From positions 12,518,299-12,582,298 of the forward strand of contig NC_049980.1 of assembly GCF_000003815.2 (NCBI RefSeq): 64,000 nucleotides of DNA. Direction: 5' to 3'. The position numbers were made by a program, and so were the translations under genes. The DNA comes from Branchiostoma floridae. Lineage: Eukaryota; Chordata; Leptocardii; Amphioxiformes; Branchiostomatidae. Under the pieces are notes generated by a model that saw nothing but the letters and a program-made list of their open reading frames with translations, made no database searches and had not been told where the DNA came from. Shown in pieces: positions 1 to 64,000 of this stretch (within the stretch, counting starts at the first letter, position 1; each line of letters begins with the position of its first letter).

Positions 1-20
1 TGGGTCTATGCAGCACTAAC

Positions 21-2233
21 CTCTGAGGCATTGTAGTGTTTGAAACAGAGAACATCCTCTGGACCAGCATCAGGCCTGTACTCGATCTTCTGGATACCTA
101 CAAAAAAAGGGAAGAGAAGAAACTATATGTATGATAGTAGAATGAAAATGACATCACTATGATTGCCAGATTCACCTTGCTGTGTGACTCATTGTTATTG
201 ACTGTATGACTGTTTGATTGTATGATTTGCAATAAACAATTTTTTACTCAAAGGCCTTTTGACAATCTCTAAAGTACTAGTAAGAGTTGAAAGGAAACTT
301 AAGTACTAAAGTACTTTCCTGTCATCAAAATAAATTATGACATAGATAGAACTTTAGATAGAACTTTATTGCGCCACAATTGTAACATGTGCAGTCCTTC
401 TACATTATTTAATAAAAACAATATGTCTGCTGGACATTTCCTCACAGAGACATGTTCTAGGAAATTAATCAGCATAGTTATGCTCCTTTATAAATATTCA
501 CCATGACAGTGTCTATTCAGTGTATACTGAAGAAAATTACAACAAAAATGATTCTGCAGGAAAACCTGTTTCCACTTAACGCTAGTTCACCTTAATCTGT
601 GGTGTAAACCTAAATTCGTTGTTGCAAAAAACAGATTTCAGGTCAACGACGTGGGTTTAAAATCAACATTTTCAAAATGCAATGTGAAACTACCTTCCAT
701 CGACTTATCGATCCCAAATTACCCTATTTTTTATATACAACGGATAAAGGTTACCCTATGAATAAAGGTCAATAATGAGGGTCTGCTTGCTCTTTTCGGT
801 AAGGCGTAGGCAGCCTATTCTTATTTTTCGTAACTCGTAGGGAAAATCATCTTATCTACGTTATTGCGAGGCGACCAAATTTAGCGTAATTGCCTTCCTT
901 GATTTAGCGTAATACATAGGGGTTCTTCTGAATTCAGCGTAAATCGTTGTCGGGACCCTCCATGTAGACCCTCACTAATGTTAACTGTTTAATAGATGAT
1001 GGATTACTGAAAAAGAGCCGCCGCCGCCGCCAGGGGAAATTTTGCTGCCAGACTAAGCTTACTTCAATAGCATTTCTATCAAAAATACACATAGTTTTAG
1101 CTTTAGTTATAGAGGGCGACGCCCCCAACATATTTTCACCATTTCGAGCGGCAAAGGCACGAGCCGTTGCAAGGTAGGTTCGGGGAAATTTTGAAATCTA
1201 GACCCTCTGAAATGCCATTTCCTGCATTTTGAGGGACAAATTTTGCTTACAGACTTAGCTGAATTTAATGACACTTCTAATAGAGAAAACGATTTTTGAG
1301 GGCGACGACCCATTTTGCACTATGTCGTCGTGAGCCCCGAAGACGCAAGAGAATTCTGGAGTAATTTTGAAATCAGGACACTTCAAATGCCATTTCCTGC
1401 ATTTGAGGGGAACATTTTACTTGTAAACAAAGCTAAGTTTAATAATGAAATTTCTACTAGTAAAAGGGTCGTGGGGACGACAACATTTTCCCACCGTGTC
1501 CAGTGCCGAAGGCGCGAGTCCTCGCAAGGGAGGTCCTTTGAAATTTTGAAATCTGTACCCTCTGAAACGTCATTTCCTGTATTTTTAGGGGCACATTTTG
1601 CCGGTAGACTAGCGAGATTTGTTGAAATTTCCATTAGTGAAAATATGCACAAGGGTTTCAGCTTGATTTTGTGTGTTTCATCTTATTTTATCGTGGGGGC
1701 GTCGCCCCCACGACCTATTTTTTGTGGGGGCAACCGCCCCCACTGCCCCCATGGTGCCGCCGCCACTGTGAATGACCAGTGGTCTAGTTCTATGGACTGT
1801 GCCATTATGGGTTTAGGGCACACAACTGTTCAATGAGTGGATCCTTGGCTAATTTTGTTTGTTTGTTTTATTATTAATATTTGTTTATATTGCATACCCG
1901 GCCTTGCACTGAAGAATAAAGAGTGTAAGCTGCATATCTGAACAGTTTTGTTTTGGATGGACCCTATTGGTACTTTTTCGATAAGTGTGTATATGATAGC
2001 TTTCAGCTCGGTCCAACTTTACCCAAATGTGTACCCCGCCCCCATGCAAGTGCCCCGCCTACCTAACGCCCACCTCCCATAGCTAACGTACTTACCTGAT
2101 AGCCTTGCACGTTTGCACACATTTTGATGAGCCTGCACATGTTTAACTTACCTGGAAAGAACTCCCCGTCTACCCCATCGGCTGCGGCTCTTTTCTTGGC
2201 CTTTTTAGACGAAGCTGGTGCAAAGGAAGACAT
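21..2233 (-). CDS. Xylose isomerase, 5' two coding exons (partial, runs off left edge)
   Basis: Xylose isomerase interconverts D-xylose and D-xylulose in the cytosol using divalent metal. Exon 1 is 2233 down to 2152 (27 codons plus one base) and ends in a clean GTAAG donor. Exon 2 is 97 down to 21, preceded by a T-rich tract and AG and followed by GTTAGT. Joined in phase 1 they encode 53 residues. Residues 24-53 contain EFFPG, then IQKIEY, then FKHYNASE, which fits the conserved N-terminus of plant-type xylose isomerases (FFPG.I.KI.YEG followed by FK.YN..E). Metal-binding and catalytic residues lie further left, outside the window. The first ~20 residues are Ala/Ser/Lys rich (KKAKKR) and not conserved. 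The enzyme is common in plants and bacteria and patchy in animals. The first ATG in frame is taken as the start. Identity rests on about 30 aligned residues recalled from the family. Confidence 0.78.
1010..1770. repeat. Degenerate ~178-bp tandem array with GC hairpins, inside the xylose isomerase intron
   Basis: A block starting GAAATTTTGAAATC and continuing through CATTTCCTGCATTT recurs at about 1185, 1361 and 1540, a period of 176-179 bp. A partial unit lies upstream near 1030. The last unit ends in a perfect GC-rich palindrome (GTGGGGGC, spacer, GCCCCCAC) at 1692-1712 and a second GTGGGGGC/GCCCCCAC pair after it. Long frames across it are by-products of the repeat. A related single copy occurs at 23510-23650. 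Confidence 0.7.
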
Positions 2234-3140
2234 GTCTCCAGGGGTACCGACCGACTAACTTGATCAAACTCACAGGCTCTGGCCTCTGGGCACGCTGTCA
2301 GCTGATCGTTGACTCGGACTTTGTACGCATGCTTTCTGTCAGGTCGGTTAGGCGGTACCACTTACTGAGCCTGAGGGGGAGGTCACTTATTTTCTAGCTT
2401 CATATGTGTATAAAATTATATGATATCAATATTTCATAACAAGTTCTTTCATCTATTAATTATTCATAACACCATACATCAACGTTCGTATAAATAGAAC
2501 AAGGGATATTCATTTTTATACAGCTTAGACGGAAATAATCTCCCATGCCAGCAGTTGGACTCGTCTTTGTTTGTTTTCATTGCAGCACGGCTGTTAGCCC
2601 TTGGCCCAGATCTAATACAGATGGTTGTTATCGACTGTTATGTAACTGGATGAATAACATGTTTACAATAGAGACAATAAAACCTTTAAAGTGCATTTAT
2701 TCATTATTTCCAATTAACTGACATTTGTCAACCACATACAAAGGCAGGGTAACTGGGTTCATAATTATAGTATTCCTACCTATCTAATTCTAGTATTCAA
2801 TATGATAAAATCATGCCCTGTTCATATCTATCTCTTCCCATCTTAGTAGATGTTTCATCCTTTGTTGTACAATATTCAAATGATATACTAGTAGACAGGT
2901 TTTATTGTTACACAAAATGAGGACCAATGAGGCACCATAGGCTAGTTGGGCACAGCATTCACCACTTTTCAACCACTGAGATACTGTTCTACTTCTAGTA
3001 CTTAGAGTATACGCGTGTAGAGTATGCATCGGCTGTCTTTACTTTTATTATATTTCAGCCATACATAGTATGGTGAAATATATTGTATTCGTAATGTTTC
3101 TTCTTCTTCTTCTTCTCCTGTCAAATCTTCAAAGTGATTC
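2234..3140. other. Start of the spacer between the divergent xylose isomerase and TPR-TIR genes
   Basis: This holds the presumed 5' flank of the minus-strand xylose isomerase gene, then AT-rich sequence. No convincing exon was seen. A CTT-rich microsatellite lies at 3098-3118. No promoter motif can be assigned with confidence. Confidence 0.4.
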
Positions 3141-3147
3141 ATCTCCG

Positions 3148-3840
3148 CCGTTCCTGGACCGAATGACCTGAAATTTGGCACAGGGGTAGAATGGGCCAAT
3201 ACCTTGATGCTTTTTTCTCAGTTTTTTTCATATCTGCCTCTAAAGTGATTTTATTGAGATTTTTTGGTCAATTTTAGACCAAAACTGTATATTTTGGCCC
3301 CTGTACCCTGGTATTACAACCAAATGATCTGAAATTTGACAGAGATGTGCCTTGATAATGCCCCCATATAAATTCGCTAACACTTTTGGTGTACAGTACA
3401 ACGAAATGCTTATTTTTGCGATTTTTTGACCAATTTTTGACCAAAAAAGGACACTTTTGGCCCCTGTACCCTGGTATTACAACCAAATGAGCTGAAATTT
3501 GACAGAGATGTGCCCTGATAATGCCCCCATATAAATTCAATAACACTTTTGGTGTACAGTACAGCAAAATGCTTATTTTTGCGATTTTTTGACCAATTTT
3601 TGACCAAAAAAGGACACTTTTGGCTCCTGTACCTTGGTATTGCAACCGAATGAGCTGAAATTTGACACAGATGTGCCTTGATAATCCCTTCATATAAATT
3701 CAATAACACTTTTGGTGTACAGTGCAACAAAATGCTTATTTTTGCGATTTTTGGCCAATTTTTGACCAAAAAAGGACACTTTTGGCTCCTGTACCCTGGT
3801 ATTACAATTAAATGACCTGAAATTTGGTATAGATAGGCAT
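3148..3840. repeat. Tandem array of a 163-bp unit, about four copies
   Basis: The marker CTGTACCCTGGTATT begins at 3301, 3464, 3627 (one substitution) and 3789, giving spacings of 163, 163 and 162 bp. Each unit also carries GACCAATTTTTGACCAAAA and a run ending GGACACTTTTGGC. Copies 1-3 are close to one another. A diverged partial copy lies to the left (about 3148-3300), and the fourth grades into the following larger duplication. The long minus-strand frames here simply follow the repeat period and are not genes. Confidence 0.85.
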
Positions 3841-5132
3841 TAGATGCTTGGTAACAAGATTCAAGTAAATTTTTTGACATAAACAACTTTAAAATGATTA
3901 ATTTTGGCACTTTTTTGAGGGGAATTTGCTTTCTTTTGGCCTCCTGACGTGACCTTCCGTGACCCCGCACAGAGCCACACCTGTGCGCGTCAGCCGGAGA
4001 GTTAATTGAATCAAAGACCTAGCCAATCAGCGAAGAGGAGGCCAAAGGCTAATTAATATTCATAAGCGGGGCCTCATGATCCCGCATATAGCAGTGTTCT
4101 CGCCAGGGGGAGCGAAGCCCGCCCAAGGCTCTCGCATTTTAGACTATTCAGAAGGCTTTATATTGTATCAGTTCTTAGGGGCATATCTATGATAATCGCA
4201 GCAGTCACTTAACTTCTCTTCAGGAGTTTAGCGTAACACTATTTCAGGTCAAACCGTCAAAGGCAACTAAAAACAAACTTTAACGTTACTGAGTTCAACA
4301 GTACTTATAACTTGTTATCCGAAGTTAAACGCTAGCGATGGTATTTTCGCTGCGCTGTTAGCTCCGTGCGACTGTTGTTGACGGTCTTATAACGGTATAT
4401 TTTGCACCCCTGTACCCTGGTATGAGTAACATTTGGTATAGATAGGCATAAGATAGTTGGTAAAATGATCCAAGTGAAATTTTTCGGCATAAAGTACTGT
4501 AAAAGGCTTAATTACAGCACTTTTTTGGGGGGAATTGGTTTTCTTTCGTTCTCCATGCCATGACCTTTCGGACGTTCACCCCACAGAGCCGACATCTGCA
4601 CCTGCGTCTAGCCGGCAGGAAGAGTTAATTCAATTAATGGTTCAGCCAATCAGCGAAGAGAAAAGCGAAGGCTAATCAATATTCATAAGCGGGACCACAC
4701 AATACGTTAACTTGAAGACTCAGGCCGTACAGACTTCTCGCCAGGATTTTTTCAAAGCGTCGGACAGGGGTCCGGGGGCCGCCGAATGTCCCTGGCGGGG
4801 TCCAGGGGCAGGGCCACTGTGGGGGGGACCCAGGTGGGCGAAGCCCCCCCGGAAGCTCTTGCATTTTAGACTATTGAGAAGGCTTCTTTTATCAGTTTTT
4901 TTAGGGCTATATCTACGATAATCGTAGCAGTCACTTACTTCTCTTCAGCAGTTTGACTTTAAAATATTTCGGGTCAAAGCTTCAAAGACAACTAAAACCT
5001 CATAAACAACAAACTTTACTTAGCTCAACAGTATACAAAAATATTGTACGGGTTGCCATCCTTAGTTGAAGCGCTTATTTATAGCGCTAGTATCTTCGCT
5101 GCGCCGTTAGCCGCCGTGCGACTTTTGTTGAC
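3789..5132. repeat. Diverged tandem duplication, ~620-bp unit (copies 3789-4400 and 4410-5132)
   Basis: The same markers occur in order in both halves: CTGTACCCTGGTAT, TGGTATAGATAGGCAT, GCACTTTTTTG, AGCCAATCAGCGAAGAG, AATATTCATAAGCGGG, GCATTTTAGACTATT, GCAGTCACTTA, and finally GTGCGACT..TTGTTGACGGTCT. The second copy is longer because it holds a GC-rich insert at about 4740-4850. The duplication shares its first ~50 bp with the 163-bp satellite unit, so the two repeats probably arose from one element. Confidence 0.75.
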
Positions 5133-7294
5133 GGTCTGATATCCCTACGTCGCCGCCTTGCTGATATTCCCACGGACATGTTTCAAGAAAAATACCCAGC
5201 AAAAAATGCTGTTCTGCGTCAAATTCTATTCTATAAAACATGTGGGACTCAGTGTTACAGCCTAAATATTTTGTAGAAGCACCGCTGTAGGAAAGAAGGT
5301 CCAAGCAATGTAAAACATCACGTAGCATGAAGTTCGCTGTCAACTGGCACACAGCACATGACTGTTTGAAACTCTAAGTCTAATCAACAGCCGTGTTTGA
5401 TTGATAGCCGGCGGTCCTTTGATGAAGTCGGCGAAAGGTGCGTTAGTTAGAAAATCTGCGTTTAGTTTTGATACGTAATTATAAGTTAGACAGTGGCGAG
5501 AATGATTATTTTCTCATCAATATTTCTCTTCAGAATTATTTGAACTTAATTGTACATCTAAACAATTGGCTTACCTGTGCAATGTTTATATGATTAATGA
5601 TCAGTGTACTGAAATCATGTGTAACGTATGGCTCCTAGTCAATAGATCAGCATTTTCTCTATAGTGACCACCTGTCTATAGTGGCCACATTTCTAGTGCT
5701 GTTGTTGTTTGACATAAACTTTGAACATTTAAATTGTAAGTAACTTTAAACTGCCAGAGTTTCAGCCCAATAAAACACTCTCAGCGCCAGGGTATGAACA
5801 GACTGACCAGACAGACGAAAATAAATCCTCGAACAAGGTTCAATCGTATCTTCCGGGTCTGGCAGGAAGTTGTTAAACTAAAATAAGAATAGGCTCGATG
5901 GCTGATTGCATACAAAGTAAAACAGTTTAACAGTTTTACAGCTTGAAGAAAACAAACGCTCCTACAGTACCTGCACCTGCTTGATAATTATTAAATCGTA
6001 TGCCCTACTTGAATAAAAAAAGTTCACTGCAATAATAAATGTACCCACATCACAAGGAGCTTATACTTTTTTAAACTTACACCTAGTTATCGTACTGAAA
6101 ATTGTTAATGACATTACATGAAGTCATTCAACAATTTTCAGTCATGATGAAAATTTTCTGAATGGAAGGTGTGATTATTGTCATTTTCTGAAAAATAGAA
6201 GCAAGCTCTGTTTTTACCTGGAATCAATTCACAATACCAGTCCACTTTGGGGGATAATGTACTGTTAAGAGGATGTTCCATTTTTGCGCAGGGGTGATTT
6301 GGAACAGTCCAATGTTGCGTGGGAAGGGGTATGGCTGAAATATGCTGTATTTGCTCTTAAGCAAATGTCGGCCTTTCTAGTTTATTAAGTGCATTCATTG
6401 CGAGTGGTTTAAAATGGTTAGATACTCCAATAGTTCAATTTCTATCTCTTTCTCTATTCAAATCACCACCCCCGTGCCATCAACAATTGGACTTGTCCAA
6501 AACCTTTGAACTTCCGGGTTTTGATATGGCGGCCCTCCCTTGTCAGTCCCTAGTTAATGAGTAACCAAGATTGACAGATCGACAAAACCCCGCTACATGT
6601 AACTTATTGTAAGGGAGGTAGGTGCTTTGAATGCTGCAAATGTCCTCCGGGAAGTACATGGGCGTTACCTGTTCACTGACCAATATCGAATGGACTGGTA
6701 CAATGTATATGTGTTCTGCTTTCAGTTTCATTGTTATCATGTGATCCGACTTGTCGTGAACTTGACTTTACTAATGCCAATGGAGGTTCACTTCCTTAAG
6801 TATTTTGTACTACTTGTAGCTTGTCATACATACCGCTATATACTTTGAGCTTCCGAAAACAGTCATGGAAATCCTATATATGATGTCATCAAGCGTCGAT
6901 TGCATTGCATATGAAAGTCAGTTATTATCAAGCTTAACCTGACCGTGTCCATTGCTCTCATACTATCTACAGTCAACCTCAGCTGCATGCCCGCTGAATA
7001 TCTCCTGAATCGCTTACACTTCAGACACACTCTTTTAAAGATATCACCGGTGCACCATGCAGTATAGCCTTTTCCTGCGTATACCGGGTTTATTTGTTTG
7101 TTTGGGTTGTTGTTGTTGTTGTTGTTAGGCTTCAAATTCTGAACTTCCGGGTTTGTCAGTTAATAGTCTTCTCATCAACTTCAACCATCTCTAAGGCTTT
7201 TTCTTGATCATGGCCCTGACCTTTCGGTTATGAATTATGAATGTTCATCAACGTTGTTTTTTATTTTCAATCATAAACGTTACTACAGATCAAG
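5133..7294. other. Spacer and presumed 5' flank / 5' UTR intron of the TPR-TIR gene
   Basis: No coding exon was recognised. A splice acceptor (TACTACAG) sits six bases before the TPR-TIR start codon at 7295, so a non-coding first exon is expected somewhere in this stretch. GAACTTCCGGGTTT occurs at about 6508 and again at 7140 and resembles an ETS-type site. ATGGCGGC follows the first copy. These are possible promoter marks only. Confidence 0.3.
6094..6142. other. Short near-perfect hairpin
   Basis: ACTGAAAATTGTTAATGAC at 6094-6112 is the reverse complement of 6123-6142 apart from one extra base, with a 10-base loop. The stem is too short for a typical animal pre-miRNA. Confidence 0.45.
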
Positions 7295-10200
7295 ATGAGC
7301 TCAAACAGCTGCCATTTAACGTGGAAATCCTTGCAACAGTACGCACAGGACACTAAGAAACTCGAGTTGGACTTGCCACACATCGAAGAACATTACAATG
7401 AGACACTCACCTTTCTCACAATGCGTTATGGCAACCTCAGAGGCTTTATGCTCTTCAACTTGGATCAGTCTAGAGAAGCCGAGAAGTCGTTTAGAAAAGT
7501 CTTAGAAGTTGATCCCAGCAACTTGAACGCCATAGGAAATCTAGTAGTTCTGTATGAAGAACAGTTCATGTATGCAAAAGCTCGGGAGATGCATGCAAAA
7601 CTGAAAGCGTTACTGAAAGAAGGTGGAAACAATGGTGAGGCGAGACAAGCAAGGGCCACCGCAGAGCAGGTAAGTTGAATAACCTTTGAGGTAAGGTTTC
7701 GCAGAGAATGATGAGAATGTAATTTTTATAGGCTTATATGTGCTTATAGGGGTCCTTAACTTACGTTTGAATGTCCCACACTAACAGTGAGAGAAGAAAC
7801 AAAGTGATACGCAGAGATAATTTTCGTTCAACAAAAAACGAATGCAATCTGTACTTGTTGAACGCTATACACACTAATACAAATATTTAGATTTTAGTTC
7901 ATGAGTTACTTAATGGGTCATTAAGGGTTAAGGCACAACTAAGATTTGACTAATCTATAACCAAGAATTCATGCGGACAGTTGCATGCATGTCTAAGATT
8001 TCAATTTTATGCATAACTAAGATTTTTTTTTAATTTATCCGTACGTAAGACTTTAATGCTATGCTTACCAAAAATCTAATCCCATGTCTTTCTTTTTGTT
8101 TCTTATTTCATTTGATGCATACCTGGGATATATACGAACTTTGAGCCTGCACGAGAACTTTTTTTCGTGTTCTAGTCTCTCGTCGGATAGATGTTAATTT
8201 AGAACGAAATGATGACGCACACCAAAGCATGACCATCAAAAAACTGTTTTAGTTGTCTGGCGATTTACTGTCCCAATCTCTGAGAAATGAAAACAAGCAC
8301 GCACGCAAAACAGTTCAAATGGTTTATCATTCATAACGAATAACCTTATCACTCTCATTGATGAGCATGAGGCCATTCTATTCCATAAGATGAAATAAAA
8401 TTATCTTGCTCATCAATATCACTCCATAAAATGAAATGGAATTATCATGGTCATCAATGATGGTGATAAGGTTATTCGTTATAATGAACCATTTGAACTG
8501 TTTTGCGTGCGTGCTTGTTTTCAATGAGCCCTGCGAACATCAAAAATTGATAATTATCATCATCATCATCATAGTAAACAATAACTCACTCACTAACTCT
8601 GTCAAAAAACAACATAACAGTGACTAGAATTTATAATAGCAAGGGTACTCGTCAATAGATAAACCCGGAATTCTGTATCATCCACAATGGTGTAAACAGG
8701 TTGTCTGTCGTAGGTTTTCATAAAATCTTCGATAGACATAGATAATCTTAAGCATAACAACATTAGATAGGTATGCGCATAATTAAAATCATAATCAAAA
8801 TACATGTTAAACTGAAATCTCAGGTCTGCATAGAATCACTCCTTGTTATGGATTTAAACTCTTTTCTATGCCTAAATGCAAACCATTAATGAACTAAAAT
8901 CTCACATAGATTTGAATACATTTGTATCTCATTAAGCTTTCTGGTAGTTTACTACTCTCCTGTTTATATTCTATAGCTCGCGGATTAACTCCTTTTTAGA
9001 ATATTGGCTAGGCAATTGTAGTTAGAGGGACGATATCAATGCCGTTATGACCATAAAAGTTTAATTCTCTCCCTAATTATGTAGCAAGCTTTGTGGTATT
9101 TTCTCTTTCTCGTGGCAGGCCTTCGCTATCCAATGGTTTGAACAAGACAAACGTGATTTCGGACATCTCGCGTATTTCGAGGAGGCAGCTCGGCGGTCCG
9201 AGTACGCGCTTCCAGAGGAGAGGCTGGCGTGGAAGTTCCAGTGCGGTCTGGCCGTCTACAGGCTCTACCTGCAGTTCTTACAGGCAAAGGCAACAGAAGA
9301 GAACATCTTATTCACACGATGTAAGGCTTTGGCATACTTCAACGATGCCATACAGGTGTACGAGAAACACAGACCCGATAACTCCAGGGACGCGGCGCTA
9401 TGCTGGGTCTTCATCGGCATCATTGTTCTGGACACGGAAGAGTCGGAAAGACATGACCTTTTCAACAGTAGTCAAGTTGCAGAGACCACGCCAAAGGAAT
9501 GCTTCGACACAGCGCTGAGCTTGAGTAGGACGCCGTATGTGGTAAGAAGGATAGGGGAGCAGCTTGGAAGACCTGAAATGAAGGAGTACGCCAGGGCATT
9601 GGAGATGTTGGACGAAGCGCTTGAGCAAAACCCCAGACGGTGCGGGTGGTTCTGCCACGATAGAAAGGGTATCATTTATTTGCAAATGTTCAAACATAAA
9701 ACATCGTTGGAAGGACATTCACCAGACACCATGCTGCAAGAATCTCTAAAGAACTTTAGAAAGGCAGTGCAATTTAAGAAAACTTACACCGACTTCGACT
9801 GTATTGGACAGATTCAATTGGAACTTGGTGACTACCAGTCAGCCATTGCTGCATTCCGACAAGCTGTGAATCATGGGATTGACGATCGGTGTGACCCAGG
9901 TTTGACACACAGGTAGTCTACTTCAGTTTGATTGATCTTAGTTTGGACTCAAGTCCGGTCTTTTCTGGTCTGTTTATGTGGACAGTATCTATGCACCATG
10001 TATACATATGTCTAAGCTTTGTGCTAGCATCAAGTCTCCCATTGCTGAACACGCTAGTATTTTAAAACATTTCAAATAGCTTTGTGAAAATGTGTGATAT
10101 CCGCTAAGGACTGTTGTATACTTTTACAAATGTGGTCAAATCCACTGACAAATCCTTTGGAAGAAAGATATTTACCATTTTACAGCTTCACAAACCAGTA

Positions 10201-12100
10201 CCTGAGGAGAAATGAAAGGTGCTTTATATATTGCATATTGGTTACCTGAAATGTGCTTAACAGATATGTTGTACACAATTGCTATGGCACAGAAAATAGA
10301 CCAACATTTGAGGACCGAATAATGACATTGAAGGAACGACAAAAGAGCATGTTTACCGTGGCTCAAGCTTTACATCTGACATATCGTTTCAGATTGTGGG
10401 CCAAGTGCTTGGAAGAGTTAGATGAATTTGAAGGCGCAGAGGAGCAGCATTTCACAGCCAGGATTGTGGAGCAGAAACTTGCCCAGTCAATGCCCGGTCA
10501 GCCTATCCCAGGGCTCGATACTCTCAGGCCACTATCAGCATTCCGGCAGGTCAGTCCGTCAGATAAACTACTTGTTTTTTGTGCATTTTGGACATATATA
10601 CTAGAAAATTAAGCAGGTCTTGACAAGTGATTGTTTTAACGTGAGGGAACTTCATCCTTTCACACATTACCCACAATGCAACTCGATACACATGCGAGAT
10701 CTAATATGTGAACCAGCTTATTCTGGACAACACATGATGCCATCTGAAACATTTCATCTATTTCAGGTGGAGAAGCCCAGAAACAAACAGGGCTACAAGT
10801 ACGACTTCTTCGTGTCATATTCCAGTAAGGACGACGACTGGGTGGTGGGAGTTCTGGTCAAGACTTTGGAGGAGAAACACGGGTTCAAAGGCCTTGTACA
10901 TGACAGGGACTTCCAGGTATGGTATCAACTCTGCTTTCATAATGACAATAAAGCTACCATAGCTATAAGATACGATGGCTTGATCCTGATATATCTACGC
11001 TTCTAGACATCCTAGCAATGGTGGGCCGCGTAGAAGATTGATGGCCAGAGCAACCAGACCACGATCGTACGCAGCGCTGTGAAGAAGCCATGAGCCTATA
11101 GATCGTGGGCTTACATTGCCACGTAGAGCTAAACAAAATAAACTCGCTACAATTCACAGTTGTCACGTTAGTTGTGTGCGCGCGCAAGTTTATTTTAGGG
11201 GATAAAATATTGTCACACTGACTTCATAATGATAAATAATCCTGAGCTTCTATTTCTGTTCTTTCTTTATAAATCAGTCTCAGACAACAAAGTCTGCAGG
11301 GAGACTCGCTACAGAGCCCCGGGCAGCGAGAGCTTGTTTTATCCACTGTGCCGAAATGTTGTAACACGCTATGCTTTGTTTGGTATATGTATATGCATGA
11401 ATACAACCACTTTGTATAGACATATTAATGGCATGGAGTCTAAAGGAATACAGAAAGTTGAAGCAATGTTGTATGATGTAGACAAAATGTGTAACCATAA
11501 CATAAATCACTTGCAGGTTGGAAAATCTATAATTGACAATATCTCCTACGGGATCGACCAAAGTTTCAAAACCATACTGGTCCTGAGTGAAAACTTCCTC
11601 CGAAGCAACTGGTGCAGGTGGGATGCTTTCTTGTACTGTCCCAGTTGGTTTATTGGACGATAGTAACGTTATATCACGAAATTGATCTAACAGTCTTATG
11701 GTTTGAATTCTGTCAACTGGGCATGTGCAGTGAAATGTATTGTGGGTATGATGTCGAAGTTGAAGGCCCTGGAGACACAAAGAAAAGTTGTCTACATGTT
11801 AGGGGTCTTCGTCTTTTGCATTACCCACAATGCATCTTACTGCGCATGTTGTTATTTGCATATAGAAGACACCCCATGACATGGCGAAATTTCCACATTC
11901 CCAGGTACGAGATGCAGCAAGTCCATCTACGGGCCATGAAGGGTCGCGGGGATCACGTGATCGCCATCCTGTACAAGCCGTGCGAGGTACCTGACGACAT
12001 CGCACACCTGACGTACCTGCCGTGTAAGACTGACGGTCAGCTGGGTCCTGATGGCTGGAGGAGACTGGAAGATGCTCTCACTGATTCTGATGAGAGATAA
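7295..12100 (+). CDS. IFIT-like TPR protein with C-terminal TIR domain (complete, six coding exons, 590 aa)
   Basis: Coding exons are 7295-7669, 9119-9912, 10393-10549, 10767-10916, 11517-11617 and 11905-12100. Every junction has GT/AG and all phases agree, giving 1773 nt including the stop. Residues 1-~430 are helical TPR-type repeats. The N-terminus has CHLTW near residue 6 and a first repeat of the form ..EAEKSFRKVLEVDPSN, resembling the start of vertebrate IFIT proteins; a later segment (exon 2) with RKGIIYLQM, an insert, and SLKNFRKAV..K..Y resembles the IFIT C-terminal TPRs. Residues 452-~585 are a TIR domain: box 1 YDFFVSYSS (454-462), box 2 RDFQVG (489-494), KTILVLSENF (510-519), WCRYE (524-528). 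In TLRs the BB loop carries Pro where Val493 stands here. There is no signal peptide or membrane segment, so a cytosolic protein is expected. The likely role is an immune adaptor or sensor (inference). The TIR call is near certain; the IFIT affinity is moderate, and a generic TPR array is the alternative. Confidence 0.85.
8289..8522. mobile_element. Inverted-repeat (MITE-like) element in intron 1 of the TPR-TIR gene
   Basis: The left arm 8289-8352 and right arm 8463-8522 are inverted copies of about 60 bp with few mismatches (key motifs GCACGCACGCAAAACAG and AACGAATAACCTTATCAC), separated by about 110 bp. The core again contains partly self-complementary CATCAAT and ATGAAAT motifs. No coding capacity. 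No clear target-site duplication was seen. Confidence 0.75.
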
Positions 12101-12232
12101 CTTTGATAGAATGCCATGACTCCCGCGTATGCACCTGATTCGTCCCCACTAAATCATCATGATTATGAATAATGATTGATAGATTTGAAAATAGCCTGTA
12201 TAGTGTTACAAACTCCGTTACAATTTCTGTGC

Positions 12233-12238
12233 AATAAA
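12233..12238 (+). promoter_or_regulatory. Poly(A) signal of the TPR-TIR gene
   Basis: AATAAA lies 133 bp after the TPR-TIR stop codon in AT-rich sequence. It is the first canonical hexamer downstream. Confidence 0.6.
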
Positions 12239-12606
12239 CTTTGAGTTATAAAGACAGCATCGTTTCATTTGATCATTTTTTGTATCTTGGTATTTTTTTT
12301 ATCTTTATCTATCAATTCTGCTGTAATTGTGGAGGACCTAAATAGAATGCAAAATTTGACACATTTTTCATCTTTAGCCCTAATCAATCAACTGATCTAA
12401 TCAATCAAATTTCACTCCAAAAAAATTATGTCAAAAGAATCTATTCGGAGTCGTACTGCCTTGATCACTCTGGTCTCCAAACGTCTGACAGGCATCGCTG
12501 AAACTTCAAGGTCGAACGTTACTGATTCCACCCTAGAGCTCTTCTATGTGCAGATGGTTATTTAGATAATGGAATTGGTCGAAAACCTTCACCAAGGGAC
12601 AATTAT

Positions 12607-12918
12607 NNNNNNNNNNNNNNNNNNNNNNNNNNNNNNNNNNNNNNNNNNNNNNNNNNNNNNNNNNNNNNNNNNNNNNNNNNNNNNNNNNNNNNNNNNNNNN
12701 NNNNNNNNNNNNNNNNNNNNNNNNNNNNNNNNNNNNNNNNNNNNNNNNNNNNNNNNNNNNNNNNNNNNNNNNNNNNNNNNNNNNNNNNNNNNNNNNNNNN
12801 NNNNNNNNNNNNNNNNNNNNNNNNNNNNNNNNNNNNNNNNNNNNNNNNNNNNNNNNNNNNNNNNNNNNNNNNNNNNNNNNNNNNNNNNNNNNNNNNNNNN
12901 NNNNNNNNNNNNNNNNNN
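12607..12918. other. Assembly gap (312 Ns)
   Basis: A run of unknown bases. Open frames that cross it on either strand are meaningless. Confidence 0.99.
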
Positions 12919-13355
12919 CTAGAGACCTGTGCATTCTGGGATGGCCACTCTCGCCTCTTTGAAGACGCAAGAGTGGCCAATCAACCGGACCCGCACACAG
13001 GGACTGTGTGTACATCCGATTATATAACCGGACTCGCAAGGGTATGCCGTTATAATGGCCATACGGCATATCAGAAGGAAAACTGTGCCTCACGTCCGGC
13101 AAGAATGACTTGATCTCATCTCCCCATTGGGGCGTCCAGCCCTGCTGGCAACATTAACGTGCACTAGAGTGGACCTGGAGGATAGGACATGCTTTGTTGC
13201 GAGAGGAAGTCGAATGTCCTAGAATAGATCAGACGCACATCTACATATATAGATGTGTATGATTGTTTCCATTGTTACATATATGTGATTCTTACCGTGT
13301 GACCTGTACTTAGCCCAGTGGGGCAAAATGTGCAATAAAGGTCTTCATTCAATGT
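12919..13355 (+). mobile_element. 3' tail of a non-LTR retroelement
   Basis: The 3' end reads CTTAGCCCAGTGGGGCAAAA followed by TGTGCAATAAAGGTCTTCATTCA. The same tail, in reverse orientation, ends another copy at 25708-25780. An AATAAA plus a short CATTCA tail is what the 3' end of a LINE looks like. The body upstream is interrupted by the assembly gap, and no intact reading frame is left. Confidence 0.55.
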
Positions 13356-13560
13356 TACCGTCCAAGTGCTTGTATTCGGTATAATTACCCTAAAGCGGGT
13401 AATCTGGGCCCAATTGCGCTTGGGAATTTATTTATTTATTTGAATTGAATTGAGCCAACTTCCCAAGCAAATTTTACCCCGCGGTCACCTTTGCGTATGA
13501 CGCCCATATGAGGACATTAGAAATGCGTCAAAAAGTATTCAAAGGATGTTCACTACATGT

Positions 13561-13777
13561 ATGTTGAAGTTTGTAACTTTCATTCAACACAGATTACGTA
13601 TACTATATTTTGAAAAAAAAGTCGGTCACACATTCATCAAGCTTCTCAACGAGTCACACATCCATCAAGCTTAAGCTTCTCAACGAGTGTGATTCAATTA
13701 CTCTGATGAGCATGTGACCTTAATAACTGAATCACTATGATTTTCATGTGTTGAATGAAAGTTACAAACTTCAACAT
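13561..13777. mobile_element. MITE-like element with perfect 31-bp inverted ends
   Basis: 13561-13591 and 13747-13777 are exact reverse complements (motif GTTGAAGTTTGTAACTTTC). The interior has two direct copies of a motif built from GTCACACAT, CATCAAGCTT and CTCAACGAGT. No coding capacity. Confidence 0.75.
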
Positions 13778-15628
13778 CGATCGTACCAACACAAGAGCTT
13801 CCATGCTAATGTAGGTTGTTCAATAATGATACTTAATGCAGGTGAGATGTAAAATATTCAGTATTGCGAATTGCAAATGTACAATTCCAGACGCCAAGTT
13901 GTGCCGATTTGCGAATACCTGGCGCAATTCGGCGCCGTCATGTGAGATACCCGCTTAAAGTTCAAACAAAGCGACATGGCTTAACTGGCAAACACGTATG
14001 CTAGGCCTAACGTACTGCATGCTACTGTGTGTTTATATTACAAAACTTTATTTCACCGTCTTTGTACCATACATGGAGAGTGAAATATCATGGTCGCAAA
14101 TACTGCCTTTCTAGGTCTTGGATTAAGTGACATCTAGTTTTGCTCCAAATCTTCAAAGTGAAGTGTACGGCGTTGTTTATCTCTGTGTGGGACTAAATCC
14201 TTTGCCTGAAAGTTCACATAGGCTAATCCAACACTATGTCTAACTACTCAAACGGGACGACTGGTCTTCACTACAATTAGTATCGGACAAACATGTGCAT
14301 TGTTGAATTATCCATAGCTGTGAGAGTTATCCATAGACGTTTTAAAATGAGGTCAATATCTGGACAGGTTTTGCCGATAATGATAGCAAAGTTGCATTAA
14401 CAGTTAAATATTACAAACCCTAATCAGATCTACACATGAAACTGCAGCAAGCTCGCGTTCAGGCCCGCGAGGAAGGATTATCGCAATTTGCAAGCTTACA
14501 AATTACTTTTGTCTTTGCCATCGCTCTTTCAACGGTAGTTTAGTCCTCATTTAGATGAGAGAGACAAGACAAAGTATTACTGTAAAGTTCAATAAGTCCA
14601 ATCAGTTGCTGTAGATTTGAATAGACTGACTTGATTGTTTTGAGGATAGCATGAGGTCGCAGAAATCAAGTAGACCATATTACATTCATTTTGACATCCC
14701 TGTTGACCATTTTCAGCTGAATTTAAGACTTGCCTGACTTAACATTGGTTCTGTTGCATAATTAAGTAGGTTAACAATTTGGCGTAAGCACGAACTGCCA
14801 GCTTTCGAGTACCTGAAATCGAAAGCAATTAAGCTCATTTGGAATTTTCTTTGCCGCTTGCTTTTCTTGAGGCCGGCTTCGTTACCATTAAGATAGCGGA
14901 TGAGGATGACACGTTTATGGAAGCTTGCTTGTTAAGGTGGACAGGTGCACACATTATGACAGGTGAACAGTCTGCTGTCGCGTGGCAACGACTTATTTCT
15001 TCATTTCATTTAAAAATTGCAACAAGGTAATACAGTATTCCAGGCAGCATTTGCTGATTTTATACATACATTATATATTATTAGTGCATCAAATGGTAAG
15101 CATTCACAAGTGCATATTTTAAAGATCAAAAACAAACACATTTAGCAACAAGGAAAACTTATAAGTATATACTGAAAGAGCTAAAGGTAGGTCATAGTTT
15201 TACTAGTTGTTTGAAATAGCATGATGCTTCTTCTCTGTGCGGTACAGCGGCGGTCAAAATTGTGTCCCAGAGCACGGACCATGTAAAACCTTGCATCATC
15301 GCCGTATCAGGGCATGTGTGTAGGGCATCTAAACACGATTTTAGTGTCAACTGTGTGCGGTAACGCAGTATCCAAGATGGCAGAGCGGTACCTCGCATAG
15401 TTGAGAAGAAAACGCTAACCGTGTCTGAAGTATGACGATGCCACATAGCTATAGTGCCCTGGGGCACACCCACGACCAACTTTCTACCAAATAGCTTTAT
15501 CATTGAGAGCACCTATGGAGCGTATTGATATTTCCGAGTGAAATGAGTTTGATTGAGGCTCTTTGCGTTACAACCTGCGATACTATTGAAAATGCATTTG
15601 CAGCTCACGGACATTGAATAACGTATGC
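13778..15628. other. Spacer without recognised features
   Basis: AT-rich, non-repetitive sequence. Frames of 60-100 codons occur but none resembles a known family or has matched splice sites, and I see no RNA gene. Confidence 0.4.
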
Positions 15629-15844
15629 TACTGTAAATGCATTGAAGTTCGCGGGGATTTAATTTCGCGGTAGCGGGAAAAAGGACTTTTCGCGGTGGTT
15701 TTAAGTTCGCGGTAACACCATAGACTGCAGTCTAATACCATCGAATGGAAAAATGTTCGCGATGGTTTTAAATATTCGCGGTGAAGTGGTCACCGCGAAA
15801 ACCGCCAACATTAATCCACCGCGAACATTTCTGCATTTACAGTA
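15629..15844. mobile_element. MITE-like element with TACTGTAAATGCA ends
   Basis: The element starts TACTGTAAATGCA and ends TGCATTTACAGTA. The inner arms are rich in TTCGCGG / CCGCGAA motifs and are partly complementary across the centre. Length 216 bp, non-coding. CpG density is far above the flanks. Confidence 0.75.
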
Positions 15845-16643
15845 TTTCATTTAAAAAGAACTTCTCAAATTAATATTTTCCCTTTGTCTGTTTTCTTTCC
15901 CTTGACATAAAACATCTAAACATTGTTGAGGTCATGCTGCAAAATAATGTTTTACATACATAGCACATGTTGCTTTGACACTGCGTTTAACTCTAGCCAT
16001 TTTCCATTGATGTAACAAAACACAAGTTTCGGTCTATGACAGCCTTTGGCATTGTTCATACTTTAAAAGATCTCCTTTTACTCGCCATTGATCATGTCAC
16101 GTTTTCAATATGAGGCTGCACCTATTTCTAGCCTTCAGGGCAAAGTTTCTGCTTCAGCCTTGGCCTCAGCTAAGCCGCACCAGAGGAACATCAAAATTGC
16201 GGCTTTACCTCTTCATTTAAACGCCCATCCCATAACTACAGGCACTGTAGCTATTACCCTTTATCTTCACCTGTTCTATGCTGTTGGGAATTTCATCCAA
16301 CTTGAACCAAATAAATATTACTTGATCATTGACCTTAAGTTAAATGGAATGATTCAATGAATTGCTTGAAAAACAAAACCCGAATAGGTAATGAATGCCG
16401 ATTATTTTTGTTTCATATTCAGACAGGAATAGTCAATTTGTCCAAGTGACCCTTCACAAGGACCACCTGGCAAATTATTGCCATCATGAATAATGGCCCC
16501 TTATAGTTAACGATACTTTTCCTATTGGAGCAAGCATTGCTAATCCTGTGCATACTGACCAACTGTCCGCATAGACTACTCTCCAAGCAGAGGTTGAGTC
16601 GCGTAGATATAGTAGTAGTCGGAAAAATTACACGGCCGCTCCT
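15845..16643. other. Spacer without recognised features
   Basis: A 90-codon frame starting at 16088 has no recognisable domain, splice context or composition that would support it as a gene. Confidence 0.35.
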
Positions 16644-16996
16644 CGCTTTACACTAGGTTTTTCTGAGACGTCTTGGCCAAGACCGTCTCAGCCAGCTCTC
16701 TTTACACACGCTGTGGCAAGCTGTTTTGGACTCCCCGCAGAGCAGGCTTGCAGGCATTATTCTGTGTCTCTGCATTCCTCCGTAATAAGTTTTTGCAGTT
16801 TTTCCACAAATGCAGGGGAAATATCAAAAGTTGGATTGTAGTGGACTACTATCAGAAAAAAAACTGTCCTAATTATATAACAGCAGGAATCTGGTCTTGA
16901 GACCCCTAAATTGCTCTTTACACTGTGGTTGAGACGTCTTGGCTGAGACGGTCTTGGCCAAGACGTCTCACTCTCAGAAAAACCTAGTGTAAAGCG
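16644..16996. mobile_element. Inverted-repeat element with nested self-complementary core
   Basis: CGCTTTACACTAGGTTTTTC starts the left end and its exact complement closes the right end. Inside, GAGACGTCTTGGCCAAGAC-type motifs recur in both orientations next to each end. Length about 353 bp, non-coding. No target-site duplication is obvious. Confidence 0.7.
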
Positions 16997-17319
16997 TGGC
17001 AGGGCGGTCCTTTTGGGCAATTTTGACCGCGTTTCCCTCTTTTTACTGCAACGACAGGCCCGAATATGCTTTTTATGTCTTCCAACTTATCCGTGGTATT
17101 GAAGGACAGCGACAGATGACGAATTGTGTTAACCTACAGGCGAACACGAGAAGAGAGTAGAGTACAGGTGTCCCTAAGCTGGCTCTCTACATGTAGATTT
17201 AGTACTGGGAAAGGTCATCCGTTACAAGCTTAGCCCACTTTTGTACTAGACGGCGATCCTTGAGGCGTTCGTACTAGCCTCCGCCAGGCCTTCCTACGGA
17301 GTTGCGGGGATCGTCGAAT

Positions 17320-17470
17320 TTGGCAACAACAAGAAAACGAAAATTAGCCAGGGGGGTCAGTCCACGCTAATGTTCATGTTTTTTTGCTGGTAGTAAAACT
17401 CCCCTGGCAAATTCTCCCTATAATAATAGCCAGCGTAGTCAGTCTGGTAGAGACTACATTCGTACTGCGA
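17320..17470. repeat. Dispersed repeat ending TCAGTCTGGTAGAGACTAC
   Basis: A ~130-bp block with GGGGGGTCAGTCCACGC, AAACTCCCCTGGCAAATT and GTCAGTCTGGTAGAGACTAC. A second copy is at 22148-22285, a partial copy at 63775-63812 and a partial inverted relative around 29740. This is a dispersed element family of unknown type. Confidence 0.6.
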
Positions 17471-17756
17471 GCAAGATTGGATTTGTGTGAAGCTTGATGT
17501 CATAATTAGAATATGACGCATAATGTAAAAGTATGATTGAAAAGACAACCAAATGTGCGAAAGTCGTTGAGTGATCTGTGAAATCGTTGGTTTCTCAGCG
17601 GTCGCGGCGTCTAGTGAACAGGGGGTGTTACCAAACCAACCATTACTCTTGCTCAAATCTACTCTTCCGATCCTGCATCCCCTTGATTTGTCAAGAAGCG
17701 TTTGACCTGGCCTCTCCTCGTTACAAATAAACAGGATTTCAGTAATGTTGTTATCT

Positions 17757-17957
17757 CGGTATGATTGACTTGTGTTCAATCCCCATGGCCAGTGTGTAAG
17801 ATGTTTCTCCATACTGCATGGCTAAGTAATGGACATGTCTCTCTCTCTCTTTATTTTGCCACACAAAAATGTTAAAACATGTATGTTGAGTGAATATTTT
17901 CTCAATGATTGTTACAAATCCCACCTTAGACGGTGAATGCTAGAAATATATCAGGCT
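17757..17957. repeat. ~200-bp direct repeat, copy 1 (partner at 23655-23847)
   Basis: Nearly identical to 23655-23847, from CGGTATGATTGACTTGTG to GAAATATATCAGGCT. Differences are a small deletion (CATGGCCAG), one CT-repeat unit and a few substitutions. Non-coding. Confidence 0.85.
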
Positions 17958-19616
17958 GTCGTAAGTGTTGAAACCATCTCGACTCCGGCAGTATATATCA
18001 TAGACCGACCCTGTTCGCGTCTGACTGCTATGTAAACAAGTTCTCACGCTTCCGTTAAAAATTCTGGTTTGTCTTGTATGATAACTGTAGTTCATCAATC
18101 ATGCAAATAAGGTGTGCATTGATCACTATTCGGTGAACGTGAGCACAAGGAAAATATATAACTGCGAAAGCGACGACATACACAAACCGCAAACAATACC
18201 TCCCTGTGAATTAGCAGTCTCTTCTACTGGCCCTTTGACCTGGAATGTCTGTAAAGACTAGTACTACCCCTTACTGTCAGCCTGCGAAAAAAAGACGTTG
18301 TAGTCCAAGTAAACCTTTACTTCCTGTCAGTCTCTGTTTGCACCTTTCTCCTCTCCTCCTCATCTAGCCATCACTATCCTGCTGAATACATCTACTATTC
18401 AAATACCTAAGGACATACCGAAATACAGACACCCAGACACACCGAAAACAAAACCTTCGTACTCAGGAGAAGGCAACCTTCAGTGGGTTGCAGATTAGCC
18501 ATGACAAGTTAACCTTTTATGCTTCTCTGATCTGCAGTTGGGTAGATGACAAATTATGTTGGCCTCTTTTCCTGATCTGTTTTCAAAAGGGTTAGGCCGT
18601 AGTACTTGTGCCATCAGTGTTCTGTGGGGGTATTTTAAAAAAGGGTGACGCTATAGATTTTGTTGACATGTATGAAGCCTATATAAGAACCGCACAATCC
18701 CTTTCTGTGAGAATAACGTTATGAATTTCAACATTGAAGGACGCGTCTTTATTCCTTATCCAACAACTAGTATGTCCATTGCGCTAAATGTATAAGATAC
18801 ACGACTTCCTTTTATCAAAGAAGTGCTTTTGAAAAATGCTGGCATTTAGGACAGAGTATACTAAGGAAATAGAGATTGGTTCGCCTTTTTTCGGTGTGAC
18901 GTATTTCAATGATACAGATCATGGAACATTGTAGTTAACAGTGGAGCACAACTTCTAGTTTGCATGTCCATGTTTCACGTCTAGGAAAGATAAGCTACTT
19001 ACACATGTATGTATGTATCAGCTAATGCACATAAAAGTATCCTAGTAATTCTCTGTTTATCTGTCTACCTAAGATTCTAGTGACATCTACTCTTCCAAGA
19101 GAGAACATAGCAAATACATGGCATACAGCTGACATAAACATAGCTAACACGAAGTATAACATAGCTGACATAGGAATGGAACTTTTGATTAAAACTCTCC
19201 ACTATCCACAAGTCCTCACAATCCAATTTCTTTTTGAAAGCACGAAATAAACCACCTACTGGGATATAACCGCACAGCCAGTAGAAATATAATCTCCGCT
19301 TAACGAAGGCAATAACTGTAAATACGTTCCAATCATTAAGACGCAAGCGCTGTCTATCTGCATGTATTATTGGTTATTGGTGCTGATAGGGAACCTGGTG
19401 GTCCTGACTGTCATTGACGATTGTGTTAATTGTTGTTGTGTTATTCAATTAAAAATAAGTTAAATTTCTTTGAATTCATATTAGCCAACCCAATCATTTA
19501 TCAGCTTACTAATAGAGATCAGTAAACGAAGACAGGCCCTTCCCACTCTAGTCGTATACGTAGGGATATGTGAAGTTGTATATACGGATGCTGATTACTG
19601 TTGCGTCTATTTCCTA
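17958..19616. other. Spacer without recognised features
   Basis: No gene, RNA or clear repeat recognised. An 89-codon minus-strand frame at 19077-19346 is Tyr/Cys/Val rich, reads as AT-rich non-coding sequence and lacks splice or domain support. Confidence 0.35.
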
Positions 19617-20470
19617 AAGGCCTCCTCTCACTACACTCGCGTCACGCTTGCGTCGCTGCGGGGTTCATTCACTGTGTCACTGTTGTGTTATTTTCGCCGA
19701 TTTTCTGTTGCGCTCACACTTACTTGCGTCACTGTTGCGTTTCTAGACTAAATGAACAGGTTATCGGAAGTCGCAGCGTTGTCAATGTATGAAAATCACT
19801 GTAAAATGATGAAAATGCCTCAAAATGAGATTAATAACGAAATAATTTCCCTTGTGATGATGCATAAGACGCGTACGTTTACAGTAAAAGAAGTCACCCA
19901 AATGAATGGACACGAACCATATACCAGATTTGAGTCCATCGCTTATGTGTTTTGCAACAAGTATGTGTAATGGTGTGTGTTTATAGGTTCATTGAACAAT
20001 TTTCAAATTTCACAAATAAAAAATCTTGATATTTCCTACGTTTTAATAGGAAATAGACAAACTGTTGTGTCACTGTTGTGTTACTCTTGGGTCACTGTTA
20101 TAACTGAATCAAAAACCGCTGTAAAATGATATCTAAAATGTATCCAAAATAGCTTTCAATAATAAAAGGATGTTCACTTTTGATACTTGGTGCCAAATAA
20201 ACAAAATATAATCTTGATACTGTTGAAGGCATGTTGGCGTCACTATTGTGTCACTGTTGTGTTACTCTTGGGTCACTGTTGTGTCACTCCTGGGTCATTG
20301 TTGGGGCATCTTGCCACTTGTGTTATTTTTTAACTTCCAAAAAAACGTCGCGCTTGCTTGTGTCACCTCTAGGTTCGCTTGCGTCACCTCTAGGTGCCGC
20401 GGGGTCACGTCTGCGTTGTCGAACCCCGAAGCGACGCAAGCGTGACGCGAGTCTAGTGAGAGGGGGCCTT
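19617..20470. mobile_element. Non-autonomous DNA transposon, 854 bp, ~50-bp TIRs, TA flanks
   Basis: The left end AAGGCCTCCTCTCACTA continues through CGCGTCACGCTTGCGTCGCT to about 19667. The right end is its inverted complement with about three mismatches over ~50 bp. TA sits immediately outside both ends, a TA target-site duplication as in Tc1/mariner-type insertion. The interior carries several GTGTCACTGTTGTGT-like short repeats next to both ends. No transposase is encoded; short frames inside follow the repeats. Confidence 0.8.
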
Positions 20471-20978
20471 TACTGTGACGTGGGTGATAATGATATTTAG
20501 TCCTCACCATTTTTTTAAAACGATTCTTCGAAAATAGCAATGAGCCCCCATTTCTAGTGAGAATCAAATAACAGCCACGCGCAAAGTGATAACCAGCTTG
20601 CCAGACTTGAAATGTTGAGAACTCCTGTGAAGAGAGTGTGAAATATAGAAAGCCTGTTTTGAATTTGATCACTCAAGTGTCAGATGTGGAATTTTATTTC
20701 TATTACCACCCATACAAGCAAGCTTCTTTGTCGTTACCTTGTGCACCTGCACGTCACGTATATACATGTACGTATCTCCCTCATTAGTGAGACTATTCTC
20801 TCGTATTTTCTCTGTTCTAAAGAGGACTATCACAAGAAGGACCAATCTTGCGTTTTTTATCTTAAGAAAAGATCACATCCACGAGTAAACATGTTCAGTG
20901 TGTTCTTATTTGCATAATTAATTGTGACGTAGGTAGTTCGTGTAGGTGGGTGGGTGTACACGAAACCTGTCACTTCCG

Positions 20979-21070
20979 ATGGTTTTCGTGTCCGGTACAT
21001 CGACTCACGGAGTCATAGACAAAGCGGGGGCATCGCAACCAGAAGAGCGTGAACCGGCGTACAGAGACAG
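20979..21070 (+). CDS. Candidate first coding exon of an unidentified gene
   Basis: An ATG in good context (CCGATGG) opens a 30-codon frame that ends at AGAGACAG followed by GTAGGTCC, a plausible donor (phase 2). The translation starts MVFVSGTSTHGV and ends EREPAYRD. This patch is GC-richer than its AT-rich surroundings, as real exons here tend to be. I could not find a matching downstream exon, so this may be a non-coding first exon or chance. Confidence 0.2.
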
Positions 21071-22147
21071 GTAGGTCCTTCATACCTTTGTACGCATATC
21101 TTTCTAAGGGCCTGGTCACATTTATCGTACGATAGTCGATTGGAAACTGAGTTTAATCTTCATATAGTCGTGCGCGCGGCGTACAAAATTCAACTGAATT
21201 TTTATTGAAAATGCTATCTTATATATCCTTTTCGGCCGTTGATGCTGCCTCAGGCTGCTAAAAAATCAAGTGACATGAAAACCGAGTCCTACGACGGATG
21301 CTACCGCATCGAGATATTGCGTCTTTATTTTCTGTCCACAAAAACTCCGATCGGGATCTCTACCGGTAGAATCGCCGATACTGCCAGTTCGCAGTTTCTA
21401 CCCTGACATGTTTCCCACACAGAAGCAACTTTGATGGGATCGTACGTCAAACACAGAGTTGTAGATAATGATAGGCCCTTTCCCGCTGGCACTGCAGGAT
21501 AACACAGTTAACTTGCAGCTTCAAGAAAGCCCTGATAGACAATGATAATTTTGTACTGTAGAAGGAAAGATACATTTATACATATAACGATATACCGCTA
21601 CTTGCTAGAGCTTGATTACTCTGGGACGGATGGTAACCTTTTAAAAAATCACCCCTGTTTTGATACTGTGGACCAGATTATCGATATCGCACAGTCGTTT
21701 AGGCAAAACATCTACAAGCAGATGTTGGGCTATGTCTAGCGGCAAATTGATTAAACAACTATTTCTCCAGATGTAACTCCAACCAAATGTTAGGCTCCAA
21801 TCATCATTTACTGTACTGTGTTATAACAAACAACTCGTGTTATAACAAACAACTGCCTGTACCTAAATGGAAACAACAGTTCGATAAAAGAATAGGACAT
21901 GGATAATAAGCACTAATCGAAAGGGGGCAAGTTACTAAATACGTCACGGAGTACATGTTTGTGGCCTAGACCTCTTGTTGCATATCTTGACCTGCTGTAA
22001 ATGCCCGAGCTGTAAGCTCTAATATTGTCAAATGAGCATTCCACTTCTTTGGAATTATGAACTTTTAGACACTGAATGCACGCAAGCAATTCGCTCTGTA
22101 CTCAGCCGACATCGTAGAATTCGCATAAAATCTACCGGATATTTGCC

Positions 22148-22285
22148 AGGGGAGTCAGTCCACGCCTAGGCCCATGCTTCCCGTCCGGCTGCGCTGCCGA
22201 CCAACTCCTCTGGTAGCAAAACTCCCATGGCAAATTATTTTCCCTATGATAGCCAGCGTATGGTCAGTCTGGTAGAGACTACATG
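22148..22285. repeat. Second copy of the TCAGTCTGGTAGAGACTAC dispersed repeat
   Basis: Shares GTCAGTCCACGC, CTCTGGTAG, AACTCCCATGGCAAATT and GGTCAGTCTGGTAGAGACTAC with the copy at 17320-17470. It directly abuts the mariner-like cluster on its right. Confidence 0.6.
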
Positions 22286-22288
22286 TAC

Positions 22289-23112
22289 GAGGGGTGATCA
22301 ATAAGTTCTCGGCCTCACCAAGAAATAACAAGTACAACTCAGATTTTCAGGCACAACTTCATAGCATGAAGTCTTTTATCAATTAATATCATCCAAATTA
22401 CAAATCATTGGAGTCATTACTTTCCAGGCATTCGTTTTTTCTAAATTAGAGGGTAAGTGGCCTGAAAAAGAAGGGTGCAGCGTGATCAGACAATTTGACC
22501 TCACACCTCAGGTTGCAGATCAATTGTCCACCTTTTTTCTCGTTATCCCTTACCTAACGTTACTGGGTGTCGCCTGCAACATAATGATCACAATAATTTG
22601 AATTTTGGTACACATTTATATAAGACTTTATACATGTACGTAGGGTTATCAATAAGTCCTCGATAAGTCCTAGACTTTACCGAGAAATAATAAGCACAGC
22701 TCAGGTTTCGAAGCATAGATGTCAAGTATAAAATTATATAAATATGTACCAAAATTCAAATTATTGTGATCATTACTTTGCAGGCGACACCCAGGCAGTA
22801 ACGTTAGGTGAGGGAGAAGGAAAAAAACGTGGACAATTGACCTGACCTGAGTGTGTGGGTCAATTTGCGCTGTTGGAAGTTAGAAACCCAATTCTTTTTG
22901 CTTGAAATAGGAAGAGAATCATTATCAAACATTTTGACAATGTCTTTTGTTAATTTATGGCATGGGGAACTAGACCCACAGATGTCTGATCACAATTCAC
23001 ACTACTTTTTTCTCGCCACTTACCTTCTAATTTAGGAAAAACGAATGCCTGGAAAGTAATGACTCCAATGATTTGAAATTTGGAGGATATTGATAAAAGA
23101 CTTCATACTTAA
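22289..23112. mobile_element. Cluster of mariner-like element ends in alternating orientation
   Basis: GAGGGGTGATCAATAAGTTC at 22289 and GTAGGGTTATCAATAAGTCC at 22640 resemble mariner terminal sequences. Segment 22363-22461 is an inverted copy of about 23010-23105 (~100 bp, shared CATTACTTTCCAGGCATTCG). Segment 22537-22640 is an inverted copy of about 22725-22830 (shared CACAATAATTTGAATTTTGG). The two pairs are also related to each other. No transposase frame remains. Confidence 0.6.
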
Positions 23113-23509
23113 TTCACAATTGGTCTGGTTATCATTGACCAGCATAGCCGATTGCATCACTAGTTTAGTCATCCTATCCATGCTCTGAACGCGGTGAACG
23201 CTGTGTCATTTTCTAGGCAATAGCTATATAGTGAATAACGTCTGGCACGGTTGATCAGTATTAGTTTTTTAAAAAAGCAAGATACGACAATCATACCTGT
23301 TCTTATCTCTACTGATATAGGTCAAGTGTATTCGGTATTGTGTCCTTTGTAGAGATGCATTGTAGTGAAAATTCATAGCTTTGCACTATTGTCTCATTGC
23401 CGAACACCCCTTCAAATCACCCTCTTCGAAACTCAGTTTGGCAATGAAATGATCCACTGACATTCTTTAAAGCTTTTATGCCGCCTTGGTGCGCCACACC
23501 GATAATTTC

Positions 23510-23847
23510 ATTCTCAGCTAACACAATTTTCCACCTGAAAACATCATTGAAAAGATATGGGTTTCAGCTTGATTTTTTGTGGGGGCCATGCCCCCACAAC
23601 ATATTTTTTGTGGGGGCGACTGCCCTCACTGCCCCCACTGTGCCACCGTCACTGCGGTATGATTGACTTGTGTTCAATCCCCAATGTGTAAGATGTTTCT
23701 CCATACTGCATGGCTAAGTAATGGACATGTCTCTCTCTCTTTATTTTGCCACACAAAAATGTTTAAACATGTATGTTGAGTGAATATTTTCTCAATGATT
23801 GTTACAAATCCCACCTTAGAGGGTGAATGCTAGAAATATATCAGGCT
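23510..23847. repeat. GC-hairpin repeat fused to copy 2 of the ~200-bp direct repeat
   Basis: 23510-23650 matches the end of the array in the xylose isomerase intron (GGTTTCAGCTTGATTTT, GTGGGGGC hairpins, CCCCCACTG). 23655-23847 is the near-identical partner of 17757-17957. The two modules join at GTCACTGCGGTATG. Confidence 0.7.
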
Positions 23848-25700
23848 AACTTACTTAGGTCATAATATAGGCAATCCAATCATTTACTACATATACTTAT
23901 ATGGATTTAGACACTTTCACACTAATTATACAAATTAGGGACTTATTTGCATAATTAGAATCTGCTAATCTTCCACTTACCACAAACTACACAATTATGT
24001 TACATGTATTTGAGTCCTATACTGGGAAAAACTGTAATTTCCCTCATTAAGTGTGCAAATTAAGTCGATATTTGCATAATTTGCACTTCGTTATGTACAT
24101 CTGTACCAAAGCTACCTGCATGCTAAATATCCTGGAAAACCATCGTTCCTATGGTTCGTTATGCTCCATGGAAGATTTTGACAAAAATGTCCCTGCAGTT
24201 CCAGAGCAAGCTGCTGGGGGGGGGGGGTGGCAAACATAGATATCTCCTTCCTTACATCACAAGCTATCTGCCACCAAAAAATGAAGACCATAGCATGTCC
24301 AGGTCAAAAGATAATAAAAAAAATTGAGTTGCTGCAGTACCAAGGTTACACACCAGGGGACCCAAAATTGACCTTGACCTTGACCACACACACACACACA
24401 CACAGAAACACCAAAAACTATACTTTCATTTTTCATGCAGGTAAACAGCTGACCCCCTCCCGCGCGGAATTGGCAGGCTTCCTTTACCAGATGTTGAACA
24501 TGCACTAATAAGCGATTTGCCGTGTAATGGACTAACTCGAAAGCGTTGTTGCTCTATAGCTAATGATGGACACCAAATTTAATGTTTGGTCTCCCTTACT
24601 TTTTTTACTTTTTGCTAAAGCCCGTCTGTCTTTTACCTCCTTTTGCCACTTACGTGCACTAGCCTCTGGAACAAGCTTGATCAAATCTCGCTACCCGTCC
24701 AACACGCGACTGGCTAGAAGCTTGATGCCTGATGGTGAATGGCCCTCAGGGGAACTGGGTTTTCTATATATGGATAATGTATGCAATCGTCATCAGCTCA
24801 CCACAGCCTGACGTTTGGTTGCTTTGGATTGGGTGGCGTTGTCATGTGGTGATTGACTTTGGCACACCTCTTATCTTATCTAGTAGAAAGCCGGTCGAAT
24901 GTTGGGCGGGCTGCTACAAGCGAGATGTAGGCTACACAAAGGCTACACAATTAAAAGCTCAGATTTTCGCTGGCTCAGGTTTAGGATGACTGTTGAGCGG
25001 ACCGCTAGGAGCGCGATTTAGCCAGACAATATAAATTCAATAGGCTATAGGGACAGAGGCACACGACATTTATATTATCATTAGAACGAAAGAACTTTCA
25101 CAGTTGACTTATATTTCGTTTTAGTGTTAATGTTCCGCACATGAGGACGTTAACTGACGATCCAAATAACAATCTGTCGGTGATTTGGCACTCAGTAAGT
25201 GTACCTAGCTAGCTGCCAATTAAAGAACCATCGTAGGCCACAAAATTTAATGGCCACTATTGTTATCGCTGTATGCGCAATTTGGCTCAGCTGCGCTTTT
25301 ATCTTGCATCACACGCTCCAAAACGTGTAGTGGAAATGGTAGAATATGCAGCATATGTTGATAATGAAAGATGTCAACAGTTGGCCAACGGCATTATAGC
25401 TGTAAAAACGGAATCCGATTCTAATTTCTGTTGTGGCTGTTAACTTTCTGCAAACGGAGATGTTGTTTGTTTCTTAGTTCTTGTTTGTCCGGCGGGTTCA
25501 TTTTTTTTCTGGACGGTGTCAAAATCAGAAACTGGCAGGATACGAAGATTGTGCTGACCTACATCCAAACTTGTTCGGCAGGCTGGCAGGAAGGGAACGT
25601 TAGTACATGGCCAACAGTCTGGATTGTACGCATGCCCGATGCTGGGTGGGAATGTGTATGGATATTTTGTCAAGAAATTTACGACAACTCAAAATGTATA
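23848..25700. other. AT-rich spacer with short simple repeats
   Basis: Contains repeated TTTGCATAATTAG/TTTGCATAATTTGC motifs (23940-24080), a poly-G run at about 24216-24228, TTGACCTTGACC plus a short CA run at 24370-24403, and otherwise unassigned sequence. No supported gene. Confidence 0.4.
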
Positions 25701-25707
25701 TTAAATG

Positions 25708-25780
25708 AATGAAGACCTTTATTGCACATTTTTGCCCCACTGGGCTAAGTACTGGTCATGCGGTAACAATCATATACATG
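25708..25780 (-). mobile_element. 3' tail of a non-LTR retroelement, minus orientation
   Basis: Reverse complement of the tail at 13280-13355: GAATGAAGACCTTTATTGCA and TTTGCCCCACTGGGCTAAGT. Severely 5' truncated. Confidence 0.6.
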
Positions 25781-25800
25781 TAAAAGCCATATACATTGTA

Positions 25801-26100
25801 TGTACAGTCAAACCTGTATTAGCGGTCTCCTTTGCATAGCGGCCACCTGGTCATTTGGGCAGTGAATTCGAACGTTAGAGCGCAAGTCTTTGTCGGTGAA
25901 TTTACAAACATTACGCAAGGCAATACCGATTATTTTCGGTAGATTTGACTTTGGTACGTTCAGTTGAATTTTGACATGATCAAGACAATGTTACTTGGTG
26001 AGAAAGTTTAGTGGGTCCAGACATCATGTGTAACTTATAGCATTTTCTCTACATTTCTCCAGTCCCTTGAGTGGTCGCTATAGACAGGTTCAACAGTACA
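25801..26100. mobile_element. MITE-like element with TGTACAGTCAAACCTGT ends
   Basis: Exactly 300 bp between TGTACAGTCAAACCTGT and the inverted ACAGGTTCAACAGTACA. The inner ends read AGCGGTC and GTGGTCGCTATAG, also complementary. Related sequence (CCTGTCTATAGTGGCCAC) occurs near 5665-5690, and a distant relative is at 46906-47274. Confidence 0.7.
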
Positions 26101-26261
26101 TATAAACGTCTAATCTACACTCCAGTACATTTGACGTCCTCTCGCTCATTGGTTATTGCATATATGTAGCTAGCTGTATAATTGGTTAGAATTTATTGAA
26201 GATTTTCCACTGTCTTACAGCACCAAAATTAGCTTACCTCTAATTTTTCAGTCGCACTTCC

Positions 26262-26485
26262 GTCCACCTTCTTCAGGAGTAATGATTCAGTTACTCTGAT
26301 CACGTGACTTAGAGACACGTGATTCGAGTAACGAATCATAAATGTCTGGCAAGCGATATCGGTCCCCGTCTCTGTTAAGTGTCGGCTGATGTGCTCTTAT
26401 GTAGATGGCCTCCTTTACCCCCCTCGCAAAGTAATCCGGTTTGGTGTCCAATATATGTACTTTGTCTAAAATGATGAAATGTCCC
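26262..26485 (-). mobile_element. C-terminal fragment of a Penelope-like retroelement
   Basis: On the minus strand the translation includes DTKPDYFARGVKEAIYIRAH and then PTLNRDGDRYRLPDIYDSLL. RGVKEA.YIR..P.LNRD is the signature I associate with the GIY-YIG nuclease tail of Penelope-like elements. PEEGG follows after a stop. The rest of the element is absent, with the plus-strand LINE starting within a few bases of its left end. It is a non-functional relic. Confidence 0.6.
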
Positions 26486-26496
26486 GGTGATTCAAT

Positions 26497-28650
26497 ATGA
26501 ATGCTACTCTTCCTGATTTTAATTTTCTCACAGATGCAAGGCTATCTTGTGTTTTCACTACACCCGAAGAAGTCGAACTTTACATTAGAAGCCTGGACAC
26601 CTCTAAGGTCAATGGATACGATAACATTGACAATTATTTTCTTAAATGCATTGCACCTCTTATATCTGACAAGTTAGCTTATGTATTCAATTTATCTCTG
26701 TCATATGGAATATTCCCCATGATCTGGAAACGGGCAAACGTTGGTCCAATTCTTAAGAAAGGCGATCCGCATGATAAATGCAATTATCGTCCTGTGTCAC
26801 TACTTCCTAAGTTGTCTAAGGTCCTCGAAAAAATAGTATACAAACATATTTATAACCACCTTTTTTCAAACAACCTTATTTATCCTCTCCAGTCTGGTTT
26901 TGTACATGGTGACTCAACCGTGTGTCAGCTAGTTTATATTTCTCATACCATCCTTAAGGCTTTTGAAGAAGGGAAGGAAGTTTGCTCCATTTTTCTTGAT
27001 TTTTCGAGGGCCTTTGACTAGGTATGGCATTCTGGTTTGATATTTGAACTTCAGCAATATGGAATTGATGGTCCCTTGTTAAATTGGATTTACAGCTATT
27101 TATGTGAGAGATCTCAAAGAGTCATTGTAGACGGCCAGTCTTCTCCATGGTCTAAGATTGGCGCAGGGGTCCCTCAAGGTTCCGTGTTAGGCCCCTTACT
27201 GTTTATTATCTACATTGATATTGTAAACAACTTAAGTTCTTTACCCTTTTTATTCGCGGACGACAGTTCTCTGCTTGATGTTGTTGAAGATCCAACTGCA
27301 TCTGCATATCGGCTCAACTCTGATTTATCTATAATTTTGTCCTGGTCCCATAAATGCTTGATGGAATTAAATCCATCCAAAACGGAAGGCTAAAAGATCC
27401 CTTGTCAACCACCCCCTCTTTATCTTGGAACGTATGAAATTAAACGAGTTTTATTCCATAAACATATTGGAGTTATTTTAAATTCTAACTTGTCTTGGCA
27501 CAACCACATCATTCTGATGCTCGCTAAAATTTCTAAACAAGTTAATGTATTTCGTGGTCTAAAATTCAAATTAACTCGCAAAGTTTTAGAAACCCTTTAT
27601 AAATCATTTATTCGCCCTTGTCTCGAATATGCGGATGTTGTTTGGCATGGCTGTTCTGCCGAGGACTCCAATCTTATTGAACGAATTCAATATGTATGTT
27701 CTCTTATCGTATCAGGAGCGGTTAAAGGCTCATCTTACATTTCTGTTTGCCAAGAACTGGGTTGGGAGTCTCTCTTTAGCAGACGCCATATTCACCGTTT
27801 ATCTTTATTCTATAAAATAGTACATGGCCAAACACGGAGGTACCTAATAGATTTGATCCCCCCCCCCCCCGAAATTTCCCAAACTACTTCCTACAACTTA
27901 AGAAATAGGTCAAATTTTCGACTTTCGATACAATCTACTGATAGATTTGGCAAATCGTTTGTTCCTCACAGTTTGAATCTCTGGAACGATTTAGACCTTG
28001 TTGTTCGTTCTTACGTTACTCGCTATTTCGGAAATACGTCCCATTCGTCCCCCCACTACAATTGTGGCCCTCGTTACACCTGCGCTCTTCTTGTCAGGCT
28101 TCGCATCGGCACCTGTGCTCTTAATCAAAGTTTGTTCATCTCCCAGTGGCTCCTGTAGATGCGGGTGTCGATGCGAATCTGTATTACACTTTATGCTTCA
28201 TTCCCCATTATATATTCATCAAAGATCGGAATTTTTCGGCAATCTTGCAAATTTACTTGGTCATGGTGTAAACCTAAATAATATGTCAGACAATGTCAAA
28301 TTATATTTTATTCTTAGAGGTTCCGCATTGTTACCGTCTGTGTACAACTTTAAAACGATGCAACTCACACAAACTTACATTGAGGATACTAAGCGCTTCT
28401 AGCTCTACATGACTGTATCAGTCAAGTAGATATAGAAGTCCCAACTCTACTTTTGTTAATTCTCTTTTTTATATGTACTCAATTAGGCTAATTGATTCTA
28501 CTTTATATCTTGGGGTGGTTGGAAATGGCGCACAGTTATGTTGACCTAAGTTACCTAAGTTTGTATTTTGTTATGTGGCGTTATTAATATAAGTTGTTAA
28601 ACTTGAGTGCAGCGCCAAATTGTCATTCTTATGTGTTTTTGAGTAAAGAA
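26497..28650 (+). pseudogene. Broken CR1/L2-like LINE reverse transcriptase, 5' truncated
   Basis: Reverse-transcriptase segments read in order: NYRPVSLLPKLSKVLEK, LDFSRAFD, GVPQGSVLGPLLF and FADDSS (the catalytic box, usually YADD or FADD), then LEYADVVWHGC of the thumb/connection region and a C-terminal tail with LHFMLHSPLYIHQRSEF. It is broken by a TAG immediately after FSRAFD (27019-27021), a TAA near 27391 and a frame change around 28140. The 5' part with the endonuclease is missing. A 3' non-coding region runs to an A-rich end near 28650. It cannot encode an active enzyme. Confidence 0.85.
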
Positions 28651-28710
28651 AAAAAAATGTGCTGTGACACCTCCGACGAGGCCGAACTCTTTCTCCTGTG
28701 ATCCAAGAAC

Positions 28711-28960
28711 CTAGTCTTGAACGAGCGCTAAGTTTAATGTATGGTTCTTGGCAGGGACTACGGGTATTTCTTCTGGTATATATAAATTCTTTCTATTGGT
28801 TAGAATTTGTTCATAGAAGGCTGTAAGGAATATAAATTTCTCTTTATTATTCAAGTATCTGAAGTGGAAAAATTCACGTAACACATAGTCGAATAGAATG
28901 CTTCTATCGCTTTCATATGAAGAATAATCTACAGTAAAATGCACTTTATCTTCTACTTAA
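28711..28960 (-). pseudogene. C-terminal remnant of a second LINE, minus strand
   Basis: The frame reads DKVHFTVDYSSYESDRSILF, then LNNKEKFIFLTAFYEQ. The pattern VHF...C.Y...R..LF followed by KF.FL is typical of the extreme C-terminus of non-LTR polyproteins. It sits tail-to-tail with the plus-strand LINE. A short independent gene is the less likely alternative. Confidence 0.5.
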
Positions 28961-29172
28961 TCTAAACTAAAAAAATGGACAGATTTTTTTTGCTCTAGAG
29001 GAGTATGGTTATGTCTTCCTGATTCAAAGGGAGTAAGTCCAGACGAAGTCGCACAAAAAAGCTGTAAATTGTAAACATAAACGTACTACAGAAGAAACTT
29101 TGCTGTGTTGTTGGAGGCAGGCGTTCTTGGGGTTGTTGTGACAAATGAACAGTTTTCTTCTTCTTTCCAGTT

Positions 29173-31239
29173 ATGTCTCTCACAAGCTTCAAGCTACTTG
29201 TGCTTTTGAGTATAGCCGCAAACCTCGCTGGGATCACTCGTGGCCTCGCTAGATCTACTGAAATTACTGCCGCGGCACGTGACGAACAAGAAGGCCCGAA
29301 ACATCCACGAGAGTTGGCCAGGCCGTCTGATGAAGTCATGACTGACAGCCTAAATTTGATTGATCCATCACCTAAGCAGAAACGTCGCTTGCAAGTAAGT
29401 TCCACTAGATCTACTGTACAAAGTAAATATATAGAATACAAAAGGTTCCTTCCCAAGTCCGCTGTTTGAAGTTCCACGTGACACGTGCACGCCCCATCGT
29501 CACGTCATGCTACGTTGGCATGGAAAGGTATTTCCTGAGATGACCATATAATACATGATTGGAAAGACACGAGTGTGAGTGTCAACTGTGTGTGCCATGG
29601 AGATCCACACGTGTGTACAGCAATGTATTTCCTATGTTCGGGTACCTATAGCTACGTACATATCATTCATCATCTTTCATTTGCCCGTGGGTTCACATGT
29701 TGCGTATATATGCAAGTTTGTATGTGGTCCGTATGGAATTGGTAGTCTCCACCAGGCTTTCCAGCCAGGTCACTGGAAAATGGTAAAAAATAAAAGTATA
29801 GACGGATAACATGCCAGAAGTTAGCTGCCTGAGGAGTATGGTTTGCGCCCCATGGCTAGCTAACTCCGCTGGCAGGATATATTTCTATGTTTGTCCAATT
29901 TCTATTATTTTTCCAGCGACATGTGGAGCCTGATAGAGGCTAACAATTCCATACGGACCTAATATGGACTTGAATATATACGCAAGTGTGAATCCACCTT
30001 TAGAAACATGGCTACAAGTGGGATGGATCACTGATGAGTACACGTTTTGTCTTCCTGAGCAGAGCAGCCAGCACTACGTGTGTGTGAGCCTCCCATGGCG
30101 CCTCCTGCCGCAGACGTGTTTCTCCAGGCCCGGCAGACTGCCAGGCGGGATGTCTAAGATCCGGAATACAGCCTCAACTGTAAACATCCGAGGCTCTAGG
30201 TATTAAAGTCTAATTTCCAAACCCGGGCCCGACAGGACCGTTTGTGGAAACGAAAAATAGAAATAATGCCCACTATTCTCTTGTATGGTTTGGTGTCTTC
30301 ATCATACTTTGGTCTCTTCATCATACTTTTCGTTCCCGAAAGCTGCCCGGCCGGGCCCCGGTTGAGAAATGTGACGTAGATCTTAAGCTGTGTCCGTGTA
30401 TGTTTTACTTATTTTGATATTTGCATTTGGAATGTGCTTACATGGTTTATCTTTGATGGAGATATAAGTCGAAAACATCGTCTTATAGTGCAGTCAACAA
30501 AGCAACAAAGCAAGGCTCTGCTAAATCTGGTTGTTTTTCACTTTTTTGACGTGCATCTCCAATCAACTGTCACTTAATTTGTTTTCTTAAAGTAAAGACG
30601 ATTTTCTAATTGGTTGGCAGCTGGTTAGAGGCTAGCAGAGACTCAGACCAATTCTCTATAAGCCGAGGGCAAGACTATAAGTAGGAGAATGTATACCCGT
30701 ATAACGATTGACATTGTCATTGTGTCATCAATCGCAGACTTCGACGCATAGCCATCCTGAACTGGTGGCAACAAGTCAAGCTCGGCGGGAAGCCTTCTCC
30801 TCCGATGCCTGGAGACCCCGACTGGGTACCGGACACCCGTTTCGGAAGGGCTTCACAATTGTGAAATTACACAGATGTGAAGAATGTGGCCAAATTAGAC
30901 AACAGGTACCGTCGACTCCTCAACCAATCAGAATGAGAGCTATCAGAATGAGCTCCAAACCATGACGCCATTTCCCCCGCGGCCGCGCTTCTATCTTTTC
31001 TCTGCCTTGGCATGTTGGCGAGTATTTCGTGACACATTCCCCAATGTACAAGATATAACATCTGTATATCGCATTCAGAGAGAGGAAACTGATTATCATG
31101 TGTTCAATCAGATGGCAGTGTTAGAACTGTGTTAGAAAAACAGATTTCATCAAATGGAATATCATCATTATTTATATGGTTACTAAACCATCGCTCTCTT
31201 TAGGTGGATTTTACTGAGAGACGTGTTCCCTATATCTGA
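29173..31239 (+). CDS. Unidentified secreted protein / peptide precursor (three-exon model, 141 aa)
   Basis: Exon 1 is 29173-29394, following a strong pyrimidine tract and CAG two bases before the ATG. Exon 2 is 30738-30905 and exon 3 is 31204-31239, after a TCGCTCTCTTTAG acceptor. All junctions are phase 0. The N-terminus MSLTSFKLLVLLSIAANLAG is a good signal peptide. Residues ~25-74 are charged and end in a basic KQKRR site (68-72), as in a propeptide. Exon 2 ends with HRCEECGQIRQQ and exon 3 encodes VDFTERRVPYI and a stop. Only two cysteines remain after the signal region. I do not recognise the family. The signal-peptide exon is well supported; the link to exons 2 and 3 rests on splice signals and phase alone, and another exon near 30060 is possible. 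Confidence 0.42.
30225..30370. repeat. Short inverted-repeat element in intron 2 of the 141-aa secreted-protein model
   Basis: Ends CCCGGGCCCGACAGG and (inverted) GCCCGGCCGGGCCCCGG are imperfectly complementary. The interior contains two direct copies of CTTCATCATACTTT. Probably a small MITE, non-coding. Confidence 0.4.
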
Positions 31240-31341
31240 TAGGATAGAATTTGAGATGTCTTTGTTTTACGGGTGTAAATGGCCTTACTCTTCTGGAGTG
31301 ACAGCGACATCCAACTTGATTTAAGTTGTACTCATCTTACT

Positions 31342-31347
31342 GGAATA
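31342..31347 (+). promoter_or_regulatory. Poly(A) signal downstream of the 141-aa secreted-protein model
   Basis: AATAAA about 100 bp after the predicted stop at 31239, followed by GTTTGTGCAGG. It supports a gene ending here on the plus strand. Confidence 0.45.
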
Positions 31348-31479
31348 AAGCTGTTTGTGCAGGACTGAAAGTTATATTTTTTATCTAGCTCAGAAATACG
31401 AAGTCAAGTTAAATCATGTAGACGTTTGAAAAGTCTATTGGATTGAATTCGTTGTAGTTTATAGCCTGACCATGTCATT

Positions 31480-31690
31480 TTGTGGGCCACGCCTATCTTT
31501 TATCACCAAACATGCGCCGAACATCTCCATCAAGTAAATGACTTACTCCCGACTGAGTCCCGAATGCTACTTGGTAACCAACTTCCAAGTTCCGACCTCT
31601 GGTAAAAGACTGACGAATTTCTCCTGACTGATCTCCAACCGATTGCTAACCCTCTGGCAAACTGAAATGGACATAATCAGCTACTTTCAA
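31480..31690. repeat. Dispersed repeat, copy 1 (partner 34040-34265)
   Basis: Shared ordered motifs are GCGCCGAACATCTCC, CCCGAATGCT, CTCCTGACTGAT, CCGATTG and GAAATGGACATAATCAGC. A more distant, AC-rich relative follows at 34490-34740. Non-coding. Confidence 0.6.
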
Positions 31691-33683
31691 ATTTTTGTTT
31701 TTAATAAAAATAATCCATTCCTGTATGATGTCAACATCACGGAATGATCATGTTCGGACAGCAGTTAGCTAAGAGCGCCACACTGCGGAACAATAATAGA
31801 ATGCATTTATAAATGTTGGCACCTTGCAGATCATTCTCGAGATTAGTCACTTTAAAATGTCTTTATTGAATTCTCATTAGCTGCTGCGGCTAGCAACACC
31901 TGCGTAGTGAATTGCAGCTTTAGCGGATGGCTTCATATCGTAGTACGGGGTACACACAAATAACTTAAGCATAATTATTCAACTTCATATTCTTCTCTCA
32001 AAACAAAAGGAGCTAATTGAATCAAAAGCATATGGCCATGTCTTGGTCTCGCTTCCAATTGAACCACCATACAATGTTAACTCAATTACATGTCAATTCA
32101 CCATTTGCAATTCAGTGTCTTTCTAATATCTGACCGAATATAGCGAATGTTATCTGATGCATCTGACCATTTGGTTGCCTGAGTAACTTTGTATTGTACT
32201 TGAGAATATTACCTATAGCAACAGTGGTAACCTATGGTACAGATACAATACACATCCCGTAAATGTGAATGAAATACGTTGTATAGCTCAGTAGGATAGA
32301 GGCATTTTAGATCAAGATAACATTATTACGGCTCTGCTTCCTTATTTGCCCCTATCTCCTTGAAGTTAGAAGGGCTTTCTTATAACGACCTCTGGCATTG
32401 CCATGTTACTCATGTCCGTAACAACGGACACGAATAAATGTTACTATTTATCACTCCCCACAGATTGTTACTAATATCAGCGGTAAGGATCATGATGGTT
32501 CTCTTCGATGGTCCTACATTTCAAATCCTTCTTCTCGATCAGAAGGTGCTTTCCTAGTCATTCATCTGCCGCAAGATGTCCCCAGTCGTGACATTGACTT
32601 TTTTAAAGGGGGCAGAAGGGATAGAGAGTATAGTATCCTACTTAATTGGAACCGTGTGGAATATGTCTACGGAGATACGAGGTATACATGTACATGGTTT
32701 TGTCATACTGAGATAATCCATATGGTTACTATACTCATGCAGAGATAACGTGAACTATTGAGAGTTTCTCGTATGTCATGTTGAATTGTGTACTTTCGGT
32801 TAACAATGCCCAGATTTGGAACGCTTCGTCATCTGTTTAACGACATCATACTGTAACTAATAACAAAGGAAATAGACGAATACTGTATTTTGTGCCATAC
32901 CCCAATCTCTCATATGTCTGAGTTTTTTTTAGTGTTGACGTGAATAGGGTTCCTCATGCTTCGTGCGCATGCGTATCAACTGAAACCGGGCCCGGGAATA
33001 AGAATGCAATTAGCCAATAGCCAGATTCCTGAAATTCAGTCTCAAGTCTGACAGCAGAGGGCAGCAGATTCAGGCTACAACGCTGGAGATTGACCATGCC
33101 GGCGTACATCACTAGAGAAAAAGACAGTGAGTGATAGTAAGTGGGAGAGAAAGGGAGAGAAATGTGACACATGTGAATACACTGAAAGTATTTTACCGTT
33201 TCATTCAGAGAAAACATCAGCTCATGTACGATATCAATGTAACATTTGCAACAAAAGAAGGTAACGAATTACGAACATGAAGTTGTCCGCCTACATCCCA
33301 GTCTTTCTTAGGCATCAGTTATACTTCTATGACATGTTGCTTGAATAGGGTTCCGCATTTCACACGCACATACCTATTATTCAGCATGTTTCGTACGTAT
33401 GGTAGGAAGAATCCAATTAGCCAAAGCCAGATATTTATCAGAACATTCCTGGAATTAGGCCTCACTTCTGACAACAATGGGCCGGAGGGAGTGAGGGATT
33501 GTGGTGACGTTATCTTCTTGTGGATGTAAGAGAATAAAATGTACTGATGTGGGCGTAAGTTGGCGTCATTAATATTCCTGGACGTCATGGACCTCAGTCT
33601 TACCATCAGGGAAACTAGGCTCAGACTACGCCCAAACTCTGCCCAGGTGAAGACAGTGTACGTAGACAGTACAGAATACTGCG
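31691..33683. other. Spacer upstream of the prokineticin-like gene
   Basis: No exon recognised. Two diverged segments at about 32940-33060 and 33345-33480 share GAATAGGGTTCC, AAGAAT.CAATTAGCCAA and GTCTGACA/TTCTGACAACAA motifs, roughly 400 bp apart. They precede the gene and could be a small promoter-proximal duplication. Confidence 0.35.
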
Positions 33684-36600
33684 ATGGAGACCATGCGGAC
33701 GGACATGGTCATAGTGGTTCTCTTGCTGCTGGCACTGGTTGTGCCGGACAAGTCAGTGGCGCTTGGAAGACATACAACGGTAAGTGTTATTTTTTTGTTC
33801 TTTGAAATCTAAAAAAAAAACGGTCATAACGGCTAGCTGTTTTCTCTATATATGATATATATGTAGGTCAAAATTGTCCATGGTAAAATCATATTCGCGT
33901 CAATCCTACACCACCGGCTATCATAGCTGCTTTAGTTAGATCTGACTTGCAAAATTCTTCTCTGTGGTTCCGCTTTGCCTCTGCGCCGCTCATCAGTTTT
34001 TCCTGATTTGGGGCTATTCTTCACCCACATAGTCTGACCAGTTTTAGGCCATGCCTCTCTCTGGTGCTGAACTTCTCTGGTGCGTCGAACACGCGCCGAA
34101 CATCTCCTAACCATCTCCTAACCATCTCCTAACTCAGCCCCGAATGCTTTCTAACCTACTCCAAACCACCCCGACCACCAGTCGTAGACTGCCAAATCTC
34201 TCCTGACTGATTCCCTACCGATTGTTAATCATCTCATGACTTGAAATGGACATAATCAGCAATTTTAAACGAGTGGTCAGTTTCGTTTTGAATATTGAGA
34301 TATCAAATTTGGATTACAACTAGCCCCAATACGGCATTATTCTTTGTTGTTGGCTGGATGTTGGTCATGTGAAGTTCGGGGGGTGATTCGCCCACGCGTT
34401 TTGATAATAGTCATGTTGCTTGGGAAGGAGCTGGCAAAGTCTTGGGGTGAGTCGTGGGTAGGGTGAAAACTAGTTGTAAGTCAGCAGTGATAATGGCGTT
34501 TACCAATTACTCCCGAACACCAGCCGAACACCAGACAGCCGCGCCGAACACCAGCAGATCACTAGCCAACTCATTCCAGATCTGCCGTACACAGCCGAAT
34601 GTTTTCAAAATTTCAAAACATTCGGCTGGCGCAGGTGAACACCAGCAGACTAAGACTAACACCAGCCAACTGAGCCGATGACCAGTCGACTACAGCCGAC
34701 GCGACATAGCTCCCTAATCACTCCTAACCATAGTCGGGAAAGAGTCGGGAGGCCATGTTCGGCTATGTGTAATAGGGCTTTCACACTGAAAACGAATTAT
34801 CAGGAATCAAGCAGAAGCAACCGGAATGAAGTATTTGCAAAATTCGTGCCACATTCGGGGTCATTCGGGTGTGAATTCCAAATGGGCCTTATGTCCCCTT
34901 CACACGAGAAAGAATGAGCCAAAATGCCGTCAGAATGAAAATACTTGTCTATTCCTGGGAATTCGTAGTGTATTCGAGACATTTTCACTGCATTAAACTT
35001 AAAGATATTCTTTTGGCCAAAAAGTGACGAAGTGGCTTGCCGTTTCGGTTCTCCATCGAATGAGATAAGAATATTTCGAATGGTTGGAATGCCATAGAAT
35101 GCGGTCATAATGCAGTTTTAGAATATTTAAAACACATTTAGAATACACATTTAGAATTTTGAATGCCGTTCGATATTTCTCTACTTTAAATGCACTTCGA
35201 AAGTTTTAAGCATGTCAAAAACTTTCGGGCCAGACGATCGCGCGCGAAAGAACGGGCAAAAATATCTGGAACTAGTGAGAATATCTAGAATACACTGGGA
35301 ATTCCCAGGAATGGAGAAGAATTTTCATCCTTACAGCAATCCGGCTCATTGTTGCTCTCTTATGATGGGGCCTTATAACCGGGGCATTATATATATATAG
35401 GCAAAGCAATGTTTTTATACGTATATATACACAAGCACGTACCTTGGATTTAAGTGCCGGAAAGAGATTTCACTTTGACTCTATTTAACGTGAGCCAGGA
35501 GTGAAAAGATGCAGTACTCAAACAAACTAGGTGCCAGCTATCAATTTTGACATTTTGCAGTCTGTAGAAAAGTGGCAGATGGTATTTTCTAAAATAAACG
35601 AGTAGCCATGTAAAATGATATAGAAGATTCATGGGATTTCTACGGCTTACAAAAACAAACTACCTGTGTCCCTTCAACAGTGTGCTCATACCGGACTTCT
35701 ACTATAGATATTTGCAGACAGTAAGACTGAGTAGGCGTTTACTTTTGCTTGCTTTTGAAACAAGCTTAACGTTCAAAACGCATTTCTTAGATATCCAAAA
35801 CTATGTGATCAATTTTCTTCATGGCGTTCTCAACCTTACAGGAAAGGTAGAATCTTGTGTCTTGTGTTTCGCATTTCTCCCTCTCTTATCTTTTGGAAAT
35901 ACGCAAACACGGATGCGCAAGGGGGTATCATACGTCATATAATGGGCACATAATTGTGTAGCTTTACGTTACCATTCACATGTCCTTTGTAATAGCAATC
36001 TTCCACAGGTCTAAAATGCGGAAAAAGACTCCCCGCTGCATTATCTGTTTTCAAAATATCCAAGGCCCTCAGCGGGACCCTTGCTGTAACCATCAATTTG
36101 ACTGTCTATAGTTAAATTCTGATGCAACTTTGACCAAACATAAAACAGAAACCATGATGAATTATACGTGCATAATTGAATTGTGATCACAAGACTGTAC
36201 TGATAGCCAGTATACTATCATACGCATTAAGTTCTGGGACACTGCAACTTAAACCATATTTTTATTTTTTTTTAGTAAAAAAAGAAGCCCATGTTATGTT
36301 TTACGTACTCTGGATGTGATAGGACGTATGGGACTATAAGAGATGACGCAGACTACGGGTCCACCCGCTGAGAACGATTGCAATGTCCCGAGAAACCTGT
36401 AAAGATATCCGGTTTAGAAACCACGAAGATCAGCTGCCACTCACTCTGGAACATTTCCAGCTGTGCTGCTGTTTGAATAGATCTGTGTTTTTAGTTATGC
36501 TTATCTGAAAAGCCTGAATACACAGACAGTGAGTGTTGGTCTGCATTAAGGGTACAGACATTTTCCTTCAGGAGTTCTAGCATGCCACAGGGTTAATCCC

Positions 36601-38558
36601 ACGGGATTTCGCTCGTATATTTTATCGGAGTAGTACTCAGTAGTAATGACGTCATATTAAACAGGAAGTCCATTTATTTCCATTCCTCTACCATGGGGAA
36701 TTACCTATCGTGTACCCTTTTAATTCCTTAAGCTGGAGAAAAGTAGGACGCCGAATACTCTGTCCCGTTGCCATGAAAAAAATCAATAAAAGAAAAGCTT
36801 AACATGACAATCTTATCTGTAAAATTAACGTGTTGTGCTGCTATCTAATAGGAGATAGAGAACAATGACCAACTGTCTCTGATGGAAATAAAGTCTGGTG
36901 GTTAGGGTTGTAGAAATATATTTCTGTTCGAATCCTTACAAGGCCCCGATGACAATGCTGTGGCCTGGTCCTTGAGAGAGACACTTAGCCCTTATTTCCT
37001 CACGACCCAGGTGAAAATAGTTTTCAGTTCCGGTTAGGTATGTCCTGGCGGAGACGGACGTTAAGCCGGAGGTCATGTGCTTGAGACTTTAACCACATCT
37101 CGAACATGGTAAAGATCCCACTACACTCACCCGTCTTTTGCAGCTTGAACGCTTTCTACAAAACCCATGTTAAGCCTATAGACCGTTTACCGGTAACTAA
37201 TGCGGAACCAAACAAAACTGCTGCCCGGTATCAGGCATAATTTCTATCCCACCCTAACCCTAACCCTAACCCTAACCCTAACCCTAACCCTAACCCTAAC
37301 CCTAACCCTAACCCTAACCCTAACCCTAACCCTAACCCTAACCCTAACCCTAACCCTAACCCTAACCCTAGCCCTAGCCCTAGCCCTAGCCCTAGCCCTA
37401 GCCCTAGCCCTAGCGCTAATCCCGAGGCAAACAGCACCCACGGGCACTACCTAACGGAGCAAAAAGCTGGCAGAACAGAAATTTGGCCTAGCCCTCCATT
37501 GGTCGTAGACCCTGTCCTTGGTGCTGAATGTCACTCTTAACCCTATTCAGACCGGTGGCTTTTGAGGCCTGCGTCAACTTTCATCTCGCATAACGCCAGA
37601 ACGTCTTACGCTAGAGCCACTAGATTTGCTGAGTTTTCCTGAAATTTAGTTGGAAACAATCTAACGAACATTGTCAATTTTTCTTGTTGTCATGGCAACC
37701 ATTCTTTTCACGAAAATCGCTAATTTAGGTTCTAACAATGTATTTTTCGCTGATATTTTCTAACATGAATAAAACGTCATGATATTTAGAATATCTTTTA
37801 TAATTGATTGTGAATACATTATGCTAATTTGATGACGTCATCGGTCAAAATCCAAGATGGCGAACAAATTTTTTTAAAATTTTCAGATAGTCATTATTCT
37901 TGGACAATTTGGTGGTCATATGTTATAAGGCGTTTAAGAGTTATAGGAGTTAGAAGGGACGAGCCTCAAAAGACCCCTCGGTCCTGGTATGACCGAAAAA
38001 GCTCGGTCTGAATAGGGTTAACAATAAGGTATTTAGATAAAATATAATCTGCCACTAAAAGGCGTACAGCAGAAAGTTTATGTGATTTGTCACAAAATCA
38101 TCGGTCGATGATAATATTAAGCATTGCTTTGAAAGTAAATCATTAAAGGGTTGCACAATTTTCATTTCTCATTTGATATTACCATGGAATCAGTGTAATT
38201 ACGTAAACGGTGAAAGTCTAAAAGTTTATTTTTCTTCCAGATATTACTTAACCGATAAGAAAATTGACTAATAAGAATTTCTGTATATTTTCAGCTGTGT
38301 CATAACGACCACCAATGTATCTCCGGGATGGGGAGGGGAGCCTGCTGTGCCCCCAGGAACCTGATCTTCGCACCGGTCCCGGAGTGCAAGCCTGCGGGCA
38401 GGAGGGCCCAGCTCTGTCATGTCGCTTCCAACTTCCTGCCGTACCCGCTGCACCAGCCACACGGCTTCCATCGCTGTCCCTGCGGGAACGGTCTCGCCTG
38501 TGTGCCGACGAGACGGGGCAGCATCATCGGTGTGTGCAAGGACCTGAGGCAGCTGTAA
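33684..38558 (+). CDS. Prokineticin-like (AVIT-family-fold) secreted protein, 119 aa, lacking AVIT
   Basis: Exon 1 is 33684-33779 (32 codons, donor GTAAGT) and exon 2 is 38295-38558 (87 codons plus stop, acceptor TATATTTTCAG); the junction is phase 0. Exon 1 encodes a signal peptide (MVIVVLLLLALVV core) with likely cleavage after SVA. Exon 2 carries exactly ten cysteines in the order C-x5-C, then CC, C, C, CPC, C, C. Motifs include CHNDHQC, GACCAP, FHRCPCGNGLAC and GVCKDL. This matches the prokineticin cysteine pattern (C-x5-C..CC..C..C..CPC..C..C), including the CPC and the KDL-like tail. Vertebrate prokineticins bind GPCRs through an N-terminal AVITG that directly precedes the first Cys; here the residues are LGRHTT. 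Astakine-, Dkk- or colipase-like proteins are alternatives. Confidence 0.75.
34040..34265. repeat. Dispersed repeat, copy 2 (partner 31480-31690)
   Basis: Matches the copy 2.5 kb upstream across about 220 bp with moderate divergence. It carries an added short tandem run of ATCTCCTAACC. Confidence 0.6.
34890..35372. mobile_element. Inverted-repeat element, ~100-bp diverged arms
   Basis: Left arm ~34890-34985 and right arm ~35275-35372 are inverted copies. Shared motifs are AATGAGCC, GATGAAAAT/GAATGAAAAT, ATTCCTGGGAATTC and AGTGTATTC. The interior is AT-rich with GAATATTT and GAATGCC words. Non-coding. Confidence 0.6.
36888..37160 (+). mobile_element. tRNA-derived SINE-like fragment
   Basis: GGTGGTTAGGG followed 30 bp later by GTTCGAATCC resembles a degenerate A box and a good B box of a Pol III promoter. 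The body (CACTTAGCCC, TCCTCACGACCCAGGTG) is reminiscent of deuterostome SINE cores. It is not a folded tRNA gene: no acceptor stem pairs. Confidence 0.4.
37249..37415. repeat. Interstitial telomeric array (CCCTAA)n followed by (CCCTAG)n
   Basis: About 19 perfect CCCTAA units (37252-37365) are followed without interruption by about 8 CCCTAG units (37366-37413), ending in CGCTAAT. The plus strand carries the C-rich strand of the TTAGGG vertebrate/chordate-type telomere repeat. Long frames through it are artefacts. Confidence 0.95.
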
Positions 38559-38654
38559 CCCTGACACCGTCACTTCAATAACGGCGAGTGTGCAAGAACC
38601 ACCGTACGCCAGACAGGCCAGAAAATTATAATTAAGCTATTCAACAAATACACT

Positions 38655-38883
38655 ATTAAAGAGACACAGCATCAGACACTTAACTTCACAGTGTAACGGG
38701 AACTGTTTCCGTGAGCCAGAGAGAAACGTAGCGTTATACCATGTGACGACTCTATTCTACTAATTATTAGGCATTCTACATTTTTGAGTCAGACTTTGGC
38801 TGCTTCAGACACACGACACATATTTTGTTAAAACCAGCACAGATCTAAGATCACCATTGATATCGACAGGAACAAAAAATAAA
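38655..38883 (+). promoter_or_regulatory. Candidate poly(A) signals of the prokineticin-like gene
   Basis: ATTAAA at 38655-38660 lies 97 bp after the stop, and AATAAA at 38878-38883 lies 320 bp after it. The second is canonical. Which one is used cannot be told from sequence. Confidence 0.4.
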
Positions 38884-41800
38884 GAACAACAATGTATGTC
38901 TACGGCAGACGAGTGTCTCAGTCGGTCAACCATAAATGATGAGTGAGATATTGCACACGGTCGAATGTAATTACAGTGAACTGACAAGATATGCAAAATT
39001 GATGGTGTAAGAGATCAAGTCACACAACAGAAATGTGCATTTGGAATTAACGAACCTTTCCAATAAACGTCATAAAGACTCACCTACAATGCTTGTCTGT
39101 CTTGCATTTTCAATGGAAAATAGATCATTATCTGATTTCTCTTTTTTTCTCTCTCCCTACCACTCCCCCCCCCCTGTCTCTTTCTCTCCCCTTCTATGCC
39201 ATACACAAGCAAATGGAGCGCCAACAGGGTCAAAGAAAAAAAAAATACGTTTTATAAGACACGGAGAGACATAAAGGAAACCGCACGAGGAAATGAATTA
39301 CACGGAGAGAAAAAGCAGGGGAAAATCGGACATAATGGTGATGGATTGGCGTCTACCAGCCACGGCGTTGCGTAACGTTACTTACTCTTTGGGCGATCGA
39401 CTCCCTTGATACTATTGACTTTATTGACAATTTCTACTATTTGACCACCGATCCGCGAGCTTAGTAGAGGCTGGCGGAATGCTTAGCAACACAAAACACA
39501 CAAGAGACCATTTATTTGAAACATGGAAATGGTTTCAGTCTAATCAAGAATACATGTTGTAAACTAAATTAACATTCTTGAGTAACGACAAAATATGAAG
39601 GCCTTCAGGTGATCCCAGCAGAAATAATTTGTGCTATCAGACTAGCACTGTCTAGACATGATACATGGTTCGTACTTCTTCATCATTACAGACTCTGTAG
39701 GGACCCCTCAACTTTCCTAACGATCCACAAAGGACCATAGGCGATGGCATTACGATACACCTCTGACGGTTATTAACGTTACATAACAGTGTTCCTGTGA
39801 GACGGTGTATCAGCAATCGTCGTGTCAAGCGAGCCTTTCGTAGAAATGACAACAATCTTTGAACGTTCCCTGTCGATAGTATCAGCCTTCCGTTTCAGGC
39901 TTGCATATGTGAGTTTAGAGATAATGACATGAGATTAGGTTAAAGGTCTAAGTCCAAGTGTGAAGATACGAAGATGATTACAATGGCGAGGTGAGAGTTG
40001 TACGTGTGTTGAATATTGAAGAATAAGAGACAGGATTTCGGTGTCCTATAAAGTAACGTTTAATTTTTTATTCGAAATGCAAGACATCAGAAAAACATTC
40101 GCCCGGCCGTTGCATCACGATTCACGGCAAACAGAGTTTTACACTTATGTGAATATGCAAGATGCATCATGATTAGGTTATTACGTTATACCAAGTATAG
40201 ATAATCTTTAAAGTAGTTGAATTCTATTTTCATTTTGTAATGGACGTCTTGACTGACGCTAACAGCATGTTGTCGTTCATGTGCGCCACCATGCGATTCC
40301 TAAATACATTACATATAGTGTCCTCGCGTGAGTTGTTGGCACAAAGTTCCCATATTAGAAGGGTACAGATCTTACTCCAGACACTGTCTGATTTGTGTAA
40401 AATGTCCAGAAACTGATGTTTTTACGTGAAGCAAGTGTCTAGTGCTCTTCTCACACTCAATCATGCCATCGTTTTGACCTTGAAAACTTTGATTCAATTG
40501 CCGTACGTTCATTTTATGCACACTTCTTCCTAAAATAAGACATGTAATTCACACAACGAATGCGTATACTACACAATATTCGAGTGATACCGAAGATAAT
40601 AATCATTATAACATTTCTAATGATCTCTCTGATCAAGACATTGAATAACATAAATAACATAAACATAACACTCTTGTCAAATACAGCATTATTCTCTAAA
40701 ATGGAATGTGCATGTTGACATGATGGTTCGGCGTTATTGCCGAAACTACTGAAACTTTCAAATTTGTACCTAATTTCAACTGACTTTTCAGGACAACACG
40801 GCACCCCTGAAGAGGGGAGGGGGGGATCTCTGGTTTCATTAGATAGACCGAAACACCCACGATTGCCGATGATCCCGATCGTACCTTGATTTACAAAAAT
40901 AGAAAGACAGCAGTTTTTAATACCTCCGGGATCACATTACAACACGTCGGCTGTTCCTGTATAAGCACAACCACCTGCTCTGCACTACCGCCCCGATAAG
41001 GTTAATCTCAACAAACAGGCGCCATGCTAATCAAGGTCTCACCGTACCTCACATTTTCACGAATTACGAGCGGATTTGGGTGTGTTTTGAGAAAACAGAG
41101 CCTTTTGCGTCACTGCCAAGGTCTAGCTGCTGCCATACAAAACACTACCGCAGTAACTACAACAATCGTCACCTCCTATTAAGCTTGATCCGTTTAAAAG
41201 ATTAAGCTAATAACGAGTATTTACCTTTGCCAGGAAGGTTATGTTTTAGGTGCAGTTTGTCTGCATGTCAGTGAAGTATGCGTGTTAGTGGGCAGTATAA
41301 CTTAAGAAGCTGTGGGCCAATTCTTATCATACAGGTAAGTGTCGAAAACGAAGGTCAACTTCGATAATAGCTCCCCTAGCGACTTTCTCATGTACTGTAG
41401 CGGAACTTCCGTTTTGATATTTCCGTTATACTGCGATGACGCAAAGGTAGATTTTGGTCTTCACACAGACTCCATCGTAACGTAAAGTATCTAGGGTGTG
41501 TTTTTTTTTTTTTGCACTTCAAGTCATGTTTTGGCTAGCCGTACAGATATGAGTACATGACGTTTTTAAGAATCGAACGAGGAAGAAACATGCACATATT
41601 GATGCAACGACACGGCACACCGGTACCCTATAAGTTGACAGGTGGGAAATAAGATCACATCGACTGCCAATGTCCAGTGACTTCAGCATCAAGAGGTTGA
41701 CCTTATGTCTTCAACTTAGCGTTGATTCTCATGGAAAACAAACCCAAACTGACTGTCCATCACAGTTGTCAGTTCAACCAATGATAGCATGGTACGTAAT

Positions 41801-43478
41801 CAGTAGAATGAGATATTGACTACATGGTTCATGTTTTGTTTTGCATTTCTACATTTTGACAGAGGTGGGCGTGGCTATGGGGTTGGTCAATTCAGGAGGC
41901 TGCTAAAGATGATAAAATTTGTAGAAAAGTAAATTAGCCTGTATACATCATAGGTATGTGCAACGAATGAGCCACTGTATATAACATGTAGATGCATCTA
42001 AGGATGATATGCGAGAATCCTAGTTTCAAAGTCAAGGCCACCCATATGTCGTCAGCCAATGAAGTAAGAAATGTGGGAAAGTTCAGATTACACAAAGTTT
42101 ATATGTCGTGTTTAGTGATGCCGTCGTGGAGACACTGACACGTGTGAAGCACATTCGTTAACGCACAGGAATGATTGCCTCAGCAGGCGCGTCTACACCA
42201 CCGGAGAATCTCAGGATACAATGAGATGTAAGGATCCAACTCATTATCTTCGCAAGGAATGCTATTTTTTCGGGACTGTTTGTCTGTTTGGTTTCGTATG
42301 TGTTTGTGCTTGTGAACAACATAATTCGATAGGTCGCGGATGAATTCTAGTACTTATGATACGTAGTATTATGGTAGGTGTTGGCAATATGAAGCTGGAT
42401 TTATAGTATGATACAGATTCATAGTATGATACAGATTATGGAACCCCTGGCGGCTTTCCTTAGTACTGCAGCAGAATTTTCGGTTTTGATACATTGTCCT
42501 CACTAGCTGCTTTAGGCCTGCAGTGTTGCAAAATTTAGTACTATTATCTAGCGTTACACTATTTAGCACTTCTCCCCGTTAGAGAATGATATAATAGTTG
42601 TGAAGGAAGCGACAGCAAGCAGGCGTAGCAGGAACCGAGCCGTTTAAAAGTGCAACACTAGAGAATAATCTCCTGCAAATACAGGTGGAATTTGAATACT
42701 GAAAATGAACGTGACCCTGACATCTGCTTGGAGATTATGTTTACACATTTGTAACGCACATGGTGCTGAAGGGTGGCCGAGAGGACATTGCGTGTTTCTA
42801 CCTACAGTGATGCAAATATGGCCGCCATGGTTGTAGGGATCTACATATAATCACTGCATATCACTGTCAAAATACGAGTGTTTTGTGAGTACACTATCTA
42901 AGAGGTATATTGGGTGCACTTTTTTTTTCTTCCACTGTGTTCACAATATTTATATTTTACCCATGCCGCCCTGCAAACAGGATACCTCAGTCACCAGCAG
43001 AATGTAAACTCGTGTGTTTAGAGAATCATAAGGGGAGAGGCCTTGACTTTCTCTGATACGAAATGAGTCAAAATGCACGTACTTCACTGTGTTCAAGTGC
43101 TTGGTGACATAAGCAATTTCTTTGTTTTTCATTTCTATTACACCTACCTTTTTATAGTGACGAGTTATCGCCGGTCCATGCATGGTTGATACAAGAGGAC
43201 GTCGTCTGCGCTCCGTGTATTAGAGGTCATGTGGGGGTGACCTTGATGGAGTAGATATTCATGACCTTGCCCCTATTAAGTGCAAGGCTCATTCTTCTTC
43301 TTCAGCGAACAAACCGCTGGTGTGGAAAGTGCTAGCGCAGTTTTTATAGCGTACTCACGCTGAGTGAAGCCTTTTGATTATTTTCTTGTTGATCTGAAGT
43401 ATTAATGCCCCCTTCGAACTGCGCACGATCAACGGTAAGCTACGAAAGAAGTAAGAGACATTGAGACCACCTGGATAA
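38884..43478. other. Gene-free stretch
   Basis: AT-rich with short homopolymer and simple-sequence runs (C-run near 39164-39173, T-run near 41501-41512). A short direct repeat CATAGTATGATACAGATT lies at 42400-42440. No frame has recognisable domains or matched splice sites. Confidence 0.4.
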
Positions 43479-43898
43479 AGCCATGTTGATTTGATTATAT
43501 TGATGACATCCCTTGGAGGGTGGACCTGATGCAAGCGTGCGAATGAAAAAAAGCTGAAAAGTTTAGTTTAAAAAAGGTGCCTTCATTATGAAATCTAATT
43601 ATAAAGTGGTCAGGAAGGTTGAACAAATGACCAAACACACACAGTGTATGATTTACGGAACATTATCGTATACTCTTCATTTTTGTTCTTTCACATCTCC
43701 TTTGTCTTTGGAATTGACTTTTGCATTCTACAACATCTGTCCTCCCATGTTTTTATCCAACTTATGGCTTCTATTATTTGCTCATTTTCCAGCTGATTTG
43801 TACGACTTTTTTTATGGTCGAAAACTTTAACTTGGAAATAAACGAAAATTTAGGCGAGCGCGGATATCATCCACGTGCAATCAAATCAACATGGCCTA
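43479..43898. mobile_element. MITE-like element, GGCCATGTTGATTTGAT ends, copy 1
   Basis: Left end AAGCCATGTTGATTTGATTA and the inverted right end CAATCAAATCAACATGGCCT flank about 420 bp. Second-order matches (GATGACATC / GATATCATC) extend the ends to about 45 bp. The same ends delimit 59394-59846. Confidence 0.65.
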
Positions 43899-46800
43899 AG
43901 TTAGACAAGAAGGCAAGGGGGAAGGAGGGAGAAATGATAGAGTAGATGGAAGTGATCGATGAGAAAAGAAGACAAGGGGAGAATATCAAAAGTGCTTTTT
44001 CATGCAAAAAGGCATGCCAGAAATATGTTACTACAAAATGAGTACCTAAAAGGAGGGGCGTTGAAAAATTAAGGAAGATAAATATCAAGTTAATTTCCTT
44101 TTCTAATTCATATTGATGCAGGCAATTTGATGAATGTGCAGTTCTCTTCGTTTGCATTTTCCTACACGGTTAGTGGGTTACCTCTCTGTCAGCTCCGCCA
44201 TTACCGACTCTTGTTTACCCCATCCCAGCCATATCCGGCACGTATTTAGGGACAAGGACGTCGCGCTAGAGTATTGATCAAACCCATGTACACGATAGGT
44301 GTTGCGAGTGCACTGAGTTGACCAGGCTGGACGGTGTCAAGCTGCATCTTAGTTGTAGCCATAGTAACATAACGCCAACCACAGAAATACAAGATACAGT
44401 TGTTATGGTAGCCGTGTGCTTTTATAATAAAACAATAAATCTTGTACGGAAAATGATATTTCCAGACAAATACTGATGAATGGAAAACAACCAAAGTATG
44501 ATTTGTTTGCTTTTAATAGCCTTCGGTCGTCTCCCTCACGAGTTACTTATACTGAAAATTGTTGATATGTAAGAAATGTTTGCCAGCAGTATGCTAAAAG
44601 ATTAATTGTGATGTATGTAACATCATGTCTTTTTTCATCTTTCTTAGAAAAATGCATGTGATAGTCTTTTTCAAATAGCATCAAAATAGAATAGAGAAAT
44701 GTATGTGATATTTATTTTCTAAAAGCACCAACGTAACGGCTTCCTCCGACTTGTCTGACCTTGTCTGATTGTTGGTTAGACAATCAGCGCAGCTTTGATA
44801 CGGGTCCGGCTTGATCAGCCAATAGGAAAAGTACGTTCGACCACATTGTGACCTGGGTAGCTTATAACTGTTACAAGTCAAAGGTTCGTTTTACTTCTGC
44901 CCTGCTGTAGGCCCTCCCACCTGGAGTTTAAACATGACTTCACAGCTGGCGCCAGACTGTACATGGTCAAGCTGTCATCTGAGTTAACTTATGGTAATCA
45001 GAAACAGCTTTGAGCCCGCGGAAACGGTTGACCTCTCCAATAGGATAAGGACAGAAAATACTTCTCAGATTCAATCTGTACGGTATGTGCTACTAACGGG
45101 GCGAGACAAGCTTTCCTTAAAAAAATATTCTTTGACTTTTGGTAGTGTCGTTTTTCGATTGTGCACCAATAAGATAGTCTCCCCTTGAGCTATCGTTGAG
45201 TGAAAATCGTTGTCACCAAGTACCCCAAGGGATAGCTTGAAAGATTTTACGTTTGTAGCTAGACGTGCAAAGGTAAAGTCTGGCAGGTCGTTCAGTGTAA
45301 TATATCCAGCCGTGCATGCTGCGTCGCATGCCTACAAAGCCGGTGTGTTACGCAGAAGAGTGGTTATAGCGGCCATACTGATGCCAAGTTTCACAAAGTT
45401 TCTGTCCCCCGTTCTTCTTATATCTCCATCTATAACATTTCTAAAAAGAAAGAAAGGACAAAAAAGGAAAGAAAGGGTCACGATAGCCTGGAAGGTATTG
45501 CTGAGACCACGTTAGTGACGAACCAACGACCTTGAAGGACGATATCCATGATAAAGAGCACGTTTATTTGCGCAAATGATCAAAGGCATTGTAAATTTCT
45601 ATAGCCTTCACCTAACCTGTCTCTTCGGTCAAACATACCGTAAAAGTGGCGAATTGAGTTATGGCTCGGTGTTGTGTACAGCCGACTGTGCGTGCCGCCG
45701 TGTGTTTACTTTAATCATCCTACTGTGTTAAAATGTTAATTCCTCTCGTATGTCTCATGCAGTTAGATAATAAACATATCTGCAATGGAGTAAAACTCTT
45801 TGGACTTTCCTTTGAATTTGCCATAAATCATTTTCGCACTCTTCTTACAAGATCCAATTCCAAAAATGCGATGCTAAAGACGTATCAAAATCTGCCAAAG
45901 AAGTCAAGGATGTTTACATAACTATTATTCGGTGCTTCTATCTTCAGAAATGTAGAGGACTATAAAAGAATCTCCTGCACATTTTGTGGCGTCAATAGAA
46001 TTATGTGCACAGTTAATAACAGGTGTGTCTCAACCAAGATGCAGATATTCTATCTTACTCGTACCTTGCTTTCTGCACCCCTCTTTTGCAGCCTTCATAA
46101 ACCGTCCCCTGGGTAGTAGTCACAAGGGGGCGTGGTTGTGATGTACGAGTACACCACCTGTAGAACGCACTTCGTGCTAGGTCGTTCCCTGCAGAGACCA
46201 AACTTGCTCACAGGGCTCGTAAAACAGCAGGCGAGCATAAGTGGTTATTTCGAAAGGCATACCAAAGTGGTTGTGCAAGTTGGGTCACTGAACATTCTTC
46301 CTTTCTTCCTTCACTACTTCTTCTGCTTCCCCGGGATTTCAATTTCCGACTCTTTCTATGTCCCCTTCCTCCTTACTCTCTATCTGACTTTTGGCGAGCG
46401 AGGGAGTAGTACCTTGTCAGTTGTTGTTAGCTTAACTTTAAAGTTAACTGTGTGTTTGATTGATTGATTGATTAATTGATTGTTTGTCAGGTAAATTACT
46501 CATTAAGATGACACGGTAAATTAAGAAGAAGAAAAAAAAAACAGACCGGTAAGACATATGTATAGTTTTCCAGGTTGGTCCATACGCCATCAGACTTTGA
46601 CTTCCCCACACGTGCCAAGATTCACACATCCCGGCACACCCCGCGACCCCCAGTGGGATATCAGGCTCGCAATCCAACGCCATGTTTACACACGTACAAA
46701 CATCGTCTTACCGGAACGTTAACAGGGGGACTTTCCCGTGACCTTGCTGGGGGTATCCCCTCACGGGGACATCAAATAGGTGCCCAGCCCGGCTGAGACA

Positions 46801-46905
46801 CGGAGGTACCTCCAGGGAACCGGCTCCTCTTCCTGCCTGCCTCGGTGTTACTCGTCAAGGACTCGCTGGGAAGGGCATTGCTATCTTTGTTCATTCCGAT
46901 AGAAG
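43899..46905. other. Gene-free stretch
   Basis: Unassigned AT-rich sequence. The largest frames, such as 45210-45515 and 46132-46467, lack similarity, signal peptide or splice context that I can recognise. A TGAT microsatellite (TTGATTGATTGATT) lies at about 46456-46480. Confidence 0.35.
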
Positions 46906-47274
46906 TATACAGTCAAAACTGCCCCAGAAGCCCACCCAGACCGATAAAACCCGGCTGGATAGATGGTCATTATAGTCCGGAGTGCTTTTGCCAATGAGAA
47001 AATGAAATGGGAAACGGGAAATGAAATCTAAAAAAAAAAATTCACGGGTCTCAGTGGCAAGTGTACAGATGTTGACACACTGGCAGCACCAAATCCGTAG
47101 GTGTTTGGGGCACCTTTAGACAGATTAGCCGTGAGGCTCGGTGGGCGTCACTCCACCGTCATGGGGGGCAGGGGCAAAGAATCTAAGAGACCATGAAAAA
47201 AATGATAGTGGTCACATTGGCTAGGTGTTTTTTTTTTATTGTATGATGGTCTGTTGTACAGGCCTGACTGTATA
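46906..47274. mobile_element. MITE-like element with TATACAGTCA ends
   Basis: TATACAGTCAAAACTG at the left and CAGGCCTGACTGTATA at the right are inverted copies about 370 bp apart. The terminal CAGTCAAA/CCTG motif resembles the 25801-26100 element. Confidence 0.5.
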
Positions 47275-49100
47275 TCTCTTCCAAAGTATTTTGCTTGACT
47301 GTATGACTCTCCCCTAACGTGAAGTCATGAAAAATTAAAATTTGTGACATCTCGCCTAACAAGTCAATTATCCTTTATACCCGAGAATGTGGTAGAAAGT
47401 TTGGAATCCCACGTACAGTCGATATCTACCCAGCCTCTCCCTTATCCCGAACAAACACAAACACGTTACAGCACAATGAACTCCAGATGACGAAAATTTA
47501 TTACATCGTTCTTGTCAAATAACCTTCGCCACATGCATGGTTCTACATGTAAGGCGAAGCGAATCCACTACCTTGTTCATCTACACCCTGTGGTGTTTTA
47601 AATTGGAATCACATAACGCATAGGTTAAACATTGTTAATCTTACAAGTACATAAAGGTCGTGTGGTTTCTTTGCAAGAGATGACGTTAAAACATCGTCCA
47701 ATCAGGCATTAGCTTACAGCTGGTTATTTTCACAAGTCTTACGTAATACGGAATGTATTGCGGACATTGATTGGCATCTGGTGCAACTCTGCACAGCAGA
47801 ATGTTGAACCTTCTTTCTGAGAATATCACAGCTTCTATATGCACCACCCTTTAACATGATGCGAACTATCATCGACATTCTACAAAAACATATGTCTTCA
47901 AGTTTCAACGATAGGCCAGGTCATTTCAATCGCTTGATTGACCCGTCTATGAAAACATAGGTATAAAAGATTGCAGCCTAAATGCGAAGATAAGATCTTG
48001 ATGACATCTATGGGCTTCGGAACGATAAAATTTAGTTAACTTGGCCTGGAAGTAATAGTAAAGTTGGTAGTTTCTGCTGTAGTGCGGACGTACACATTTT
48101 GCACTGCTAATTAGCGGCAATAAATGCTGCAGGTTAGGTCGTCCCCCCTTTCAGCTTGGCGGCGATTGCTAAACAACCGTGCAGGGACCAAAATTGGGGT
48201 TGTGCGCCCTTGGTTTTGCAATTGTGAGGTGGTATAAGATAAAGAAGTATGTTTTAAATGACAACAAAACATACAAAACGTGAAAAAAAAAATTTGGTCC
48301 CTTAGCGGTCACTCAGCAGCTGGTAGCCTTTAGTGGAATGGGGATAAATTTAGAAATAGTAAAAAATCATTAGTACGAATTTTTGACATCAGGAGATTTG
48401 AATACATCATGTCAAATTCTGTACATAATTATCATTGTTATTCACATTTGGCACTTGTATTCCCATGTTATGCGTACATATCTGTGTTACGGACAGTAGG
48501 ATTGGGCAAGTGGGAAACAGTCCAGCCCAATCTGTTGCCCAAAATAAAAAGCAGCAGGTCGTCTCGTACAATATAAATCTTTGTACTTTATATCATCAGT
48601 AATGTGCAGCAGAGTAAATAATTCGTACAAATCAACATTGTGTGGCAGTCTTCTACAGTTTGCACTGAGAACATGGAAACATTCACGAACACCTAAAAAT
48701 CTCTAATCCGAGATCTATAACAGAGGGAGTGAACTGGCCAGCTGCCAACCTCAGCATCTGACAATATTTAAAACTATGGTACCAAATATTTTGAAGTAGT
48801 GTCAAATACATTTCAAGACCTCCTGTGACATGAATCGTTACCATTGACACTATATGTAGGAAACGTTTCAAGATTCACAAAAAAGACTTAATCCAACACA
48901 AGGTATTTTGCATACGCCCTCTCCAGTATCCCCTAAACTCGAGGATGAATTTATCATTCGCTAACAATTTTAGACTGTGTTTTTAAACTAAGTAAACTGT
49001 GGTAAAGAGTTGAGGTGGTTTGGCCTGAAATTATCAGCCTTACGACTAAATTCAAGATGTATCTGTGTTTCATTTTGTTCGACATTAAAAATTGATCACT
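47275..49100. other. Gene-free stretch 3' of the hyaluronan synthase gene
   Basis: AT-rich, unassigned. Part of it may be 3' UTR of the minus-strand hyaluronan synthase if the near hexamers are not used. Confidence 0.35.
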
Positions 49101-49103
49101 AAC

Positions 49104-49131
49104 TTTATTAAGAAATGAATTATTTTTTATT
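49104..49131 (-). promoter_or_regulatory. Candidate poly(A) signals of the hyaluronan synthase gene
   Basis: Two AATAAA hexamers on the minus strand (complement of 49126-49131 and 49104-49109) lie 50-77 bp after the stop codon. Use of these would give an unusually short 3' UTR. Confidence 0.35.
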
Positions 49132-49180
49132 AAGGGGGGAGGGGGCAATCCTATCAAAATGGGACGTGCACCAATTTGGG

Positions 49181-50845
49181 TTAAACCTCTTCAGCAGCTT
49201 CAGTGACGCGTTGGGAGGCTAATACATGGTATTCTTTTGCAGGGTAATGCCTGGCTTTATACACTATATAAGCAGCTGTCATACAAAGCCAGTAGATTGT
49301 GTAAAAACAGGTCCCTATAATGAGATACGCCTGCTTTTGTCGATCGAACGGGTTACCCCATTCCTGGTAGGCCGTGTAGCCACAACCACCCAGGAGTATG
49401 GTAAACCAGATGGAGAGGGGAACAAGTGGGATGTAGTTAGCGATGATCTTCTTCCTCCCTGACGTGCCCCAGCTGGTTTTACCGATGGTACAGAGCGCAA
49501 AGAATTTACTGGGTAATAAACTGGTGAAATACAAGAGCGAATAGATGGACATAAACAACATGATGGGTCTACGGGAGAGGGCAAAAGCATAGATACTCTT
49601 AACGATACCGATCACCTGGATGATGTGGAGCAGGAGGAGGATGTTCCAAATCTTCCCTCTGTAGACCAGCTGGAAGGTGGTGATGGTCAGGAAGACGGGA
49701 AAGAGTCCAGAGAACACGGAGTCGTAGGTCATCCACAGGGAGTGCTTGTGGAACCACAGGGCGTTGTAGAGCCACTCGCGGTAGTAGGACTTGCACCAGC
49801 GGGTCTGTTGGTTCAGCCAGCGGAGGTAGGTGGAGGGCGTCTCGGTGAGGCAGGAGGCGCGCCAGGTGAACTTGGTGCCGTAGCCCAGGCTGAGCACGCG
49901 ATTGGTCAGGTGTCGGTCGTCGCCAAAGGTGCACTTGGAGCCGCAGAAGCTCTGCTCGTACCAGTGGTCGAGCACCTGTTGGATCAGCGTGCTTCGGTAG
50001 AGTCCCAGGGGGCCGCTGATGCACGTGACGCAGTTGAAGAAGGACTGGGAAGCGCGCTCCACGTTGAAGGCCATCCAGTACCGTAAGCTACTCAGGAACG
50101 AAATCAAAGAGTCCATCTTGTTTAGAATTCTGACATCCCCCACGGCGGCGCCAACATCCTCGTATTTGTCGAGGATCTTAGCCATTTCCATGGCACACAT
50201 GGGGTCCAGAATGGTATCCGAGTCGCAGACTTGGACGTAGTCCACGGTGTCCCCTAGTGCCTTGAAACCTGTGTACAAAGCCTCCCTCTTTCCTCCCCAC
50301 TCTTGTAGAATGCAGCTGTATTGGTGCGACCGCACCATGTTTACTAGCTGCTCGGTCGGGTCCGCTGAAACTTCCTCAATGCTGTCCGATTGAAACGTGT
50401 GGAAATTGTGCTGCCAGAAAAACGTCGCCGTGTTTTCCTTTCCCATGATGTCCACGAAAATGTCTTTCATGTAGAAATCTTCGTCCCTGTTTCCGTCCAC
50501 GACCATGACGATCTTCATCTTGGGATATTTCAATGTCTTAGCTGAGATAAGGCAGTGACGCATCAGTTCGGGATCTTCCTGGTATGCTGCTATGACCAGA
50601 CCGATGACCCGGTCGCTTTCCTCCAGGTCTTCCTCGGTAGAGATGCGATAATGTTCTATCAAGGCCGCCACGCTTTGGATAATCAGGTGCACGCACATGA
50701 CGGCGCCGTACAGGCCGAACGCGAAGTAGCTGTCCTCGGAGGCGATGAAGCTGTAGCCTGTAGAGTAGACGGCTACCATGCCGACGAGGACGGCGATGAG
50801 GAACGTCCCCGTCAGCGCAATACGGGCTGGTCTCCACGAGCACAT
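49181..50845 (-). CDS. HAS: Hyaluronan synthase, single coding exon, 554 aa
   Basis: Membrane glycosyltransferase (GT2) that polymerises hyaluronan from UDP-GlcA and UDP-GlcNAc at the inner plasma-membrane face and extrudes it. The protein begins MCSWRPARIALTG, has two N-terminal membrane segments (about 9-30 and 41-63), then the catalytic domain: AAYQEDP (86-92), VVDGN (115-119), CDSDT (207-211), ISGPLG (276-281), GDDRHLTNR (308-316) and QQTRW (346-350). Four or more C-terminal membrane helices follow, with SWGTSGRK at 458-465. Length and motif order match vertebrate HAS (about 550 aa). The start is the ATG at 50845; CTTCGCAG directly upstream looks like a splice acceptor, so a non-coding 5' exon is likely. 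The whole coding region is in one exon, unlike multi-exon vertebrate genes. Chitin synthase is excluded by size and the HAS-type sequence. Whether it corresponds to HAS1, 2 or 3 cannot be told. Confidence 0.97.
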   Translation of the reverse strand: MCSWRPARIALTGTFLIAVLVGMVAVYSTGYSFIASEDSYFAFGLYGAVMCVHLIIQSVAALIEHYRISTEEDLEESDRVIGLVIAAYQEDPELMRHCLISAKTLKYPKMKIVMVVDGNRDEDFYMKDIFVDIMGKENTATFFWQHNFHTFQSDSIEEVSADPTEQLVNMVRSHQYSCILQEWGGKREALYTGFKALGDTVDYVQVCDSDTILDPMCAMEMAKILDKYEDVGAAVGDVRILNKMDSLISFLSSLRYWMAFNVERASQSFFNCVTCISGPLGLYRSTLIQQVLDHWYEQSFCGSKCTFGDDRHLTNRVLSLGYGTKFTWRASCLTETPSTYLRWLNQQTRWCKSYYREWLYNALWFHKHSLWMTYDSVFSGLFPVFLTITTFQLVYRGKIWNILLLLHIIQVIGIVKSIYAFALSRRPIMLFMSIYSLLYFTSLLPSKFFALCTIGKTSWGTSGRKKIIANYIPLVPLSIWFTILLGGCGYTAYQEWGNPFDRQKQAYLIIGTCFYTIYWLCMTAAYIVYKARHYPAKEYHVLASQRVTEAAEEV

Positions 50846-53800
50846 ACCTGCGAAGTGCAAAAGTAGGGATTAGAGGCGGAAAGAGAGTGATCAGCACTCC
50901 GTCAGCCCCTTTATGAACTGACGTCGGTGTAGCAGACGGCACTCAGGCAGTTCGGGGTGATTTGTTGGGGCACCCAAGCCTTACTGTAAGTAGCCCCCAC
51001 CCGTTGGCTTGTTCCTGTACCCCTGTGTCACTGTATGTTTCTATTCGCCACGTTGAACGTCGGTGAGTTAAAAGGACCCCACCGATAGTTTAACCTTGGA
51101 GTAGACCAACGGGTCAACTTCCATCCGACTGAAATATGAAGTTCAGGCGCTAGACAGAGAATAATTTTGTCAGCAGTAACACTGACGTGATTGCGTTTCC
51201 AGAAGAGCAGAAGGGGGAGTAGAAGTGTTATCGGATTTTCACCAATTTGTTATCAGCTGTGGGCATGGAGTAGTTAGTAGCGAGGTGGCAGACCTTGGCC
51301 CGATAAGGAGAGACAGGGTTGCCTTGGCGTTGACAGAAACATGCCAACACGTGAGGATCATTGCTGCTATGAATCCATCATTTCTGTGAACTTAACAGAC
51401 GTAAAGTTCTGGTGAAAAGCAGGTTTGGTTTCTGGTCCAAACAGGTTCGAGAAAGTCGTATTTCTCTCTCGCTCTCCCCGCGAGATAAGTCGTTACCGTA
51501 TTCGGTGTCACCTCACCAAGGTCAAACCGACACAGTACTTCATACTGGCGCAAGTCATGTTTATCCGCTTGGGTCGGATACCAGGGTGTTTCTGGTGTTG
51601 TTAACAACGCCAACAAGGTTATATTTTTTTCAGGAAATGAAAGCTTTACAGCTGTCAAACTATCTTTTTCCCGGGCCCTTTTTTTTCCCCTAGTACACTT
51701 CACTTGAGATTACAAGTGAGCCAATAGTCAGACAGACACGTGCGATTCTGTACGACCACCGGGAGACTTTCGTTTCTGCTTGTCTTCAGCTTTGCAACAA
51801 ACAGGCGTTGAATGTATAAAAAGCCTAACAGTATGTACATCGGTTTATGGTCCACGGAACACCTTTACACACGCTGATCAGTGCACATCTATATGAAAGA
51901 ATGTAGGTTCCTACCCAGAACGAGTATAATCCTGCTAAGAACCCCTCCCCCTTATACACACTAACAGGTCGACCAAGGACGGGTTTGTTGAAAGCCGTGC
52001 GACGTGCCCTGCCTGATTGCCAGATTTAAAGTCTCTGTGATACATCAATCAATCTGTCTCCATGCTACCCGATAGCTAACAGAGGTCTGAAAGTTGAAAT
52101 CCCAGACATGGCTTTGACATTTAAGAAATCTCTCCAGATATGATGGCCTTGTGTGACTTATCTTGCTTCCATCTGCCATTTTTCGGATCGATTTTATTCC
52201 AAATCAATTTGACGTATGTGCGACTATATTCCAACAAAAATCAATTGTTCTAAATTCGGTATTATTCACATTCATTACCCACTGCCTCCAAAGATGACTT
52301 CCCAAGTGGAGTACGTAGAATAACAGATACATGTAGATCTATTGGCATTTAAAAAACTTACATTATTGTACGGTTGTGCTCGTTTTCAATTAGCCTTCGA
52401 ACATGAGGTTGCAAAAAAAAGTAAGTCTTTGAAAAGAGTGATGGAAGCAACATGCATCTGCTATAGTGTAACTATTAACTCATTACACGTGCTTTCAACA
52501 TGTGATATGGATAATACCCGTTCTTACAAATGGAAACTGTCAGGCTACATCTGCTGGCGTTTAAAATCTTTTTATATATTTTCGACCTTTGTATGAACCT
52601 CTTATTCAATGCGTCTGCGTCCCTTAACTTGGAGTCTTTCCCGCATCTCTTGCACTGCGCCGTGCCATGTACATGTACCAGCCGACATGGTAACAGTTTT
52701 CCTGACAGCCTAAATATATCCAAATGCCCCTATTTGAGCATAAGAAAGTTATCCATATCTAAACAGATATATAACTACAATGTACATGTTTTGTTCATTA
52801 ATTTTTCCATTACCATCTACTGTTTATAATTTTTCTACCTTCATGATCAGCACCTCTGGCATGCTTTTGCGTGACAATTCTATTCTGCAAATCAAATTCA
52901 TTACTTCACAACTTGTGAATCTTGTCAAGTTTGTACATAAAGTCAGGGAAAACTGCAACATTGGCAATTTTGTAATGTCAAAAAGAAACTGCGACTATCA
53001 TTTGAACAATACACTCAACATGTTGTCAATTAGAGCTCCGACCTCCCATGAACTTCCAGACTTCAAAAAACAAGATTTTTGCATGTGCTGAAGTAACACT
53101 TCCCTATGCCCATCATCACCTTGCCCTCTCCACTTCCCTCTGTACTCTCTCTACATGATACTTGGACCCAGGCCCGACGTACAATTAACGGCAATTGGCA
53201 ATTGGACCTCCCCGATGTTCAAATAGACACATCTGTTACATATCACTTACGGTAGTTAATGGCAGTAGCCTGATACAGGCTAACGCAAGGACATAGGGTT
53301 TAAAGTGCTTATCGGCTAAAATTTATACCATAAGCTTGTCAGCTTTTCACTTTTAAGTTATATTTAGACGGTGTTATGTAGCTAAATTTGATAAACATTC
53401 ATCATCATTCCCCCAAACAGTGCTTTGTTGTCAACATGTGAGACCAAGGGCATTATAGGTAGATGTAGGTGAGACTGATTTCTGCAGTTTAAGTTTGCTC
53501 TCTCTTGTGATGTTGACTCAACGATATAATTAAGAACATTAAAAGTAAGTAAAACAATCGCTACGGCTTTCATAGCGTTATTCTTGTGCGATAATTACCC
53601 ATGTCTGTGGCATCATCGCGAGAGGTAACGTACGTCTGCTGACAACGGGACACAACGGGACTCCGCGTGACATCCGGGAACTTTCATCATGATTCAGCCA
53701 TCATAGGTCTCATGATATTCAGATATGATTCCTCTCGCCATCATATTTCCTTTTCTTAAATCACTCCCATACTTAAATTTATCCTATGATTTTGACATGA

Positions 53801-54870
53801 TATTAATGTATTGTTTGGTACGCAGGATGAACACAGGACTGAGTGGTTTCGACTAAGACTGGAGAAAACACGCTCGCTGTTACATATGTTTTTCCTGCAC
53901 TCTTTTATCACCGCTGTCATCACCCGTCCCGCCTTTCCTCATGTGACTAACTCTGTGTTTTATAGTAGGCAAACTATTTCACCTGTCGAGCTTCAAAGGT
54001 TATCATCCAAATTGATGACATAGTTTTATCAAGACTTAGTTTACTGATAAAGCAGATGAACGTGTTTTCTACTTTAACATGAAGGTTGATACCGTGGGAA
54101 CATTCTACTACACTTTCGCATACCAGACACATGAGCAGTCTGATTTCGGCATGACGTGTCAACTTTAGGTTGTTGTCTGTAGAATTCACGCGGTGACTAG
54201 AATGTTTGAGAGAAGTATTTTTCAAACACAGAATACGTCTGGCACAAGCTTGCAACGCCGGCAGGTCTTCGTGATAACTTCAGAAAACAGCAGACAAAAA
54301 AGAAGAAAACCGGGGCAAACCAGAGATATCTGGCCAGAGCAAGTCGGAACTGCCATAGCCATTAGAGCTGTTTGAAGGAGGAAGGTGGTATTTCGTCTGT
54401 TTGCTAAAAAGATTTGCAGTGCAGATGTTGTGGGAATGCTAACTTGTCTGCCCGTTCACCACACAGTGCGAGAATGGCGACCTTGAGCGCTGACTGTCGG
54501 CAAAGTGTTTTGACCTCCATCTGACCCCTAGCCTTTCTCTTGACCTTGCCGGGGATAAGCGGATGAGAAACAGGATCGTCGGGACTCCGTTTGCTCAATG
54601 TGCTTCGGGGCCTTTGAAGTTTGGAACTGGATGGAACTACAGTATGCCGGTCACTGCCATGGTGGGCTTGGGTAGACAAGTCCGGGAGGTGATGAGAAGG
54701 TCATGATCGAGTTGGTGCAGAGAGAAGTACTGTAAAGTCAGTCAATCCGCAGCCACTCGAAGTGGCTAATTGAACTGGAAATTATATCGGTTCCCATGCA
54801 TTTCTCATCCTCCAAACAGACAGCTAGCGTTGTAATCAGTCAACATAACGGAAAAACAACAACAACATGA
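50846..54870. other. 5' flank of the hyaluronan synthase gene and gene-free spacer
   Basis: Should contain the non-coding first exon and promoter of the minus-strand synthase, which I could not locate with confidence. A TATAAAAA at about 51816 is on the plus strand and therefore not obviously that promoter. Otherwise unassigned AT-rich DNA. Confidence 0.35.
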
Positions 54871-54873
54871 AAA

Positions 54874-54912
54874 CGCGTGCGCGCGCGCGCGCACGTGTGT
54901 GTGTGTGTGTGA
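54874..54912. repeat. Alternating purine-pyrimidine tract (GC then GT)
   Basis: CGCGTGCGCGCGCG followed by CACGTGTGTGTGTGTGTG: about 39 bp of uninterrupted alternation, prone to Z-DNA. Not coding. Confidence 0.85.
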
Positions 54913-57900
54913 GTGGAGGGGGTCCCTTGGCAAAGCACGGTTTCAAGTTTCATTTTCGGCAAGCGCTTAGATATAACCTTGCAACATGTTCTGTGTTCTA
55001 CCTGGGCGACATGAAAGTATAGTTTGTAACCATATTCGATTTCATTATACATTTCGCATAGTCCTCTAACTACTGAGCGATTGCCAAGAGCCGGGAACAC
55101 CTCGACAGTCGGTTACAAAATTTCGTGAAATACCAAACTGAACGTTTGCAGAGGCATGTAGAAAATCATAGCCTAATCAATTAATTCTAAACTATAGTCC
55201 TCTGAAATGCAAGTTTATATCGTCATTTCTGTTTTCATCAGTTTCATGTAGATAACCAAACATGCAAACAGGCAATATGTCGTATTAAGGCTCCGCAACT
55301 GTACCCGGCATTTCGCCAACCTGTCAGATGTTGACTGGCACAAGTTACCAGCAAATAACCGGTGTCTAGAACCGTAGCTAGGTAACCATGTAACCACACT
55401 GTAGGCAAATGTCAAACTATGAGTCAGCATGTGATGACAGAGCCGCTAACGCTGGCACATGTCGGCGCCATGCACATGGAATGGACAGGCCTACAAAATA
55501 CTCCTCTTCGAAAATCAACGGCAATCAGAGCAGCTGCAATCTCACATCTTGGAAGCTGCTTCTTTTCTTTCTTTCTTTTGCTGCAACTTTATCTTGTACG
55601 ATCCCCACTTTTGCTGATCGAAGCAAATGTACAAGTTGCAATATTGTGAAATATGTATAAGAGACAACGTTGTAAAAAGTACTAAACTTGCTTCCTACGT
55701 ATCACAGAGCTGTTCAGAGCATGAGTGTAACTCGCATCCTCCTAAGACACACTGGGTGGCTGTTAGTTTTCCATGGCTGGCTTTTCTGACTTGAGCTGTT
55801 TTGCTCATCACTCTCACATCTCATGTCCTTGTTCATGGCCAAATCTAATCGGTACGCCGCCCAAGAAGGTATGCAGCTCTGAGACACTGGACCTTGTTGA
55901 ACATCGTTACCACCCCCCACCCCCCGGGCCCACAAAAGTAGGCCGCATCCATAGAGGGCCTATATCATACACCCTGTGCCAGGTGGCACTGTACCTTTTC
56001 ATTACCCCACGTCTTAGCATGGCAGTCTGAAATACCGTATGTCAAACGGGGCAAGTACACTGTTATTGAATAATAATGAATAAACCTTTGAACACAGCAT
56101 GGGAAAATGAAAAATATTGAAACATCTTTCTCGTATTATAATCTTCAGTGAAGGGCGCTGACATTTGCAAGAAACGTTTGCCAGCCGGCACTCTCCCGCA
56201 AAGAACAAAGAACAACACCGCCCACGTGCAGCATGAGTACTTTAGAAGTGTTGTCAGCGTTAGGTCCTTCATAGCCACAATGTAGCTGGGTGGAATTATT
56301 TTCTGGAACGCCAACCATCGCCACTAGTGCATGTCTTTTGGACCCCCCCCCCCTCCCTCAAAAAAGGAGAACGACCTTAGAGACTACTTGCCACTTACCA
56401 CTTACCCTTGCCAGAATTGTAAAGCGTAAAAACAACACCATGGCCACAGCACAACAGCACATAATGCTGATGTAGTCCTCCCCCGCACCTGCTGCAGAGG
56501 CTGTTTGGTTTGAAATTACCGACCATGGGCTCTACAGGATGCCAAAATGTGCCGTGTTAGTCATTCTCAAAGGAAACCAAAATGCCAAACAACCAAAAAT
56601 ACACTTTCAAAACTTGACTCTGTGAAGATGAAGATGTGATTGAGAGCTAACAACCATTGAATACGTGATTCCAATACATACGCGTGATGCCTTGTTTATT
56701 GAAGGCTACGATTCTTAATATACAAAGATCGACGCTATTTTTTTTAGATTTGTTTGATACGGTCTTAGTCTTTGGAAAAGGTTTGTCTGAATTTGCCTTA
56801 CTCTGTCCCCACTTCAACCCGACAGGAACAACAGATGCTTTAAATTCTTGTTGACTTTTAAGTTCCCTTATCTTCTGGTATGTTATATACAACAAAATAC
56901 CATAGTTTGTGTACAGCTGATCATACAGACTTCTGCAATCCTGCCGTATCTGGTATACTACGGTACAGTGTTGTTTCGAATGGACAAAGAGAATTTCCAC
57001 CTATCCCGAGACTCTGACCTTGCCTTCTTTCTCCGAAGACGATATTCTGCAACAAAAATTTCCGGCTTATCAGTTGTTGCTGTTTCAAGGGCGTGGGGAC
57101 GGGACCAGGGCTCAATATACACAACTCAGTGTGACTAATACCCTTGAATGTACACAGATGTGAAGGTTTTAGATAAGGATGTATGAGTTATAACGTAACC
57201 TCCATAAGGACATGGTGAAGAGAGGTCAAAGCCAGGTCATGTTGGAGGACTGGAAGTACCGTATTAACTCACCTGAATATGGATGGTGTAATTCTATAGG
57301 TCTATCATAAGCCCATCTAAATGCCTAGAACTGACGGTGCAAGAGTGCCTTACTCAACTGTAGATTAAAAGCATAAGAGTGAAAGGCATTTTACCGAGAG
57401 CAAGGGTGTAGATTTACTATGTTAGCCAGATCGCCACCAAAGTATTGTCTCTTCACAGATGACCTTTAATTGACCTTGCCTACGGATGACCTTGTGCTGT
57501 TTAACCTTTATAAGTTAGCGACGAGGTGGTCCGTACTCCACGGGTTTTACTAAGAAAACAAATTTTGCTGACATGAACATTATTAAAATGGGGATTTTTC
57601 CCCAAGGTAAGTCATCAATCTCAGTGACATCGATGCAAGTGGTGCATAAGGGGAGGGGGGTGGTGGTGGTAGGTAAGAGGTGCCAGGTGGTTGTAAAAGT
57701 TATGCCGGGTTCTGGCAGAACAACATAATTTCTTGTACAACAGCAAAGAATACGTACCAGTACCTTGTCAAGCGGTATTGTTCAACCAGAAATGTTTGTC
57801 ACTTTTTTTTTACATCAAGGACAAACAAACGTAGCAAACTTCAAGTCTCCAAGGACACCAGTGACTTATTCATGACATAGACCTTGACAAATCACATTCT

Positions 57901-58950
57901 TTTCAGGCAGGAAGTAAACTCAAGAATCAAACTGCCTCTAGCGCAAGTCCTGGTTTGTGTATTTTAAGTTAAAGGGATGTTACCTGCGACAAGTGGATAG
58001 GAAAAACAAATATCGTTAGTTATCCCATTAGGAGACACCCGGTGCGTCATTCCGAAACATAAAACATTCAGGACGAGAAACGCTTGCTCTTTTCTATGGT
58101 TCTCACAGACAGACAGTTGCACTTACAGCATGAGTTTTAACTGACAAGGAAGAAAAACACATACATATACATAGTGTTTGTACCTGCTATATGGATTGAC
58201 GATATGTATGCGTTTTGTGGACTTTTTTGGGGGTGGGGGTGTATGGTTTACCATGTGACGTGTTCATTACTTAAATTGTGCATGTATACAGTTGCAAATA
58301 TATCCTAACTTTAGCTTTAGTATCGAATCCAGTACAGAATAGCAACCTGTTCTGAATCAGAACGCGAACGCAGACTAAACAGAACACCTGTGGAGTGTGA
58401 CAAGGCCGATATATGGTGCTGTGTAACATGGTTAGTTGACCAGAACGATTGGCCTCGCCATTCGGGAACCTGCCAAAATCAAGTTCAACCCCTACATGTC
58501 CTGTTCGGGCCAGGGGTGGGGGTCGGGTAGCAGCAGACGGCTTGAAGCAATTGTATGCTTAAAAAAACCATCACTTAAAGATGCTAAACAACACACATGC
58601 GCGAAAGGAAATGATGAAGAACATGCCTGAAATGATGACTATCCGTCAACACGTTATTGATTTACTCTCCTCCAAACTTTGAAACAAGATCAGCCCATGC
58701 AGTTACGAAAAAGCCGACAGGGGACCAAAAACGTATATCTCTCACTCTGCCCGAAGATCTTTCTACCACTCAAGAATCACGACGGACTACGGCATTGAAC
58801 ACGAGATATCGAAGATGAAAGTTCCACTGCAGTAGCTTAACAAGCTGCTAAGGACCCATTGTCGAATTTGACTTTTATCTATTTATTTATTGGCTTTCCC
58901 GACCCCTACCAATCTACCAAATATCATTAGAATCCATCAAAGGCTTGTCA
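54913..58950. other. Gene-free stretch
   Basis: Unassigned sequence with homopolymer runs (C-runs near 55910 and 56342, G-rich near 57650-57670). An AATAAA at about 56080 is not linked to any gene model. Confidence 0.35.
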
Positions 58951-58965
58951 ATTAATGATATTCAC

Positions 58966-59047
58966 AGACACGCACACACACACACACACGCACGCACACA
59001 CACGCACACACACACACACACACACAGACACACATACGCACACACAG

Positions 59048-59080
<33 letters not shown>

Positions 59081-59104
59081 TACACACACACACACACACA
59101 CACA
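58966..59104. repeat. (CA)n microsatellite with CG and GA interruptions
   Basis: About 140 bp of near-continuous ACAC with GCACGC and AGACAC interruptions. The His/Thr or Val/Cys frames across it are artefacts. Confidence 0.95.
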
Positions 59105-59393
59105 CTTCTCGGCAAAAGTAACGAGTCCCCGTATGCCAATCTCCTCAGCCCCGTTAGCCGACTGTCTCCATACGAAGGCTATTTGTTCCCGGGGCGTCTC
59201 CTGGGCAGATCACATGTTAGCAGCTCGTTTGTCACGCGGCTGTCAACTTTGATTTACACAGAGTAAAGAGTGGTGGTCTTGAACCTCATGGCTTCACATT
59301 GGAGAACCTTTATAGTTTCCATCTTTGTTTAAAAACATTCTATATCACACAGCCACGGTTATTTCTTCCATAAAAGGCTGTTATGTAAATATG

Positions 59394-59846
59394 AGGCCAC
59401 GTTGATTTGACTAGGTGGATGATATCTACGCGCGCATTAACTTTTGGCCGTTCAGAAAATGTTTTCAAACTTGCTATAAATCGTACTAAGCAGCTGCAGA
59501 ATGAGCAAAAATATATGCATTAAATTAAACAAAAAATACATCGGTAAACATATTGTCATGGTGCCCCAACGACCCACCAGAAGGTCAAGGGATAGGTGAG
59601 GTGAAACATATTTCATATGATTCCAAAGTCCAAGGTCAAGGAAGGAGATGTGAAAGAATACAAATATTGAAAAAAATCTATCGTTCGATATTCAATACTA
59701 TTTCTTCTGTGTTTGGTCATTTGTTCAGACTTTCTGACCATTTAGATTTCATGATAAACTTTTGGCCAATTTTTTTTTTATTCGCACACTCGCCCCTTTT
59801 GGGGCTCCCAGAGAATGTCATCCATATAATCAAATCAGCGTGGCCT
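59394..59846. mobile_element. MITE-like element, GGCCATGTTGATTTGAT ends, copy 2
   Basis: Left end AGGCCACGTTGATTTGACTA and the inverted right end AATCAAATCAGCGTGGCCT; about 45 bp of each end pairs. It shares ends with 43479-43898 but has a largely different core. Confidence 0.65.
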
Positions 59847-60544
59847 AAGGTTGACCACGATAAGTACAGGCGTGAGTCTTAGGTATGGATAAAAGGCTAC
59901 TAAAACATTTAACCCCCAATCCCGGATTTGGCATACGAAGAGGTACTTCAAATCCTAACCTAGACGTCACGTTCAAAAGGAGGGAAAGCTATCTCGTAGA
60001 CGGAAAGTTCTCATTAACCCCTAACCTTGACCCGACCTTCAAAACGATGCATTCCCTTCTAAGTAGCACCTTGGGAAGCTATCACGCAGAAACGTTAATT
60101 ACGTCGATAGAGTGGATACTTCACGTTTGCTGACATTGAAGAACCCGTATCTATGCACCACTGCTGTCAGAAACGTTTTGAGACCAATTATAATATGACT
60201 AAACTGTCATGATATTGATGGATGATGAACGACACTCATGTATACTTAAGGTAAAGTGAAGTGCGTATCGCTGACACAGTAGTCAATCTCGTTTTAAACA
60301 TAGTCTAGTCTACATCTTATTTAGTTAGCTGTGAAGGGTACAGACAACGTTTTATAAGACTGTTTTTCTAATATCAAACTGCATTGCACGAATTTTACGA
60401 AATCACGTTCGGGGAGTAAGGGAGCAGACCGACATTTCCTATCAAAGCACTTTCTCCCCGGAAAGGTCCATTTATCGAAGTAGCCCTTCGAGATGATTGC
60501 ACAGCAGAGGCGTAGGGAATGCAAAATAAAGACCAAACAAATCA

Positions 60545-60774
60545 TGTCTACATGTACTTGTAATGTCTACTTTTCATGTCGAGCTTACTGCACTCGAGTG
60601 GTTCTAGCCCTGCTCTGTTTAATTGTTCTCTGCGGAGTAGAAGAGACGGGTACAGGACAGGGCTGTAGCCTGCGAGAGGAGTCTTGGCAGCCCTACGCGA
60701 CGCACGTGCCCACCTGTGCTCATGTCTGTCTATGCGGGGAGGGGTCAGTCATGATTGTAACACTAGGTTCCTGT
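60545..60774 (+). CDS. Cys-rich frame with a possible signal segment, doubtful
   Basis: An ATG at 60545 opens a frame with hydrophobic RVVLALLCLIVLCGVEE preceded by several Cys and followed by CSLREESWQPY and CAHVCLCGEG. Such a pattern could be the first exon of a secreted protein, but the hydrophobic core starts some 18 residues in, no donor was fixed and no second exon was found. Listed only because of its composition. Confidence 0.15.
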
Positions 60775-60779
60775 TGACT

Positions 60780-63700
60780 GATAAAATGATTTAATAGAGA
60801 CACCCCTCCCACCGGCAACGACACAGGTGCAGATGTACATGTACGCCACATAGGACTGCCAAGAACTATACCTGTGCTGAAGGTTTACGTCATCAGTTAT
60901 GCGCACTGTTCAAGGACCCGACCACAAGAATTCGTCCCACGATCGTCGTACGACCGCAGCACCGAGGGCATTCTTGGGGTAACTGTGCACGTGTCGTACT
61001 ACATGTACATTCGGTTGTATGGATACTTATAAGACTCATGTAGATCCCTGTCGGCTGTTACAGCCTGCTTGAATATCCTCGGATAGCAAATATATATCGT
61101 ACGACGACCTACAAGTTACAACGAATGTGACCGCGTTATAAGGACAACGGAGACGTGACGCTGAGGGTATAGCCTTTGTTGAATCGGAACTTCTAAACGT
61201 TTGGCCTTCAGCATGACCTTCCCACATGGATGTCATACCGCAAGAACTGGGTGTGAGGAATGCCGTACCGGTACCAGCACGTGCACGGCGGCACGTTAGT
61301 ATGTCCCCACACTCTCTCCCCTACCCAACCTGCGTCTCAACTGTTTATTAAGTAGCTATCAAACACACCATTGTTAAATCACGACCACAAACAAGGCAAC
61401 AACATGTGAAACTTGTCAAGGAGCGCAGCGAAGCGTACAAAATGAGAGACAGTTTCACATTTCCTCTGTCGCGCGATCAAGGAAAACTGTGGAAATTTCC
61501 GTCCATGGCCATGTGGCGCGTCGATCACGTGACTCATAATGGCATGAACTTGTAAAGTGGCAATATGCAATATTTAAAGTTGGCATTCTTTTTCTTACAC
61601 AGATAACAAACGGTTAAATTCTGTTCTAGACTTGCTAACGTTATATAGAGAGCTAAAGAGAACAATAAAATGGCAATTAACAGGGTCATGGATAAGTTTA
61701 CAAGTTTTGGGTACTGAATGTCGTCTATCAACTATTCAAGTATCTACTTAGCTTAGAAGTTCTACCACACAGAGCCCTTCAAATTTTGGGTTGCGCTTGT
61801 CTGAGAGGTGGAGGAACTATCCTGTTAAATGCTCGCCACTGGATCCACAAATGCCAAACATGATGTTATCACATAAAACATGCAGAATATTTGTCGTGGC
61901 TTCCCAGTAGAATTTGTGCTAAAATCCAACAGTATTTAGTCATGATAGGTTTTACTACATAGTATATTCCATATTAGTTTCCGTAGTCATTTGTGCATAC
62001 TGCCACATTTGCATTTGCAATATTGATTTTTGAAATGCGGAGAAATGCAGTTATCAGTAGAGATAAGTTGAGCTGTCCATATTGAGGTGGTGACTGAAGG
62101 GATAACCGTGTTATCCGCGGGGTCCGACATGGTGGTCCAGATGGCGGCGGGGCAGCGTCTCCAGGGCCCCGCCCGGACTAATTCGGTGGGCGGGGGACGT
62201 TCCGGACGGAAATTAAATACTTTCTTAAATACACCAACGACAAGCAGAGAAACGAACGTAGCAAGAGCTCACAAGATGACCCATCTAAGGACGGTTTCTT
62301 ACTCCTGGAGCCCTTTCCCCCCAAATCTCTTATGCTTTGGCCGGCAAACGACATTTAAGGTGGCTTTTCTAACATTATATAACTTGTAAGGAAAAGCTAT
62401 GATCTAGTTGAAAGGATATCAATGAATCTTCTCTTTGGCCCGATTAGGAGACAGGAATCTAAAAAGGCTGTTTATTGTTTATTTTCCTTAGTTGTTTTCT
62501 ACTCGGGGTCGAAGTGTTTGGCGAGGAGGGGAGTTGATGAACACAGAGAAAGCTAAAGAAGTCTACCACCTTCCTCAGAAACCCTACAGGACGCGGAGGC
62601 AATACAAGCTCTTACGGAAATGGTCCCTACCGTTTAGGAAACAGGTGGTTCCGAGAAACGACTCACGAGGGAAAGGTCAAACCAATTTGTCCCGCTTCGA
62701 CCGAAATACTTCAAACAGGCCCGCGCTGCGAAACACATATCCACCCAACAGGATACGTGCGAATTTGGCAGTTCGTTTTCATGATTCAAACCTTTCATAA
62801 ACGACGCGGATTACGAGATTTGAACGTAAATTCGCACAATTGATGGTCAAGTGCATAAAAATTCCCACATCGATCTTGGGTGCGTTTATATCCTGCACCA
62901 CTTCTATTGCTCACGAACACGTGAAAATGAACTCCAATGAGACGCTATTGATACGGGAGGGGAGTAGCTAAACTACATGCTTATTGAGGTAAGATTTGCC
63001 CACATCTTCTATAAAAAAATTCCATCTGTGAGGTTAGGTATCGTTTGACCGATTTTGCGATAGAAGCTGTGGAATATTCTGTTTTAAAACAAGCTCTCAG
63101 TGAGAGCATCTGTCTGCTGTCTATCAACTTGAAAAATTCCAATTATCAAAAGGACCTGTCTTAGAAACACAAACTACTTCCCGGAAACTAAGTTGCTGCA
63201 TATAAAGCTGATGGCAAACTGGTAAAACTCGAACTTACCAAAGTCGTTTCTGCGATCCTACTGTAAAGGAGCAACTTAGAAGGTGGAAGGACCTCTCCTG
63301 TAGAACCGACTCCTGGAGATATCTTGCCAGAATCAACGGGTTTCTCGGCCTGCACCAGACCACCTTCTTGACCAAATCTGCAACGTCTCTACGGAAAAGG
63401 AGGCGTGGTCACTAATTAAACAATACAAGAATTTCGGCTCATTCCAGGCTAAAAGACACCCTAGAGCCGCTAATTGATTCAGATATCATCAAATGACAAC
63501 TTCGGACTTGACGGGGTTCCTTCCACCTCCGCCCCATCGCTCAGAAACACCTCTAGCATTGACATTTGAGGAGGGGATCCAGAAAGCCAGAACCCCAGTG
63601 TAGCCTTCACCAGGCCGTCCTACGGTGGTACGGATCGTAAAATTCGGCCCCCGAAAAGTCCGCAAATAATTGTACATTTAGTCCACGATAGGGTTAACAT

Positions 63701-64000
63701 TCCCCATGCTGAGCTGCGAGGTAATTCAAAGTTAGAAAGCCTTTGTTAGCAAACTCTGCAGTCAGATTATTCCCTCTATTAGCCAACGCAGCCAGTCTGG
63801 TAGAGACTATAAACACTGAGCGACAGGGGACCATGTGCTTGCTGCTGTCCGGCTGACGGCACATCACTCGCCAAAGCTTATCTCCTGAGCAAATCGCCGA
63901 CTGAAGGTTTGGAATAAATCAAACATGGCTAATCTGTCATAGATGGGGGTATGTTACCGTAATTGAATTTAGTTTGACTAAGATGAATGACGTTTTCTTA
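60780..64000. other. Gene-free right end of the window
   Basis: No gene recognised. Near 63775-63812 lies a partial copy of the TCTGGTAGAGACTA dispersed repeat. A frame at 62540-62800, after a possible CCTTAG acceptor, is Arg/Lys/Asn rich and has no recognisable domain. Confidence 0.35.

What the first reader, a model, noticed from the sequence alone, without database searches (positions are those of the whole stretch)
7295..12100. IFIT-like TPR array fused to a TLR-like TIR domain in one cytosolic protein
Six exons splice in consistent phase into 590 aa. The N-terminus has CHLTW and TPR spacing like vertebrate IFIT proteins, which bind foreign RNA but carry no signalling domain. The C-terminus is a TIR with KTILVLSENF and WCRYE. 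A single protein joining an RNA-sensor-type scaffold to a TIR would be a different way of wiring antiviral recognition to signalling. The fusion is seen in sequence; the IFIT relation is by family pattern; the function is inference.
Basis: partly seen in the sequence, partly recalled or inferred. Interest (0 to 1): 0.75.

Follow-up and report, generated by a model that had tools for sequence, protein, structure and literature searches.

The report
TPR–TIR fusion gene, TTC22/IFIT-like scaffold
This stretch of an animal genome holds an intact six-exon gene that joins a helical repeat scaffold, most like vertebrate TTC22 and more distantly the antiviral RNA-binder IFIT5, to a Toll-receptor-type signalling domain, probably a shuffled immune adaptor of a general kind already known in invertebrates.

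Summary
In detail: six exons at 7295-12100 (+) splice in phase into 633 aa (not 590). Eight of ten splice sites rank 1-20; the exon 2/3 junction is weak. The C-terminus is a TIR of TLR2/1/6/10 type (TLR2 E 7.5e-24; MyD88 only 0.003), with valine for the BB-loop proline and no transmembrane stretch.

The IFIT reading is half right. No IFIT is among the 49 PDB hits at E<=1. TTC22 (sequence recalled, unverified) scores best: BLAST 5e-10, 0 of 1000 block shuffles. IFIT5 also matches in order from the shared CHxTW motif (0 of 1000), IFIT1 weakly (20 of 1000), IFIT2 and IFIT3 not, four ordinary TPR proteins not. Four of 16 tabulated IFIT5 RNA-pocket residues are kept (R186, Y250, R253, F337), K150 and Q41 not. 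So it is not an IFIT, but a scaffold of TTC22/IFIT type fused to a TIR.

TIR-TPR proteins are reported in oyster, and 20 of 28 amphioxus TIR combinations are called specific to it, hence: new variant of a known kind. Expression, paralogues and species could not be tested.

The parts
7295..7669 (+). exon 1: start codon, CHLTW motif, first TPRs (aa 1-125)
8288..8523 (.). foldback (nested inverted repeats of 43 and 38 nt) inside intron 1; not part of the protein
9119..9912 (+). exon 2: TPR scaffold, TTC22/IFIT5-like (aa 126-390)
10264..10549 (+). exon 3: TPR-like hairpin by a home-made motif score, and linker (aa 390-485); not significantly like TTC22
10767..10916 (+). exon 4: TIR box 1 (YDFFVSYS) to the BB loop (aa 486-535)
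11517..11617 (+). exon 5: BB loop (Q|VGKS, valine where TLR2 has proline) to WCR (aa 536-569)
11905..12100 (+). exon 6: end of TIR (YE..., GW in place of box 3 FW) and stop
12233..12238 (+). AATAAA poly-A signal

Best explanation
An intact gene for a cytosolic TIR adaptor or receptor made by domain shuffling. A TPR super-helix of the TTC22 lineage (with IFIT as a more distant cousin sharing the N-terminal CHxTW cap) is joined to a TLR-type TIR domain. Shown: the open spliced frame, the domain order, the TLR-type TIR, and the ordered similarity to TTC22 (recalled letters) and IFIT5. Inferred: the TPR groove binds a partner (protein or RNA), which clusters the protein so that its TIR nucleates or blocks a TIR-TIR assembly with Toll receptors or other TIR adaptors. 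With valine in the BB loop the partner choice probably differs from that of the classical MyD88-recruiting TLR2.
For: Gene model and splice ranks. TIR matches TLR2 7.5e-24, TLR1 2.9e-19, TLR6 1.9e-18, TLR10 8.8e-18, far above MyD88 0.0029. 49 of 102 columns are identical to TLR2 TIR letters. TTC22 BLASTP 5e-10 over 47-379. Order test: TTC22 0/1000, IFIT5 0/1000, IFIT1 20/1000 against controls STIP1 28/300, OGT 135/300, DNAJC3 278/1000, GPSM2 424/1000. TTC22 and the query are split from four IFITs with ultrafast bootstrap 100 (six sequences, no other TPR family included, very long branches). No hydrophobic stretch: maximum 19-residue mean 1.14.
Against: TTC22 letters were recalled and could not be checked. 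By identity of aligned positions TTC22 is not ahead: 83 of 314 against 95 of 337 for IFIT5, and 0.202 against 0.236 in the six-sequence alignment. TTC22 and IFIT5 are not significantly alike in order (22 of 300 shuffles reach; TTC22-IFIT1 3 of 300). Exon 3 shows no match to the TTC22 C-terminus (174 of 500). There is no transcript evidence. The structure prediction of exon 2 was uninformative (pLDDT 42.4).
Confidence: 0.6

Rival explanations
1. A true IFIT-type RNA sensor: the TPR barrel binds 5'-triphosphate or cap0 RNA and the TIR signals.
For: CHxTW start; collinear with IFIT5 over aa 6-398 (95 of 337 aligned positions identical; 0/1000). R186->R173, Y250->Y265, R253->R268 and F337->F344 kept; PMC9677429 ranks K150, R253, R186 as the three strongest electrostatic contacts (passages).
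Against: 12 of 16 aligned IFIT5 pocket residues differ, including K150, Q41, T37, Y254 and Q288; of the four IFIT1 phosphate contacts R38 and K151 are not kept, R187 and R255 are. IFIT2 and IFIT3 show no ordered match (284/300, 151/300). IFIT four-sequence profile only 14.4 bits, E 0.076, and 9 of 120 block shuffles reach its hhalign score. TTC22 scores better.
Confidence: 0.12
2. Two neighbouring genes: a TPR gene ending after exon 3 and a TIR-only gene beginning at or before exon 4.
For: ATGs at 10692, 10734 and 10737 in intron 3 are in frame with exon 4 (positions) and the frame is open through them.
Against: Exon 3 donor ranks 6 of 342 and exon 4 acceptor 3 of 362; phase 0 join; intron of 217 nt without a poly-A signal.
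Confidence: 0.08
3. A TIR enzyme (NAD hydrolase or cyclase) gated by the TPR domain, as in SARM1 or bacterial TIR effectors.
For: The Glu of WCRYE is present. Models of bacterial defence proteins match over the TIR: PADLOC PDC-S66 2.5e-17, ThsB 1e-10; NCBIfam retron TIR 6.7e-9, below its cut-off; PDB AbTIR NAD hydrolase 1.1e-7. SARM1 catalytic-Glu placement is recalled.
Against: Closest TIRs in PDB are TLR2/1/6/10; TLR2 also carries this Glu and is not known as an NADase (recalled). SARM1 is not among the 60 of 68 hits shown.
Confidence: 0.12
4. Decoy or negative regulator: the TIR lacks the BB-loop proline and box 3 FW and so dampens Toll signalling.
For: RDFQVGKS against TLR2 RDFIPGKW; GW near the C-terminus.
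Against: TLR3 also lacks the proline and signals (recalled); no functional data.
Confidence: 0.15

Closest known systems
TTC22 (vertebrate tetratricopeptide repeat protein 22)
   Same: Best-scoring ordered match, residues 47-379 (BLASTP 5e-10, 82 of 365 columns identical; 0 of 1000 block shuffles)
   Different: TTC22 as recalled has no TIR; the N-terminal cap and exon 3 do not match significantly; its sequence could not be verified here
IFIT5/IFIT1
   Same: CHxTW cap, collinear TPR order, R186/Y250/R253 equivalents
   Different: IFITs have no TIR (recalled); 12 of 16 aligned IFIT5 pocket residues differ; lower scores than TTC22; IFITs reported only from jawed vertebrates (PMC3688568, passages)
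TLR1/2/6/10 TIR domains
   Same: 49 of 102 columns identical to TLR2; boxes 1 and 2 recognisable
   Different: No LRR ectodomain or transmembrane segment; P->V in the BB loop; box 3 FW is GW
TIR-TPR proteins of the Pacific oyster
   Same: Same two domain types in one protein (PMC4346834, figure legend and other passages seen)
   Different: Sequences, order and TPR family of the oyster proteins not seen
Bacterial group 6 TIR-TPR proteins
   Same: TIR plus many TPRs (PMC7075850, passage)
   Different: Opposite order (TIR first); bacterial TIR group
Amphioxus shuffled TIR proteins
   Same: 20 of 28 TIR domain combinations called amphioxus-specific (PMC2575513, passages)
   Different: The held text has 0 occurrences of TPR or tetratricopeptide; its supplementary lists were not read

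Membership tests
IFIT | Significant sequence match to IFIT family | tested here: inconclusive
   phmmer 0.013 (IFIT5), 0.12 (IFIT1), IFIT2 not reported; ordered match IFIT5 0/1000, IFIT1 20/1000, IFIT2 284/300, IFIT3 151/300
IFIT | Closer to IFIT than to other TPR families | tested here: not met
   TTC22 scores higher in BLASTP and phmmer, SW and hhalign; plain identity of aligned positions is slightly higher for IFIT5
IFIT | Triphosphate/cap RNA pocket | tested here: not met
   4 of 16 aligned residues of the PMC9677429 table kept (R186, Y250, R253, F337); alignment near K150 is uncertain; K415 and K426 lie outside it; D334 not looked at
IFIT | N-terminal CHFTW cap | tested here: met
   CHLTW at aa 6
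IFIT | Interferon induction / ISRE promoter | not tested
   no expression data; promoter motif not searched
TTC22 | Collinear match along the TPR region | tested here: met
   aa 47-379, 0/1000 block shuffles; TTC22 letters recalled
TTC22 | Orthology | not testable with these tools
   no eukaryotic genome collection to search; the genome search unanswered
TLR-type TIR | TIR with box 1 and box 2 | tested here: met
   TLR2 7.5e-24; Pfam TIR_2 1.4e-18
TLR-type TIR | BB-loop proline | tested here: not met
   V in RDFQVGKS
Toll-like receptor | LRR ectodomain and transmembrane helix | tested here: not met
   no LRR among the 20 Pfam families listed; max KD19 1.14
MyD88 adaptor | Death domain plus TIR | tested here: not met
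   no death domain among the 20 Pfam families listed; MyD88 TIR only 0.0029
TIR NAD hydrolase | Catalytic activity | not testable with these tools
   Glu present; activity needs a bench assay

The most novel reading that the evidence does not exclude
An invertebrate member of a TTC22/IFIT super-lineage, older than jawed vertebrates, that already worked in immunity by carrying its own TIR domain. IFITs would then be later, signalling-less descendants or cousins of a scaffold once wired directly to Toll-type signalling, possibly with phosphate-binding arginines already in place.
Probability: 0.2. Interest if true: 0.75.

Novelty: new variant of a known kind. Interest (0 to 1): 0.45.

Why it matters
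IFITs are described as appearing with jawed vertebrates and interferon (PMC3688568, passages). An invertebrate TPR protein with ordered IFIT5- and TTC22-like sequence and its own TIR would give a testable ancestor-like state, and would make TTC22, whose function I know of no account for (recalled), a candidate immune scaffold.

Tried and rejected
Generic TPR resemblance as the whole explanation: rejected, because ordered similarity to TTC22 and IFIT5 exceeded 1000 of 1000 block shuffles while STIP1, OGT, DNAJC3 and GPSM2 did not stand out. Straight IFIT membership: rejected. Prokaryotic or viral relatives: scans of viral and genome contigs with exon 2, a method that reaches close relatives only, confirmed none (2 and 21 pattern stretches). 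Structure: exon 2 alone, no alignment, pLDDT 42.4, so no fold search was made. Rfam at gathering scores and ARAGORN found nothing in the window. Literature, all ten searches: no title or abstract start in the listings concerned an IFIT- or TTC22-TIR fusion; one search listed 30 of 380 papers, so that one was only sampled. The oyster and Aplysia papers carry the term TIR-TPR, but in the Aplysia passages I saw it only in the abbreviation list. The Genome Research 2008 amphioxus immune repertoire paper is not held. Passages of further papers gave no TIR-TPR protein of lancelets.

Full report
Observation. The spliced frame was rebuilt by script: six exons, 633 aa, all introns GT-AG, junction phases 0,2,0,0,2, stop codon at 12098-12100. 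In the local ranking donors stand at 1, 24, 6, 7, 5 of 342 and acceptors at 1, 74, 3, 20, 2 of 362; the exon 2 donor and the exon 3 acceptor are weak, so the exon 2/3 joint is the least certain part. Exons are richer in GC (0.43-0.56) than introns (0.366). Of five poly-A-like signals, two lie in intron 1, two in intron 4, none in the 217-nt intron between the TPR and TIR parts, and one follows the stop. tblastn at E<=1 found no second copy in the window.

TIR. Pfam TIR_2 1.4e-18 at 499-612. Against solved structures: TLR2 7.5e-24, TLR1 2.9e-19, TLR6 1.9e-18, Toll-receptor-related 2 6.5e-18, TLR10 8.8e-18; MyD88 comes at 0.0029 (60 of 68 rows shown). 49 of 102 aligned columns equal TLR2. The BB loop reads RDFQVGKS where TLR2 has RDFIPGKW, so the proline is a valine; the exon 4/5 junction falls exactly there. 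Near the C-terminus the W stands in DGW, so box 3 FW is not kept. No hydrophobic segment reaches 1.2 on the 19-residue scale, so the protein looks cytosolic.

Order test. TPR proteins resemble each other in pieces, so the query was cut into 12-15 blocks and permuted; only similarity in the right order should survive this. Reaching the real score: TTC22 0 of 300 and 0 of 1000; IFIT5 0 of 300 (highest 136 against 137) and 0 of 1000 (highest 128); IFIT1 13 of 300 and 20 of 1000; IFIT2 284 of 300; IFIT3 151 of 300; STIP1 28 of 300; OGT 135 of 300; DNAJC3 278 of 1000; GPSM2 424 of 1000. By hhalign, TTC22 0 of 120 and the IFIT profile 9 of 120. The IFIT5 path runs from CHxTW (query 6, IFIT5 18) to 398/383 with 95 of 337 identities; dropping the first 45 residues lowers the score from 137 to 101 and leaves TTC22 at 170. 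Against the reading: identity of aligned positions is no higher for TTC22 (83 of 314; 0.202 against 0.236 for IFIT5 in the joint alignment); TTC22 and IFIT5 themselves show no clear ordered similarity (22 of 300), TTC22 and IFIT1 some (3 of 300). In a six-sequence tree without other TPR families TTC22 and the query split from the IFITs with ultrafast bootstrap 100, on very long branches. Exon 3 does not match the TTC22 C-terminus (174 of 500).

RNA pocket. PMC9677429 (passages) tabulates IFIT5 pocket mutants and names K150, R253 and R186 as the strongest electrostatic contacts. Of 16 tabulated residues that fall in the alignment, R186, Y250, R253 and F337 are kept; the other 12 differ, e.g. 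T37->H, Q41->T, K150->D, Y254->R, H287->D, Q288->R. For IFIT1 (PMC13197388, passage) the phosphate contacts R187 and R255 are kept, R38->H, K151 falls in a gap. So the full pocket is absent, and RNA binding stays open rather than supported.

Known context. PMC3688568 (passages) found IFITs only in jawed vertebrates and set aside three amphioxus TPR proteins that hit at E<1e-6 as not IFITs; whether ours is one of them is unknown. PMC2575513 (passages) reports 28 TIR domain combinations in amphioxus, 20 specific to it. PMC4346834 (legend) has a TIR-TPR class in oyster. PMC7075850 (passages) describes bacterial TIR proteins with C-terminal TPRs. PMC8195603 (passages) reports TTC28-like TPRs fused to TRADD-N domains in animals, another TPR-immune adaptor fusion. 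PMC12373286 (passage) reports TIR PF13676 over-represented among dispensable lancelet genes, so presence/absence variation is plausible for this gene.

Limits. No eukaryotic genome collection, no transcripts, and six unanswered requests for the window's own genome. Structure prediction of exon 2 was uninformative.

Noticed in passing
window 49184-50869 (-): Single open frame of a hyaluronan synthase: PDB Hyaluronan synthase 1 (8smm) E 3.3e-180.
   Followed up: partly
window 26491-27390 (+): Two adjoining frames with reverse transcriptase (RVT_1 3.4e-10 and 2.5e-11), separated by a stop; looks like a decayed LINE-type element.
   Followed up: no
window 37251-37412: 27 copies of ACCCTA, i.e. a TTAGGG-type array on the other strand: interstitial telomere-like repeat.
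   Followed up: no
window 8288-8523: Nested inverted repeats (43 nt 95%, 38 nt 92%) in intron 1, like a foldback or MITE insertion.
   Followed up: no
window 3254-3826: 163-nt tandem repeat, 3.5 copies, 91% matches.
   Followed up: no
window 12607-12918: Assembly gap of 312 N just downstream of the gene.
   Followed up: no
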